DNA of 64,000 nucleotides from Capsaspora owczarzaki ATCC 30864 (taxonomy: Eukaryota > Opisthokonta > Filasterea), in assembly GCF_000151315.2 (NCBI RefSeq), contig NW_011887303.1:742719-806718 (forward strand), given 5' to 3'. The position numbers were made by a program, and so were the translations under genes. Shown here one piece after another: positions 1 to 64,000 of the stretch. Below the pieces are notes generated by a model, which was not told where the DNA came from, did no database searches, and saw only the letters and a program-made list of their open reading frames with translations. Position 1 is the stretch's first letter. Every line of letters begins with the position of its first letter.

Positions 1-2318
1 TGATCTTCCGCCACGTTGTGCAAGGCAGTGATAAAGGCCTGAAGCGTCATTGTAACGGTTCCATTGCTGTAGAACGCGTGAGCCAGCAGAGGGAGTTTTT
101 TGAGGGTTCGCCCGCTGATCCCCTAAAAAGTCGAAACACATCAAAAAGTCTAGTTGTTGGGCCCTCTAACATGCACGATGCACACCGTTGTTGCATGATT
201 AAGTGTACCTGAGCCGCCTTGGCTGCATCGCGGAGTCGCACGCTGGATAATACGCCGGGGGCACTAGGGTTGTCGACATTGTCGAGTGCGAGCTGCCGCC
301 GAAAATGGAACCGAAACAAAGTCAACAAAACTCTCCTAAATCAAAAAGACCAACCATGCTCTGTGATACTCTTCTTCAGCTACTTGTCGACTTACCAGTT
401 CGAGAACAGGCTCGACAGGAGCAATGATGCCTCGAAGCATGAGCTCTTGGATGGCAGTGAACAAGATCGTGTACACTGCGCGCCAGCTCGGATATCCCAC
501 GTGCATTTTGATGTCAGCACGGTCCAAGAAGGCCTGTTGTGGGGGTGTGTTTGCATGCGCATGTCATCCGAGGCATGTTGCTGGTTCAGTGCGCAAGCGC
601 AAATGATGGCAAAAAATGGCACATTTTTCATTCATCATCCACCTACAGCATCGATGCACTTGGTCAGGTTGGACGTCGCCATGAGCAGAACATTTCGATT
701 ATGGCGGAGAGAGTCGATCTGTGTGAGTACTGCATTCACGACACGTAGCGCGTCCGAAGGGTCGGCGCCGGTTGAAGCAGACTGCCGCGCAGCCGTGATG
801 CTCTCGACCTCGTCAATCAGAAGGCACACCAACGTGCGCTCATCGCGGACGACTTGACGAATGCGTGCAAACAAGCGCCCGACCAGCTTGCCACTCTCGC
901 TAAAGTACTTGGAGAAGAGGTTGTGGCTGTTGATTTCAATGAAGCGGCCTTGCGCGAAATGCCGTCCAGACAGGCGAATGGCAAGTTTCTGTGCAAGTGC
1001 CTGTTTTGGAGACGACGGTGTGGGAGGGAAGGATGATGTCGGGATGCAAGTTAGGTCGATCGGACAGCGGACAAACCTGATAAAGTACTCTTCTACCTTG
1101 CAGAGCGACGTCTTGCCGGAGCCCGGTGGCCCATGCAGAAGAATCACGCGATTCCAAGACACCACGTTCGAGTTGACATTGTACTCGGAAAACAACATGG
1201 CCGTCGTCGCGTACTGTAACAGACGGCTTTGCACTTGGCCGTTTTGGTCAAACACCAAGCTTTCCCAAATACCGTGAAACTCGCGGTTTGGAATTGCATA
1301 TTCCATGCAGCTGGCATCCTCTTGCGCTGTCTCCTCGCCGGATGTTGGCTGTGCTCCATTCATGGCGGCTTGATCGCCATCGAATCCCGTCGTGTCGGCG
1401 TGGAACGACGGCGGGTGCTCGTGGTTTGAACCGGGTGCTTGATCCATGTCGATCGCTCCCGACGTGTCGGCATCGCTCATCTGATACAAATGCAGCATGA
1501 GCACAGTATTGTCGACCGACGACAATGGAGCCACTCCCGGGATGCCGGGGTCGACCTGAACATCTGCAAGCGAAACGACAATTCCTGGCTCGGCGGCGCT
1601 GGTCTTGTTATCCGATATGGAAATGAATTCGACGTTGTTTTGCAAGACTTGGTCCGTCCTGATGGTGGTTTGGGTGTATTTGGAGGCGGGGTGTGGGTAA
1701 AGGCACGATGTGATGCCGGTCAATTCATGCAATGTTGGTCTGGCAACGGAACCAAACTCTCAACCAGCAATGACAATTTCAAAACACACACAACCGACCC
1801 ACTTACACAAAATCCAGCCTGTGCAATGTAATGTTGGTACAAACACGATCGTGCTGGCGAAGATAGGAGAGAATACGCTCGCGCAGAGCTGAAAAGCTCA
1901 TGTCTGAATGGGGCTGTTGGCACACCTCGACATGCACCACCACACCGCGCCGGACAACCAACGCCGAGCTCGAGGAAAAGCTAGAACAACTTTTTGCATT
2001 GCTTTTGCGAGGTGCGGCGGAGTAAGTGGTACTGGAAGGGGCAGCAACACGACGCGCAAGCGGGGTGAATGGAGGTGCAGGAGCCGACACTCTCATCGCG
2101 GTCGCCATGTCAGGCGTTCGACAGACCGGGAAGATGTCTGCCGCCACTGCATCTGAGCGAACTAGCGGAGGGGGCTTGGCACAGGAGTGGTCTCTGGCAA
2201 GCGAGGACACTTCGCAGGCGAACGCGGCAAGTGTTTCAGGCGGAAATCCACTCGGCACGATGGCTTCATTCGAGCGTCCTGGCGAGTTGCCTGGTGGCAG
2301 GGGCGGATGGTATGACAT
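1..2318 (-). CDS. TRIP13: Pachytene checkpoint protein 2 / TRIP13 AAA+ ATPase, C-terminus cut by window edge
   Basis: AAA+ ATPase that remodels HORMA-domain proteins (Mad2, Hop1/HORMAD) in the spindle checkpoint and meiosis. Six exons read cleanly: 2318-1807, 1739-1097, 1000-647, 533-396, 292-186 and 66 to the edge; every splice phase closes. Seen: N-terminal motif VVVHVEVCQQ typical of the family, then EFHGIWESLV, Walker A HGPPGSGKTSLCK, NSHNLFSKYFSESGKL, Walker B LLIDEVES, RVVNAVLTQIDSL, and FLDRADIKMHVGYP spanning exons 3-4. The C-terminal TVTMTLQAF matches the family's TVTIEGF. Exon 2 to exon 3 contains an in-frame intron, so a naive open frame reads through it. The start at 2318 gives a low-complexity extension of about 140 residues before the conserved N-terminus. 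An ATG at 2108 is an alternative. The last residues lie beyond base 1. Confidence 0.9.
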
Positions 2319-2920
2319 GGTCCCCGTATTAGCAGCAGCAGCTGAAACCGTTGCGAGGACGGGTGCCTCGAGACTGGTCTTCTGGGGAACAAGCAAGAAA
2401 AAAAGAAAAAAAAATACAGCGCGACCAAATGAACGCCAATTGGTTTCCCGCCAAAACGAACGCCAGCAGTAGGGGTTTTGATCAACGCCCCGCTTCGCTG
2501 CCTCCCCTCTCCCGTGTTCCTCATACATCTCACGCAGCGTACAATACCACCACACCCATTCACAAGTCAGATGATGCCCCCCCCATGCCTTGCACTCTAA
2601 CACCCAAAACGCGAGCAAAAAAACACGCGTTTCGTTTCACTCAACTGGAACGAGGCCATCGTCCATGCACACGTCTGGAAGCACTTCGGCCGTGGGTTGG
2701 CGCGGTGTGGCATCTTCAAACGAGTCGGGCTTGAAAACCAAAGGTGGAAGGGAGCGGGGGAAGCTGCGATGCGATTGCATTGGTCGGTCGATGGGACGAA
2801 GAGAGAGACTGAGCCAGGCTTCAGTGCGAAATGAAAAGCGCAGTCGTTGCTCGTGTGCTTGTGTGATGTTGTACGTGTCTTGTCTGAGTGATGCAAAGTT
2901 TAGCACGAGGAGGAGGATGG

Positions 2921-2923
<3 letters not shown>

Positions 2924-2954
<31 letters not shown>
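2924..2954. repeat. Poly-A tract (31 nt)
   Basis: Uninterrupted A run on the plus strand, followed by further A-rich sequence up to the tRNA gene. There are no flanking direct repeats or retroelement body, so it is a plain homopolymer rather than an insertion tail. Confidence 0.9.
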
Positions 2955-2955
<1 letters not shown>

Positions 2956-2967
2956 CGAAAAAAAGAC

Positions 2968-2974
2968 AAAAAAA
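2968..2974 (-). terminator. RNA polymerase III T-run terminator of tRNA-Lys
   Basis: Seven consecutive A on the plus strand, so seven T on the transcribed strand, starting 8 nt after the tRNA 3' end. T runs of four or more end pol III transcription. Confidence 0.7.
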
Positions 2975-2981
2975 GAAGCCA

Positions 2982-3053
2982 GCCCGATACGGGGCTCGAA
3001 CCCGTGACACTGAGATTAAGAGTCTCACGCTCTACCGACTGAGCTAATCGGGC
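2982..3053 (-). tRNA. tRNA-Lys (anticodon CTT)
   Basis: Reverse-strand 72-nt cloverleaf. The acceptor stem GCCCGAT pairs with ATCGGGC, the D arm GCTC...GAGC closes, the anticodon stem TGAGA/TCTCA carries loop CTCTTAA (anticodon CTT, reading AAG), and the T arm is ACGGG-TTCGAGC-CCCGT. All four stems pair without mismatch. No intron is present. Internal A and B box sequences (TAGCTCAGTCGG; GGTTCGAGCC) serve as the promoter. Confidence 0.96.
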
Positions 3054-3133
3054 TTCTGGTTAGACCTAGGGCATATCCTTATATGAGCTATTCAACGACA
3101 AATCGGAAATCCAAAAATCTTTCGCAACAAGTC

Positions 3134-3139
3134 TTTATT
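3134..3139 (-). promoter_or_regulatory. Polyadenylation signal AATAAA for TMX2-like gene
   Basis: TTTATT on the plus strand, i.e. AATAAA in the gene's direction, about 90 nt after the stop codon at 3229. Confidence 0.45.
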
Positions 3140-3228
3140 TTTGCGCGTTCGTCGATCTCCTAGAATAAAATGGTTTAATACATTCAACAGGTCCAAAAAA
3201 AAGAAGCTTCCCCATAAAAAGCATTCAT

Positions 3229-4395
3229 TCAAGAACTGGAATTGATCTCGTTCAACTTGAACTCGGAAAGAATCCATCTCTGCGCAGTCAAACGAAAACA
3301 AAAACCGCACTCAGTCGCAAAAAGGCAACAACCTTCCCATCCCTCGTGAGCCAAAGCACAATAAAGCACATACCGAAAGCGCAGCAGTGCCCAGATGTAC
3401 TGGAACGCTGGTCGAGCGCTGGATTTCCTTGTTGCCCTTGAACAAGACGAGCGCTGGAATCGCCACGCCATTCGCATTGTTGTCAACGCTCAGCTGCGTA
3501 GCCTGAGCTGGATACCGGGCCACATCGAGATGGGCGAACGCCACTTTTCCATGCTTTGGGGTTTGGGCAATCACTTCAGCGATGGCGGGTACGAGGGCTT
3601 GCGAGCGCGTTTGCCACGGAATCGTCAGCTCGAGCAAGAGATAGTCGTCCGGACCGAAAATCAAAAAGAGCTGCCGAAGTTGCTTGGGGTCGAGCTTGCT
3701 AGACTTTGCGCGCAGCGTTGCCTCCGGTTGGCGGAGGAAGACGAACGAAACTGTAAACAGCGCAGAACGAACGACAGGGAGATGAATGAATCGTGTCAGA
3801 TCGACGTGTGCATTCGAATAGCATCTTCAACTGCATTGCCACATCACCCTGGGATGGAACATCCATGCTTGCACAGGAGGTGCAGCGTTGCTCTCCGCTC
3901 AACAACTCACCAATGCAAACCACGCTGTACGCCCAGCACAGCATCGAGCTTGGCAACCGCAAGTACAAGGCCAGCAGCGTGTACACTTTCCCAGCCGCCA
4001 TTGCGCTGCTCAGATACGCCATGATGGACGGATTGCGCCGTGCTTGGATCAAGAAGGCGACGCAGACCAACGTCGTCACATAACGCTCTCGTGAAGTGCC
4101 CTGCACGCAAAAACAAAAAACACCATTGCATTTTTGCTGCAATTGTGAGCATAATCCATGGTTCTCAGAGGGCACCCCCCTTAAGCCGGATCTGCGACGT
4201 TACATCCGTGTGCGTCCAGTTCAAGACTTGGTCCACTTGGCCGCTCATCCACGGGACAGGCACCCACTTGCCCCACACCAGGAACAGCGCAATCAGTGCA
4301 TTGACAGCATAGTAAGCTGAGATCAGCGGCTTCCAATCGAATGCAAACCGACGCGGACTGGCGGCCACGAGCGGCGGCGCTGACTGATCCGCCAT
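3229..4395 (-). CDS. TMX2: Thioredoxin-related transmembrane protein 2-like (TMX2)
   Basis: ER membrane thioredoxin-fold protein. Four exons, 4395-4204, 4100-3911, 3750-3374 and 3279-3229, give 269 residues (human about 296) with all phases closing. Seen: an N-terminal hydrophobic segment (LISAYYAVNALIALFLVWG), a second block of hydrophobic stretches around ALYLRLPSSMLCWAYSVVCI, then the thioredoxin core with GKVAFAHLDVARYPAQATQL, IPALVLFKGNKEIQR and the C-terminal EFKLNEI, which parallel TMX2's GKVDVGRYTDV, PTLILFQGGKE and EFNLNEL. The active-site region reads IPWQTRSQ, with no cysteine where vertebrate TMX2 has SNDC. It is therefore very likely not a redox enzyme. It is divergently transcribed from PRPF3, 146 nt apart. 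Confidence 0.85.
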
Positions 4396-4541
4396 TGATG
4401 CTGTAGCAGTAAGACTGACCGTTCGTTACCTTGGCTCTTCCAAATCGACAACACTGGTAACAGTACTAATCCAATACAATACAAGATTAGTGACTTGATC
4501 AGTCTTTTCGTTCTCCGTTCTCATCACTGCTGCAAACTCCA
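4396..4541. promoter_or_regulatory. Short divergent promoter between TMX2-like and PRPF3
   Basis: Only 146 nt separate the two start codons of oppositely oriented genes, so both promoters and 5' leaders must lie here. No TATA box is obvious. The middle is AT-rich (CCAATACAATACAAG region near 4470). Confidence 0.5.
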
Positions 4542-6889
4542 ATGTCGCTCACCGACTCGGAAGCAACCGAGGTGCGCACATGGATGCACCGGGCATTGGC
4601 AGCCATCACTGGCGGAGCTGCTTCGGACGCTGCCGTGGTGAACTCGGCCATCACGCTGTACAGGAGCAACGCGACGCGCGAACAGCTCGCGCAAGAGTTG
4701 ACGCGCTCGCTCAACGGCAATGCGTCGGCAGCCAGCGGGCTCGCCTCGGGCCTCCTGCATGAGATCGGCCAAGCCAAGGCACGCACCATCAAGGCACGCT
4801 TCGAGAGCCTGGCGGGGGCTTCGCGTCTCGGTCCTGCGGCAGCAGCAGCAGCAGCCGCAACGACAATTCAGCCTGCTCATCCACCTGCGACTGCTGCTGC
4901 CCCTGCTGCGGCTCCGGCAGTGCAGCTGCAGTTCTCGAGCTCGGCAATCCAGGCTTCCATCCAGCAGGCACAGCAGCTGCTCGAACGCAAGCGGGCTGCC
5001 GAGGAAGCGTCCGAAGCCGAGCGCAAGCGAATGCGTCGAGATCTCGACGATGCGGCGCCGCCGATGCCCAAGGTGAACATTGACAGCCAAGGTCGCATGG
5101 TGGACACGTCGGGAAAGATCATCGAGGACGCGCCAAAGTTTGTGCCGACGATGCAAGTGAACATCCGCGCTGCGACGGCCAAGCAGCAACGCGAGGAGGA
5201 GCGCCTCCAGCAGAAGGAAGCCTGGAAGGCACAGGAGGCTGCAGAGCGCGAGGCAGCGAGGCCAGAGAACAACCCGTATTACGATCCACGACTTGGAGGT
5301 GGCGCGTCGCAGCGTGCGGCACGTTCGATGCGGTTTCACCAGCCGGGCAAGTTTGAAAACCAGGCGCACCAGATTCGCGCGCGTGCACAGCTGGAAATGT
5401 TGCAGCAGGAGATTGCCAATGCTGCCAAAAAGACCGCGCTGTCATCAGCGACAAAGCTGGCACTCATCGTCTCGAATCGGGACTCTGCGATGGACGAGAT
5501 GGTCCCCGATATCGAATGGTGGGACGCCGAAGTGCTGACCGCGCCCGATCCATCCACTGCCACCAACCTTGGCACCCGTGACCGACCACTGACGCAAGTT
5601 TCTTACCCCGACTTTCCTGTCCTGTCAACCGAGGAGTTGACTCTGGCCTTCTCCACCGCGTTGCGAGTGAACGGCAAGAACGACAGCTCGGCCATGGACA
5701 CGGCAACTACCGACAACTCACAACAGCAGCCGCCCTTGCCGGAAGCAACGCAGGCGCTCGTGGACCGAATCTGCAAGCTCACGTCCATTTCACAACTCGT
5801 AGAACACCCAATCCCGTTGCGACCCCCGTTCGAGCCGCTCGTTCAGCCTGTCATGCCAATCATGTTGACGCCTCGCGAACGAAAGAAGCTCCGCCGTCAG
5901 ATGCGCCTCGAAAAGCAAAAGGAGAAGGAGGATCGAATTCGACTGGGTCTCGAGGCGGCGCCCGCGGGCAAGCTCAAGCTCTCCAATCTCATGCGCGTGC
6001 TGGGTGACCAGGCTGTCCAAGACCCGACCAAGTTGGAAGCCCAAGTGCGCGCAGAAGTCGCTGCACGCCATGCCAAGCACCTGGCAGACAACGAATCGCG
6101 CAAGCTCAAGCCGGAAGAGCGGAGAGCCAAGCGTCTGGAGAAGCGCATGCGCGATACCCAGTTTAGCGTCAATGTGGCTGTCTTCCTGGTCAAGGATTTG
6201 AGCAATCCCCGCTACCGGTACAAGGTTGATATTAACGCGCAGCAGTACCTGCTGACTGGCATTGTTGTTCACTTTCAAGATATGAATTTGGTGATTGTCG
6301 AAGGAGGTAAGAAGCCGCCAATGTGTCGTTTGCTGCGTGGTTTTTGTTGTGGCATTGCATGTGCATTCGCATATCTAACTGATCGCCTCATTGAAACACC
6401 ACACAGGTCCTCGCTCCATCAAGCGGTATAAGCGGTTGATGCTGAATCGAATCAAATGGGGGCAAGCCTGGAGCAAAAAGTCCCGAATGGCTCCAGCGGC
6501 GGACGATGCCGCTGACGATTCAGACAACTCGGAAGCTGAATCGGACGACGACGCGGCAGATGCTACCGGTGCCATCTCGAGCGCCACATCGACCGATGGC
6601 TGCTCGCTCGTTTGGGAGGTATGGGGTTGCTTTTTTTTTTTCGAGAGCTGGAGCTCATCGCTTTGTCTACTCATGGCTCTCACCCAATTCATGTATTTGG
6701 TTGATTTTCCCCCGATTGTCTTGACGTTGCAATTGACAGGGAACGGTGAAGGAGCACAACTTTAAGAAATGGAGCTTCCTGGTGTGTCCAACTGAAGGGA
6801 CTGCCCGTGAAGCCCTGCGTTCGCATGGCGTGGAACATTACTGGGACATGGCACTCAATCAAGCTGTTGGTGGTGAATCGCACGACTAA
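4542..6889 (+). CDS. PRPF3: U4/U6 small nuclear ribonucleoprotein Prp3
   Basis: Spliceosomal U4/U6 snRNP component that binds U4/U6 RNA and helps tri-snRNP assembly in the nucleus. Exons 4542-6306, 6407-6618 and 6740-6889 give 708 residues (human about 683). Domains seen: N-terminal PWI-like helical domain (residues 1-80, EVRTWMHRALAAITGG), an Ala/Gln-rich linker, basic coiled region, then the PRP3 domain with LTPRERKKLRRQMRLEKQKE, KLSNLMRVLGDQAVQDPTK, VVHFQDMNLVIVEGG split by intron 1, RYKRLMLNRIKW, and the C-terminal DUF1115 block (CSLVWEG across intron 2, WSFLVCPTEGTAREALRSHG, VEHYWDMAL). Acidic stretch DDAADDSDNSEAESDDD lies in exon 2. A poly-T run sits in intron 2. Confidence 0.97.
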
Positions 6890-6896
6890 GAGCGAC

Positions 6897-6902
6897 AATA
6901 AA
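6897..6902 (+). promoter_or_regulatory. Polyadenylation signal AATAAA for PRPF3
   Basis: Canonical hexamer 8 nt past the PRPF3 stop. Only 76 nt separate this stop from that of the convergent gene. Confidence 0.55.
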
Positions 6903-6965
6903 TAGTGTTTTTAGTTGTGATACAAATTGTGCGGCTTTTTGCGCGTCTGTTTTTTTCTCGGCCGT

Positions 6966-7631
6966 TCAAGGAAGCGTTTCTATCCGCTTGGCATACTGCT
7001 GCTTGAATGCTTCTCCCTGCTCGAGTAGATGTGGTGGCAAGCGACGACGAGCGATCGGAACGTCCTGGTCAATCATCAACTGAACGCACGAGCGAAAGCT
7101 CTGCAGCCGGACATCCAGCTCGCCGGCTTCCAGCTACATGAAGCAACACGGGTAAAACAGAGTGAGAATAGATACCAACCATTGTGTACCATCGTGAAAG
7201 GAGTGTGGTTGTCGCGCTTTACGGGATCGCTGGCGTACAGCTCGTCGTAACACGGCGCACACATGCAGCGGCGCACACACTCCTCGGTCGCCTCCGAGCC
7301 GCATTCTGTCGTGCAGATTGTTTCCAACTGTCGCACGCGATGGTCCTAACGTTGCATCACCGTGACAGTGAGTGCAGTTTCACGTCAACGAACAACAAGT
7401 CGTCGCGTTTACATTTTTCTTCGAGCTTTGGAACTTTGTGAATGTGTACACGGGCACTTCTGGCTCGACCAGGGCGTTGAACGGGCGACGTGACAGTGAG
7501 ACGTGATCGAGGGCGTTGCTGGGAATGCCAAGTGCGCTCAAGAGCTGGTCGTTGTCGAGCACCGCAGCGTCATCGCCCAGCGCCAGCTCGACGTGCAGGA
7601 CCAGCACAAGCAGCACAGTGATGATCCGCAT
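6966..7631 (-). CDS. Small secreted or ER-luminal cysteine-rich protein, function unknown
   Basis: Three exons (7631-7413, 7345-7223, 7133-6966) encode 169 residues with phase-0 introns. Start chosen at the ATG beginning MRIITVLLVLVLHVELALG, a clean signal peptide; an ATG 18 nt upstream is possible. The middle exon is cysteine-dense: ICTTEC, ECVRRC and CMCAPC give two CX3C units and a CXCX2C unit, followed by CYDELYASDPLEAGELDVRL and a last cysteine in FRSCVQ. I do not recognise a named family. The DPLEAGELD stretch looks like a conserved motif rather than linker, and I have a vague memory of similar unnamed plant proteins. It has no membrane segment after the signal peptide and no KDEL-type end (it ends IETLP). 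Convergent with PRPF3. Confidence 0.7.
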
Positions 7632-8731
7632 TCGAGCTTGGTTGCACATGCTTTTTCGAGCCTTCCTCCAGCACCGTAAAAAGAAAAGGACGACTGCAAG
7701 TTTACGCAGAAACGGGGGTTTTGGAGCATTCGTTTACGTGATAATCCGAGTCACTTGCCTTTCAGTTGTTCTGGTGGCGTGCACAAGGTGTATATGCGAT
7801 TGCAAGTGCAGTAGTGAGCGTGGATGCAGAGCGAGCTGCCTGAATTGGCAAGGCAACCAGAAGCAGTCGTTTTTTGTTGCATTTTGGTAAGAACGATTGT
7901 GTGGGTTTTTGTGTGTGTCGCTCGTTGTCGACGTCTGCTTGTTGGATGCGTGAATTGAAGCGAGAGAGATGAAGGAGAGAGATGAAGGAGAGAAGCGGGG
8001 GGGGGGAGAGGTGAGAAGGGGTGAGAAGGAGGGTGAGAACGAATGAGCGGAAGCTAGCGGTTTTTGACTGCCGTCAACCCGGAGGGAGTCCATCGGCGGC
8101 GGGTCGACCTTCTTGCGCTTGTGGTCGTTCGGTGCTCCATTGCCTTGTGTTGATGCTGTTGCTGTGTGTTGCGTGCTGCTCCATCGTCAACGCTGAACGA
8201 ACTGGAAGAAGACAAAAAAAAAAAAAAAGAAAAAAAAAAGGAAAAAAAAGACAAAACCACGAATCAGTGGCATTGCATTGGAACGGCTAGGTGTTGGGGT
8301 GCTCGGCAGCCACCAAAGCGAGGAAATGGGAAGCAAGGTAAAGAAAAGTAAAGGGAAGACGTTGGCTGGAGGCAGACTGCAGCGCAACTCCAGCAAAGAA
8401 GCAAAGAAACGGATGATCGATATCAGCATTTATTTTTATTTTTATTTTTTATTTTTTTATTTTTTATTTTTTATTTTCTATTTTTTTTTTATAACCAAAC
8501 TTTGAACTTGCTCACTTTTTCTGTCGATCGCTGGCTTGTCTTGTCTTGTCTTGTCTTGTCTTGTCTTGTCTTGTCTTGGTCAGATCATCATCATTGTTTT
8601 CTGTGAGATCAAGGAATTTCAAACAAACCCCCCCCCTTCCTTTGAGATTTCGAGTTCCAAGCAACAAACCCATCGAAATACCTGCTCAGATGACACTTGG
8701 TAACAACGATTTGGCTGGCTGACTCGACGTT
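7632..8731. other. Intergenic, low-complexity
   Basis: No supported gene. It contains GA-rich sequence near 7960-8035, A-rich tracts at 8213-8250, a T/A-only stretch at 8427-8491 and a CTTGT tandem repeat at 8535-8578. It probably holds the promoters of the flanking divergent genes. Confidence 0.5.
8535..8578. repeat. (CTTGT)n microsatellite, about 8.8 copies
   Basis: Perfect pentanucleotide tandem repeat of 44 nt, just upstream of the cytohesin gene. Confidence 0.95.
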
Positions 8732-10976
8732 ATGGGAAGCTATTCTGTGTGGCTGGAATCTCACCCTGCAAGCAAATTGATTTTGGTGGACTTGCTTTTT
8801 GGTGGTGCGGTACTTGTCGGCGTGGCAGGCGGAGAACCTTTGCTGGGTGCCGATCTCAACACGTCCGAACGCAGGACGGTCGCACGGCTCGGTCAGCGCA
8901 AGGAGCGCCTGCGGGAAGAAATCCGACACCTGAAGGAGGAGGTCTCCAAAATCCAAGCAGAGCTCGCTGCGCTGGACGCTCAGGCACCGAAAGCAGACAC
9001 TGCGTGAGCATTCCCGCAAAGCTGAATGGACACAATGTTGACCATTCTCATTTCTCGTTCGTTGATTGGTGCTTGACAGCCCTGATGATGACGAGGCCCT
9101 GAAGGCCCGTCAGCTCAACATTGGCAAGAAAAAGTTCAACATGGATCCAAAGAAGGTGAGCCAGTTGAGACGTGTTTGCCTGCTTTTCAGTTCTGCGATT
9201 TCGTGAAAACGCTCAATTCTGTCCTCGTTTCGAAAACAACAGGGCCTCCAATACCTCACCGACAATGGCCTGATTCAACTAACACCCGAAGCAGTCGCCA
9301 AGTTCTTGCTGGAGAGCGACATGCTGAGCAAGACTGCCATTGGCGATTATCTCGGCGAGCTGTACGGCTTTTTTTTTTGTCGGCGTGGCATGTTCCTGAT
9401 CTTCTCTTCAACGCGCCCCCCTCCTCTCTCTCGCGACATCCAACTTGTCCTCACTGTATTATTTTGTCTTTTGTGCTGCTTGTTTCGCGGTCGACGCTCA
9501 AACACCAATCGCCGCTGCCGCGAGTGCAGGAAGGAGTTCAACCTCGCTACGTTGCAGCGTTTTGTTGATTTGCAAAAATTCGGAGGCATGACGTTCGACA
9601 CCGCATTAAGGTTTGTTCAAAAAGTTGCTCTCTCTGCTCGATGGACAATGTTCACGCAGAGACTTTTTGTGCACTCATGCTTCAACATAATTCTCGTTGG
9701 TTGGAACAGAAAATTCCTGTCGAGTTTTCGCCTGCCTGGAGAGGCCCAGAAGATTGATCGCATGATGGAACGCTTCGCTGACAAGTACTGCAAGGAAAAC
9801 ACGGACGTATTTGCGCATCCAGGTGAGTTTAGCGCAGAGTTTAGCGCAGTTTAGCGGAGAGCACGAAAAGTGGGGTTTTGCAAGGAGTTTTGGTTTTGCG
9901 TATTGTCTCATCCCCGCTTTTGTTTGTTTGGCAATTTTGTAGACACCTGCTACGTTCTGGCATTCTCAATTATCATGCTCAACACGGACTTGCATAATCC
10001 GAGCATCAAGAATAAGATTACGCTCGAGGGCTTTATCAAGAACAATCGTGGCATCAATCAGGGCCAAGATTTGGCACCAGAGTTCCTCTCTGTGCGTATA
10101 TCCTTTGTGTCGCTCAGAACCACACGACTTGCCAGACATCTCATTTTCCGTCGGCTCATTGGTGCAGGTGCTGTACGATCGGATCAAGAACGAAGAGCTG
10201 GAAATGCCAAAAGACGAAGACGGGACGGACATGTCGTACACGTTCTTCAACCCCGAGCGAGAAGGCTGGCTGACCAAGCAAGGTATGTCCATTCATTGCT
10301 TTATTTTCGGGAATTGGGATGTAGCTAGTTTCGGGTTGGTTGTCGTTCGAGTGTCTCACTTGCCGACTTTTGCACTTTTGCAGGCGGACGCAAAAAGAAC
10401 TGGCGCAAGCGATGGTTTGTCTTGACTGGTAACTGCCTGTACTACTTCAAGGAGACGGCTGTAAGGGATGATTACGCATTTGGCGAATTGGGGGCGGTTT
10501 TGACCGCGTTTCACCACAAAGAGACAAAACGAAATTAAACGATACTGCACGAACTCACTTTGCTCCGTATCAACAGGATCCCCACCCGCTCGGCATCATC
10601 CCGCTTGAGGATTTGCGAGTGCGCGATGTCAGTGTGGCCTCCAAGCGAGCCCACTGCTTTGAGATTTACAACGCAACGGACGGTTTCATCAAGGCCTGCA
10701 AGACATCATCTGACGGCACCGTGGTCGAAGGCAAGGCACATCAACAACGTCTTGGCTAATGGGGGACTCGATTTTGATGGCAGGTTGCTCATTTGTTTTC
10801 ATTCGCTGTTTTCGTTCGTCATCATACCAGGTCGTCACGAGCGCTATCTGATCTGTGCTGCCAACGGAGACGAGATGAACGACTGGATCAACAGCATCAA
10901 TGCCAGTATCAAGTGCAACCCGATCGTCGAGCTGCAGCGCATCAAGAAGGCCAAGGTCACCGATGCAACTATTTGA
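8732..10976 (+). CDS. Cytohesin-type ARF guanine nucleotide exchange factor (Sec7-PH)
   Basis: Activates ARF GTPases at membranes. Ten exons (8732-9003, 9080-9155, 9243-9361, 9530-9610, 9710-9822, 9943-10091, 10168-10282, 10384-10460, 10577-10730, 10831-10976) join to 433 residues in phase. Seen: N-terminal coiled coil ([20 protein letters not shown]), Sec7 domain with [24 protein letters not shown] (containing the catalytic glutamate), [47 protein letters not shown], then [19 protein letters not shown] leading into the PH domain ([14 protein letters not shown] pattern with Lys for Arg, [22 protein letters not shown]-like end). Order and length (human cytohesins about 400) match the cytohesin family, not the larger GBF/BIG GEFs. 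Intron 9 uses a GC donor (after base 10730). The first 50 residues ([10 protein letters not shown]...) are unusual, and an upstream exon could replace them. Confidence 0.93.
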
Positions 10977-11267
10977 ACAATGGGCGACAAAGTAGTAATC
11001 TTTACTATCGACTTTTTGCGACTCGACTATTGTTGTAAATACCCCCCCCCTTTTGCTTGTGTGTTTTTGTGTTTGCTTCTTCTCTTGTCCTACTCTTCCT
11101 TGCGGATGTGTTGTCGTGTTTGAGTGTGTCTGAGGTTTTTACAATTCTGCTTTTACTCCCAAAATGTACCATTCTCAACTCGAGCATCTTCTTGTTCCAT
11201 TTGGAGCATTTTTTTCTCTCACTCTTCATTTTGTGATCCAATCACTTATTCACACATCACTTCAATA

Positions 11268-13469
11268 ATGACGCGCACTGGCTGGGATGTCAAGCAGTCC
11301 GAGACGGCCAAGCACACCAGCAACCCAATCCGCGCCATTGTGGACCAGCTCAAGATTGTCCCATGCCCCGGCAAGGACCTGATCTCCGTCTCCATCGGTA
11401 CGAACACCCCCTCCCCCTCCCCCTTTCCTCTCCCTTCCCCTCCCTTGTACTTCTGATGATGGTCAGCGTCCCATTGAAGCCTCCTCCCTTTTTTTTTTTT
11501 TTTTTTTTTTTTTTTGGATGAGGGTCACGGCTCTTTGTCTCGGCTGTTGCTCGGCTGTTGCTCGTCCTCCCAGCGTTGTGACTCTGCGCGATGGGGGTCG
11601 CCTGGACATGTGGATGACATACGCAGCCTCTTGTGCTGCGGTCATGCGCGACGAGTGTGGAGGGGGGTTGGGTGCTGGTCTTGCTGATGTGGACGCAACG
11701 CATGTGTCCTACTCACAGCCACACTGCTGCTGCTGTGGAAAAACTCCAACGTTACTCTCCCATTGAACATTGAAGAGCGACAACTGGTGAATCATCATCA
11801 TCATCAGTCGTCTACATCAATCAATTTTGTACCAAACTCACAGTTGGTTTTGCGCGGTTTCTCGTTGACAGGCGATCCGACCGTCTTTGGAAATTTGCCG
11901 ACGCACGACTCGGTGGTCGACGCAGTGATCGACGCAGTCAAGTCCTCCAAAGCGAATGGATACACGCATTCCACCGGATACGAGCATGCTCGCGAGGCCG
12001 TTGCGGAGCGCTATTCGCACCCGGATGCCCCGCTCACCAGCAAGGACGTGATTATCGCGTCGGGCTGCTCTGGTGCGCTCGATCTGGCCATCACGGCGCT
12101 CGCCAACCCGGGCCAGAACATTCTCATCCCTCGCCCGGGATTCTCGCTCTACCAGACTCTTGCCGACTCCAAGGGCATCAAAGTCCGCCATTACAATTTG
12201 CTGGTAAAGCACACGCGAGTTTGCGGTCACTTGTGGGTTGTGCTTGAGTTTTATTCTTGACTTGCATTGCACGAGAATCTTACTTCTTGTCATGGTCTGT
12301 TTTGGGGGCGGGGGCCAAAAACAGCCGGAGAAGAACTGGGAGATCGACCTGGAGCACTTGCAGTCGCTCGTTGACGACCAGACTGCAGCGATTGTTGTCA
12401 ACAACCCGTCCAACCCGTGTGGCTCCAACTACAGCCGTGCCCACTTGCTCGACATTCTGCAGCGTACGGCGCGTATTTTGCGACCGCTGTGCTGTTTGCT
12501 TCCTTGGTTTGTTTTAATTCATTCCTGCTCTGTTCTCCTCTTTGGTTGTCTCCTGCAACTCCGCAGTGGCCGAGAAGAACTTCCTCCCCATCATTTCGGA
12601 CGAAATCTACGCCGACATGGTCTTTTCGGGTCAAGTCTTTGAGCCCATGGCTCCTTTGACAAAGACCGTGCCCATTCTCGCTTGTGGCGGCATTGCCAAG
12701 CAGTTCCTCGTTCCCGGCTGGCGTGTCGGCTGGCTGATGATTCACGATCGCAACAACACCTTCAAGGAGGTACTTTGACTTTTTTTCTTTTCGTGTCGTG
12801 GAGCTCCATTTTTGTAGTTTGTTGTGGTTGATTCTGACATCGACTTTGCAATTTGACCAGATCCGCGAAGGCTTGCTCAAGTTGACGACGCTCATTCTTG
12901 GTGCCAACACCATCGTCCAAGATGCTTTGCCGACCATGCTCCACAAGACCCCGCGCGGCTTCTTGACAGCGACGCTCGCGACCATTGAAGAGCATGCCAA
13001 GCTGAGCTATGAGATGTTGGGCAAGATTGACGGTCTTGTTCCGATTATGCCGCAGGGTACCATGTATTTTATGGTGAGAAGAATGTCTCGGCGAGCGTTC
13101 TTGGGACAGGAGGAAGTGGGCTGCAGGCAGGATGAAAAATTCACGGGTTTTTTTTTTGGTGTGTTTCGACAGGTGGGCATCCAAATTGAAAAGTTCAAGG
13201 ACATTGCCAATGACATGGACTTTGTTCAAAAGCTTGTGACAGAGCAGTCTGTTTTCGCTCTTCCTGCCTCGGTAGGTTTTTCCTTTTTTTTTTTTTTACG
13301 ACTGTTTTGTTTTTTTCTTTGGTTGTCCAATGCTCATGTTCTGCTCTGCTTCCGTATGCAGTGCTTCGCCTACCCCAACTTTTTCCGAATCGTCATCACC
13401 GTGCCCAAGGACAAGCTGAAAATCGCGTACGAGCGCCTTGCCGAGTTTTGCGCTCAACATCGCAAGTGA
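11268..13469 (+). CDS. TAT: Tyrosine aminotransferase
   Basis: PLP-dependent enzyme converting tyrosine and 2-oxoglutarate to 4-hydroxyphenylpyruvate and glutamate, first step of tyrosine breakdown. Seven exons (11268-11397, 11872-12203, 12325-12463, 12567-12769, 12861-13073, 13173-13271, 13362-13469) encode 407 residues in frame; human TAT is about 454 and has a longer N-terminus. Seen: [13 protein letters not shown] start, [77 protein letters not shown] (PLP aspartate), [16 protein letters not shown] with the PLP-binding lysine, and a C-terminal FFRIVITVP arginine for the carboxylate. Intron 1 carries a 27-T run. Convergent with argininosuccinate synthase. Confidence 0.95.
11489..11515. repeat. 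Poly-T tract in TAT intron 1
   Basis: Twenty-seven consecutive T, well upstream of the acceptor at 11871, so not simply its polypyrimidine tract. Confidence 0.9.
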
Positions 13470-13699
13470 TTTTGTCGTTGAAGCCGTTGTGTGTGCGTTA
13501 CTTGCTTGATTCTATTGTTTCTTTTAAAAATTCCCCGGCTCCCCGCCGCCCCACCTCAATTCTACCGAAAGCATGCACATCCATAGCTTGTCGATTCAGA
13601 CAATGCGCAACGGAAAATACAGTAGAATGGTAACTTTTTGTAGATTTACAAATCCTCGTTCACCCCTCTTTTGTCAAAATTCACAAAACTACTAGATCT

Positions 13700-15073
13700 C
13701 TACTTGGAGACATACGCCAAGCCGTGGCCTGCAGCACCGCCGTTGCCTTGGGCATCCATTGCGGCACCATAGTTGTAGACCGAGTGGGCGGTTTTTTGGG
13801 GCAAGTTCCAGATTTCGATAAAGCCAGCCGATGCGTTCTGGTTGAAGGTGGCCGACTTGTTGAAGGTGGCCAGGCTGTGATCGAAAAGCGAGTGCGGCGA
13901 GGAGAGCGAAACCACGGTGGCGTTGCCCTTGTACAGCTTGACAAAGACGGTGCCGGACACCTTTTGGTTTTGGCTCTCAATGTAAGCGTGGATGTGGTAC
14001 ATGACGGGGTCGTACCACTTGGCGCCGTAGGTGAGGTATGCCCACTTGTTATCCATAATGTACTTGAGCTCGTTCTCCTCGCGAGTCGAGACGAGGTACT
14101 CGAGCTTGCGGTGTGCCGAAATAAGAATGGTGGCGGCAGGGTTTTCGTACACGCCGCGGACCTTGAGGCCGACGACGCGGTCCTCAATCAGCTGGAAGAC
14201 ACCAACGCCGTGGTTGCCGCCAATCTTGTTGGCAAAGCGGATAATGTCGGAGAGCTTTTGGCGGGGAAGGGGCTTGGAGGCCGAAGCGACGGCGCCGGCA
14301 GCGTCGGGCGACTCGATGGCGATGGCGACGGGGACGCCCTTCTCAAAGTCCACGCGGAGGGTCTCGGCGGTCTCCGGGGCGGCCTCTGGGGTCTTGCACC
14401 ATTGGAGGATGCGGTCGAGCGGGGGAATCAGCTCGGGGTTTTCAATCTCACCGCCCTCGCCAGTGTTGGCCCACATGTTCTCGTCGTACGAGTATGGCGA
14501 GTCCTTCTTCTGCTTGACGGGGATGTTGTGCTTGGCAGCATAGTCAATCTCCTCGTCACGGCCCATGCCCCACTCGCGGACGGGCGCGATGGTCTTGAGC
14601 TTGGGGTTGAGGGTGGTAATGTAGCTCTCAAAGCGGACCTGGTCGTTGCCCTTGCCGGTGCAGCCGTGAGCAACCACTTGGCAGTTGTACTGGGCGGCCA
14701 TGCGCACGGCAATGCGGGCAATCATGACTCGGCCGAGCGGGCAGCCGAGCGCATATCCGCCCTGGTAGTCGGCGTTGGCCTTGATGGCCTCTGCGAGCAG
14801 GTCGTCGGCAAACTCGTCGGTGGCGTCCACGACGATGGCTTCCTTGGCGCCCAGCATGAGCGCCTTCTCGCGGATGGCGGTGAGATCGTCGGCGGTTTGG
14901 CCGAGGTTGAGCGTGAGCGCAATGACGCTGCACTTGTACTCTTCCTGGATCCACTTGAGCATGACGGACGTATCGAGACCGCCGCTGTACAGCAGCAAGC
15001 AGGTGGCAAACTCGCCACGGTGGGCCTCGTGCGAGGCGACCTTCTTGTATGAGTTGACTGCCGTTGCGTCCAT
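13700..15073 (-). CDS. ASS1: Argininosuccinate synthase, intronless
   Basis: Joins citrulline and aspartate using ATP to form argininosuccinate in arginine biosynthesis. A single uninterrupted 457-residue frame starts at ATG 15073 (MDATAVNSYKKVASHEAHRG). Seen: ATP P-loop LLYSGGLDTSVMLKW, LTLNLGQTADDL, LGCPLGRVMIARIAVRMAAQ, HGCTGKGNDQVRFE, APVREWGMGRDEE, SPYSYDENMWANTGEGGE, GGNHGVGVFQLIEDRVVGLK, and RGVYENPAATIL. These cover the ATP, citrulline and aspartate sites. Length is somewhat above the 400-415 of most family members, owing to an N-terminal extension and an insert near residues 235-265. The lack of introns contrasts with neighbouring genes. Residues such as NLGQTADDL read closer, by eye, to prokaryotic than to animal ASS. 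Confidence 0.95.
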   Translation of the reverse strand: MDATAVNSYKKVASHEAHRGEFATCLLLYSGGLDTSVMLKWIQEEYKCSVIALTLNLGQTADDLTAIREKALMLGAKEAIVVDATDEFADDLLAEAIKANADYQGGYALGCPLGRVMIARIAVRMAAQYNCQVVAHGCTGKGNDQVRFESYITTLNPKLKTIAPVREWGMGRDEEIDYAAKHNIPVKQKKDSPYSYDENMWANTGEGGEIENPELIPPLDRILQWCKTPEAAPETAETLRVDFEKGVPVAIAIESPDAAGAVASASKPLPRQKLSDIIRFANKIGGNHGVGVFQLIEDRVVGLKVRGVYENPAATILISAHRKLEYLVSTREENELKYIMDNKWAYLTYGAKWYDPVMYHIHAYIESQNQKVSGTVFVKLYKGNATVVSLSSPHSLFDHSLATFNKSATFNQNASAGFIEIWNLPQKTAHSVYNYGAAMDAQGNGGAAGHGLAYVSK

Positions 15074-16477
15074 GATGATGATTTTGATTCTGGGGGTTTG
15101 AGCTGCTTTGAGGTCCGACAGACAAACAAAACAAGATGATCCAAGCAAGCGATCATATGAGAAGTGAGTCAAATGCAGTTCGAATCCAGCTCATCGATCG
15201 GACACTCGGTTGGTCACAGTTTGAACTGAACAATAGAAAAAAAAAAAAAAAAAGAAAAAAAAAAAGAAAAGCCAAAAACCGCACAATTATTGAAAAAAAG
15301 ACTGATATTTTTCGTATGTTTAAAAGTTTCGGTTTTAAATGGTTACGATACGAAAAAGCTCGTGATATTTTGTTGGGCAGATAACAAAAAACCACGACAA
15401 CAGATAAGAAGATAAGAACGGAAAATTGAGTCGAAGCGATTTTTCATGACATCATCATCAATAATCACCACGGAAAAGAGGAGGAGTATTGCATCAAAAT
15501 AAGCGGATTTCGCAATGTGGTGGGTAGCGCGAAGGAGAGAGCGGAAGGGACTGAGTGGGGGTCGAAGGAGAGGAAAGAGAGAAAGGAAAAATTGCGCGGG
15601 AAAACCGAAGAATTTAAAAAAAAAAAGGCGCATTGTGGTAGAAAACGAGAGAGCAAACGACCCGTTGAACATGTGTGAAGATCTGTTCTTGGCAGTGATG
15701 GGAAGAGGAAGGGAAGAGAAGCAAGCATCAAAGCAGAGAGAGAGACAGATAGAGAGAGAGAGACAGATAGAGAGAGAGATAGAGAGAGAGATAGAGAGAT
15801 AGAGAGGGAAACCGGACACTGTGGAAGAAGAAGAAAAAAAAAAACGCTCCGCCGCGTGTTCACGGTTGTATCATCCATCCAAACACAAGACGCATTCACA
15901 CTTTGAAAACGAGAGAAGAAAAGCGCAGCAATAGAAGAAGACGGAGAAGGTGGACAGCGGAAGGAGATTGAAACAGATTGAAACGAAAAAAAGGGGGAAA
16001 ATGCGGTTTCGGAATAAGCACAAAAAAAGCAGCGCACTTTGACTTTCACTTACAATCAAAGAAGCAAACAAAAATGAAAAGTGAACGTGGATCTCAAACT
16101 TAAACTGGGCAAAAGACGAGATACACAATCACAAGATAGAGTAAGAAATAAAACAGCATCAAAAAGACTCGGGAGCTCAAAGTGGACAAGAGCACAAATC
16201 AAAAGGGTGGCAAAAACACAACAGTCTGACGATCACCCGAACGTCACCCGACATCCATCCGACCGAGGCTTGAATAAAGTACAGCACTGTATTCTATTCT
16301 CTACGACAACACCAGCTCAGCCCAGCCTCAGAGCACGGGTACAAGGAAGAAACCTCCGTCAACAAAGTACATTCAACGCTCAATTCGTTGCAACGAGAAC
16401 ATGCACACAATTGAAAAGAATCAGACATGAAAGCACAATCTTGACAGCGAGTGAAGACAAAACACGACGTGCCTGCA
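15074..16477. other. Intergenic, purine-rich low complexity
   Basis: About 1.4 kb without a supported gene. The sequence is A-rich and GA-rich, with a GA/GATA microsatellite at 15735-15807 and A runs at 15238-15268. Frames on both strands are Ser/Phe-Leu or Arg-Glu repeats created by this composition. Confidence 0.5.
15735..15807. repeat. (GA)n / GACAGATA microsatellite
   Basis: Imperfect GA repeat interrupted by ACAGAT and GAT units. Confidence 0.9.
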
Positions 16478-19400
16478 TCACGGTGTTGAAGTGGATGGCG
16501 CGGAGGAACTGCTTGTAGCATTGCCACTGGAGGAGCTGCTAGCAACGTTGCCACTGGAAGAGCTGCTTGGCGCATTGCTAGAGGAGCCGGCGGACGAGCT
16601 GCTCGAAATGGAGCTGGTGCCATAGATGGACTCTCGCGCGTGCGTCGGACAGACCCAACGAACCTCACCAGTGCTGAGCACAACAGCTCGCTCCAAACCG
16701 GCAAAGGACTTGTACTCGTCTTTCTTGGATAGGAAAGCAGCCCATTCCCTTGCTGCCTCTTGGGACGAGTGTGTGACTTCCGAGGAAGCAGCAGATGCAG
16801 GCGCTGGTTGCTTTCCCTTCGCGCTGGAACCCTTTTTCTGATCGGCGTGGTCGAGCAATCTTTGCAAGTAGGGCAGAGCCTCGAGCGGGTCTTCCAAAGC
16901 AGTAATGGCTGAATCAACCGCATCCGTTACATCTGGTCCACCAGGAGCCAAACTGGCTACCTTCAAGAACGGACGCACAAACTCAAGCAGGCTTCGAACA
17001 CGGGAACCATACTTTTTCAGCCACTTTGAAAACTTGGCAATTTCGTAGCCGGGATGACTGTCGATACGATGCCACTCGGGCTGGTTGTTGGTACCCATGT
17101 GAGCGCATAGCAGGTGCGCAGTGTGGCTTGACTTGTAAAGATCCGTGAGTTTGGAATGCCACTTCTTGGTCGGAGGTACCACGACAAACAACAAGGGGCA
17201 TGGTTTGTCCAGCAAGTCCAGCTGCATTTGGACTTGACTCGTGAAAAAACGAGCGATTTCATCTTTCTGCTCCTTTTGCAAAGATTCTGCTGCGTCAAAT
17301 CTCGAATCCAAAGCTTTGGCAAGCTCATCGATGCGCTTCAAAACTGTAGACTGGATCAGCCGATCAAACTCGACAGGATCAGTTTTGACCGCATTTGGAA
17401 TCGATCCAATGATGCCATCCAAAGCCTTATTGAAACGCTGCAAGTCCTGCGATGACTGGCCGGCAATTTTTTGAAGCTGCTGCACTCCAGAGGAAGTCAC
17501 TTGCTTCTCGACTTCGCGAACAGAATGGATGGCCGCCGCACCAACTTCCTGCAATGCTTGCTTTCCAGATGCAATCAGTTGTGCTGCGACAAGTGATGCA
17601 GCTTCCGTCGCTGCTGTTTGGATCTCGCTCGCCGGTGCCGGTTGCGGCTCGAGTTGCCGTAGCGCTTCGATATCCTCCGGTGTGGGTTGCGAAACTGCGT
17701 TCAAGCGACGCTGCAAAAGCGAGCTGAGAACAGGAAGCCATTCCTCCTGGCGGAAAGTGGCGAGCGTGTGCGAACAAGATAAGTTTTTCATCTTGTCAAT
17801 CACCGCGTCTCGAACTTGAGGTCGGAGCAGCCACCTGCACGGTTTGTCATGAGGCACCTGCATGGGACAGCGCAGGTAGGTTTCCCACGAGATTCCAGGA
17901 TACCAATCCGAGCTGAGCTTGTCCAGTATCTCAATCAGGGTTGGCAGCAGCTCCTCTGGATGTTGCCCTCGCACGGTAAACTCGAGGCGCACATTGGAAG
18001 CGTTGCGATGAACACGGAGTAGTGCTCGAGGACCGCCGTAATTGACCAGAACAGCATCTTTCCACGCCATCAAATTGAATTTCCGCTCGTGAAAGCGCAC
18101 AAGCAGCCTCGAGAAAAATCCCTCCAGCAAAAACTTGGTCTCCATCACAATAGCAACTTCATGCGGCTCGCCCGCTGCAGGCTTCAGAGACCATCTACTA
18201 GGGTCAAACTCGTAAGCTGGCAGGTACGAAGGGATGACATAGCGAGTGCCAGAATCGGTTCCAGGCTGATCGCCATCGCTCATCTTGTACAAGAGCTCGT
18301 ATCGCTGAAGGAGCAGCACAAACTGATCACAAATCGCAGAATCGATGCCCTTCCAAGCGTTTTGATGCAGATTTGCACGAGTCACAATGCCATCCTTGAC
18401 CCATCGATCTTGAGGTTTCTGGGTAATCACTCCAGTCAGGACTGTTTTCGTGAACCATTGAGGGTTCAAGATGACTATATCGTCCAACGAAGCGAGGAGA
18501 GTGGCAGGTTGCAACGCGGGAACATTGGACGTGTCTGGGGTCGCTGAATTGGCGAGACGATGGAAAACGACCCAGCCTTGAAAACGCAAGAGCTGCATGA
18601 ATGCATCGATTGCTCGCCCGCTGAGACTCTGCGACTGGCCAAGCTCGACAATTTCATGCCATCGACAGAGGGGTGGTTGTTTCTGGGCGGTCAACCGATC
18701 AGCTCGCTTTCGGAGCGAGTCTCTGAACTGAATGTATCGGCCATCCAATGGCCGATCGTAGAATGGCATGTCTTGTCCCGCTTGAAACAATGCAGTCTTG
18801 AGTTCCGGCATGCTCGGGGCCCCCGTAGAGTTCCGCGCGTTAATGTAGACGGTCGAACGCACGTTAAACGAAACACTTGATTCTTGCAAGGTGCTGAGCA
18901 AATTAGCAAGATTGTGGTGTTGCTCTTGCTGCCGCTCCGAAGTGTATGACGGATCATCAATGTGAGTTCCAACGAGAATGATATCGGCGTTTGGAACGCA
19001 AGCGTGCAAGCTGCGTAGCCAAAAGGCAAGGCGCGAATTGAGTGATAAGTCTTCACGCACGTCAAACAAGACCAAGTAGACTGTTCGTTCACGAAGAAAG
19101 AACTGGTGCGAAACCAGATAGACTTCTTGACCAGCGAAATCCCAAACGATCAAAATCATGGATTCGTGTTTTGCACGCAGAATGACTGTCGAAATATCAA
19201 TACCATCGGTGGAATTGGCAATGCTGAACATATTGGAGAACGCCTGTCGAACATAACCGTCGGCGATTCCCCGAACAAGCGAGGTCTTGCCGACTGAAGG
19301 ATCTCCAAGAACGACTACGCGGACTTCCTGACATCAAGCCGAATCAGATCTATCCTGACTATCAATGAGTCTGAAAGTGGCGGGAAAAGTGAGAGCAGAA

Positions 19401-20855
19401 TGGGGACGTTGGACAAACTCGGACGAAGCGGAAAACTTACAATCGCAAGGTTGGATGGATACTGTGGCGGAGAACCGTTTCCTCCACATAACCGATCTGA
19501 TTGAACTCCAGACTAACAATTACTCAGTGAGAAATGATGTTGCTGGGCATTTAACATTTAAACGGCTTACTTGAGATTTTGCAAGGTCGTATTCTTTTGG
19601 AGTGCTTCCGAGATGGAAAGAGCCCCAGCGTTTCCGATCTGATTAAGCCACAGACTAACGATTGCACAGTGAGTTGCGTTGATGGGCATTCAACGTTGAA
19701 ACGGCTTACTTGAGGTTTTGCAAGGTCGTATTCTTCTGAAGTGCTTCTGAGAGGGAAAGAGCCCCAGCGTCTCCGATCTGATTAAGCCACAGACTAACGA
19801 TTGCACAGTGAGTTGCGCAGTTGGGCATTCAACATTGAAGCACTTACTTGAGAATTTGCAAGGTCGTATTCTTCTGAAGTGCTTCTGAGATGGAAAGAGC
19901 CCCAGCGTCTCCGATCTGATTCGATGCCAGACTAACGATTGCACAGTGAGTAATGCTATTGCTGGGCATTCAACATTGAAGCACTTACCTGAGATTTTGC
20001 AAGATCGTATTCTTTTGGAGTGCTTTCGAGATGGAAAGAGCCCCAGCGTCGCCAACCTGGTTGTCGCTCAAACTGTTGAGGCATTGAGTGAAAGAACTCG
20101 TCGATGAATCTTGCTGGCGAATTAACTTACATGAGCTTGGTGAGCGTTGTGTTCACCTCGAGTGCTTCAGCAATTGCTTGCGCTCCGACCTCGCCAATCT
20201 GATTGCCGTGAAGACTGTCACGCTCCTGTCAGTGCCACGGTTCGGCAACCCGAATCCGTCACTCGATCTCATTCATCACTGCCAGTCAACTTACTCAAGC
20301 TGGGTGAGCGTCGTGTTCACCTCGAGTGCTTCAGCGAGTGCCTGCGCTCCAACATCACCAATTTGATTGTTGAACAGTTGGATTGTTGAAAGGCTGTCAC
20401 ACTACCGTCAGCGACACGGTTCGGCCGCTCAGATCGGTCACTCGATCTCATTCATCACTGGCAGTCAACTTACTGAAGCTGGGTGAGCGTTGTGTTCACC
20501 TTGAGTGCTTCAGCAATTGCCTTTGCTCCAGCATCACCAATCTGACCGGAGAGCAGACTAGCAAGGCATTGTCAGCTTCGGCTGCCCTGATCTGTCGCTC
20601 AATCTCATTCATCACGGCCAGTCAACTTACTTGAGCTTGATGAGCGTCGTGTTCACCTCGAGTGCTTCAGCAATTGCTTGCGCTTCAACATCACCAATTT
20701 TGCACCAACTTAAACTGTCGCCTCATGTCAGTGTCATAATTCAGCACTTTTGTCTGTTTGTTTTTGCTCTCTTACAGGAGCTCACCACTCGCATTCTTGA
20801 CTTGCTCATACCACTGGCGCTGTTCTGGCGTCATCGCCTCGCAAGACAGCGGCAT
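16478..20855 (-). CDS. LRR-Roc-COR (ROCO family) protein
   Basis: Large multidomain GTPase of the ROCO family (relatives of LRRK2 and Dictyostelium Roco proteins). It likely acts as a signalling GTPase in the cytosol. Exon 1 (20855-20776) starts MPLSCEAMTPEQRQWYEQV. Nine small exons then encode one 26-33-residue LRR each (consensus LxxNQIGDAGAxAIAEALxxNTTLxxL, the ribonuclease-inhibitor/NOD type): 20708-20631, 20557-20474, 20393-20295, 20214-20131, 20072-19989, 19931-19848, 19793-19710, 19654-19571, about 19512-19441. The last exon, 19327-16478, holds the Roc GTPase (P-loop VVVLGDPSVGKTSL, switch WDFAGQE, VGTHIDD guanine motif), the COR domain, Ala/Gln-rich helices, AKFSKWLKKYGSRVRSLLEF and a Ser-rich tail. 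No kinase domain follows. The splice from LRR nine into Roc does not close in phase with the strongest sites. Confidence 0.88.
19441..20708 (-). repeat. Tandem LRR exon-intron array, nine units in two subfamilies
   Basis: Units starting at 20072, 19931, 19793 and 19654 are 138-141 nt apart, each an 84-nt exon plus an intron of about 55 nt. They carry the NQ(I/V)GDAGALS..(A)LQKNTTLQ subtype, and three share the identical intron end ACTGTGCAATCGTTAG. Units starting at 20708, 20557, 20393 and 20214 carry the AQAIAEALEVNTTLT subtype, and their introns share CTCATTCATCAC...GCCAGTCAACTTAC (plus-strand reading). All introns in the array interrupt in phase 2. Confidence 0.93.
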
Positions 20856-22208
20856 GGCAAACCTGAACACAAACAATCACAACAAATGAGTGGATTCTCT
20901 GAGTGTTTTCGACCCTGCTCATCAGTCTCTGATCGCTGCTGCTGCACAGAGCAACTTTGCAGACGATTCTATTTGTCACTCCACCATCCGCAGCAGCAGC
21001 AGCCATGCCCCCACCATGCCCCAAGGCACAAGCTGTTTGATCCTTCTGTTGATGGTGTTTGGAGGTCACAAGCTTCACGCATTACAATCATACAGTCCTC
21101 CCTTCCTTCCTCTCCCCGCCTCAGCTTCGCGTTTGGTGAACCGACAGTCCACCAGCTGCCCTCCGAAGTTGTTGGGACGACAGCCCAACAGCGGCCCTCA
21201 GAAACAAGCAACGGCTGATCTTGAACGAGATTGAACAAGATTGTTGTTTTGTTTGATTTGAGATGTTGTGAACAAACCAAACCTACGTCACAGCAATGCA
21301 GAGAGAGTGAGCTGTGACGTTGCACATCTTCATTTGTACTGCATTGAGTTTGTTCTGATTATCCTGATTTTGTAGTTGCATTCATGAGCTTCGAAGTGGG
21401 AGGATTGAAATGTAACAAAACGAACAAAAGCGAGCTTTATTAGACTATTGGCAAACTGATACGGAAGAGCGTTTCTTTTGAAGCAGGGCAGTTATTACAC
21501 TATCACGAATATCTGTGAATTGCAGCCAGCTCTGGAGAAGAGGGAAGGAGGGAAGAAACTTGGCTCATTGCAACGTCCACTGATCTCAAAGTTTGAGACT
21601 GAATCCATTGGTTTTTGCACCACCCTCACGTTCTGTGGCCAAGCACCCATTCCGTCAGAAGCATGATAGAGTATCTGAGAATACATCTGAGCTGCTCAGT
21701 CCTTTTCGCAGTCGTTTTGTAATGGAGCCTTCGACGCAAAAGCAAACAGACGTGTTTCAGACACTCCGCCAAAGCATTCGAGGTCGGCACGCTCCTGCTT
21801 GCGTTGTTGATCAAAATCCAAAAGCAAATTGTTCAAATCTGAGAATCCAATAATAACGCAATTGAAGTGGAGGCTTTGATGCTGGACTGACTTGACTTGA
21901 GCTTGAGCTTGGCAGACTTCCATGTTATGTAGCAGCCGGACGATTCATCACGATTGAGCAAAGCAAATCATTCACTTGAACGACTCGAAACAATCAATTT
22001 TGGGTTGATGTAACCGCGACCATACATTCAAGTTATTTGATGATGGTATTTCTTTCATTCAGTCTGTTTATTCACTCAATTCGTTGCAACGAGAATAAAA
22101 CTGTAATGGTCGAGAAACCCCAAGCTCGACATCAAATAGCACACACACACACTTTCACATACAGCATTCGCAAAAGCCAAAGTCAAGGACACAAAAAACA
22201 CGCCCCCC
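20856..22208. other. Intergenic between ROCO and esterase genes
   Basis: No gene recognised in 1.35 kb. Frames are short and show no family motif. It presumably includes the ROCO promoter. A GT/CA-rich patch (ACACACACAC) lies near 22141. Confidence 0.45.
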
Positions 22209-23538
22209 TCAAGGTGGTGGCAGCATGCAAATCGAGTTGAGGGCATACTCGGCGAGCATGCAGATGACTGAAAGCAAGGGATGGTAACGATCGCCTGCAA
22301 TCAGGGGCTCTCGCTTGGAAGCGTCCCAACCACCAACGAGGTTGAACTGGTCGAGAAAGTGCCAGCCCGAGGTTTGAACGAAAATGTCGTACGCAACGTC
22401 ATTCATGGCGGAAATTTTGCCAACCGTCATTTCAGCACGGCTTGGATCTTGCGTAGGCAGTCGATCGGATGTCGGTGTTGTCGACCGCCACACCATAGCG
22501 TCGGCCGACAGCTTCATCTCGTTGTGGAAGAACAAAGGCCACTTTGAAAGCTGTTCTCGGTATTGAGGCACTGGAACATCGCGCGAATCCCACAGCCCCA
22601 CATTGACAAAGACGCGGTCTGGCTTGCGATAAAGCAAACTGTCAGCGCCCAAGCCTTGCCGGGCCAGCAGCCGAAGGCGGTCTTCCTCTGGGAGCTGCAG
22701 TCCCACTCTGAAATTGTCCAGCAAGTGTTCGTCTGTTGAGCCACCGATAAACAGCTCTGTCAAAAGTACCTGACCGAATGCCAGGAATTCCTTGTTTCTG
22801 TCAGCGTGCAATGCACAACGCGGTGAGACAACGTGCCAAACAAACCAAGAGGCACACCCACAAGACATTCACACGCAAACAAACAAACAAACACACAAAC
22901 AAACAAACACAAACAAACAATACAGCGATCAGTCCGGTCCGCTCTTACTCGTAATGTGGCGCAATGGTAAAGCGATTGTGCCTGTCCCCCGACATTTCGA
23001 GCGGTTCAAAGACCTCGGGACCAAGCAAGAGAGCGGTTCTCTCAAACATTTTGCGAGTGACAGAGTCGCCAATAAAGACAATCCACTTGTTCTGGCCGGC
23101 GCCGCGCTGGAGGCACTTTTGGAGCTCGTCCGGATAGCAGCCCGCGATGGGCCGGATTTCAGTCTCACACACGTCCTGACTGAACGGCAAGTTGAACGCG
23201 ATCGGATCGTGTCGCCTGTCTGGCGGGCGGTCGACGCATGGCGCAATCGCAGTGGCGCAGTCGAGCGCCGTCCGCTCGCAGACCTCTGCACGCCACTGAA
23301 GCTGCGGCGTGATGGGAGGTTCTTCTTCAGTGTCAGCATCAGCGGCAGTGCCGTCGATTCGGTGGTTGTCGCCTGGCGCCGCTGGTTCGGCCGTCACGAC
23401 AGACACGACAGACACGACTTGCGCCACCACTGGCACTGTCGGCAGAGTCGGCCATGCTGTTGGTCGGTTTGCAAATGCGACCAGTAAGCAAACGCCAACG
23501 AGCACGGAAACAGTCAGCGTGCGAGTCGACAGCCGCAT
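22209..23538 (-). CDS. PC-esterase / GDSL-SGNH acyl-esterase family type II membrane protein
   Basis: Two exons (23538-22949, 22797-22209; phase 2) give 392 residues. Start chosen at the ATG of MRLSTRTLTVSVLVGVCLLV, which places a single signal-anchor at the N-terminus; an ATG 24 nt upstream is possible. The luminal part shows the family's GDS block VFIGDSVTRKMFERTALLLG, an internal FVNVGLWDSRDV, and the catalytic D..H block near the end, LIAGDRYHPLLSV. These are the landmarks of the Pmr5/Cas1p/TBL-like esterase superfamily, which act on O-acetyl groups of glycans in the secretory pathway. Four to five cysteines in the ectodomain (e.g. WRAEVCERTALDCATAIAPC) suggest disulfides. The substrate cannot be read from sequence. 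The intron is a CAAA-rich repeat. Confidence 0.8.
22876..22920. repeat. (CAAA)n microsatellite in esterase intron
   Basis: Imperfect tetranucleotide repeat with ACAC interruptions. Confidence 0.9.
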
Positions 23539-24086
23539 TTCGCAAAAAATCCAAAAACCCAAAAACGAAAAACGAAAAAAGGCTCAGAAAATAGGGGAAA
23601 CAGCACGCGACGAAACTGAGACTGAGACTGAGACTTGCGCCCCCCTCCACCCCGCTTCTGCTTATTCCCATCCCATCCTACTGCTTCGTTGTTAAATCCG
23701 AGGCCTCCTCGCACAAAGCCCGAGTTCATCCAAACAAAAGTACAACGTTCTTGAGCATCTTTGTTCTTGAGCATCTTTTGCAAAGTGTCTTGTCTTGTGA
23801 GCTCTCTGATCCTTGAGCATCTGGTCGTTCAGCTGAGCATCATCTTGTTCTTGAGCCGAGTTCATTGAAGCGCCACTGATCTGTTCTTTGCGCTTTTTTG
23901 AGCCTTGATCACTTTGATCACTGTGATGCTTTCTGTTCCTCTGAGCATTTTTGATCTTTTCATCTTTGATCTCACGCATTTGCTGTTCTCGCATTTTTGT
24001 TCTCTGAGCATCTTTGATCTCTGAGATTGCTTTTTTGAGCTCATTCTCCGTTTTTTCTTTTTATTTTATTTTAAATAAAAATTAAA
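23539..24086. promoter_or_regulatory. Divergent intergenic region with repeated TGAGCAT element
   Basis: About 550 nt between divergent esterase and glutathione synthetase genes. TGAGCAT occurs at 23752, 23768, 23814, 23834, 23942 and 24005. Related TTGAGC and TTTGATC words are scattered between, including TTGATCACTTTGATCACTGTGATG. Just before the GSS start the sequence becomes T/A-only. It could be a promoter element cluster or a decayed tandem repeat. Confidence 0.4.
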
Positions 24087-26078
24087 ATGTCCGTTGATCC
24101 TTCTTCAGCGACGGTCGAACTTGCGGCTGACTCTGCGTCCACTCTGACTGCCACTCCGACTGCCACTGGGACTGCCACTGCTACTGCCACTGCTACTACT
24201 GCTACTGGGACTGCGACGGCTGCAGTGGACGCGACGCTCGACTCGTCCTGGTACGCGGAAACCTACCCCGTCCCGGAGGTCCACGAAGCCTTCCTCTACG
24301 CGCTGGTCGAGCAGGCCAAGGACTATGCGCTCACGCATGGCATCGTCATGACGCCAAAGCTCGTCATGGCCATGGCGCACGCAGAGTCAGCCACCGCCAG
24401 AGCGTCGTCGGCCTCATCTGCTGCAGGCGCCGCGCAGAGCAAGTCCGCTGCAAGCGGCGGCCATCCCAGTTCTGCTTCAGGAAGCGGATCGAGCAGCGTC
24501 GGTGGCGGCGGCGCGGCGGGCGGATCGGCGAGTGCCGCCTCGGTTGCTGGGCGCCCGGGCGGCGGCGTCTCAGTCACTGCGACAGTCACACATGCGCCAT
24601 TCACCTTGTTCCCGTCGCCAATCCCGGCTGCAGAGCTCAAGCGGGCACAGGCGCTCCAGCCGCACTTTAACGAGCTCATTCACCGGGTGAGCCAGAGTCC
24701 CGAGTTTCTCGCTTCCACCCTCGCAGAGGCTGCGGAGAGCGACGTCTTCACTGCACACTTGCTGAGCATTCTGAAGACGGTGAGTGCAGAGGAGAAGACC
24801 CAAAAGGTCGTTCTCGGCATCCATCGCGCCGATTACATGCTTCACGCCGACGCCTCGCTTCAAAGCGTTGCTGCCAATGATGATGGCGAGGAAGTTGCCT
24901 CCGCTGCCGCCGCAGACGACGCCGCGGCAGGCGATGCAGTCCACGCACAGAAGCGCAGGCGCGTGGATCGCGAGGGTGACGCCGCGAACGATCAGTCCGA
25001 CTCGGTCGCCACGGCTGTCTCCACCCTGCCCGACGCCCGCCATCGTTCCTCGACCTCCAAGACACCACGACTCAAGCAGGTTGAAATCAACACGATTGCC
25101 GCGTCCTTCGGCGGTCTTGGCTCCATCACCACACGCATGCACGAGTACATCATGTCACGGCACAACTTTAAGAGTGAAAATCTGGCATTGCCCGAGAACG
25201 TTGCGCTGGCCAAGTTGGCGGAAGGCATGGCGCAGGCCTGGCGTCTCTACAACAAACCGGGCGCCGTCATCATGATGGTGGTGCAGCCTGGTGAGCACAA
25301 CTCGTACGACCAGCGCTGGATGGAGCACACGCTCTGGGAGCGGTACCACGTCAAGATGATCCGTCAGACGCTCACAGAGATTTACACGTACGCAATCCTG
25401 GACGACGTTGAAAAGGCACTCTGGGTGGATGCAAGGGAGGTTGCCGTGGCCTACTTCCGTGCCGGCTACTCGCCGCTGGACTACCCGACCGAAGACGAGT
25501 GGGACGGCCGACTCCTGATTGAGCGCTCGCGTGCCATCAAGTGCCCCAACATTGGCTACCACCTTGCGGGCACCAAGAAGGTGCAGCAGGCTCTCTCCAC
25601 CCACGAGGCGCTGGCGCAGTTCATCTCCGACCCGGAGGTCATTTCAGACATGCTGAGCGTTTTCATGGGCTTGTACTCGCTCTCTCCTCACGAGAATGGC
25701 GACGCCATTGTCAAAACCGCCATCGAGCAGCCGCACAAGTTTGTCCTCAAGCCCCAGCGCGAAGGCGGCGGTAACAACCTGTACGGCGAGGATTTGCAGC
25801 GCGCTCTGACCGTCATGACCGCCCAGCAACGCTCTGCCCACATCCTGATGGACCGAATCACTCCTCCCAAGGTTGCCAACTACATTGTGCGACACGGCCT
25901 GGCTCAGCGCGGCGAGATTGTGAGCGAGCTCGGCATTTACGGCGTGTTTATTGCCGACGACAGCCGTATTATCAAGAACGAAGCTGCCGGTCACTTGCTG
26001 CGTTCCAAGCTTGCGTCCTTTGACGATGGTGGCGTTGCAGCTGGTGTCGCTGCTCTTGACAGTCCTTTCCCTGTTTAA
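24087..26078 (+). CDS. GSS: Glutathione synthetase (eukaryotic type), intronless
   Basis: ATP-dependent ligation of gamma-glutamylcysteine to glycine, second step of glutathione synthesis, cytosolic. Single 663-residue frame starting MSVDPSSATV, much longer than the roughly 475 of human GSS. The excess is low-complexity: a Thr/Ala repeat at residues 20-48, a Ser/Ala/Gly insert at about 100-160, and an acidic/basic insert at about 265-320. Conserved core seen: APFTLFPSPIP, LGIHRADYMLH, LKQVEINTIAASFGGL, QRWMEHTLWERYHVK, VAVAYFRAGYSPLDYP, ERSRAIKCPNIGYHLAGTKK, FVLKPQREGGGNNLYGEDL (the glycine-rich ATP-grasp loop), DRITPP, and ELGIYGVFIAD. Inserts sit between core blocks, so the enzyme should be active. 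Whether the codon bias differs was not measured. Confidence 0.96.
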   Translation: MSVDPSSATVELAADSASTLTATPTATGTATATATATTATGTATAAVDATLDSSWYAETYPVPEVHEAFLYALVEQAKDYALTHGIVMTPKLVMAMAHAESATARASSASSAAGAAQSKSAASGGHPSSASGSGSSSVGGGGAAGGSASAASVAGRPGGGVSVTATVTHAPFTLFPSPIPAAELKRAQALQPHFNELIHRVSQSPEFLASTLAEAAESDVFTAHLLSILKTVSAEEKTQKVVLGIHRADYMLHADASLQSVAANDDGEEVASAAAADDAAAGDAVHAQKRRRVDREGDAANDQSDSVATAVSTLPDARHRSSTSKTPRLKQVEINTIAASFGGLGSITTRMHEYIMSRHNFKSENLALPENVALAKLAEGMAQAWRLYNKPGAVIMMVVQPGEHNSYDQRWMEHTLWERYHVKMIRQTLTEIYTYAILDDVEKALWVDAREVAVAYFRAGYSPLDYPTEDEWDGRLLIERSRAIKCPNIGYHLAGTKKVQQALSTHEALAQFISDPEVISDMLSVFMGLYSLSPHENGDAIVKTAIEQPHKFVLKPQREGGGNNLYGEDLQRALTVMTAQQRSAHILMDRITPPKVANYIVRHGLAQRGEIVSELGIYGVFIADDSRIIKNEAAGHLLRSKLASFDDGGVAAGVAALDSPFPV

Positions 26079-26299
26079 GGGACCAAAGAGTTGGTTGTTT
26101 TTGAGACGGCACTGATTTTGGCGTTGAGAAACATTTTGTCAGCTCGGTGAAACTCGCTGTTGATGGAAGTTGGATTGTATTGATGTCTTGCGTGTAGTTT
26201 ACTGTTCTTTGTTGGTGACGGTGCGGAAATACACTTTTTTGTCGTAGAACAGGACAACCCAAAACACAAGCGATGTTCGGCTCGTCCACCGTGCACGAC

Positions 26300-27819
26300 T
26301 TAAGGCGTCTGGGAGAGATACTGCTGTAATGCCAACGTGGGCAAGCAAAATCTAGCATCGACGGCCTGGATGGATGCATGGCCAAGGAGGGCCAGTCCCG
26401 CAATGGCGAAATGGGTGTGAAAAACATCGGCTCGCTCGTTCGGTCGAGGGGCAAGCCCTCCCGTAGAACGATTTTGTGTCGAGATCAAGTATTGACACGC
26501 GCCTTCTAGATTGATACGGGACTTCCAGCCAGAGGGGTCTAAAATGGCAAGCGAAGCCAAAGTCCACCAAGCGTAGCACGCCTATACAGGGAAATGTTGC
26601 ATCAAAGGACATGGTCAACACAAGCGAGAAGAATACAGTGCGACTGTTTCTCGAACATGGGAGCAGACTCACATCATGAATCTTCCCAGGACGTCCGTTC
26701 AGGCCGCCAGAATCACGCTGCCGCTCAACCAGCCAGTCGGAGAGCTGTTGCTGCGCGCGTTGGTCTAGTTGTGAAAGTCGATTCAAGATCGCGAGCGTCG
26801 CAAGACAGCAGAATACTGGCCAACAATCAAACAAGCAAACAAGCAAGGTTGAGTGAAGGATCAAGTTGTCGTTAGCCTCAGAGAGCAAACAAACTCACTT
26901 TGACCTGCATGCGACTCTGTGTCAGGCACACTTCCGAATCCAAAATCCCAATTCTGGCATCTCATTAGATGTGCAACTGCAGCATCCACCTTGATTGAGT
27001 CGAGTCCGTTCAGCAGGTAGAGCGTGGCGATTGCGCAGTACGTTGCTCTTGTGTCTCGCTCGCCCCATTCATCGCACGCAAAAGATCCGTCTGGTTGTTG
27101 CAAACCTATCTCCAATGTAACAATGTTGAGATGTGATTCACAACAACGACAACAAGCAACACCGTAAGTCATCTGCAGTCTGTAAAATGTTGAACGTTCC
27201 CTTCCCATTCCCTCCCGCCCCAATACTGTGAGAGCACACCTACCAGCTACATAACGTATAACGCCAGCAATATCAATCGTATCAGCCATAGTTCCATCCG
27301 TAGATCGCAGTGATTTCTCCAACAAGAGGACTTGGATTGCGCTGTATGTATGCAGCATCGTTGCGTCGTGTCCCAGTGCTCCCGCAAAGCCGCCTGTCCA
27401 ATCATCCATCCAGTCAACACCATTCAGAAAAAATACATCCGTATCACCTTTGTACTCTTTGACTGAGATCACCATTTGGGAAAAGCATGAACTCGCCGCC
27501 TCACCGTTCGGTTGCTGGCAGTCGCGAATGTATGCGACCGTCGCCGCTCTGTTCAGGCGATCTGGCATGCCCATCAGACACAGTGCATTCAGGCCCCAGT
27601 AGATGCCCGACACGCGCAGATGGTCGGTCACACAGTGCTCAAAGTCGACCTCTGCCTTCTGAGCAAGACGCCCAGATCCACTCAGTCAGTCCGAATTCAC
27701 TCAGTGCCACCACAACACTGCTCAAATTCATTCCGAGTTTTGCGCGCATAGTGAGTTACATTCTCATAGCTCGCAATGTAAGCAGCAGTCTTTTCAATCT
27801 CAATCACAGCCGAATCCAT
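26300..27819 (-). CDS. RABGGTB: Rab geranylgeranyltransferase (GGTase II) beta subunit
   Basis: Catalytic subunit that attaches geranylgeranyl groups to Rab C-terminal cysteines together with the alpha subunit and REP. Six exons (27819-27760, 27658-27505, 27393-27244, 27105-26899, 26815-26673, 26581-26300) join in phase to 331 residues, the same length as the human protein. Seen: EKTAAYIASYEN, LRVSGIYWGLNALCLMG, GGFAGALGHDATMLHTYSA, LQQPDGSFACDEWGERDTR (zinc aspartate region), NWDFGFGSVPDTESHAGQ then IFCCLATLAIL, GGLNGRPGKIHDACYAWW (zinc cysteine), GGLAPRPNERADVFHTHFAI with the zinc histidine. The FHT..IAGL and end FCLPTLALQQYL match RabGGTB rather than the farnesyl or GGT-I beta subunits. 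Confidence 0.96.
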
Positions 27820-28014
27820 TTATTTGTGAGAGACTTGAAGACTGAAGCTGACTTCAAAACTGTTAGATTTACATGTATGTACATACAAGTGCAGTCTTTT
27901 ACTATCCTCGTAAGAAATCCTAGTCACACAACTCATTGCCAGCTTTGCTTCAATTCTCACAATCTGACTTGAATCTGACTGAAATTCTGAAATTTGTCAA
28001 AACACAGCTCAGAA
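27820..28014. promoter_or_regulatory. Divergent promoter between RABGGTB and the 28015 gene
   Basis: 195 nt between opposed start codons, AT-rich, containing CATGTATGTACATAC near 27871. Both genes must be driven from here. Confidence 0.45.
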
Positions 28015-28557
28015 ATGAACAGCGCGCGACTCCTGCGTCTCGTTGGGCAGAGCGTTGCTGCGCCCGGCGCTGCTGCCATTGCATCGGCGACGACGATGGG
28101 ACAGCCGGCATCGGGCCAACTCAGCAGGCTGGCGTTCATTCAGCGCAATTCAGGCGTATGGAACCAACGCTGCACTCCCGTCGTTGGACGAATGTCCACT
28201 CGGGCCAGCACTCACAAGCATAACACCAACCAAGTAGACAGCTTGAAGGTCGTGGCATCCCCAGAGCGTTCGGACGGCGTTGTCGCTCAAATCAGCGGCC
28301 GCATTCGCACGACCGGAGGCGCAGAATCGCCCGACCGTCACTTCTTCCTCAGGGTCGAGAACACGGGAATGTACGGATTTTCGGTGGCAAAAGCAATGGC
28401 CGAAGCGGTGATGGAGCGCAACGCCGAGTTTGTCACGTCTGGCGCGCTACCGGCGTTTGCGTCGCCAACCACGATTGCCTCCAACGTCGAGACAGAGGTC
28501 ATCCCGCTCGTCAACCATTGCACAAAGCAGTACTGGAAGCACCTTCAAAGCCAGTAG
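28015..28557 (+). CDS. Small intronless protein, organelle-targeted-looking, SpoVS-like core (tentative)
   Basis: 180 residues from ATG 28015, no intron. The first 60 residues are rich in Arg, Ala and Ser with few acids (MNSARLLRLVGQSVAAPGAA), as in a mitochondrial presequence. The core begins SLKVVASPERSDGVVAQISG, continues RIRTTGG, then HFFLRVENTGMYGFSVAKAM and ends near residue 175. By eye this resembles bacterial SpoVS (LKVsakSspnSVAGALAGvlRerG, then a glycine turn and an AVKA helix), an Alba-like fold. The similarity is from memory and weak, so a nucleic-acid-binding role would be speculation. If wrong, it is simply an unrecognised protein. A poly(A) signal follows at 28596. Confidence 0.6.
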   Translation: MNSARLLRLVGQSVAAPGAAAIASATTMGQPASGQLSRLAFIQRNSGVWNQRCTPVVGRMSTRASTHKHNTNQVDSLKVVASPERSDGVVAQISGRIRTTGGAESPDRHFFLRVENTGMYGFSVAKAMAEAVMERNAEFVTSGALPAFASPTTIASNVETEVIPLVNHCTKQYWKHLQSQ

Positions 28558-28595
28558 CGCAGATGCAACAGTCAAGGCAGCGCTGTGTACAGAAG

Positions 28596-28601
28596 AATAA
28601 A
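28596..28601 (+). promoter_or_regulatory. Polyadenylation signal AATAAA
   Basis: 39 nt after the stop of the 28015 gene; the convergent PPK1 gene ends 86 nt further on. Confidence 0.5.
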
Positions 28602-28686
28602 TTGTTGTACATATGGTAAACTTCACACACATGAAAATAAATCAATCAAAAAGATATATGAGAGCTCTACTCGAGCGGGGTTGGGT

Positions 28687-31600
28687 CTAGAGACGAGATT
28701 GTTGCACGAGCTTCATGAGCGAAACTTGCACGTCATCAGCGCGCGCAGTCGTTGCAGACTGAACCGAATAGCTGCCATCCTCTTGCATTTGACAGGCTGT
28801 CGAGGTGCTGAGGTAGAGTCGCATCGTACGTTCCAGATGAGAGGCAATCAACGGGTCGCGCACAGGCAAAGCAATCTGTGGAACACAAATAGAGGGGTGA
28901 AGGAAGGGGTGAGGCTTGCGGGGGAAAAAAGGGAACAAACAGTAGCTTGTTGGTGAACCTCTCGTACCTCGATGCGCTTGCTCAGCTTTGAATGGGCCCA
29001 ATCTGCACTGCCGACAATGTACATCGGACCAGATCTAGGTAGGGCCAGCTGAGAATCGTTCGAATTGGGGTTGCTAGAAGGCTCGCCGTTGGCGTCCTTC
29101 CAGCCGCTCCAACCGTTGCGAAAGTAGAAGAATCGTGTGTGCTCGAGAAATCGTCCAACAACGCTGATGATGCGCAAACTGCGAATATTCCGCATCTTGG
29201 GAGTGATACGGCTTGGACCTCGCACCGACAGGAAAATATTCTGCCAAAATGCAACCACAAAAAAAAAAAAAAGTGGCAGCAACAAAGTTACTTTTCAAAT
29301 CTCGACTGGCCGCCAAACAAACAGCGACCTCAAACTCACAGCACCCGCCTGTGCAGCTTGAATCAGGGCCTCTACGATCGCACCGTCATCCAAAGCATTG
29401 CAACACGCAAAAATGTCTGGCAGCCCGTCGTCGCTGGAATCGGACTTGGCTTTGCTCTTGGCCATCTCCGTCTCGTGCGCAATCAACGCAAGAAAGCGAT
29501 CGCGCATGTTGAAAGGCGAAACGAGAACATGTTGGGTGGGAAACTCTGCTTCTTCGCTGGCAGGCAAAGCCGAGGTCGGGACAGGTTCGGTCGGTGTTTC
29601 TGACTTTGAGGCCAGCAGTTGCTTGAAAAACGACAAGGAAAAAATGGCCGCCACGTACAGGACCAGAGCGGCAAGCAGCGCAGACAACCACAAGACAACC
29701 TCTTGCCAAATTGGCACTCCTTCGGCCGCGACGCGCGCCAACAGCTGGGTAATTTCAGCAGTAATCAGCGGGTTGGAGGTAAAGTAACTCAAGTCCGTGT
29801 AGCGATCGCATGTGCTCTCATTGTAGTTGCCCGACCCGATCTGAGCATACAGGCGCTCAGTTGGCGCCGCGGTCCCGGGCCTGTCACCGCCTTCTCGCCG
29901 CGTCACAACCAGCAACTTTGCGTGCATAATCCAAGCTTGCCGACCAAACAGAACGCGGCAACGGCCCGTATCTCGCAACCGACGAGCCGCCCACGCGTTG
30001 CGTTCCTCGTCCAGCGAGGCTCGGAGCTCGACAATGCATGTTACGCGTTTCTGAAAGGTGGTAGCAGCCTCCACCAAGCTCTGTACCACGGCCGAATTCT
30101 CCGCTACGCGATACAGGCTAATGGTAATGTCGGTGACCTACCAGATTGACCGAAAATGACGCGATGTGTGTGAGAGAGAGAGAGAGCAACGATAAGCGCC
30201 CCACCCCCAAGCTCAACAACCAACAGCAACTCAACGTGGCCAGCAACGCAAGGAAAGCACATACCTTGGGATCAAGACAAGCCGCCCGCAGCATGGCCAG
30301 CACCGAATGGGTCCAACTGTGGAACGGATGATGCGCCATGACGTCGCGCTCGGTGAGACGTTCGAAAAATCGGTCGGCAATCTCGGGGTTCATTTCGTTC
30401 AGCGAATTTGGCAAGAAAGCAAACAGCGGATGAACCACGGGACGCCATGGCGGGAACTTGAGTTGCGGGTTGCTGACCGCGCTGACTAACTGGTCCAGAC
30501 GATGCAAGTGCAGCAGCGAAGCTGACTGCTCTACGATTCTGAGTTCCGGAAGTCCCGCCAACGCTGAGGTGGCGGTGTGGGCCGAAGCAGCTCGATGGCC
30601 GCTTGCCAGCACGAGCAAGACACTTTCCAGCGGCAGGTCGAGTTGGGCCATTAGCGACCACAACCACGTTTGATAGACAGCGCGCATCGTATCCGCTGGA
30701 GCACACGCTGGACACGGAGACTGGAGGGAGCAGGTACACAGCGGCTGGGCAACGAATCGCACAATGCGAGCGTCCTGTCGTTCCTGTAAGAGCTGCAACA
30801 TGGATTCGGGGATTGGTATTTCGGAGGCAGAGTCGTCGTCCTGTCGTGGCGTATCTGCATGAGGGTGAGAATCACGCAGTATGTGCACTCCTGCGCAGAT
30901 ATATGGTGGCGAGAGTGAAGTTCCTGTGGACTGAGGAAGAATTGCTAGCTTGGCAAAGAGGGAAAGCAATTGTGGGTGTTCGACAGCCACTTGGCGCAGA
31001 GACAACGCAACGGCGACTTCCACCGGGACAAACGCATGGCGATCGTTCTTTCGCGCCAGATACAACCACTTGCCCGCGACTGGTGGAATTTCAATCCACA
31101 AGAACTGCTGCTGCTGCTCGTCGGCTTGGTCTTGGGCGCCGGACGGTCGAAACCAACTTGGGAAGAATGGAGTTGTTGAGGAGGATTCAGCTTGCCCCGC
31201 CAAAGAAACGGCAGCGGCACTGCCCACAAACAAGTGTATTGTGCCAACCGCTGCATCCAAGGACGCTGGGTGAGGGAGCTTTGTCGAGATGCGTAAATGC
31301 GGAAGCAGCTTGGTTTCACACTGCGCAATAACTTCCGACCGTTCGACGACGGAGAGGGTGTTTGGATTGGTGACAATGTCAATTCCAACCGCCGCAAGGT
31401 CGGGTTGTAGCTGGCGCGCAAAGAGTTGCCGCATCCGACACTCGAGCTGGCTAATGTGCTGGTTCACTTGCAAATACTCGGGCAGCAGCACCATGCATTT
31501 GTCGTTTGATTGCAAGACCGAACTGGTGGTTGGAGCGACGGAATCAGACGTATCTGGAGCTGCTGCCGCAGCGTACCGCTCTAACGAACTTTGTAACCGA

Positions 31601-32382
31601 TGTAGCTGCGAGTTGTTGGTGTCAGGTTGGCCATTGCCAGCCTCAGTGCTGCTACTACCACTGTCAGGCTGACTTGCGGCCTGCTGCTCGCGACGCGCTT
31701 GGTGGAGCAGCGCCACTGGGAGTAGCTCGGATGGGAGGGCACCCACCGCCCAGTCCGACGTAGCGTCCATCGATGTCTGTGTCGAGTCCCGACTGTCTGA
31801 CGGCCGCTGCGACGATGGCGTCGCTGGTGTTGCCGCCGTTGTGCGCTCAGGCATAGCGGCACGACTGGCTTTGACGGCCGCGTTGGCTTGCGACTGTTCC
31901 AGCTCGAGCTTGCCCAGCCGTTTCAGCGAGAATGCATCCAACGACGACGCGACAATCGCCAGGAATCGCAGGCGCTCCAGCAACGGGATGCATTCACCAC
32001 CACCACCACCACCAGACCAGTGCTCCAGTGACGAGGCAGCCGGAGTTGGGGTCGGCGTTTCGACCGCGTCGCCTTGCCCGTGCGCCCGCCTTGGCTTTGG
32101 TCTTGCATCACCATCCAACACGGCTGCTGCAGCAGCAGTAGTATCGGCGAGGTCCAGCACGCGGTCGAGGAAGGCCAGCTCGGCGTCTCGGCGGCTAAAC
32201 CGCATACAGTTGGCGGCAGGACTTTGCAGCGCTGGTGGCTGTGAGTCGGGCTGGTCTGATGCTTCAGTGACCATTGTGCGATGATGGTCTCCATGATCAC
32301 GATGGGGACCATTGGCGTGGGTTGGCGATGGGCAGTCCATGGCTCGGTTGGAGTCAGAATCCGAGCCAGCACCACCGCTCAT
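28687..32382 (-). CDS. ppk1: Polyphosphate kinase 1 (bacterial-family PPK1) with internal membrane segment
   Basis: Makes inorganic polyphosphate from ATP. Four exons, all phase 0 (32382-30265, 30137-29340, 29240-28968, 28875-28687), give 1125 residues against about 690 in bacteria. The N-terminal half has Ser/Ala/Gln-rich inserts. Seen in order: IPLLERLRFLAIVASSLDAF (bacterial SNLDEF, so the nucleotide-base Asn is Ser here), HHPFHSWTHSVLAMLRAACL, DITISLYRVAENSAVVQSLV, ELRASLDEERNAWAARRL, the catalytic WIMHAKLLVVTRREGG (His of the HAK motif), AQIGSGNYNESTCDRYTDLS, VLVSPFNMRDRFLALI, FLSVRGPSRITPK, SVVGRFLEHTRFFYF (second active-site His), MYIVGSADWAHSKLSKRIE and a final LPVRDPLIASHL. Between GNYN and VSPFNMR lies a hydrophobic stretch, VVLWLSALLAALVLYVAAIF, predicted to cross a membrane. 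Confidence 0.93.
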
Positions 32383-33596
32383 CCCTCCTCTTCACTTGTG
32401 GCTCGCCAAAGAACAAACAAGCAGAATATAAAGTGAATGATGCGCTAGTCTGAGAAAATGCAGAAAATCACAAGCAAAAAATGACTGCGATTGTTTGATC
32501 TTCTGTGCGACCTGAATTCGGGCCTGAATGGGGGTGGGCTTGAGCTATTGCAGCTTCATGAACACCAATCCTGTTTTAATGTTGCTTTGCTCTTCTGCTC
32601 GACCATGCAAGTCGGGGGGGGGGTGAGTTGTGGCTTGAACTTTGTTTCATTCAGACGAAAGCGAACGAAGTGAAACAAGTCACTGTACTCGTTGGTACTG
32701 TACTCGGCCATCCCTTGCTGGCCGCCTCGCCACTCTGCGCGCAACACCCGCAATTGACCCTGCGTCGCATTCTATTTCATTGCCACAACTGACTTGAATG
32801 TGCCGAACAGACGAGGACGATGATCACTCTTTGTATTTGTTCTCCCACTTGACAACGGTTAGCCAATAAGGGCCCCCCTCCACCAATTGCGAGTCCCGCT
32901 GTTGCTTCCGCTCCATCCCTTCTGTATCTTGACTGGATTGAGCTTGCTGCAACAGAACAAGGAGCACATCCGAAGGATCAGAGGCGAGAGAGAGAGAGAG
33001 AGATAGAGAAGCGAAAGAGCGGCCGGGACAGAGAACGAGGTTTAGAACCCCAGCTCCCTCAGCTTGCCCCTCCAGCTTGTCGTCGAGCTGCCCCCCAATG
33101 TCGATGTTCAATGCGGCGGCAATCACCGAACTAGAAGCAAAGACAGTCGGCAGGAGAAACGAGTAGTAGATTGCTTTATTGGGTTTTGGGTTTTGACCCT
33201 CGGGTGACCCTGGCGCTCACCTCTCTCCCACCCCCATCCCACCACCCCACCACCCCCGCACCCCCGGAAAATCGACAGAGGCGTTTCATTCGTGGACAAA
33301 CAGACGCCAGCATCCTCTGGAAAAAAATGCAAGGCTGCTCCAATACTGTATGCACGCAAATCATCCGCAGAGGGCAGGGAAAGTTGAAGCGCGATAATCG
33401 GGTCAACTTTGGGAAAGGGGGTTGAGCGTGACCCAGAGGGGAAAGGAGCAGCTAGCAAACAGCACACACGCCTAGCTTGCAGACTGTGTGTGGGAATTTC
33501 GAAGGACAGAGATTGGGGGACAACCTATGGAGCGACTGAATTTTACATTGCGCTCACCTTTGAATATTCCGCCAATGCTTGTGTCTCCGATGCCAG
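32383..33596. other. Intergenic between PPK1 and receptor kinase
   Basis: 1.2 kb. A possible short coding stretch on the minus strand at 32824-32955 (ending VEGGPYWLTVVKWENKYKE) and another at 33015-33120 have no ATG-headed model that I could build. Other content: a GA microsatellite near 32990-33006 and C-rich strings near 33225-33265. Confidence 0.4.
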
Positions 33597-36015
33597 ATGA
33601 GATCAAAAGGACTTGCCTTTGGTCTGCTTTTGCTGATGTGCGTGATTCAGCACGTCCAATTGACACAAGCAGTCAATGCCTGTGGCCCTGGCGGCGCGTG
33701 CGATTGCTCGGACGGAACTTCCGTCAACTGCATCGGCAACTCCCTCACAACCATCCCCAGTGGAATCCCAGCGACCACAACGCTGCTGTAGGTGCTGCCG
33801 TCGAGTTGAGATGTGAATTGAATCATCATGACCCTCCCCTGATTTGCCAAGGGTTGATAGGACGCTGCAATCCAACCAGATCTCTCGGATTCCCGCAAAT
33901 GCATTCGCAGGGCTGACTGCGATGCATACACTGTAAGCAAGCAGCGACAGAGAACGAGCCACGCTGACATGGCTCACTCCTTGGCGACTCTATCTGTAGA
34001 TATCTACATCAGAACAAGATCACCAGCATTTCCGGGTCTGCATTCACAGGCCTACCTGTGCTGCATTCGTTGTGAGCAAGCAAGGACACAAGAATCACGC
34101 TCACCCCGACATCCAGCTCACTCGTTTGCAACTCTTATTTGTAGGTATCTATCGGACAACCTGCTCACCAGCATTCCGGCTGACGCATTCAAAGATCTCA
34201 GTATGCTGAATTACTTGTAAGGCAAGCACCTGAAAAGCTCGCGTTCCATTCAATTTTCTCACTTCGAGATACTTTCAGGGCCTTGGAAAACAATCCCTTC
34301 ACCACTTTGCCGCCCGGTCTGTTTCAGGGGCTGCCCTATGTCATGTTTGTGATGAATCTGGCCCCCAACAACTTTACCTATGGTGGGAACTCTGTCGCTC
34401 CGCCCAGCACATACGGAAGTGCTTCCGAACCACATCGTACGTTTGAGAGGCGATTGCACTCTGAATGTGACCATCTCACTGACGTTTGTACTGCAGCGTG
34501 TGATGCAGCCTGTGCCACCTGCTATGATGCTGGGTCCGGTGCGTGTTGCGCACTCAATTGTTTGACCTGCAATTCATCCGCTCCCTGCACTCAGTGCTAT
34601 GATGGGTATGGCATGACGAGTGGATCATGTGAATTACAACAAGGCGGCGGCGGCGACTCAGCGGCTGTCATCGCTGCTGTTGTTGCCTCTGTTGCCGGTG
34701 TTGCGATAATTGCAGCGGTATTTATCGTGTTGCGGCGCAGGCGCTCGCAAGGCTTCGTGAAGCGACCGAACGATTCTGCCGGTCCCGTCTACCAGGAGGC
34801 TGTTGAACTGGCAATTTCTCCTCTGAACCATCCGACTCAGTCTCCCAAAAACGATGGCAGTTCAGTTTACGACAACGTCGATCCAAGGCAGCCACAACCT
34901 TTGTACGAAGATTTCTCAACGCCTTCTTCTACAGAGGGGCTCTACGACAATGAAAGCCCGTATGTCACGGGCAGCAATTCTCGTCGCGTTCGTGAAGGCT
35001 TGACCATTGTCAAGTACCTTGCCAGTGGTAACTTTGGCGATGTGGCACTGGGTCAAGTGGCGTTCAACGTGCTGCCCCAACGAGCGCAGGCCTTGCTTGG
35101 ACGTAAAGCGCCGTCTGAAGCCGTGCAAGTCGCAGTCAAGAGTCTCAAGTCCAACGCGGACGAACAATCCCACAAAGACTTTGAGAGCGAGGCGACATTG
35201 ATGGCTCCGTTCGTGCATCCGAATGTCGTGCGTCTACTTGCGGCTCTCGTAGAGTCAGAGCCTCATCTCGTTCTGCTCGAGTTTGTGCAGTATGGCGATT
35301 TGCACACGCTGTTGCAAAAGTCCAAAAAGCAGTCGTTCGAGTGGTCTGAGAACGAGCAGGTGCATGCCATCCGCCAAATTGCACTTGGCATGGAGTATCT
35401 GGGCACGCTCCACTTTGTTCATCGTGACCTTGCTGCTCGAAACTGCCTTGTTGGCAAGGGGATGGTGGTCAAGATTGCCGATTTCGGGCTTTCTCGCGAA
35501 CTGACCGATGAGAACGATTATTATCGCATGCAAACGCGCGGCAAGCTTCCTGTGAAGGTGAGTTGAGCGTGTGAACGGGTTGCTGTTTGCGGTTTTGATA
35601 CTCATTTTATGGCGATCCTGCGTTTTGTAGTGGATGGCGCCGGAATCAATGACTTTCCGCAAGTTCTCGTCCATGTCCGATGTGTGGTCGTTCGGCGTGA
35701 CCGCCTGTAAGTCGAGTCGTGTGCTGTGAAAATTTGCACTTGCATCTCACTTATTGTTGGTGCATACTGGTAGGGGAATGCCTCAGTTACGGCGCAATGC
35801 CGTACGGCAACCTCGAGGGGCGAGCGACTTTGGCGCATGTGGAGGCTGGTGGACGACTGCCTCAGCCGGAGCACTGCTCAGCTGACCTCTTTGGCCTGAT
35901 GTTCAGTTGCTGGAACACTATTCCGGAACTGCGACCAACCTTTACGCAGCTCATCAAAGGGTTGAAAGGCTTTGAGGATGGCACGCCCATCCGCGAAATT
36001 GGAGCGATGCTGTAA
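33597..36015 (+). CDS. LRR receptor tyrosine kinase
   Basis: Type I membrane receptor kinase. Eight exons (33597-33787, 33861-33932, 34000-34071, 34145-34216, 34279-34436, 34497-35557, 35631-35706, 35774-36015) join in phase to 647 residues. Order: signal peptide (MRSKGLAFGLLLLMCVIQ), Cys-rich LRR cap (ACGPGGACDCSDGTSVNC), LRRs with one 24-residue repeat in each of three 72-nt exons (NQISRIPANAFAGL, NKITSISGSAFTGL, NLLTSIPADAFKDL) plus a last one, Cys-rich stalk (CDAACATCYDAGSGACCALNC), transmembrane helix AAVIAAVVASVAGVAIIAAV, a juxtamembrane with VYDNVD and LYDNES, then the kinase: ASGNFGDV, AVKSLK, HRDLAARN, ADFGLSRE, activation-loop YY, PVKWMAPES, SDVWSFGV. The glycine loop starts with Ala rather than Gly. 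All catalytic residues are present. The ligand is unknown. Confidence 0.94.
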
Positions 36016-36535
36016 AAGCGCGCCACTGGCCAGTGGGGGCTCGTTTTCTTGTTGTCGCGTACCCCGCCGCCCGATCGAGCAATGGTGCTTTGGTGGCTGT
36101 ATGACGAGGTTTCCAAGTAAATTTTCCACGCTGATGCATGGCGCTTGCTCCCGGTTCAGAATACAAAAAGCGCGAGGAACAAAACGTTTCTGAGTCACTC
36201 GACTACGTTCGATTCTGCCAGTTCCACTCGTTATGCATCGCTTCCGAAGTAACTTCTCGGTGAAATGTCAGACAGATCGCACGTTTCCTTGTTTCATTTC
36301 CTTCTTTTCATTCTCCTCCTTCATTGATCCATCCTTCAAATCCATCGTCACTCAATCCTTTATCGTTCTCACCACTTGTTGTACTCTCTTCCCTTTTTGA
36401 GACTCTCAGCTTGAGCTCGTCCATCTCAGATCAGTCTTCTTCTTCACTGCAGCTTGTTTCAGACCTTTGAATCCAAAGGGTTTTTTTTTTTTTTTTTTTT
36501 TTTTTCCCTTTCCTTTCCTTTCCCTTTCCTTTTCA
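36016..36535. other. Intergenic, T-rich before Mpv17-like gene
   Basis: No gene seen. T- and C-rich from 36290 onward, ending in a 25-T homopolymer (36481-36505) followed by CCCTTTCC repeats up to the next ATG, so a pyrimidine-rich 5' leader or core promoter. Confidence 0.5.
36481..36505. repeat. Poly-T tract 31 nt upstream of the Mpv17-like start
   Basis: Twenty-five T followed by a C/T mix that directly abuts the ATG at 36536. Confidence 0.9.
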
Positions 36536-37303
36536 ATGGCCTTTTTGCGCGCTTCGCTGGCCTCGTGCTCGCTCATGGCGATTGGCGACACTGGCATCCA
36601 ACTCGCCCAAATCTACCTGCAGAGCAGCGGCTCCACGACTGCTCCTGACAGTGCTGCCAGTGCTGAAGCGAAGGATCGACCGCGTGGTCAGCCAGCCGCG
36701 ACCGCTGTGCCGCCGCCGCCACCACACCCGCCGCTCAGCACGCCGCCGTACGTCGTCGCGTTGGGAAGCACTGGGCTCGAGCTGCCGCCGCGGATCCTGG
36801 CAGAGCTCCCGCCGTCGCTCGCTGGGCTCCTGCCGGACGGATTTGACGGAGCGCGCACGCTTCGGTTTGCCACCCTCGGCGCAGTCTTGCATGGACCGTT
36901 CTTCTTTTACGGATTCCGACAGCTCGATCGCATCTACGGTCCGGCAAAGACCCTGGCGGTCGCGGCAAAGAAGGCGGCCACGGGCCACTTGACGCTCTTC
37001 CCGGTCTTTGTCACAACCTTCTTCACGGGCATGTGCATGCTCGAGCGACGATCGCCAGAGTCTATCGAGCACAAAATGTCCGAGGTGGTCCCGCGAACCC
37101 TCATGCTTGGCACGCTCTTCTGGCCAGCCGCGAACATGATCAACTTTACGCTTGTTCCTCTCAAGTACCGCTTTGTCGCCCTCAACATGTTTGGCATCTT
37201 CTGGAACAGCGTCCTCAGTGTCATCAATTCCAGCGCGGCTGCACCCTTGTCTGTTCACGCCGCCGCCGAAGCTTCTGCTCTTGTTAATACTCCCGTCGCC
37301 TAA
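36536..37303 (+). CDS. Mpv17/PMP22-family membrane protein
   Basis: Intronless, 255 residues. The Mpv17/PMP22/Sym1 family are four-helix proteins of mitochondrial inner or peroxisomal membranes, probably channels. Seen: N-terminal SLMAIGDTGIQLAQIYLQSS (family G D xx Q motif), RTLRFATLGAVLHGPFFFYG (diagnostic R....G....GP..H/FxWY-type block), KKAATGHLTLFPVFVTTFFT (family D/GQ...P), and the C-terminal LFWPAANMINFTLVPLKYRF (family W P..N..NF..VP...R) followed by FGIFWNSVLSVI. A Pro/Ala-rich insert of about 60 residues separates helix 1 from the second block, which is unusual. Target membrane cannot be told from the sequence. Confidence 0.9.
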   Translation: MAFLRASLASCSLMAIGDTGIQLAQIYLQSSGSTTAPDSAASAEAKDRPRGQPAATAVPPPPPHPPLSTPPYVVALGSTGLELPPRILAELPPSLAGLLPDGFDGARTLRFATLGAVLHGPFFFYGFRQLDRIYGPAKTLAVAAKKAATGHLTLFPVFVTTFFTGMCMLERRSPESIEHKMSEVVPRTLMLGTLFWPAANMINFTLVPLKYRFVALNMFGIFWNSVLSVINSSAAAPLSVHAAAEASALVNTPVA

Positions 37304-37984
37304 GAAAACCAAAAAGAAGAAAAAGTAAGTTCCTCAGCTGTCTTCGGACAAGCCGATCCAATCCACCTCCCCGACTCGCTTCGTCTCCATTCTATCCTAC
37401 GTTGATCAAACACGTCGATGGCGGCTACTCGACATTCCCGAGTGCCGTCTTCGTGTTTGATTTTGTTGCAAAGATTTCATTCTGTTCCTTGTTATCCCGT
37501 GGAGGAAGAGAATCCATCTTTGCCAGAGCAACTTGTTGATGCCAATCGCCGTCTGTCCCAACTCTCGCAAGGAGAAGGGAACCACCAGACTGGTCAGGCC
37601 GATCGCTTTTGACAGCGGTCGGCTGCTCGATTCTCAACAGACAATTTTTTGATTTGTGTTTCCCCCCCCCCCTTTTTCATTTTGACGTTGAGCTCTTGTT
37701 CATGTGTCACTCACATTTTTGTCTGCTTTGGACGACCTTCCTATTTGCGGTGGCCCTTTTAGGAAACCCTTTCAAAGCAGCCGCGCGTCGTGTCGTCAAG
37801 CTTGGGAGTCCTGTTGATAATCGTTAATGCAAACCACCCATTGTTATGAAACCATATGTATACATTTATATTTGTACAAAGATCAACAAATTATTCAAAC
37901 TGAACGGAGCCAGTTTTTGTTTTTTGGCTTTCAAGAGGCAAACAATTGAAAAAGTCTTAAACCAATCCAAACAAGGCGCAGATA
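37304..37984. other. Intergenic
   Basis: No supported gene. C10-T5 string near 37662-37676 and AT-rich sequence around 37850-37960. It holds the 3' ends of two convergent genes. Confidence 0.45.
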
Positions 37985-39538
37985 CTACCCTGGATGCTCG
38001 GGACAGGTTCGGCTCGTGTTAAACCAATCATCAATGCAGCTGCAGGACCACAGTTTCACACATCATAGTCAGAATCCATTCAACGTCGGCCAAAATGCCA
38101 AAGCCAAATTTGTTGAGTGCGGCCTTACTGCTTGTGGTAAATACAAAGGCACGGAAGTCGTGCAATGGTTTGCCCGGCGAGAAAGCTCTCAAAGCAAATC
38201 ACGCACTCAATGTTGGCACTCATGTCCACTTTCAAGACTTCATCTGTCAAAGAAGACAAACGCCGGAAGGGGGGTTTTGGTTTTGAGCGCTCATCGTGCC
38301 ATCTCATCGAGGTTTGAGCTGGCTGCTGCCGGCACACACGCACACACGCACACACGCACACACGCACACTCAGTACGTACCATTGTACCCTGCACAAGCT
38401 GTGGCAAGGCAAGTTTCCAAGTGGCGCTCCAATTTGGCCATGTCGACAAACGTTAACGCGCAGGACGGACACTTGGCTGAAGCTGCAGAGAAACGAACGG
38501 GAACGACGATCAAAAATACAGTATGAGTCTCGGGTCTTTGGCTTCACATATCAGCCGCTCTCGAGCTAGCTTACTTGGCTGGAATAGCAGCGAGCTGTCT
38601 CTGTTGGACGATCCGCCGTACCTCCTGTTGGACGGCGTTGATACACTGCGACCTCGCGCACCAACGCCAAATGCGTCGCCATCGTAGCTGCCAATCGCAT
38701 CATCATGATCATGGTCATCACGGTCATCGTTGTCCGAGTCTTGCCAGCTCAGAACGAGTCGCGTCAACAAGTCATTCAGCGACGTTGTGCCAGCGCCCGA
38801 CGACGACGACGACGACGGTGCCGACGACCCTGCAGATGCACTTGAGGCAGATCGACGGGGTCCTGCAGACGAGCTCGACCTTGACGCTCCAGCACTACTG
38901 GCAGCATTGGCGGGAGTTCGCGGGCTGGCGGCTGAGCTCGAGTTGGACCGTGCTGGCGTCGCTCCACCCGAGGCAGGCGCACGATGCTGTCGTGATGATG
39001 ATGATGATGAAGCAGTAGTGGAGACAGCAGCAGCAGCAGCAGCGGCGGCGGCATTGCTTGAGACGGACGACTGGGAGTGGGTCGAGTGACGCTGGGACGA
39101 GGCCGACGAGTGTGTTGACGCTGGGCGAGCGTGAGGTGCCTGCGAGTGATGAGTATGAGACTGCTGTTGCTGTTGCTGTTGTTGTTGTTGGGGTGTGCGT
39201 GGTGCAAGCGTGGGCGCGGACGAAGGCGAGGACAGTGATGATGACGCCCCAGCAGTCGAGGAAGAAGAAGAGCTGCTGCTGGCACCTGGGACTGAGGAGC
39301 GGTGCGCAGACGCAGACGAGTTTGAGCGGCCAGACGGAGACCGTACAGACCCAGCCGAAGCCGAAGCCGCAGCCGAAGCCGAAGCCGTGGAAGTGGAAGT
39401 GGAAGAGGAGGGCGACGAGAGTGAAGGATGACGGCGACGATCGACGCTCACGCTACTCCCACTCCCACTCCCACTCCCGCTCCCATTCACACTGCTGCTG
39501 CTGCTGCTGCTGCGTTGACTCGCTTCAATGTTGCCCAT
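37985..39538 (-). CDS. ZNRF-like E3 ubiquitin ligase (N-myristoylated, zinc finger + RING)
   Basis: Membrane-associated ubiquitin ligase related to ZNRF1/2. Four exons (39538-38575, 38482-38381, 38243-38129, 38039-37985) give 411 residues, all phases closing. N-terminus MGNIEASQRS fits an N-myristoylation signal. A very long Ser/Ala/Gln-rich region follows (residues 10-320; CAG-type and TCX repeats). Exon 2 encodes a C2HC finger (AKCPSCALTFVDMAKLERHL, then ETC). Its last codon joins exon 3 as GYNDEVLKVD, matching the family's SYNDDVL. The RING spans introns: ECVICFESFLAGQTIARLPC, LCIYHK, then HCIDDWFNTSRTCPEHPG, virtually the ZNRF signature SCIDSWFEVNRSCPEHP. Human ZNRF1 is about 227 residues, the extra length being the Ser-rich part. 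CACACG repeats lie in intron 2. Confidence 0.92.
38333..38369. repeat. (CACACG)n repeat in ZNRF-like intron 2
   Basis: About four to five copies of CACACACG units, imperfect. Confidence 0.85.
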
Positions 39539-39935
39539 TTTTGTAAAGTAATCGCAGAGCAAGCAAAAAGCAAGCAAAAAGCAAACGAAAGAAGAAAAAA
39601 GCGAGGCTTTTTTTGTTTGTTTCGCAGTTGGATGCGAATGGAAAAAAGGAAAGAAAACAAAAACGCTCAGAAAATAGAAAAACAAGAATAATAAATGATG
39701 AATGAAGCGAGATACAATAATAAAAGAGAGAAACAAGACAAAAAAAGGGGCTTCTCAATAGAGAGCTCATAGCATTGGTAAATGGTCAAGCAAAGCAAAA
39801 GCCAGTCTTCATTCAAATTTGCTTACTACTGTACCTCATCAAAGTCAACAACCGCAAAACATAAAAACCAAAAACAGATTCTGAGATTTCTGAAACTCTG
39901 AGCGAGTGAGCGTTTCTTTGGTTCTAAGCAGGCGA
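39539..39935. other. Divergent intergenic region, ZNRF-like and PEHE genes
   Basis: 397 nt, A-rich, no gene. Supplies promoters to both flanking genes. Confidence 0.45.
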
Positions 39936-42641
39936 ATGGTTCGGAGCAGGCTCAACTCGCAATCTGAGCCAGAGAGCAGCAATAGTCATAGTAATAGTAG
40001 TAGCAACGGTCGCAGCAACGCCACTACTACGACGAGTGCGTTGACGGATACACCAACGACGACAACAAGCAGCAATGGCAACGGCAATCACAGTAATAGC
40101 AGCAGTGCTGTGAAGGTGGAGGCGCAAAGCCCAATAGTGACTGCCTCCGCTACGACTACGACTGCTACAACTACTACAACGACTACTACTACGACTACTG
40201 CTACGACTACGACTGCTGGTACTATCAGCGCTGCATTGAGCCATCCGCAAGCTGCGGGAGTCGCTGAGGCTGGGCTGGTCTACAGCAACAACATGGATCC
40301 AGCAGCACTCCAGCCAGCGACGCCGCCTCCACCACCAGGATCCATCCCAGCCGCGTCCACCGCAGTCCTGGCAAGGGCAGGTCTGGTGCCGGCAAAGATC
40401 ACGGCGATTGCGGCGGTGGTCGGCACGCCAGACGCAAACCGGACCATCTCAGTGTATGGACGAGCGCCGCCCGTCTTGCTCGTACCAACGGTCAAGGCAG
40501 ACGCGCGAGTGCTTCGAAGCAATGTGCGAGAGTTTGCTGAATCCACGGCTCGGCGATCTGCCGAGGCTGGTGCACCAGCGGAACAGGCACCATTGACCGC
40601 CGCTGAACCAGCCTCACCCCTGCCAACCCCTCGCTCAAGACACATCAAGACGACCGAGCAGCCTATTGCTGCTATGCAAGCTCAAGAGACACGTCTCAAC
40701 CACGAGCATAGCAATGGGAAATTGCTCGAGACCAGCACAGCACTTGCTGCTTCGAATTACATGTCACACCCTATTCCGGCTGCCTCCGACACCACCGCGA
40801 ACAGCAAGGAATCATTGCAAAGCATTCCCAATCAGCAGCTACAGCCATCATCATCATCATCATCATCGTTGTCGTCATCTTCAGCGTCGTCATCGGCAAC
40901 GCCGTTGGTAGTGCCACCAAGGACCTCAGCAGAACCACCAGCTGATGGCGAACCTGCCGCCGCCAAGAAACCTCGGATGACAAACTCCAAGTGGTGGGGC
41001 TTGGACCCAACGCTCACTCCAGAGCAGGCCAACGAGCCGCGCCGACTGCGAGACCGCTCAACAATCTCGCAGCCGAGCCATCTGAGGGCCTACGACACGT
41101 CTGCTGCGAGCGAAAACGGAAAAGTTGTGCCGCCTTCCATGTCGCATATCCCGACCGAAATTGTACCCACCGACAACAACAACAACAACAACAACAACAA
41201 CAGCGACCATTCTCACCCCCTTCCTGACGAACCTGGACAAAGTGAAGGATCCGATGAAGACGATTCTGAATCAGAGGAGGACGTTCGACCGTTCCGAAGG
41301 CTCGAGTTTGCAGCGCTCGGATCTGCACATCTGCCCGATTTCTTTTTGCAACCGCGTCCATACGGATTTCTTGATGAATTGAAGGTCGAAACGCGGATCG
41401 ATGAGCCTGAGATTGGTGTGTATTTCTTTGTTTTTCTGTTTTGTCCATGTGTCGGCATTGACTGACCTTCGAAGCCCGTTTTTGAATCGTGGTGGCAGCA
41501 ATTCCAACATGGCGCAGACTGGCTTCTGAGCCCACTGGTCGAAAGGCCGCTGGTACTTCCAGCAAAAGCTTCCCAGAGCTCAGCGCGCTTCTCCAGTCAG
41601 AAGACGCGAGTGACGAGGTGAGCTACTCACGCGAGTTGAAGGGGACGTATGGGTGAGAACTGCGTGTCTGATCTGTGCCTTTTTGAACAGGATATGAGCG
41701 ATGCAGCCTTTGACAACCGCCACCACAAGGCAGAGTTCCAAGAAAAGAGGGGCAAGCGGTGGGAGCGCGAAAGGGCGGCCAAGCAAAAGTTGGTCCAGCG
41801 CCACGCTTCCCAGTTCCACTTGAATCTTCTGGATAACTCTGTATTTGCCAGCACACTGAAGCATGTTGCCCCCAAACGCAACGTGGACTCTTCGCGCGTG
41901 CACGTACACAATGGTCATGAAGTTGCTGTCGTCAAGGCCGGTGGTGCGGGTTTTTCTCGATCAGCAGTGCCACCACTCTTGGACGACAGCCGTGTTGATT
42001 CCGCTCCAGCAACGCCACCACTCAGCGCACCCTCTCCTGCTGCACCAACACCCCACGCACCTACACCGCAGGCGATAGCCCCAGCACCGCGACCGACCTC
42101 ACCTCCACCAGCACTGCCGTGCGGCTGCTCCTTTAGCTTCTTCCCACCCCTGGCAGACATTACGTATATCGACATTACCGATGACCTTCCCCTGGTGGCT
42201 TTTGGCTGTCCATTGCCGCAAATGGACAAGTCCCGAGCCTTTTCACTTCCAGACAAGGACACAATGGCCTCGCTTGCTTCAGTTGAGCCAGGTTCCGCTA
42301 GCCCTAACAATGATGATGCCGACGACAATACACTGGCAAGTCCAGCTTCTGCTGCTATCCGTTTAGCACCAGCCCAGGCTGCCAGCAATTCGCTTCCACT
42401 CAAACGCCGTCATTTGGAAGTTTCTTCCAGTGTACCACCATCCTCCTCATCCCGACCGCTCAGGAGCAGTAGCAGACTTCGCAGCAGCAATTCAAGCTCA
42501 ATGGAAACCGACGCAGGATCAGGGTTGCAATCTCTCGACACTCCATCCGCTGAATCCGCTGCCACAACACCCACCGTCCCGTCTGCCAATGACGATACTG
42601 GTGTCCAGACTCGCAAGCGCCTGCGACTTGCACCGCAATAG
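39936..42641 (+). CDS. PEHE-domain protein (MSL1/KANSL1-like)
   Basis: Scaffold of MYST (MOF-type) histone acetyltransferase complexes in the nucleus. Exons 39936-41415, 41499-41617 and 41691-42641 give 849 residues in phase. The N-terminal 400 residues are Thr/Ser/Ala-rich with triplet-repeat coding (Thr runs near 40140-40220, Ser runs near 40850-40895, Asn run near 41175). The PEHE region is split by both introns: AIPTWRRLASEP, then EDMSDAAFDNRHHKAEFQEK, RGKRWERERAAKQ, matching the family pattern IPxWR... E D.SDEAF..RH.k.E..E.r..RW. A further motif DITYIDITDDLPLVAFGCPL matches the MSL1-type C-terminal D.EYI.V...LPv.AFG.P. The start could be preceded by an untranslated exon, since TTCTAAGCAG precedes ATG. 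Confidence 0.85.
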
Positions 42642-42964
42642 CCCTCCTGCCCAGGATCCTTTTTGTTATTCAGCCATTCAAGTTTGTTGTAATACGATTT
42701 CTAACAATGTTCATTTTCAATTCTGCCAGCACATGGAAGCTTTTGTCTTTTGGTCACATTCTCTCATTCCGAGCGAGTTGGTTCTTTTGGTTGCAATCAG
42801 GGGGTTTGGGAGGGGGTTCCCCCCCCCCCCACAGCACCATTGGATTGAAGTGGAGGCTTACCATTGTTTGAGTGGCTTGCACAGTGTTTTTATTTTTTTA
42901 TTTTTTATTGTTATTGTTATTTTATTTTTCATTTTTATTTTTCACTCTTTTGCTTTGCTTTACC
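42642..42964. other. Intergenic, T-rich leader of acyl-CoA synthetase gene
   Basis: 323 nt; a T/A tract at 42886-42950 immediately precedes the ATG. A frame continuing upstream through it reads as Phe/Leu and starts without ATG, so it was not used. Confidence 0.5.
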
Positions 42965-43477
42965 ATGTTTGTGCCGATCGAGTCTGCGAGCGCGAGCAGT
43001 CGGCAGTACCACCGGTCGACCTCGACGACGGCGTCCACATCGTCTGGATCGTCACTCAGCGAGCCAAGCACGCCGCACTCTGCCGGGGGTGGGTTTGCAG
43101 CGACGGCGCCGAGTCGGATGGGCGATGTGCTCTCAGTCTCGCCTGGCGGAACTCCGACGTGGTCGAGCGACCCGTCTGTGCCAGTGCGGCTGCGGCTGGG
43201 CACTCAGGGGGACTCTGCCAAGCCAGCACGCACTGTCATGGAAGTCATGCGCGACGCGAGCACCAAGCACGGGACCAAGCGGGCGCTTGCGTTTCTTCCG
43301 CCGACGGCAGCAGCTGTTCCGACGACCAGCAACAGCAGCACAGCCAGCCACACGAGCAGCAACAGCCTGCCGAACGGACACGGTGATACTCCAGGCACAA
43401 CGAATAGCATGACGAACAGCGCGACGAGTACGAATGACAACAGCACTGCTCGCAATCGCCGCGCTAGCAACAGCTCA

Positions 43478-43514
<37 letters not shown>

Positions 43515-45945
43515 ACCCGGCAACCAGCTCCGGAAGAAAGCTGCCGCCAGCCAACGCATGGTCGTTCATCACGTACAAGGACTACTACGAGACCGTCCGC
43601 ACTGCAGCCAAGGCGTTCATCGCGGTAAAACACAAATCCTCTGAATTTTGGATAAATCTTGCACAAATTTGTTTCGCTCAATTTTGTTTTTAACGTGTGG
43701 TTGTTTGTTGCACAGCTGGGACTTGAGCCGCACCATGGCGTGTGCATCCTTGGATTCAACTCGCCCGAGTGGTTTATCGCAGACCTGGGTGCCATTTTCG
43801 CGGGAGGCCTCGGGTGTGGCATTTACACGACCAACTCGCCGGACGCTTGCCAGTTTATCATCGAGGACTCGCGGGCCAATATTGTGGTTGTCGAGAACGA
43901 CACGCAGCTGCAGAAGATCCTGAAGGTACGGCATCGGCTTCCGCTCGTCAAGGCGATCATTCAGTATCACGACAAGCTCAGCGAGCCAGGCGAAGGCCTT
44001 TACTCGGTATGTTGTGGCATGGTTTTTTTTTTTGCGTTTTGATTGTTGGTGTCAGTTGCTGACTCGGTCTATATTCTGCTTCACAATCATTTCCCTCTCT
44101 CCCAGTGGAATGAATTCCTCAGCAAATCATCCTTGACCTCGGACGAAACTTTGGAGGAACGCATCCAAGCTCAGACTGCAACTCACTGCTGCACGTTAAT
44201 CTACACGTCGGGGACAACTGGACACCCCAAGGGAGTCATGTTGTCGCATGACAACTTGACGTGGACTTCGGCGCAGACCAGCAAGCAAGTCAAGGTTGCC
44301 GCAAACGAGCAAGGTTGGTTTTGGAATTTGCGAGTTTGTTTGGTTTTTTGTGGCGTCAAGTCAGTACTCACGAACTGGAGGAAACACATTTGGTTTTTGA
44401 ACGCCCACTACCTGCAGCCGTGAGCTACTTGCCTTTGAGCCACGTCGCAGCCCAAATGACAGACATTCACATGCCCATGCTCCACGGAGCTACCACTTGG
44501 TTTGCCCAAGCCGATGCACTCAAGGTTGGTACCATCATCATCTGACGTTGTTATCGGTTTACGTGAACCACTCGCCCTCGGTTTGCCCGCTTACTTTTGG
44601 CTTCCCTATGGCGCCATCGGTAGGGTTCGCTGGTCGACACGCTCCGGGTTGTGCGACCCACAATCTTCCTAGGCGTACCGCGCGTCTGGGAGAAGATGGC
44701 AGAACAGCTGCAGGCGTTCGGAAAGACGACCTCGGGATTTTCTCAGCGCGTGGCTGGCTGGGCCAAGGAAATTGGACTGGAAGGCAACATGCGTGTAGAG
44801 CGCGGCGAGAGCGTGCCTTGGGGCTGGTCTTTGGCCAATGCGCTGGTGTTTAGCAACATTCGCCAAGCTTTGGGACTTGACCGATGCAAGATTGCACTGT
44901 CGAGCGCCGCGCCAATCTCGCGCGAGACTCTGGATTACTTTTTGTCCATCAATCTTCCCTTGTTTGAAATTTACGGCATGAGTGAAAGCACCGGCCCACA
45001 CACTGTCTCTGTTCCCGGCCAAAGGAAGACAGGATTTGTCGGCGTCACGTTTGACGGCGCAGAGACGCGCATCCATCGACCTGGGCTGGATGGCTCTGGA
45101 GAAATTTGTTTCCGCGGTCGCCACATCTTTATGGGCTACCTCGGCCATCCCGAAAAGACGGCTGAAGTGGTGGATGGCGATGGCTGGCTGCATTCAGGCG
45201 ATGTGGGACAGATGTTTGAGGTATGATGGAGCTATGCCAATGGTTTTGCAGATCCTGGAATGATGATTTGCTCAATTGTACCCTTGCAACACTTTTTCTT
45301 TGCGACTGCCACACTCATCCATTCAGGGCGGCTTTGTTCAAATCACCGGGCGCATCAAAGGTACACCACGGAAAACTTGCACTTTATTTTGTTGGGGGTT
45401 GGAGTGTTTCGCCATCTTCGTCATGGCTCATCTCTCACTGTCTTTCGTTGCACCATGCAGAACTCCTCATCACAGCCGGCGGTGAAAATGTGGCCCCTAC
45501 ACCAATCGAGCAGCGCATCAAGCAGGTCTTGCCGTTCGTGTCGAACGCAATGCTGATTGGAGATCGCCGCAAATTCATCTCGTGCCTGCTCACCCTTCGA
45601 TGCGAGTTTGACGCAGAGGGCAACGCACTCAGTCAGCTGAATCACACCGCTCTGGTTGCCCTCGAGCAGGCCGGAGTGCCCAACACTGTGCGAACCATTC
45701 CCGAAGCGCTCGAGCACCCGGCATTCAACGCTGCACTCGAGCAAGGAATGCGTCTTGTCAATGAGCTATCCGAGTCGCATGCCCAGCACGTTCAGAAGTG
45801 GGTCGTTCTCCCAATGGACTTTACTACCAATGGCGGTGAGCTCGGGCCGACACTCAAGCTGCGTCGTCACGTCGTCATGCAAAAGTACCAACTGCTCATT
45901 GACAGCATGTACGGCGCCTTTGACCAACCCGCCGCCGCCAAGTGA
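42965..45945 (+). CDS. Long-chain acyl-CoA synthetase, bubblegum (ACSBG) type
   Basis: Activates long-chain fatty acids to acyl-CoA using ATP. Seven exons (42965-43624, 43716-44006, 44106-44313, 44418-44524, 44624-45220, 45327-45360, 45461-45945) give 793 residues. Seen: low-complexity N-terminus (residues 1-190, Ser/Asn repeats), LGLEPHHGVCILGFNSPEWF, AMP-binding signature LIYTSGTTGHPKGVMLSHDN, VSYLPLSHVAAQMTDI (bubblegum-type), RPTIFLGVPRVWEKMAEQL, IALSSAAPIS, LFEIYGMSESTGPHT, GEICFRGRHIFMGYL, DGDGWLHSGDVGQ, TGRIKELLITAGGENVAP, NAMLIGDRRKFISCLLTLRC and a late LKLRRHVVMQKY. The 34-nt exon 6 carries the hinge GGFVQITGRIK. ACSBG1/2 in animals are about 700 residues; the surplus is the N-terminal low-complexity part. 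Confidence 0.95.
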
Positions 45946-46136
45946 GCCCCCCTGCTGCTTGCCTTTCCGCCTCTGTCGACTTTGTTTGACGTTGTTATTC
46001 CCCATTCCCGTTCGTTTTTCATTCTACAGCCTATTCCAGTTGCATTAACAAAATATAGTCGTCCATCCGGCTCAGATCAGTCTACTTTATTTTTTTTTTG
46101 TATTCTCCTTCTCCTTCTCAGTCACTCTCAGCATCG

Positions 46137-46804
46137 ATGGGTTTGTTGATTTCGCACCATCGTGGACCAGATGGCGTAACGCCCGCCTTGGTCGTCCCAG
46201 TCCCGGCAGAGACCGCGTCGTCCACATCGCCACCCGTGGATCTCCCGCTGGGCCTGGCCGTCATTCCCGTGCCGCATGGCGACCCGACGCTGGGCGACAA
46301 CGTGCGGCAGTACCAGCTCGTCAACCGCTGGTGGCACGAGCTCGAGCTGCGCGAAGCAGTCTACTTTGTCGTGCCCGTGGCTGCTGGTCTCTGGGGTGAG
46401 GAGGCCCTTTTGGTTTGCGTGGCATGAGTTGAAGATGTGCTGGTGGCCATTTGTTGCATTTGTTGCAGGTGGAGGATGCAAAAGTCAATGGTTCAGTTCT
46501 CAGTGACATTTCTGAGATTTTATGATTGTTTGTGTGACGTTTTGGGTGACCGAACATCACTTGGCTCACCTTTAATTTTCTCTCTAACGAATTCTCTCTA
46601 ACAGGTGCTCGATGGCTTCTCACAGGATACTCGCGGCGATTCGCGCAGCACGTTTACCGACGCAAGATGGCACAGGGTTGGCAGGCACCGCAACCGCCAG
46701 CCAAGCAACCTCTTTATGCATGGAAAGTCCCACATTCGTCCGTTCTTGGGACTAGTCGGAGTAGCAGTAGTAGCAGCAGTAATACTGGGAATGCTCCACC
46801 ATAA
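46137..46804 (+). CDS. Small predicted membrane protein, unknown
   Basis: Two exons (46137-46395, 46605-46804; phase 1) encode 152 residues. MGLLISHHRGPDG start, then Pro/Ala/Val-rich stretch, a segment GDPTLGDNVRQYQLVNRWWH, one likely membrane helix REAVYFVVPVAAGLWGARWL, and a basic stretch GYSRRFAQHVYRRK followed by a Ser-rich end. The helix with flanking positive charges suggests a small mitochondrial or ER membrane protein. I do not recognise the family. The frame closes across a typical GTGAGG...AACAG intron and the hydrophobic block continues across the join, which supports the model. Confidence 0.6.
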
Positions 46805-47040
46805 TGTGACTACAACCCAAATACATGCATTACATCCGACTTTGTACTCCCAGCTTAAATGAGTGCGCATCTTGTTTTTTTTTTTTACACCGAACGGTTG
46901 ACTGTATTCATGCAGCTGGGCGGGAAGAAAAAAAAAACACAAAACACCTTTTTCACGCATGCCACAAAACTCAGTCAAGCAGACCACGTCCCCCAAATAC
47001 AAACTATCGACAAGCAGACAAACAACTGGCGCGTTTGCAT

Positions 47041-49136
47041 TTAGAACGAGCCCTCGAAGGTCTGGGTCTCACCACCCTCGAGAATACGGCAGATGGGGAG
47101 GGCCTTGGGGCGGTTGAAGTCGATCAGGTACTGGGCAGCAAACTTCATGCCGTTGGCGCGCTCGTTGTCGGTGGTCTTCTTGCCAACCCAGACGTAGATG
47201 GCGTTGATGGCGTCAAGGATGAAGACGTCCGAGGTGTCGAGCGACTTGCGGGCGACGGGCTTGACCTCGGTGAAGGTGAGCTTGCCAGTGGCGTCCGAGA
47301 GACGGAAGAGCTTCTTCTCGCCCTTGGGGGCGTCGTCCGAGCCACCCTCCTCGGCGGTCTTGATGGGACCGACGCCGCCGAGCAGGCCCCAGAACTCCTT
47401 GGCCTTCGAGTCGCTGGGGTCGGACTCCTCAACGACGTGAACGACGGGCTTGCCGCTGCGGTCGGCGTCAATCTCGCGAGCGAGCTGGGCAGCCTTCTGC
47501 TTCTCGAGGATGCCAGCCTTAGCGCCGTGGAACTGGTACAGGGTCAGGCCGTTGTCGAGGATGAAGGCGTCGCCAGAGTTGAGCGAGCCGCGGGCCAGAT
47601 CGACCTCGCGAACGACAACGCTCTTCTTTCCCTTGATGTGCAGCAGGCGGGGCTTGTACTCCTCGGGCTTGACCTTGCGGAAGCCAGAATCGACGCCACC
47701 CTTGAGGAGCTCAATCTTGGGGAAGATCTGGAGGAAGTCGGGGCTCTCAAAGCCCTGGACCTCACGGAACTGGACGGGCTCGCCGCCGAGGTGGTCGTCA
47801 AGCTCGACAGTCTTGTAGGCAGCAGTGCCGTACTCGTCCTGCGAGGACTCCTCGCCAATCCAGAAGTGGATGTTCCAGCTCAGCTTGTCGGGGTTGTTCG
47901 CGGGGTCCTTGACGTACGTCTTGAGGACAATGTACGAGTCCCCAGAGTAGAACTGGCCGTGCTGGTTGGCGGGCCACTCCTTGACCTGGAACTTTTCAAT
48001 GCGCCAGACCTGGACGCCAGCCTTCTTGCCAGCGTTGTTCCAAGCGGGCTCCTTGGCAGCGGCGGCCTTGCGGGCGTCCTTGTCACTGTCAGGAGGGAGA
48101 AGGAGGAGGAGTGTGGTGCAGTGAGTCAACAAGTTGCCACAGTGTTTCCAAAAACTCGTTCTCCACCACCAACCGACTCTAGCGTTCGATGACAAAATGC
48201 TTTGACGTTCGAGTTCAAGTCAGAACGAGACAGAGACAGAAGGGGAGAGTGTAGGGAGAAGGAGTACGAGTCAGAGTAGAGAGAAGAGGAGAGCAGAGTT
48301 TGAATTTTCGCCCTTCAGTTCGCTTCAGTTTGCTTCAGTTCCGTTCTTCCAATCCAATCGCGCTTTCATGACTTGGTTTTCAATCGCTTCGTTCCTGATC
48401 AACGCCGATTCGTTGGTTTTTATTCATTATTCATTTATTATTTGAATTTTTTTTTTTCCTTCTTTTTTGTTTGAATCAGGCAACTTCCTAATCGAGCATC
48501 ACCCAAAACAAAGAACAACAACACAAAAAAAAGGCGTTTTCTTTCGTTTTTCGTTGTGTAGTTTTGCTTTCGTTATGCTTTGATTGCGTTGCGTCGCACG
48601 CGATTCAATCGTACGTCAACTGACGCAAAATACGAACAACGCAATGCTTGAAAAAACAAAAAGCAAAACATCAAAGATTCAAAAAAAAAAATTCCAGCAT
48701 TTTTTTATGATGGTTTTTTTCTTTTCTTATTCAAGATTTGTGTTTTTGTTGGGTGATTTTTGATCATCGCAGCAACGACGAAATCAGAGAATGAAAGACG
48801 TATTCATTCACAGTTCGAAGAAGAAGAAGAAGAAGGAAGAAGAAGCAAGAAGAAGAAGAAGAAAGAGAAGAACGACAAAAGGATCTTTTCAATAAAATAA
48901 AAATTGCAAACGTCACAGATTATCATTTTCAATTTTGGAATTCTGCGCTTTTTGTTGAAGGAATTGATCAACGATGGAAGCGAAGAAGGATCTGAATGGG
49001 AAGAAGAAAGAGAGAGAAAAGAGGTGGAGAAGAGGTGGAGAAGTGGAAGAGCGAAAAAGGGGGGGGGGCCGTACAGGCTGGAGCCGAGGAGGGCAATGTT
49101 GGAGTCCTCAATGTCGAACTTCTTGGCCTTTTGCAT
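47041..49136 (-). CDS. Severin-like actin-severing protein (three gelsolin repeats)
   Basis: Calcium-regulated actin filament severing and capping protein. Two exons: a 62-nt first exon at 49136-49075 and 48085-47041, joined in phase 2 across a 989-nt intron, giving 368 residues (Dictyostelium severin about 362). The first exon encodes [20 protein letters not shown], which matches severin's ..DISNTNIAxLG; the join reads [20 protein letters not shown], matching severin's KLDHDTRMAAAGKEPAW. Gelsolin repeat 1: [45 protein letters not shown]2/actin segment [15 protein letters not shown]; repeat 2: [34 protein letters not shown]; repeat 3: [31 protein letters not shown]. No headpiece follows, so it is severin/CapG-like and not villin. 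Upstream in-frame codons of exon 2 (no family match) are intronic. Confidence 0.93.
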
Positions 49137-49220
49137 TGTTGGTTTTGGTTTGGTGTTTTGTTTTGGGGGAGTGAATCGGATCCCAAATTGGGAATGGGAA
49201 TAAGAAATCAGCAAAGGAGC

Positions 49221-49286
<66 letters not shown>

Positions 49287-49517
49287 AGATAATGTGGAAA
49301 AAGGGGCACGCTGAGATTGATTGCATTAGATGGAGAGAAGGAGAGAGAGCGAAAACAACACGAAACACGAAATACGAAAACACGAAACACGAAAACACGA
49401 GATAACACACTCCCGGCGTTCCGTTCCGTTCCGTCAACAAGACAGCCACAGGCAGATGAACGCTCTGCTGCTTGAGAACCATTGGAAAACTGAGTGATCA
49501 AGCGCCAAAAAGTACGG
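49137..49517. other. Intergenic with 63-nt poly-A
   Basis: No gene. Contains the long A run (49222-49284), CGAAACA/CGAAAAC near-repeats around 49360-49400 and the GTTCC repeat near 49420-49433. It lies between the severin start and the stop of the gamma-glutamyltransferase-family gene, on the same strand. Confidence 0.5.
49222..49284. repeat. Poly-A tract (63 nt)
   Basis: Longest homopolymer in the window. No retrogene or element body adjoins it. Confidence 0.95.
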
Positions 49518-52025
49518 CTACCAACCGCACGCCATCCCATCGCTGCGGGGATCACACCCGGCAACAAGGACACCCGTAGGCAGACGTCGGATGACTTGGC
49601 CGCGTCCAAAGACAGACCGCGCAGTGCCAGTCACATGCTGGACGCTGTGTCCCCACCCTGCAAGCTGTTGCAGCACTGCAGCGTCAATGCCTTCTTCCAG
49701 CAACACGGTTGGCAGCCCATCCCCATGCTCATCGGGTGTAATGCAGACTCTGGGCAGGTCGAGAGCATGCTGCGGGTTGTCGTCTTTCAGGAGGTTGAGA
49801 AGCACTTGAACGTGACCTTGCGGCTGAGCGACGCCGATCGCGATTGCGGTGAGCACGAGAGCAAACAACAGGTCAAGCACACGGAAGAACGACCATACCT
49901 GCATGAAACCGCCCATCACGCCGTAACTTGCATACAGCTCCCCAGAATCTGTTGTTAGCATTGCAGGAATGATTGTGTGGTACGGCCGCTTTTCTGGCGC
50001 CACAACATTCGGATGGTTGGGCATCTGTCAACCAGCAACATCAAAGTCAAGGAATCAGTCAAAACACTCACACTGGTTCAACTGCATCTTGTACGGGAAT
50101 CTTACCAGTGAAAAGTTGGACCCGCGGCTTTGGAGCGAAAAGCCAGTCCCTGTTGGGACAATGCAGCTCCCAAAGCCCGTGTAGTTTGAATTCTGCACAA
50201 TGCCAAAAACGATTCACCAATGTCCAAAATTACTGTCGTGAGTTTCCCAGCACGAAAGATTGGATGACTGCAACCTCCAAAGCCTTACAATAAAGCTGCA
50301 TGCATTGCCTTCGCCGTCGACCACGCTAAAGTACACCGTGTCCGTTGAGTTCACGGGAACACCAGTCGACGTCGCTGGGAGCACGCAACCTGGGCGGATG
50401 AGCTGTGCGCGCGTCCTGCCATACTCCTTCAAAGGAAAAAAAACAAAGTGACAAAATTGGAGGTGAGCATTTGAACTCAACCTGCATCCACTCCCCAGAG
50501 CTCTTGCTTCGTACTTTGCTGAGAAGAGTGTCCAACGGAATGTTTGACTTTGTAGGATCCGTGATGTGGAATTGTCCATCTGCGAACGCCAGTCTGTTTG
50601 AAACGGCACAATTAGATCTGGGACAAAGACAAAGTCAAAAAACCCACACCCCCTGTGGTCTCACCTCAAGCTTTCAATAATGTAATGCAGGTACTCGGCG
50701 CTGTTGACTGGGTGACTGAGCACCGGAGTGGCTTCCAGAATGTTGAGGGCAATCAGCGCAATCAAGCCTTGGCCGTTGGGAGGACACTCCCAGACACGGA
50801 GGCCACCAAAGGAGGTGGAAATCGGCGCAACCACGGTGGTATTGTGCAAGGCTGCCTGGTGGAGGGCGTCTGGGCCAATTGAAAGGCTGTGCGCCAGGTG
50901 GCATTGCAAATCTTGCAGCGTCATGACGCCGCCCTTGGCAGACAGCGACTCCACGATCGCTTCGGCCACTCTACCCGTGTAAAATGCCTCTGCGCCCCTT
51001 GCTCCAATCTCCTTCAGGACTCTGCCAAAGTTCAACAAGCCAATCATTGTTCAAAAAGCGAATCCCAGCCGAAAATCCACAACAGACGTTCGACGGCCTC
51101 CGACATACCCTGCCAGTGCTGGATTACGGAACAGCTCGGCAGGCAATGGCGCACGTCCATCAACCAACAAATCAGCACCACCTGGTGATTGGCTTTTCAG
51201 CAGGGCTGCTTGATTGGACCAAGAATGGGCGGTGATGTGACTCACTGGGAATCTGCCACGTCAAACGAACAAGACCAAAGGTCAACAATCACCGGGGGAC
51301 TGTGTTATCCTGCTCCTGCTTGCATCTACATGTACAGCAGTCGAGTCGTGCGTCCATCCTCACCCCTTCTGCGCGAGCTCCACGGCGGGCGTCAAAATGT
51401 CTTGCATGGTGAGACGCCCGCTGCCAAAGAGCTTGAATGTATCGCACCAACCCGTCACTGCTCCGGGAACAGTGACTGCATGCGCGCTGGTGGTTGGAAT
51501 ACACGTTGCGTTCTCAGCGCAGGATTCCCGAGCAATTTGCAGCGTCAACGCGGCAGGCGATCGGCCACTCCCATTCACCGCGTGCACAGTCCGAGTAGAA
51601 GCGCGATAGAATAGGCAGAACATGTCGCCTCCAATTCCAGTGGAACAAGGCTCTAACCGAAAGGGAAACGGGATGTATCGTGTCAGAATTACACAAAGTG
51701 TAAGGTTGAAATTTGTCAATCCAAACCTTACCAGTCACGTTCAGTGCTGCCGCGGTCGCGATCGCTGCATCCGCTGCGTTGCCTCCTCGCTTCAAGATGT
51801 CGATTCCGATTTGCGTTGCCAGCGGCTGGCTGTTTGATGAGCGGGGAAGGGGGAGGGGAGGAGAGACCAAAGACACGAGGCAGAATCGGGTGGTTTGTGT
51901 TTGAGTCGCAAGTTGATCGCACCTCCTCCTCGTCAGTCCACTCCACGGAACAATCACCTTGATGAAACCATGCCATGGGTGCCCATCACAGGGGAACGCC
52001 GTGAAATAAACGGCAAGCTCGTCAT
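49518..52025 (-). CDS. Gamma-glutamyltransferase-family Ntn hydrolase, bacterial YwrD/HpxW-like
   Basis: Self-cleaving N-terminal-nucleophile enzyme. Ten exons (52025-51958, 51829-51732, 51652-51364, 51252-51109, 51021-50665, 50593-50482, 50426-50289, 50192-50106, 50024-49899, 49823-49518) close in phase to 574 residues. Seen: start [67 protein letters not shown]; the cleavage and nucleophile Thr in [80 protein letters not shown]. There is no signal peptide or membrane anchor at the N-terminus, unlike animal GGTs. The DTVYF and INSNYxGFGS words resemble bacterial GGT-like enzymes (YwrD, oxamate amidohydrolase HpxW) more than the animal GTAHLSV type. The donor is therefore uncertain; it may not be glutathione. 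Confidence 0.88.
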
Positions 52026-52823
52026 TTGGGGTGTTTGGTCTGGTCGAAATTTGGCCTAGAGATTGTTTGGAGTCAGCAAAAAATGAACAGTGATCCCTGG
52101 TTCGTACCACCGTACCACCCCCCTAAATTGATTTGGTATAGATCTAGTTTATCAAAGCGAATCCATCGAAGGTACTTCAACACGCATAGGAGCTCGACAG
52201 ACAAAAGCAGTGGTTGATCGGGTTTTTCACTTGCAGCTGCTCACGAATTGGTGTCTTCGAACATTCGAATTTCTCCTGCGATCCTTTTTGCTTTGTCTTA
52301 TTTTATTTTTTTCCCACCATCTTTTTGTCATTATCTCAACCCCCCTCATCCGAGATTGGACTGCGACCATTCGTTGTGCGAGTAAGAACAGCAACCTTCC
52401 TGTTTTTTTTTTTTTTTGTTTTTTTTTTTTGGTTTTTCGCTCTTTTCCATTCTCGCGCTCCTTCTCTTCCTCTCCTCGCTCCGAGTGGCGACGAACGCGC
52501 AGCTCGCCTTGATAGAATGATGCTTGTGCTGGTCGAGTTGGGCGAGGGACGGGGGTCTGCGATGAAGCCGTTGCAAGCGAGAGAGGGAGAGAGAGACAAG
52601 GGGGGGGGAGCAATGGACTTGAGCTTTGCACGCGGCCTTTTGAGGTTTGCTGCAGCAGAAGCGAAGACCGGAGCAGCGATCCAACGCACCCTCCGTCAGG
52701 GCAAACCCACCCACCCTCACAACTGCGAGCTTGACTTTCGGACTGTCGACCCCCGTCGCATCGCTTGCTTGTCTTCCACTCGGCTGCAGTGCGATGAAAA
52801 ACTAAAAAGCGAGACGAGCGATC

Positions 52824-52859
<36 letters not shown>

Positions 52860-53444
52860 CGTTTTTTTTTTCCCCACTCTTTCTCTTCCTTCTCCTCTTC
52901 TGTTCTGTCAACTCCCTCTCACGCTCGCTTCGGCTACACTCGACTCGAGTCATGCAGAACGAGCCAAATGTCTCAGTCTCACCGAAGGAGGGGAAAGGCA
53001 GCCTCCTGCGGCTGTGGACTCGCTTTGAAGATTTTTTTTTTTCGTTCTCTTCCCTCTCCCGCTCCAATGAGCCTGGTGGTCGACCTGCAGATTCGTCCAG
53101 CGTTGAGGATGTGCGCTTGGGGATTGCAGATGAACGCATCCGCGAGCGCGATCGCAGCGGGGTGCGTGTGTCTTCATGTGCCTTTTGGGTTTCCGCGCAA
53201 ATCCCTTCCATCCCTTCTTCTTCGTCCCTGCTCCCACCATCAACATTGTGACTCTACAAGCATGCCAGCAAACCATCTCAGCATGATCGTTTACATGTGG
53301 ATCTCGTCCTCTGCCTCTTCTTCTTTCTTCTCTCCGTTTTTGCCCTCAACCTTGCATCCTATCACTCACCCTCTCCCCCTCATTGTTCTTGCAGGTCCAA
53401 GCTTTTTCTTCTTCTGTCCCTTTTCTTTTGTTTCCCCCTTCAGC
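52026..53444. other. Intergenic / leader of cytochrome c1, low complexity
   Basis: 1.4 kb with no family-like frame. T runs near 52395-52432 and 52829-52859, GA-rich strings near 52575-52605. A long plus-strand frame at 52214-53251 is composition-driven. A pyrimidine-rich TTTCCCCCTTCAG directly before the c1 ATG suggests a 5' UTR intron acceptor. Confidence 0.5.
52829..52859. repeat. Poly-T tract (31 nt)
   Basis: Homopolymer, followed after CG by a second T run. Confidence 0.9.
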
Positions 53445-54407
53445 ATGTTCGCTCGCCTCTTCCGTGGTCGCGCAGGACTTCTGACGGCCGCTGCTGGCGC
53501 CAGCACGGTTGCCGCTGCCGGCTTCTACACCACCGTTCTGGCCAGCTCCGATGAGCTCCACCCCGCCGCGTACCCCTGGAGCCACGGCGGCCCCCTCAGC
53601 TCCTTTGACCACGCCAGGTATGCAGCGGCATGCACCATTGGAGGCTTGTGGAGGGGTTGATCTTGGACCTCTCATTCTCTGTGTGTCTCACCTCGTTTCG
53701 TCTTTTCTGCTCGTCTCCCTCTCCCTCTCCCTCTCCCTCTCCCTTCTCCCTCTGACAGCGTTCGCCGTGGTTTCGAGGTCTACAAGCAGGTGTGCAGCGC
53801 ATGCCACAGCTTGGACAAGATTGCCTTCCGCAACTTGGTCGGCGTCACCCACACTTTGGACGAGGCTAAGGCTCTTGCCGCTGATGTTGACGTCGAGGAC
53901 GGCCCTGACGACTCTGGCAAGATGTTCAAGCGCCCCGGCAAGCTTTCCGACTATATGCCGCGCCCGTACCCCAACGACCAGGCGGCCCGCTTTGCCAACG
54001 GCGGCGCTCTGCCACCGGATCTTTCGCTCGTGATTAAGGCCCGACATGGCCGTGAGGATTATCTTTTCGCTCTGCTGACGGGCTACAAGGAGCCCCCAGC
54101 AGGCATCGTCCTCCGCGAGGGTCTCCACTACAACCCCTACTTTGCTGGCGGCGCCATCGGCATGGCCCAGGCTCTGTACGACGAGATGATTGAGTACGAG
54201 GACGGCACTCCCGCCTCGCAATCCCAAATGGCCAAGGATGTTGCCACTTTCCTTGCCTGGGCCGCTGAGCCTGAAATGAACGAGCGCAAGCGAATGGGCA
54301 TGAAGGCCATCACTCTTCTGACTCTCGCTGCCGGCGCCACCTGGTATGTCAAGCGACAGCGGTGGTCTGTGCTCAAGACCCGAAAGCACGTTTACACGGG
54401 CAAGTAA
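53445..54407 (+). CDS. CYC1: Cytochrome c1, heme protein of complex III
   Basis: Passes electrons from the Rieske protein to cytochrome c in the mitochondrial inner membrane. Exons 53445-53617 and 53759-54407 (phase 2) give 273 residues. Seen: N-terminal targeting/hydrophobic segment [20 protein letters not shown], then [40 protein letters not shown] with the CxxCH heme site, [60 protein letters not shown] with the Met axial ligand region, [20 protein letters not shown], and C-terminal anchor [20 protein letters not shown]. All motifs are those of the nuclear-encoded mitochondrial protein; length is normal once the presequence is counted. The intron ends in CTCCCT repeats. Confidence 0.97.
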
Positions 54408-54950
54408 ACCAGCAAAAGACCAGGCAGCAGACAAGAAAAAACAAAACAAAAAGCGAACATGAAGCTTTTTCTACGATTTTCGTTGCTCTGTCCTGTCTTT
54501 TTTTTTTCTCTCTCTCGTCCCTTTCTCTCCTTTCGGTCATGGTTCTATTCATGACTGAGGTTTTGTTTTGTTCAAATTACTCTTGGTGCCGTCCACATCG
54601 CCATATTTTTTTGTTTTTTTGTATGCGTGTATTTTTTGTTTTTTTGTTCATTGACACTTTCAAACTTTGCTTTGCTGGTTGTCCATCCATCCAATCGTTG
54701 TAAATAACTTGCTAGCGGGAGTGTTTGAAAAGACCGAGTGTATTTGGTTTTTTGGCGGCGGTGGAAACGACAGTATTTACAGTTCAAAACGATTGACCAG
54801 TCACGCGTTAGAGAATAACACAGTTTTTCTCGCTTTGGTGTTGGTTGGCAAAAAAGAAAGAGATTTCCATCCTTTTTTTTTTTTTTTCTGATGCCATGCA
54901 AGCAGATGCAACGAAACGCACGCCAGCCATCAATAAGAGAAAACGTCGAC
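54408..54950. other. 3' regions of cytochrome c1 and FA2H (convergent)
   Basis: 543 nt, T-rich (runs of T near 54500, 54608-54640, 54873-54888). No gene seen. Confidence 0.5.
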
Positions 54951-57036
54951 TTATTCGGCTTTGGCCTTGGAAGCCGCAGTGGTCGGGGATTCCAAAATAG
55001 CCTTGTAGTCCAAGACCGTTCCCCACACAAAGTCCCAAAGCTTTGACGAAATTCCATACCCTACGCGTCCAGGAGATGCAAAAGATGAGAGGGGGAGCGA
55101 AAAAAAAAAAAAAAAAAAACCCCATCAGAAACTGTGCTTCGGCACAAAACCTTTTTCTGCCCCCAGAAAATCCTTACCCAGATCATGGTTGACATAGTGG
55201 TGCGCCATGTGATAGGACTTCATGTCTGCAATCACTTCCGACGTCGGCGTCCCATGATGCAAAAAGTAGTGCGTCAAGTCGTAGCAGACATATCCGAAAA
55301 GAGCGCCAGCCACCAACGCTCGCGCAAGTCCTAGAGGCAATGCCGCAACAAACAGCGAGTACAACAAGGTGATGACAATTGCCGCAGGCGCGGGAGGGAA
55401 GACAAGGCGGTCGCCGTCCATTGGAGATTTGTGGTGCACGCCGTGCATCAGGTAGTGGAAGGTAATCCAGAACGCCGATCGAGAAGGAACTGCATGGAAG
55501 ACAAAGCGATGCAACGAGTACTCCAGCAGCGTCCACAGGAGAATGCCGCCCAGGAAGACGAAAGCAAATGTCTGGAAGGTGAGCTCGTTCCAACTGGCTT
55601 GCATCAGCTGCTGCGTGGTGGGGCTCGTGTTTGGAGCAGCGATGGACGCAACGCCACTGGCGTTTGTCCACTTGGCAGCAGGGAAAGGTGCCTGGTCCAC
55701 AGGGTTTTCTCCACCAGCCCGCAGCCCGGCGAGTGTATACGCGCCTCCGTACAAGGAGAGCAGCGAGAGCGCAACCACAACCGGAATCCAGACCAGCGGA
55801 ATCACGTACCAGCGTGTTCGTGACAAGGCCTCCAAGAGGTTTGAGTCGAACATGCGCAGACTCACAGCAATCGGGGAATGCACCCACTTGTCGTACCCTG
55901 CACCGAGCCGGTGGACCTGTTGAATGATTCCGCGCGAGTAGTCAATCTGAGCCTCGAGTTTGGCGAGCTCGGGATCGTCGACCGACAAGGAGCGTTGGAG
56001 CTGCGTGCGCGCAACAGCAAAATAGCACGAGCAACGAGACGAGGAGCATTGGATGAGATCAGCGTGGGCAACTCCCAATGCACAGCCTCGAAGGAAACCA
56101 ACAACAAGTGCAAAAATTCGTGTCCAAAAACGTCAACTCTTCCTTATCTTATCTGCAACTCACCTGCATGTGTTCCTCTCCAGCAACATATCCAAGACAA
56201 TAGCAATCAAGGATTCGGTATGCAGAAGGGCTGTGCCGATGCACGCGCCGAGTCACTTGTGAACGAGTCGAGGCAACCCCAGCGTTCTTCTCTGCCACAC
56301 TCTCAGTCCGAGCATTGCCGTCGGCTTCTTCACTCTCGTCCGCGCCAACTGAGGGGGTGGCATTTGGGAGCGGCTTGTTTCTCGCGGCTTGATTGGCATC
56401 CGGCGTGGAGGTGTGAGTGGCAGCGTTTATTTTTGCGTGGCCGTTCTGAGCGCCGTGCTCTTGAACATTGCCTTCCTCGTTGTCGGCCGCCTCCTCCGTT
56501 CGGTTGGCCTCCACAGTCACGCCCGAGGAAGAAATCAAGTCGTCACGACGGCCGGCCATGAGGTGGGTAATGTCCGTGCCCAGGTACTTGCGAACGATCG
56601 CACTGCCGCCTGGATGGGTCGGGAGGAAGTTTTCCACATTGTACACTTTGTGGTGCACAATCACGAGCTGGCGGCCTTCTTCGGTCCAAGCGCGTGACAC
56701 ATCCTCGCGCGTCATGCCGGATGACGATGCACGGGCTCCATCTTGGTTGTTGTTGTTGGGATGGGTCGGCTCAGTCGATGGCAAGGCGAACGGTTTGGAC
56801 TCCTTTCGAGCCCGCACCGCACTGAGATTGGACGCCAGGATATTTGTTGTTGGTGTTGTTGTTGTTTTTGTTGTTGATAAAGGAGCAGCTGTGGCAACAA
56901 CCTCCGGAGGCGTGGTGGACACGACGGACTGCTGCTCCTCAGGCGCTGTGGTCGGAAGCTGCTTCGGCGCAAGATGAACGCGTGTTGGCTGCTGTGCCAG
57001 CTCAGCGATGGGAGCCGAAAGGTCTCGCGGCGGCAT
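54951..57036 (-). CDS. FA2H: Fatty acid 2-hydroxylase (cytochrome b5 + sterol-desaturase-like domain)
   Basis: ER enzyme making 2-hydroxy fatty acids for sphingolipids. Exons 57036-56164, 56000-55178 and 55060-54951 give 601 residues versus about 372 in human. A 115-residue low-complexity N-terminus precedes the b5 domain (KVYNVENFLPTHPGGSAIVR, with HPGG heme ligand). The second heme histidine, in HRHSPSAYRILDCYCLGYV, comes only after an insert of about 90 residues (Glu/Asn/Ala-rich). Then DDPELAKLEAQIDYSRGIIQ, membrane helices, and the di-iron histidines: EYSLHRFVFH, HYLMHGVHHKSPMDGDRLVF, THYFLHHG, KSYHMAHHYVNHDLG, ending YGISSKLWDFVWGTVLDY. All histidine boxes are present, so the enzyme should be functional. 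Confidence 0.95.
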
Positions 57037-57775
57037 GAGTGGATGTTGCTGTGAAAAAAAGGTCGTTGAAGAAAATCAAAAGTGGGACTGGTGCTGTGCA
57101 AAGTAAGAAATTGGACGGCGTTCAAAATTGATAGGTTTGGCGTTCGTTTTGGCGACAAACATACAGATTCAGGCGGTCTCGCACTTCTTGATTAATTGAA
57201 TAATATCATTGCAACTGCGATTCGACACACAGTGGCGGGTGTAGCGTTGGTCCAGCGTCAAGTCGAGCTGTTACACTTGACCGAGCTTTCAAGTGACTGT
57301 CTTGCCGCATCATCTTGACTTTCCGCTGCGGTTTCTTTGGATTCGGCGAATGTGGCGCACGTCTTGATGAGTTGTTTGAGTTAGAGCTCGATATGGTCAT
57401 TGGGGATTTTTTGCGAACAAGGCTAGATTTGTGAGTGCTCAACGAACCATCACAGTCGGCAACGCTGTTGGTGAGAATTTGTAGTACACTGCCTGCTTTC
57501 CTCACCATTTTTCTTGGGCAATTTTTCCCTTCACACAAGGACGCGTTCGAGCAAGTCTGAACTCATGGACGGCAGCACTTCATGAATCAAGCTTTGAAGA
57601 TGGTGAAACTGAACTTTTTTCCGCCAAATTCTGGTTTCTACCTCCAACACAATCCATGCAGTAACACACACCACCCCTTTCACTCTGGGTCTATCCCAAC
57701 CTCTGCAAGCTGAACATTGTACAGTTATCTATTAAAGTCCGTTGGTGTCATTCTTATTGTGCTGCTTTTTTCCCA
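57037..57775. other. Divergent intergenic region, FA2H and bHLH factor
   Basis: 739 nt. A basic 100-residue minus-strand frame (57508-57206, MVRKAGSVLQILTNSVADCD start) exists but has no recognisable family and was not called. Confidence 0.4.
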
Positions 57776-60241
57776 ATGCCAAAGGAGCACCTGCTCGCTC
57801 GACAGGAGCAGCATCACCATCAGCAGCAAAGCGACCTGTCGCATGCGCATGGCTTCACTGGGTTTCCACTGCTGGATGAGATGATGACGCTCGGCTACAA
57901 TGGCGACGGGAGCGGTTCTCCAGCCATCGGCGGCGGCGTCGGAGGTACTGCCCCGCATGGAAATGGAAGCGGAGCTGTTGCTGCGAACGGGCAGAGTGTC
58001 GGAGGTCGGATGGCCACTCTGGCCGAGACGCGCGCTGCGTCGCTGTCGTCGTTTGCATCACCAGACACTGCGGTGGCGGCGGTGGTGGTGGGCTCGCAGC
58101 AGAGCAGCGGCCATGCGGATGAGGATGTCGGCGGCGTCGGCGGTTTGAACCTGCCCGAAGACATGCTGGACGAGTGGATGTCGAGCATGCTGGACGACCA
58201 CGCTGCTGCTGCTGCCGCCTCTCCGAATGCAATGGGCGCAAGTCAACAACAACAACAACCGCTGCTGGAGCACACGGCCAGGCGCAGCAGTCGCAGGCTC
58301 CAGACCACCGGCGGAAGCGAGGTGAGTCTGTTCGCTGGCCCGAGTCACGGCCGCCAGCAGCAGCAGCAGCTGCTTCACGACGCCGACCATGACGGGTTTG
58401 ACTTTGGCGATGCTGCGATGGATGCTCAGCAACAACAGGGCAGGCTGTCCATGACTGGCGGGCGCTCGGACAACAGCCGTCTGCTGATCGAGAGCGCGAC
58501 GCTCGGAACCGCAACCAGTATGAACCTGCAATCTGCCAGTGTTCACGAGACGACCCAGCTGCCATTCAGCCATCCGAACGAGTTCCTGACACCAGGTCCA
58601 TCGCCGTTTCTCATGCATGCCCATCCCGAGGCCGGCGGGCGGTCGTTCACTCCGTTGCCTTCGCCGCGAGTGACTGCGAGTGATGTTGCTGCTCAACAAC
58701 AACTACAACAACTACAGCAGCAACAGCAGCAACAGCAGCAACAACAACAACAGGAGCAACAGCAACAACAGATCGCGGCCGCTGCAGTCAATCCAGGACT
58801 GTTCCCGGCGAATTCGTTCGGATTGACCAATGCGAGCGGGCATCAAGTGATGGCTGCCGCTGTCGCAGCCGCCGCAGCCGCCATCGCCGCGCACACGTCC
58901 AGCTTGACGCCTTCCATGAACGCCCTGCAGATGCAAATGGCGCGGGAAATGACGCCGTTACTCTCTCCTGCATTGCTTCCCTCGGGAGAGAGTCACTTGA
59001 TGCCAAACATGTCACTCGGCTCGAGTGCTGTGCCGATGGGAGCACCTCGCGCAAGCGTGGACACTTCCAAGCGATCAACAACGCCACGCCGCAACACGTC
59101 TGGCTCTGCGACGGCAAGCGCTTCGGCCAGTGTTAGTACCAGCCCTGCTGTATTGAGTGGAGTCCCGTTAACGCCCATGTCTCTGATCGGCATGCAAGTG
59201 GACGACCTGCCACACGACGCCACCGGAATGAAGCTGCCCCCGCCCATGCCAACGGCAGGCTTGCCCATGTCACACGACTTTCTGCCGCCTCTTCCGTCCC
59301 CACGCATGACTGCGGCGCCCAACCTTAATTTCCTTGGCTTCGGTTCAACCCAACCGTCTCCCGTTCTCGCGCCCGCACGTCCCACCGATCCGGCTGCTGC
59401 ACGCATGCTTCCCTCGCCGATGTTGCTTCCTGCCAACACTTCCAGCTCTGGTGTGCCCAAAATGGTCCTTCCACGAGGTATGTCGATGGAATCTGTTGTG
59501 CGCGCGGTCTTGTGGTTTTCACGAGTCTCATTCTTTTTTCTGTTTCGACAGGCGCCGTCCCTTTGGCCGCCCTTCCTTCAAAGAGCAACTATCAAACCAT
59601 GATTGAAGGCAAAGGACAGTAAGTTTCGTGCTTTTGTCCTCTGGGCCGTTTTCGTGCTGTTTCGTGCCTTTGCTTTTCTGTTTCTTACTGTCGTTGCACC
59701 ATTTTGTTTCCAGTGAATTGGGTATGGACGAAGAGGCGGTCGCCAGTGTCACAGCGCGCAAAAATACACACAAGGTTGGCGAAAAGAAGCGAAGGGACGA
59801 TCTCAAGGATGGGTTTGACGATCTGAAGAGCGTTCTTGGCATGACTCCTGAAACCAGCAAAGCTGCAGTCATCCGTCGAGGTGCGAATTGCGCAATAGCG
59901 GCGCTTGCTGGTGTGTGTGTGTGTTTGTGAGGGGAAAACCAAGCATGTGTCTCATCTCGTCATTTTCCCGTTCGTTTCTTGGTTTATCCAGCTGTCGAGC
60001 ACGCTCAGTACCACGAGAAACAAATCCGCGAAATGCGAAGCGAGATTGCCAAACTTCGTGCCCAGCTAGCAGCACAAGGGTATGTAGCAGACGTTTTCGT
60101 TGAAGTTTTGTTTGACTTTTTAAAGTGCAGAGTCTAATCGCCACGTTTGTCGTGTTGCCCAGGACGAACTCGGGTCTTAACGCAGGGTCGCCACACGACA
60201 GCACCCATTTTCGAGGAGACACAACAGCCCCACCTCAATAA
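57776..60241 (+). CDS. bHLH-leucine zipper transcription factor, Gln/Ala-rich
   Basis: Five exons (57776-59477, 59552-59618, 59714-59880, 59992-60079, 60163-60241) join to 700 residues. Residues 1-570 are low complexity, including a Gln-rich block coded by CAG/CAA at 58700-58770, possibly an activation domain. The C-terminal DNA-binding part reads TARKNTHKVGEKKRRDDLKD, with the His-Glu-Arg E-box reading pattern (H-x3-E-x3-R) seen as HKVGEKKRR, then helix 1/loop GFDDLKSVLGMTPETSKAAV, helix 2 split by intron 3 (IRR|AVEHAQYHEKQIREMRSE) and running into a short leucine zipper IAKLRAQLAAQG. This is most like Myc/Max/Mlx/USF-class factors, but I cannot assign a subfamily. It is convergent with the Mediator-like gene, 68 nt away. 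Confidence 0.85.
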
Positions 60242-60309
60242 CACAGCTGCGGATGAAGCTATCAATATATAATCAGATCAACAACAAAAATACACGAAAA
60301 CGTTGGGGG

Positions 60310-61136
60310 TCATTCGGCCAGAATAAACCCATTTTCATCCTCATTGCCGTTTGCATCGTTAGCAACTGTCTCAAATTTGTCCTGCTGGGATGCAAGAGGC
60401 GAGACGGTCTGTGGCTTGGCCGGCGCTTCGGGTGGAGGCAGTGTGAGCGCCTTCATCAACTCATCCAGCGATAATACGTCTTCCTGTTGCTGCGCAGGAT
60501 ACTGTGCTACCAGCAGCGAGTTGACTTGGTACAGACTCTCACGCAGGTACGCAATCGACGCGACGAGGGCCCGATTGATCTGCGCCATTTCTTGTCTCAG
60601 CGAGCCGTTTTGGCTCTTCAGTGCCAGCGCTGCTTCCGAGGTCATGTCGACAGGCAATGCAGCTCCTCTTGGTGGTATTGGCTTGACTGCGCCGATCTGT
60701 TCAATAAAAGGCGATGGTGAGTGAGTGCACAAGTTCCAAAATTCTAAGCAAAAAGTCGCACAAGTCGTACTGAAAATGCATCTTCAGGTGCCAGTTCGGC
60801 AATGTGCGCGACAGCTCGTCGAATTGTCGCAATATGCGTCTGGGCTTCTGCGAGTGTCGAGGTGATCACTGCGTTTGGTCTTGGCGCCAAATCTTGGGCG
60901 ACATCCATTGGCGCGGCTGCCTCGGACGACGCAGGCCCGCTCATCAGACTGCTCGCATTCGCGCCGTTCGATGACGATGATGCAGACGACGACGACGAGG
61001 CTGATGCCCGCTCGACCTGGTACGACTGCATCGCGACCGACAGCTGGCGGACCATTCGCAGCAGCTCGTGCACTGCTTCAATCCCGCCGGCAGCGAGCGC
61101 GTTGATCTGCAAATGGGTGCTGCTGGCCTCGCTCAT
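60310..61136 (-). CDS. Possible Mediator complex subunit 30
   Basis: Two exons (61136-60771, 60696-60310; phase 0) give 250 residues from MSEASSTHLQINALAAGGIE. Helix-rich: N-terminal GIEAVHELLRMVRQLSVAMQ, a Ser/Ala insert, then LAEAQTHIATIRRAVAHIAE, a Pro-rich link IGAVKPIPPRGAA, and a long helix SEAALALKSQNGSLRQEMAQ, INRALVASIAYLRESLYQVN, SLLVAQ. This order and the final K.QN..L...M.Q.R.LI..IN..L pattern recall MED30 (RNA polymerase II Mediator head). The match is by memory of the pattern only and could equally be another coiled-coil protein. The C-terminus (DELMKALTLPPPE onward) is acidic and unstructured. Confidence 0.5.
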
Positions 61137-61929
61137 TTGTACTTGGTTTTTTGTTTTGGTTTCTTAGAATTCTCGGACGACAATCGAGGAGGCGGGAATT
61201 CAGCAGCAAAGACCAAGAAGAATTCGGTTCAATGCAAAATGCAATGGAAAATCAAAGAGTGGTCGAAAAAAAAAATCATAAAATAATAATCCGAAACAAA
61301 TTGTAAAGTTCAACCAAACTCGATTTGGGACTCGTTCTCTCTTTCCCCGCCTCGGTACGGCTATCGCTCCACCAACCCTCCGTTCTCCAGCCTCAATCCG
61401 ACGTGGCACATCCTCCTGATCATGATTGTTGTGTGAGAGGGGTGGGGTGCAATGGCACGAAGGGCAGAAAGGGCCAGGACAAGGCGGAGCACGGTTTTTT
61501 GGGCGGAAGGACGCACGTCTTGAACGTCTTTTTGCCCCTGTTGGACGCCATTTCGACGCCTTTTCTCGCCGCTCGGCTGCTTGTCATGCGCAGTATGCCC
61601 AGTAGTGTAGAGGGCACGCCACCGGGTCCAGTGCGGCGGCTTTGGGCTGGCTATCAGACGCGTCAGAGCAGCGAGAAAAGCTTCTGGCCACTATTTTTTT
61701 TATTGCGTTGCATCTTGCTTCGGCAGTCCCCTCGTTCATCGTCATTCCCAGCCCCGCGGATGGTTGCCGCGAGGATTTCATGTTTGTGGGGTTGCTGGTG
61801 GCGAAACGGCGGCAGGACGCAAGGCAGAAGAAGGCCTTTCGATCGTGTTCCCTCTCTCTTCCATCCTCCACTCGTTTTTCTCACCTTCCTTCTGAACCAC
61901 TCGCTCTTCTCAAAACCCTTCCACAGATC
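61137..61929. other. Divergent intergenic region, MED30-like and RPL31
   Basis: About 790 nt without a called gene. Immediately before the RPL31 ATG the sequence is pyrimidine-rich and ends CTTCCACAG, fitting a 5' UTR intron acceptor, so an upstream non-coding first exon for RPL31 probably lies here. Confidence 0.5.
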
Positions 61930-62295
61930 ATGGTTAAGGACAACAAGGCTAAGCGCACCCGAACGGCCGTTGAGGACGTCGTCACTCGCGAGTACACCAT
62001 TAACTTGCACAAGCGCCTCCACGGCGTCGGCTTCAAGCGCCGTGCCCCCCGCGCTTGCGACGAGATCCGCAAGTTCGCCCAGAAGATGATGGGCACCAAG
62101 GATGTCCGCCTCACCGTCGACACTAACCGCCACATCTGGTCCAAGGGTGTCCGCAACGTCCCGTTCCGCATCCGCGTCCAGCTCCAACGCAAGCGCAACC
62201 AGGATGAGGAGTCCGCCGAGAAGCTCTACACCCTCGTCGAGGTTGTCGAGACCAAGGAGTTCAAGGGCCTCCAGAACGTCACTGTTGCCAACTAA
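61930..62295 (+). CDS. RPL31: Large-subunit ribosomal protein eL31
   Basis: 60S ribosomal protein near the exit tunnel. Single coding exon, 121 residues (human 125). Starts [20 protein letters not shown]; conserved [60 protein letters not shown] and a C-terminal [20 protein letters not shown] are unmistakable. Basic, no insert. Strong C-ending codon preference (e.g. CGC, AAG, GTC) is visible, as expected of a highly expressed gene. Confidence 0.98.
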
Positions 62296-62420
62296 ACATG
62301 TTGTTGTGACTTGCCTCTCTTTTGGAATTGCCCGTGGTTTTTATTTTTGTTCTTAACCATAGACAATTTTGCTTATATGATTGTTGCTGCGTCTGGGCCT
62401 AGTTTCATTGGATGCAAGAA

Positions 62421-62450
62421 GGGGGAGGAGGGGAGGGGAGGGGAGGGGAG
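62421..62450. repeat. (GGGGA)n G-rich repeat
   Basis: Roughly five GGGGA units downstream of RPL31. Four or more closely spaced G4 runs on the plus strand could form a G-quadruplex in the transcript. Confidence 0.8.
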
Positions 62451-62539
62451 TGGATTGGACAACAGCTATTGAGATGCAATTTTGGAGCAATGCTGCTCCC
62501 CCGTTTAGTTCATTCCTGTACAGCATGGTTGAACAAAAA

Positions 62540-63969
62540 TCAAGCCAACGAGTCAAGCAACACACTCGACTCCGTCTGTGCTGGCACGGGCTCTTGGGAC
62601 AAAGGCAGGGCGACGGGTTGCGACAACGGCGGCGCGAAACTCTCGAAAAACTGGATGACGCCTTGCAGACTTGCGCGAAGGTCGTTCAGGCTTTGCGTGG
62701 AAGCTTGCTGGCGTGTTGCAAGTCTGCTCGCCAACAATAGGTTGTCGTGCTGGATTTGCCCGCTCGGCGCGTTGGGCAAATTGGCGAAAATCGCCCAGTC
62801 CGCTTCAAACTCTGGGTTCATTCGGCTGGTTGTTGCAGAAAGAGTGAGCAGGTAGCAAAAAGGAGTGAGCCAGCACCCGCTTTGCGAGGACTGCAACAAC
62901 TCTTGTTCATTTGCCAAAAATCACGATGATGCTGCGCCTCACCTGGTAAACTCTTGCTCGTCCATCTTGAATGAGCTGGCCTGGAGGTTTTCCAAGAAGG
63001 CTACGGCACAGCACTACAAGTGGGAGGTGTTGGTGGAGGAGGAGGAGGAGGAGGAGAACGAAATCGTCAAAATCCAAATCGAGTCTGCGCACCTGTCCGC
63101 GCGACCAACTGTCACACTTCATGCCATCGTTACCATGTTCGTGAAAAAGTAACCGCCCTCTCCAGAAATGAGACGAGTTGGGTTGCAAAACCGCGAAATG
63201 TACTGGAGGTTGCTTTGCAACCGAGCGGGGTGCGCGCGGATGACAGTGAAGATCAGAACAGGCAGAAACTCGTCCGCACTCGCTGCATGGGACGCGCCAG
63301 CCATGGCTTGTAGAATAGCTGCGAGTTCAAGGCCACAAATGTAAATCGAGATGAGCAACACAGACGAACGACGCCAACTCAACAAAGCTGTGTGCCGTAC
63401 TAAACACAAGTTTGCTGCACTTGACAATGCACGCGACCTTGTCTTGAGGAGCTCGCTTGGCATCCATTTCGCAGAGCGCTGGAAAAGCCCAGAGGTGCAG
63501 GAAAAAAACGAAATGAGCATCCAGCTCACGTTCCCAAAACGGTTTGCTCGACTTTCACTCACAATGCATTGCGGCCTTCAAAGGCTCGTCGCACTTTTCG
63601 TTGAGCTCCATTGCGTCCAGGCCAAGATGACCGAGCGTCACCCATCGCAAGCGTCGAATGCGCTGGTCGATGAGTTCATCTTTGGCCGTGTCATCTGTCG
63701 ACGACGGCGAGAACACTCTGGTATTCCACAAAGGGGTCAGCGACATGCAAGCACGAAAACGAGCGAGGCTATAGAAAGACCACAGCAAAAGAAACGAAAA
63801 ACAAAGAAACAACAACAACAACAAAAAAAAAAAAAAACAAGTGTTGAACGACTTACTGAGAATACAGCTTCGTCATGACGTATTTCTCGATGCCGTCAAT
63901 AGCATTCTCGAGCTCTTCTTGTTGAGAATTTTTCCAGAGCGGGTGCGTGCTGATGCGATTGCCCATGTT
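62540..63969 (-). CDS. RABGEF1: Rabex-5-like VPS9-domain RabGEF, N-terminal part beyond window
   Basis: Guanine nucleotide exchange factor for Rab5-class GTPases on early endosomes. Six visible exons (63969-63857, 63717-63563, 63478-63401, 63318-63134, 63013-62943, 62825-62540) join in phase to 295 residues. The first visible exon starts at an acceptor (CTTTTGCAG), so at least one more exon lies past 64000. Seen: [56 protein letters not shown] (matches Rabex-5 EMDSKRVPRDKLACITKCSK), [50 protein letters not shown] and [15 protein letters not shown]. The VPS9 catalytic Asp (in ADEFLP) and Tyr (GGYFFTN) are present. The C-terminal 95 residues ([20 protein letters not shown] on) are a unique tail. 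Confidence 0.95.
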
Positions 63970-64000
63970 CTGCAAAAGCGGACAAGCAAGCAGTGAACAT

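Follow-up and report, generated by a model that had tools for sequence, protein, structure and literature searches.

The window, a stretch of 64,000 nucleotides, encodes on its minus strand a homologue of polyphosphate kinase 1 (PPK1) with a candidate transmembrane segment at the seam between its two C-terminal domains, C1 and C2 (Table 1). The spliced translation across three GT..AG introns bears out the intron-containing PPK1 gene of 1125 residues that had been proposed from the letters of the sequence, and both histidine motifs named in that original prediction, WIMHAKLLVV with H778 and FLEHTRFFYF with H1006, are present in it. H778 corresponds to His435 of E. coli, the histidine that is phosphorylated, and H1006 to His592.

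Table 1. Features of the PPK1 homologue gene (positions in the window; residues of the translated protein)
Feature	Position	Strand	Description
PPK1 homologue gene	32382..28687	-	four exons, 1125 aa + stop
Exon 1	30265..32382	-	residues 1-706; N domain, H domain, start of C1
Intron 1	30138..30264	-	127 nt, GT..AG
Exon 2	29340..30137	-	residues 707-972; bulk of C1, hydrophobic insert, start of C2
Codon of H778	29922..29924	-	by alignment to E. coli His435
C1/C2 insert	29535..29720	-	residues about 846-907; longer than in prokaryotic PPK1 by about 56 net
Transmembrane-type hydrophobic stretch	29625..29699	-	residues 853-877, VVLWLSALLAALVLYVAAIF
Polar Ser/Thr/Pro/Glu-rich linker	29535..29624	-	residues 878-907, mostly low-confidence coil in the model
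Intron 2	29241..29339	-	99 nt, GT..AG
Exon 3	28968..29240	-	C2 including H1006
Codon of H1006	29139..29141	-	by alignment to E. coli His592
Intron 3	28876..28967	-	92 nt, GT..AG; acceptor the same in the gene finder, donor different there
Exon 4	28687..28875	-	end of C2, C-terminus, stop; homology KRIE/IALPVRDP to PPK1

A small gene finder trained on the window together with twenty 10-kb genome stretches (264 kb; 458 introns predicted) returned exons 32382-30265 and 30137-29340, both unbroken. Its model differed downstream, with exon 3 ending at 28941, exon 4 ending at 28708 and an extra fifth exon at 28532-28338; the four-exon version of the 3' end was retained because homology supports it over that of the gene finder. 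Scored as introns in this home-made model, introns 1 to 3 reached +3.3, +3.9 and +5.5. The product of exon 1 includes a disordered N-terminal extension (residues about 1-60) and low-complexity inserts in the H domain. Several further features lie close by in the window. An open frame at 34184-35566 on the plus strand combines a hydrophobic stretch, recognised by eye, with a tyrosine-kinase-type domain (PF07714, 1.1e-46), and a prenyltransferase alpha-alpha toroid domain (PF00432, 1.7e-31) at 26861-27685 on the minus strand probably belongs to the beta subunit of a protein prenyltransferase. Just downstream of the PPK1 gene, at 27991-28557 on the plus strand, lies an open frame of 188 residues with no Pfam match at E<=0.01, the N-terminus of which resembles a mitochondrial presequence by eye.

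Profile searches recognised three PPK1 domains above their curated Pfam cut-offs: PP_kinase_C_1 (PF17941) at residues 672-842 (1.3e-43; 148.9 bits versus a cut-off of 25.7), PP_kinase_C (PF13090) with its best stretch at residues 911-1015 (3.2e-30; 105.3 bits versus 25.8) and PP_kinase_N (PF13089) at residues 132-179 (1.2e-07; 32.4 bits versus 23.8). The middle-domain profile PF02503 had no match in the protein, nor in a profile search of the whole genome. TIGR03705 scored 302.3 bits, under its equivalog cut-off of 465.85, and the NCBIfam PPK1 models, with a maximum of 321 bits, fell under their curated cut-offs in 12 of 12 cases; by these models the protein is homologous to, but not classed as, the equivalog enzyme. 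A sequence search of the PDB gave five matches at E<=0.001, each to a polyphosphate kinase, the best at 1e-41. Taken together, the Pfam, PDB and sub-cut-off NCBIfam results identify a true but divergent PPK1 homologue. Despite the absent PF02503 match, an AlphaFold2 model of exon 1 (mean pLDDT 65.6) found five structure matches at E<=0.001, all of them PPK1, at weak TM-scores of about 0.3. Matches to PP_kinase_C and PP_kinase_C_1 occur only at this gene in the 27.46-Mb assembly of 29 contigs. Patterns taken from exon 2 alone, by which only close relatives are detectable, returned no relatives in viral contigs.

The gene is very probably the ppk1 of Capsaspora owczarzaki (CAOG_06840T0, UniProt E9CFK0) described by Whitehead, Hooley and Brown (2013; PMC3680246), an identification based on the three introns and the 'distinct, unique inserts' given in the accessible part of that description. 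The same part states that the Capsaspora sequence was omitted from the authors' tree, and it makes no mention of a hydrophobic segment (PMC3680246). A search of the titles and abstract openings of the literature, with bioRxiv and most subscription journals outside its scope, returned no transmembrane PPK1. Of the novelty originally implied, the gene with its inserts and three introns has thus very probably been known since 2013, while the helix at the seam is a new feature as far as the searched literature shows.

For comparison, the protein was aligned with 88 prokaryotic homologues, namely the best 80 of 589 relatives, a choice made partly by likeness to the protein itself, and 8 further loci; each prokaryotic frame was taken as the whole interval between two stops, and five of the 88, shorter than 600 residues, are probably partial. 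Counted from YTD to VSP, both conserved, the linker is 39 residues long in 86 of the prokaryotic proteins and 45 and 41 in the other two, versus 95 residues here. A hydrophobic stretch had been predicted between GSGNYNES and VSPFNMRDR, and it is indeed found there: VVLWLSALLAALVLYVAAIF, starting at residue 853, comprises 25 hydrophobic residues free of charge. Its Kyte-Doolittle mean over 19 residues is 2.64; in the 88 prokaryotic proteins the maximum is 1.29 for the same linker and 1.81 overall. Predicted insertion energies were -2.5 kcal/mol for the best 21-mer, +6.4 for the next region of the protein and +5.2 for the best among the 88 prokaryotic homologues. Neither hydrophobicity nor insertion energy indicated a second transmembrane-type segment in the protein, and when the protein was shuffled 2000 times, its best hydrophobic 21-mer was matched or beaten twice. 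AlphaFold2, run on exons 1 and 2 separately, predicted one continuous helix at residues 849-880 that covers the stretch without a hairpin-forming break; the alignment behind this one-exon model of exon 2 contained 47 prokaryotic rows, all without the insert, and these steered the packing of C1 on C2. Since its hydrophobic moment is only 0.07, the helix is not of the amphipathic in-plane type. Hydrophobicity, shuffle test and helix prediction thus agree on a candidate transmembrane segment, and the earlier statement that soluble bacterial PPK1s have no crossing at this site held throughout the comparison (transmembrane-type segment in 0 of 88). As to the source of the insert, a transposon or a duplication was considered and rejected: the 186 bp of insert DNA match only themselves in the genome.

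It is improbable that this helix lies outside the membrane, buried within the protein or at an oligomer interface. PPK1s work as oligomers, so that such an interface is conceivable, with nothing pointing to it directly; 25 uncharged residues with a predicted insertion energy of about -2.5 kcal/mol would be unusual for a soluble protein.

The hydrophobic stretch might also be an intron, spliced out wholly or in part in the main transcript, which would undo the original prediction. In-frame pairs of splice sites are available for this: an enumeration of GT/GC..AG pairs gave 37 that span over 70% of the hydrophobic core. Four of these and a 102-nt pair were scored first, and then every in-frame GT..AG pair within 29790-29500 that is 45 nt or longer and removes at least 40% of the core, 25 pairs in total. 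All 25 scored worse as intron than as exon, by at least 9.6 nats. The least bad pair, 29699..29622 (78 nt; loss of the whole stretch), scored -9.6 nats; relative to the 458 introns predicted during training of the gene finder, its donor lies at the 2nd percentile and its acceptor at the 73rd. For 29658..29557 (102 nt; loss of the second half), whose donor is the best of all, the score was -13.4 nats (donor at the 58th, acceptor at the 35th percentile). The gene finder adopted none of these introns, and GC3 of the insert is similar to that of the whole coding sequence (0.613 vs 0.612). The published Capsaspora model has three introns, the same number as here (PMC3680246). With the model scores for GT donors all in favour of exon, splicing of the stretch appears very unlikely.

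The active site was compared in E. coli numbering. H435, H592, R375, Y468 and R564, which are invariant in all 88 prokaryotic homologues, are retained without exception; R375, Y468 and R564 have roles in the active site, and N45 and R405 are residues of the ATP and metal site. The latter two are replaced, N45 by S147 and R405 by S747, as is E48 by alanine; N45 and E48 are conserved in 83 of the 83 prokaryotic homologues with a residue there, R405 in 87 of 88. The sole prokaryotic PPK1 among the 88 that also has a serine at the R405 position comes from an Acidobacteria MAG (locus L049). Further replacements are H454 by Q (H in 82 of 88), N18 by L (N in 79 of 83), K433 by I, K536 by C, R616 by S and N617 by K. 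Altogether the protein has a residue in 78 of the 79 near-invariant columns and differs in 16 of them, whereas the prokaryotic homologues differ in 6 at most (median 1). Its branch measures 3.41 versus a median of 0.33 in a tree built by a quick method from 84 of the 89 rows, the five short ones being dropped; with these prokaryotic comparators, the proposed phylogeny yielded no settled place for the protein. The replacement of N45, E48, R405, K433, R616 and N617, together with the long branch, suggests a fast-evolved PPK1 homologue whose enzymatic activity is doubtful.

The position of the helix constrains the topology. The active site of PPK1 is formed jointly by C1 and C2, and the sole hydrophobic helix separates the two in the chain, so that one simple passage through the membrane would leave H778 on one face and H1006 on the other. 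As such a crossing splits the active site, the alternatives are a helix that leaves C2 on the same side as C1 and a protein that is no longer a PPK. We regard as most likely, at a probability of roughly 0.4, a membrane-tethered PPK1 homologue with both C1 and C2 on one, cytosolic, face. As they do in bacterial PPK1, the two domains would fold together, here on the cytosolic face, and the helix would tether the enzyme to the membrane, whether by lying within the cytosolic leaflet, by dipping into it or by packing on a membrane partner. C2 would stay uncrossed, the flexible linker of roughly 30 residues allowing the chain to come back to it. The tether would localise the enzyme's reaction to the membrane of an organelle or to the plasma membrane; that reaction would be polyphosphate synthesis or, in view of the altered ATP-site residues, a different one. 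Against the tether stands the resemblance of the helix to an ordinary bilayer-spanning one, with its 25 uncharged residues, its moment of 0.07 and no break.

This ordinary transmembrane character and the continuous predicted helix would instead suit a bitopic protein that has C1 and C2 on opposite sides of the membrane, has lost the composite site and serves another role, for example in binding or sensing polyphosphate or phosphate. The 16 altered positions out of 78, N45, R405, K433 and R616 among them, and the very long branch fit such a pseudo-PPK as well, but the two catalytic histidines are retained, and so is R564 of C2. Moreover, the polar N-terminus, modelled at very low confidence, has no signal peptide evident on inspection, and according to the 2013 survey neither SignalP nor TargetP detected one among eukaryote PPK1s, Capsaspora's inclusion being unstated (PMC3680246), so that translocation of either half would be unexplained. 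We consider the bitopic arrangement, the main rival of the tether, possible though rather unlikely. The tether on the cytosolic face is weakly favoured over it because catalytic residues are kept in both halves; the crossing is favoured by the ordinary membrane-spanning character of the helix and by the large number of changes in the active site. If the protein is inactive, it would be an unusual case of a catalytic fold divided by a membrane helix.

It had further been proposed that the enzyme exports polyphosphate across a membrane. This mechanism is not supported by one helix per chain that forms no channel and lies at the active-site seam, nor by the alteration of several near-invariant basic and ATP-site residues; polymer transport by this protein alone would not be expected from a single helix. 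Synthesis might still be coupled to membrane transit if an oligomer of the helix, or the helix with other membrane proteins, formed a path for polyphosphate. PPK1s function as oligomers, and the genome, searched exon by exon with no eukaryotic positive control, has no match to the VTC polymerase (PF09359), which is also absent from the PPK1 homologue, and none to PPK2; searched in this way, both absences are provisional, and an intron-split VTC gene may be missed. Two stand-alone VTC1-type DUF202 proteins are encoded in the genome, but nothing connects them to the PPK1 gene, and again the altered active-site residues and the single hydrophobic helix per chain at the active-site seam argue against coupled transit, which we consider highly improbable. 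Still less probable is the bolder proposal that, in a close unicellular relative of animals, a bacterial polyphosphate kinase became a membrane enzyme via the seam helix and, together with the orphan DUF202 proteins, took the place of the VTC polymerase, so that polymer synthesis and membrane transit were coupled along an independent route.

The two DUF202 membrane proteins lie at positions 1033-1824 of locus L117 (C4:1644787-1644975) and 1384-1866 on the minus strand of L118 (C9:1278778-1278960); they form a pair of orphan VTC membrane parts in a genome without a match to the VTC polymerase. SPX domains match at six places in the genome, which we read as four genes. Judged from pieces of their sequences, two of these are adjacent SPX-EXS genes of the XPR1-type phosphate exporter kind (L119, C2:2223500-2233499), which the gene finder merged; the others combine SPX with ankyrin-like repeats, seen by eye, and a GDPD-type end (L120) and SPX with a PAP2 domain (L121). 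DHHA2, a domain of PPX1/prune-type phosphatases among others, has four matches at three places in the genome.

The protein bears on how eukaryotes without VTC make polyphosphate and move the polymer across membranes. Carrying a membrane-type helix and encoded in a probably holozoan genome without a VTC polymerase match, this PPK1 homologue is a candidate for membrane-bound polyphosphate synthesis.

The VTC complex, with its Vtc4 polymerase and Vtc1-type membrane parts, resembles this protein only in the idea that polyphosphate synthesis is tied to a membrane protein; its catalytic fold is unrelated to PPK1. DdPPK1 of Dictyostelium discoideum is likewise a bacterial-type PPK1 in an amoeboid eukaryote, a likeness drawn from its description, but it is described as lacking both a transmembrane segment and an organelle signal (PMC10657179). 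The bacterial PPK1s (E. coli Ppk, 1xdo/1xdp; P. gingivalis, 2o8r) have the same domain order N-H-C1-C2 and share with the protein described here both catalytic histidines, R375, Y468 and R564; a structural alignment of 191 residues from C1 and the first part of C2 gives 35% identity to E. coli 1xdo. In contrast to them, the present protein has N45, E48, R405, K433, R616 and N617 replaced and a middle domain unrecognised by Pfam, and it adds a long disordered N-terminus, low-complexity inserts and, between C1 and C2, a transmembrane-type helix followed by a linker.
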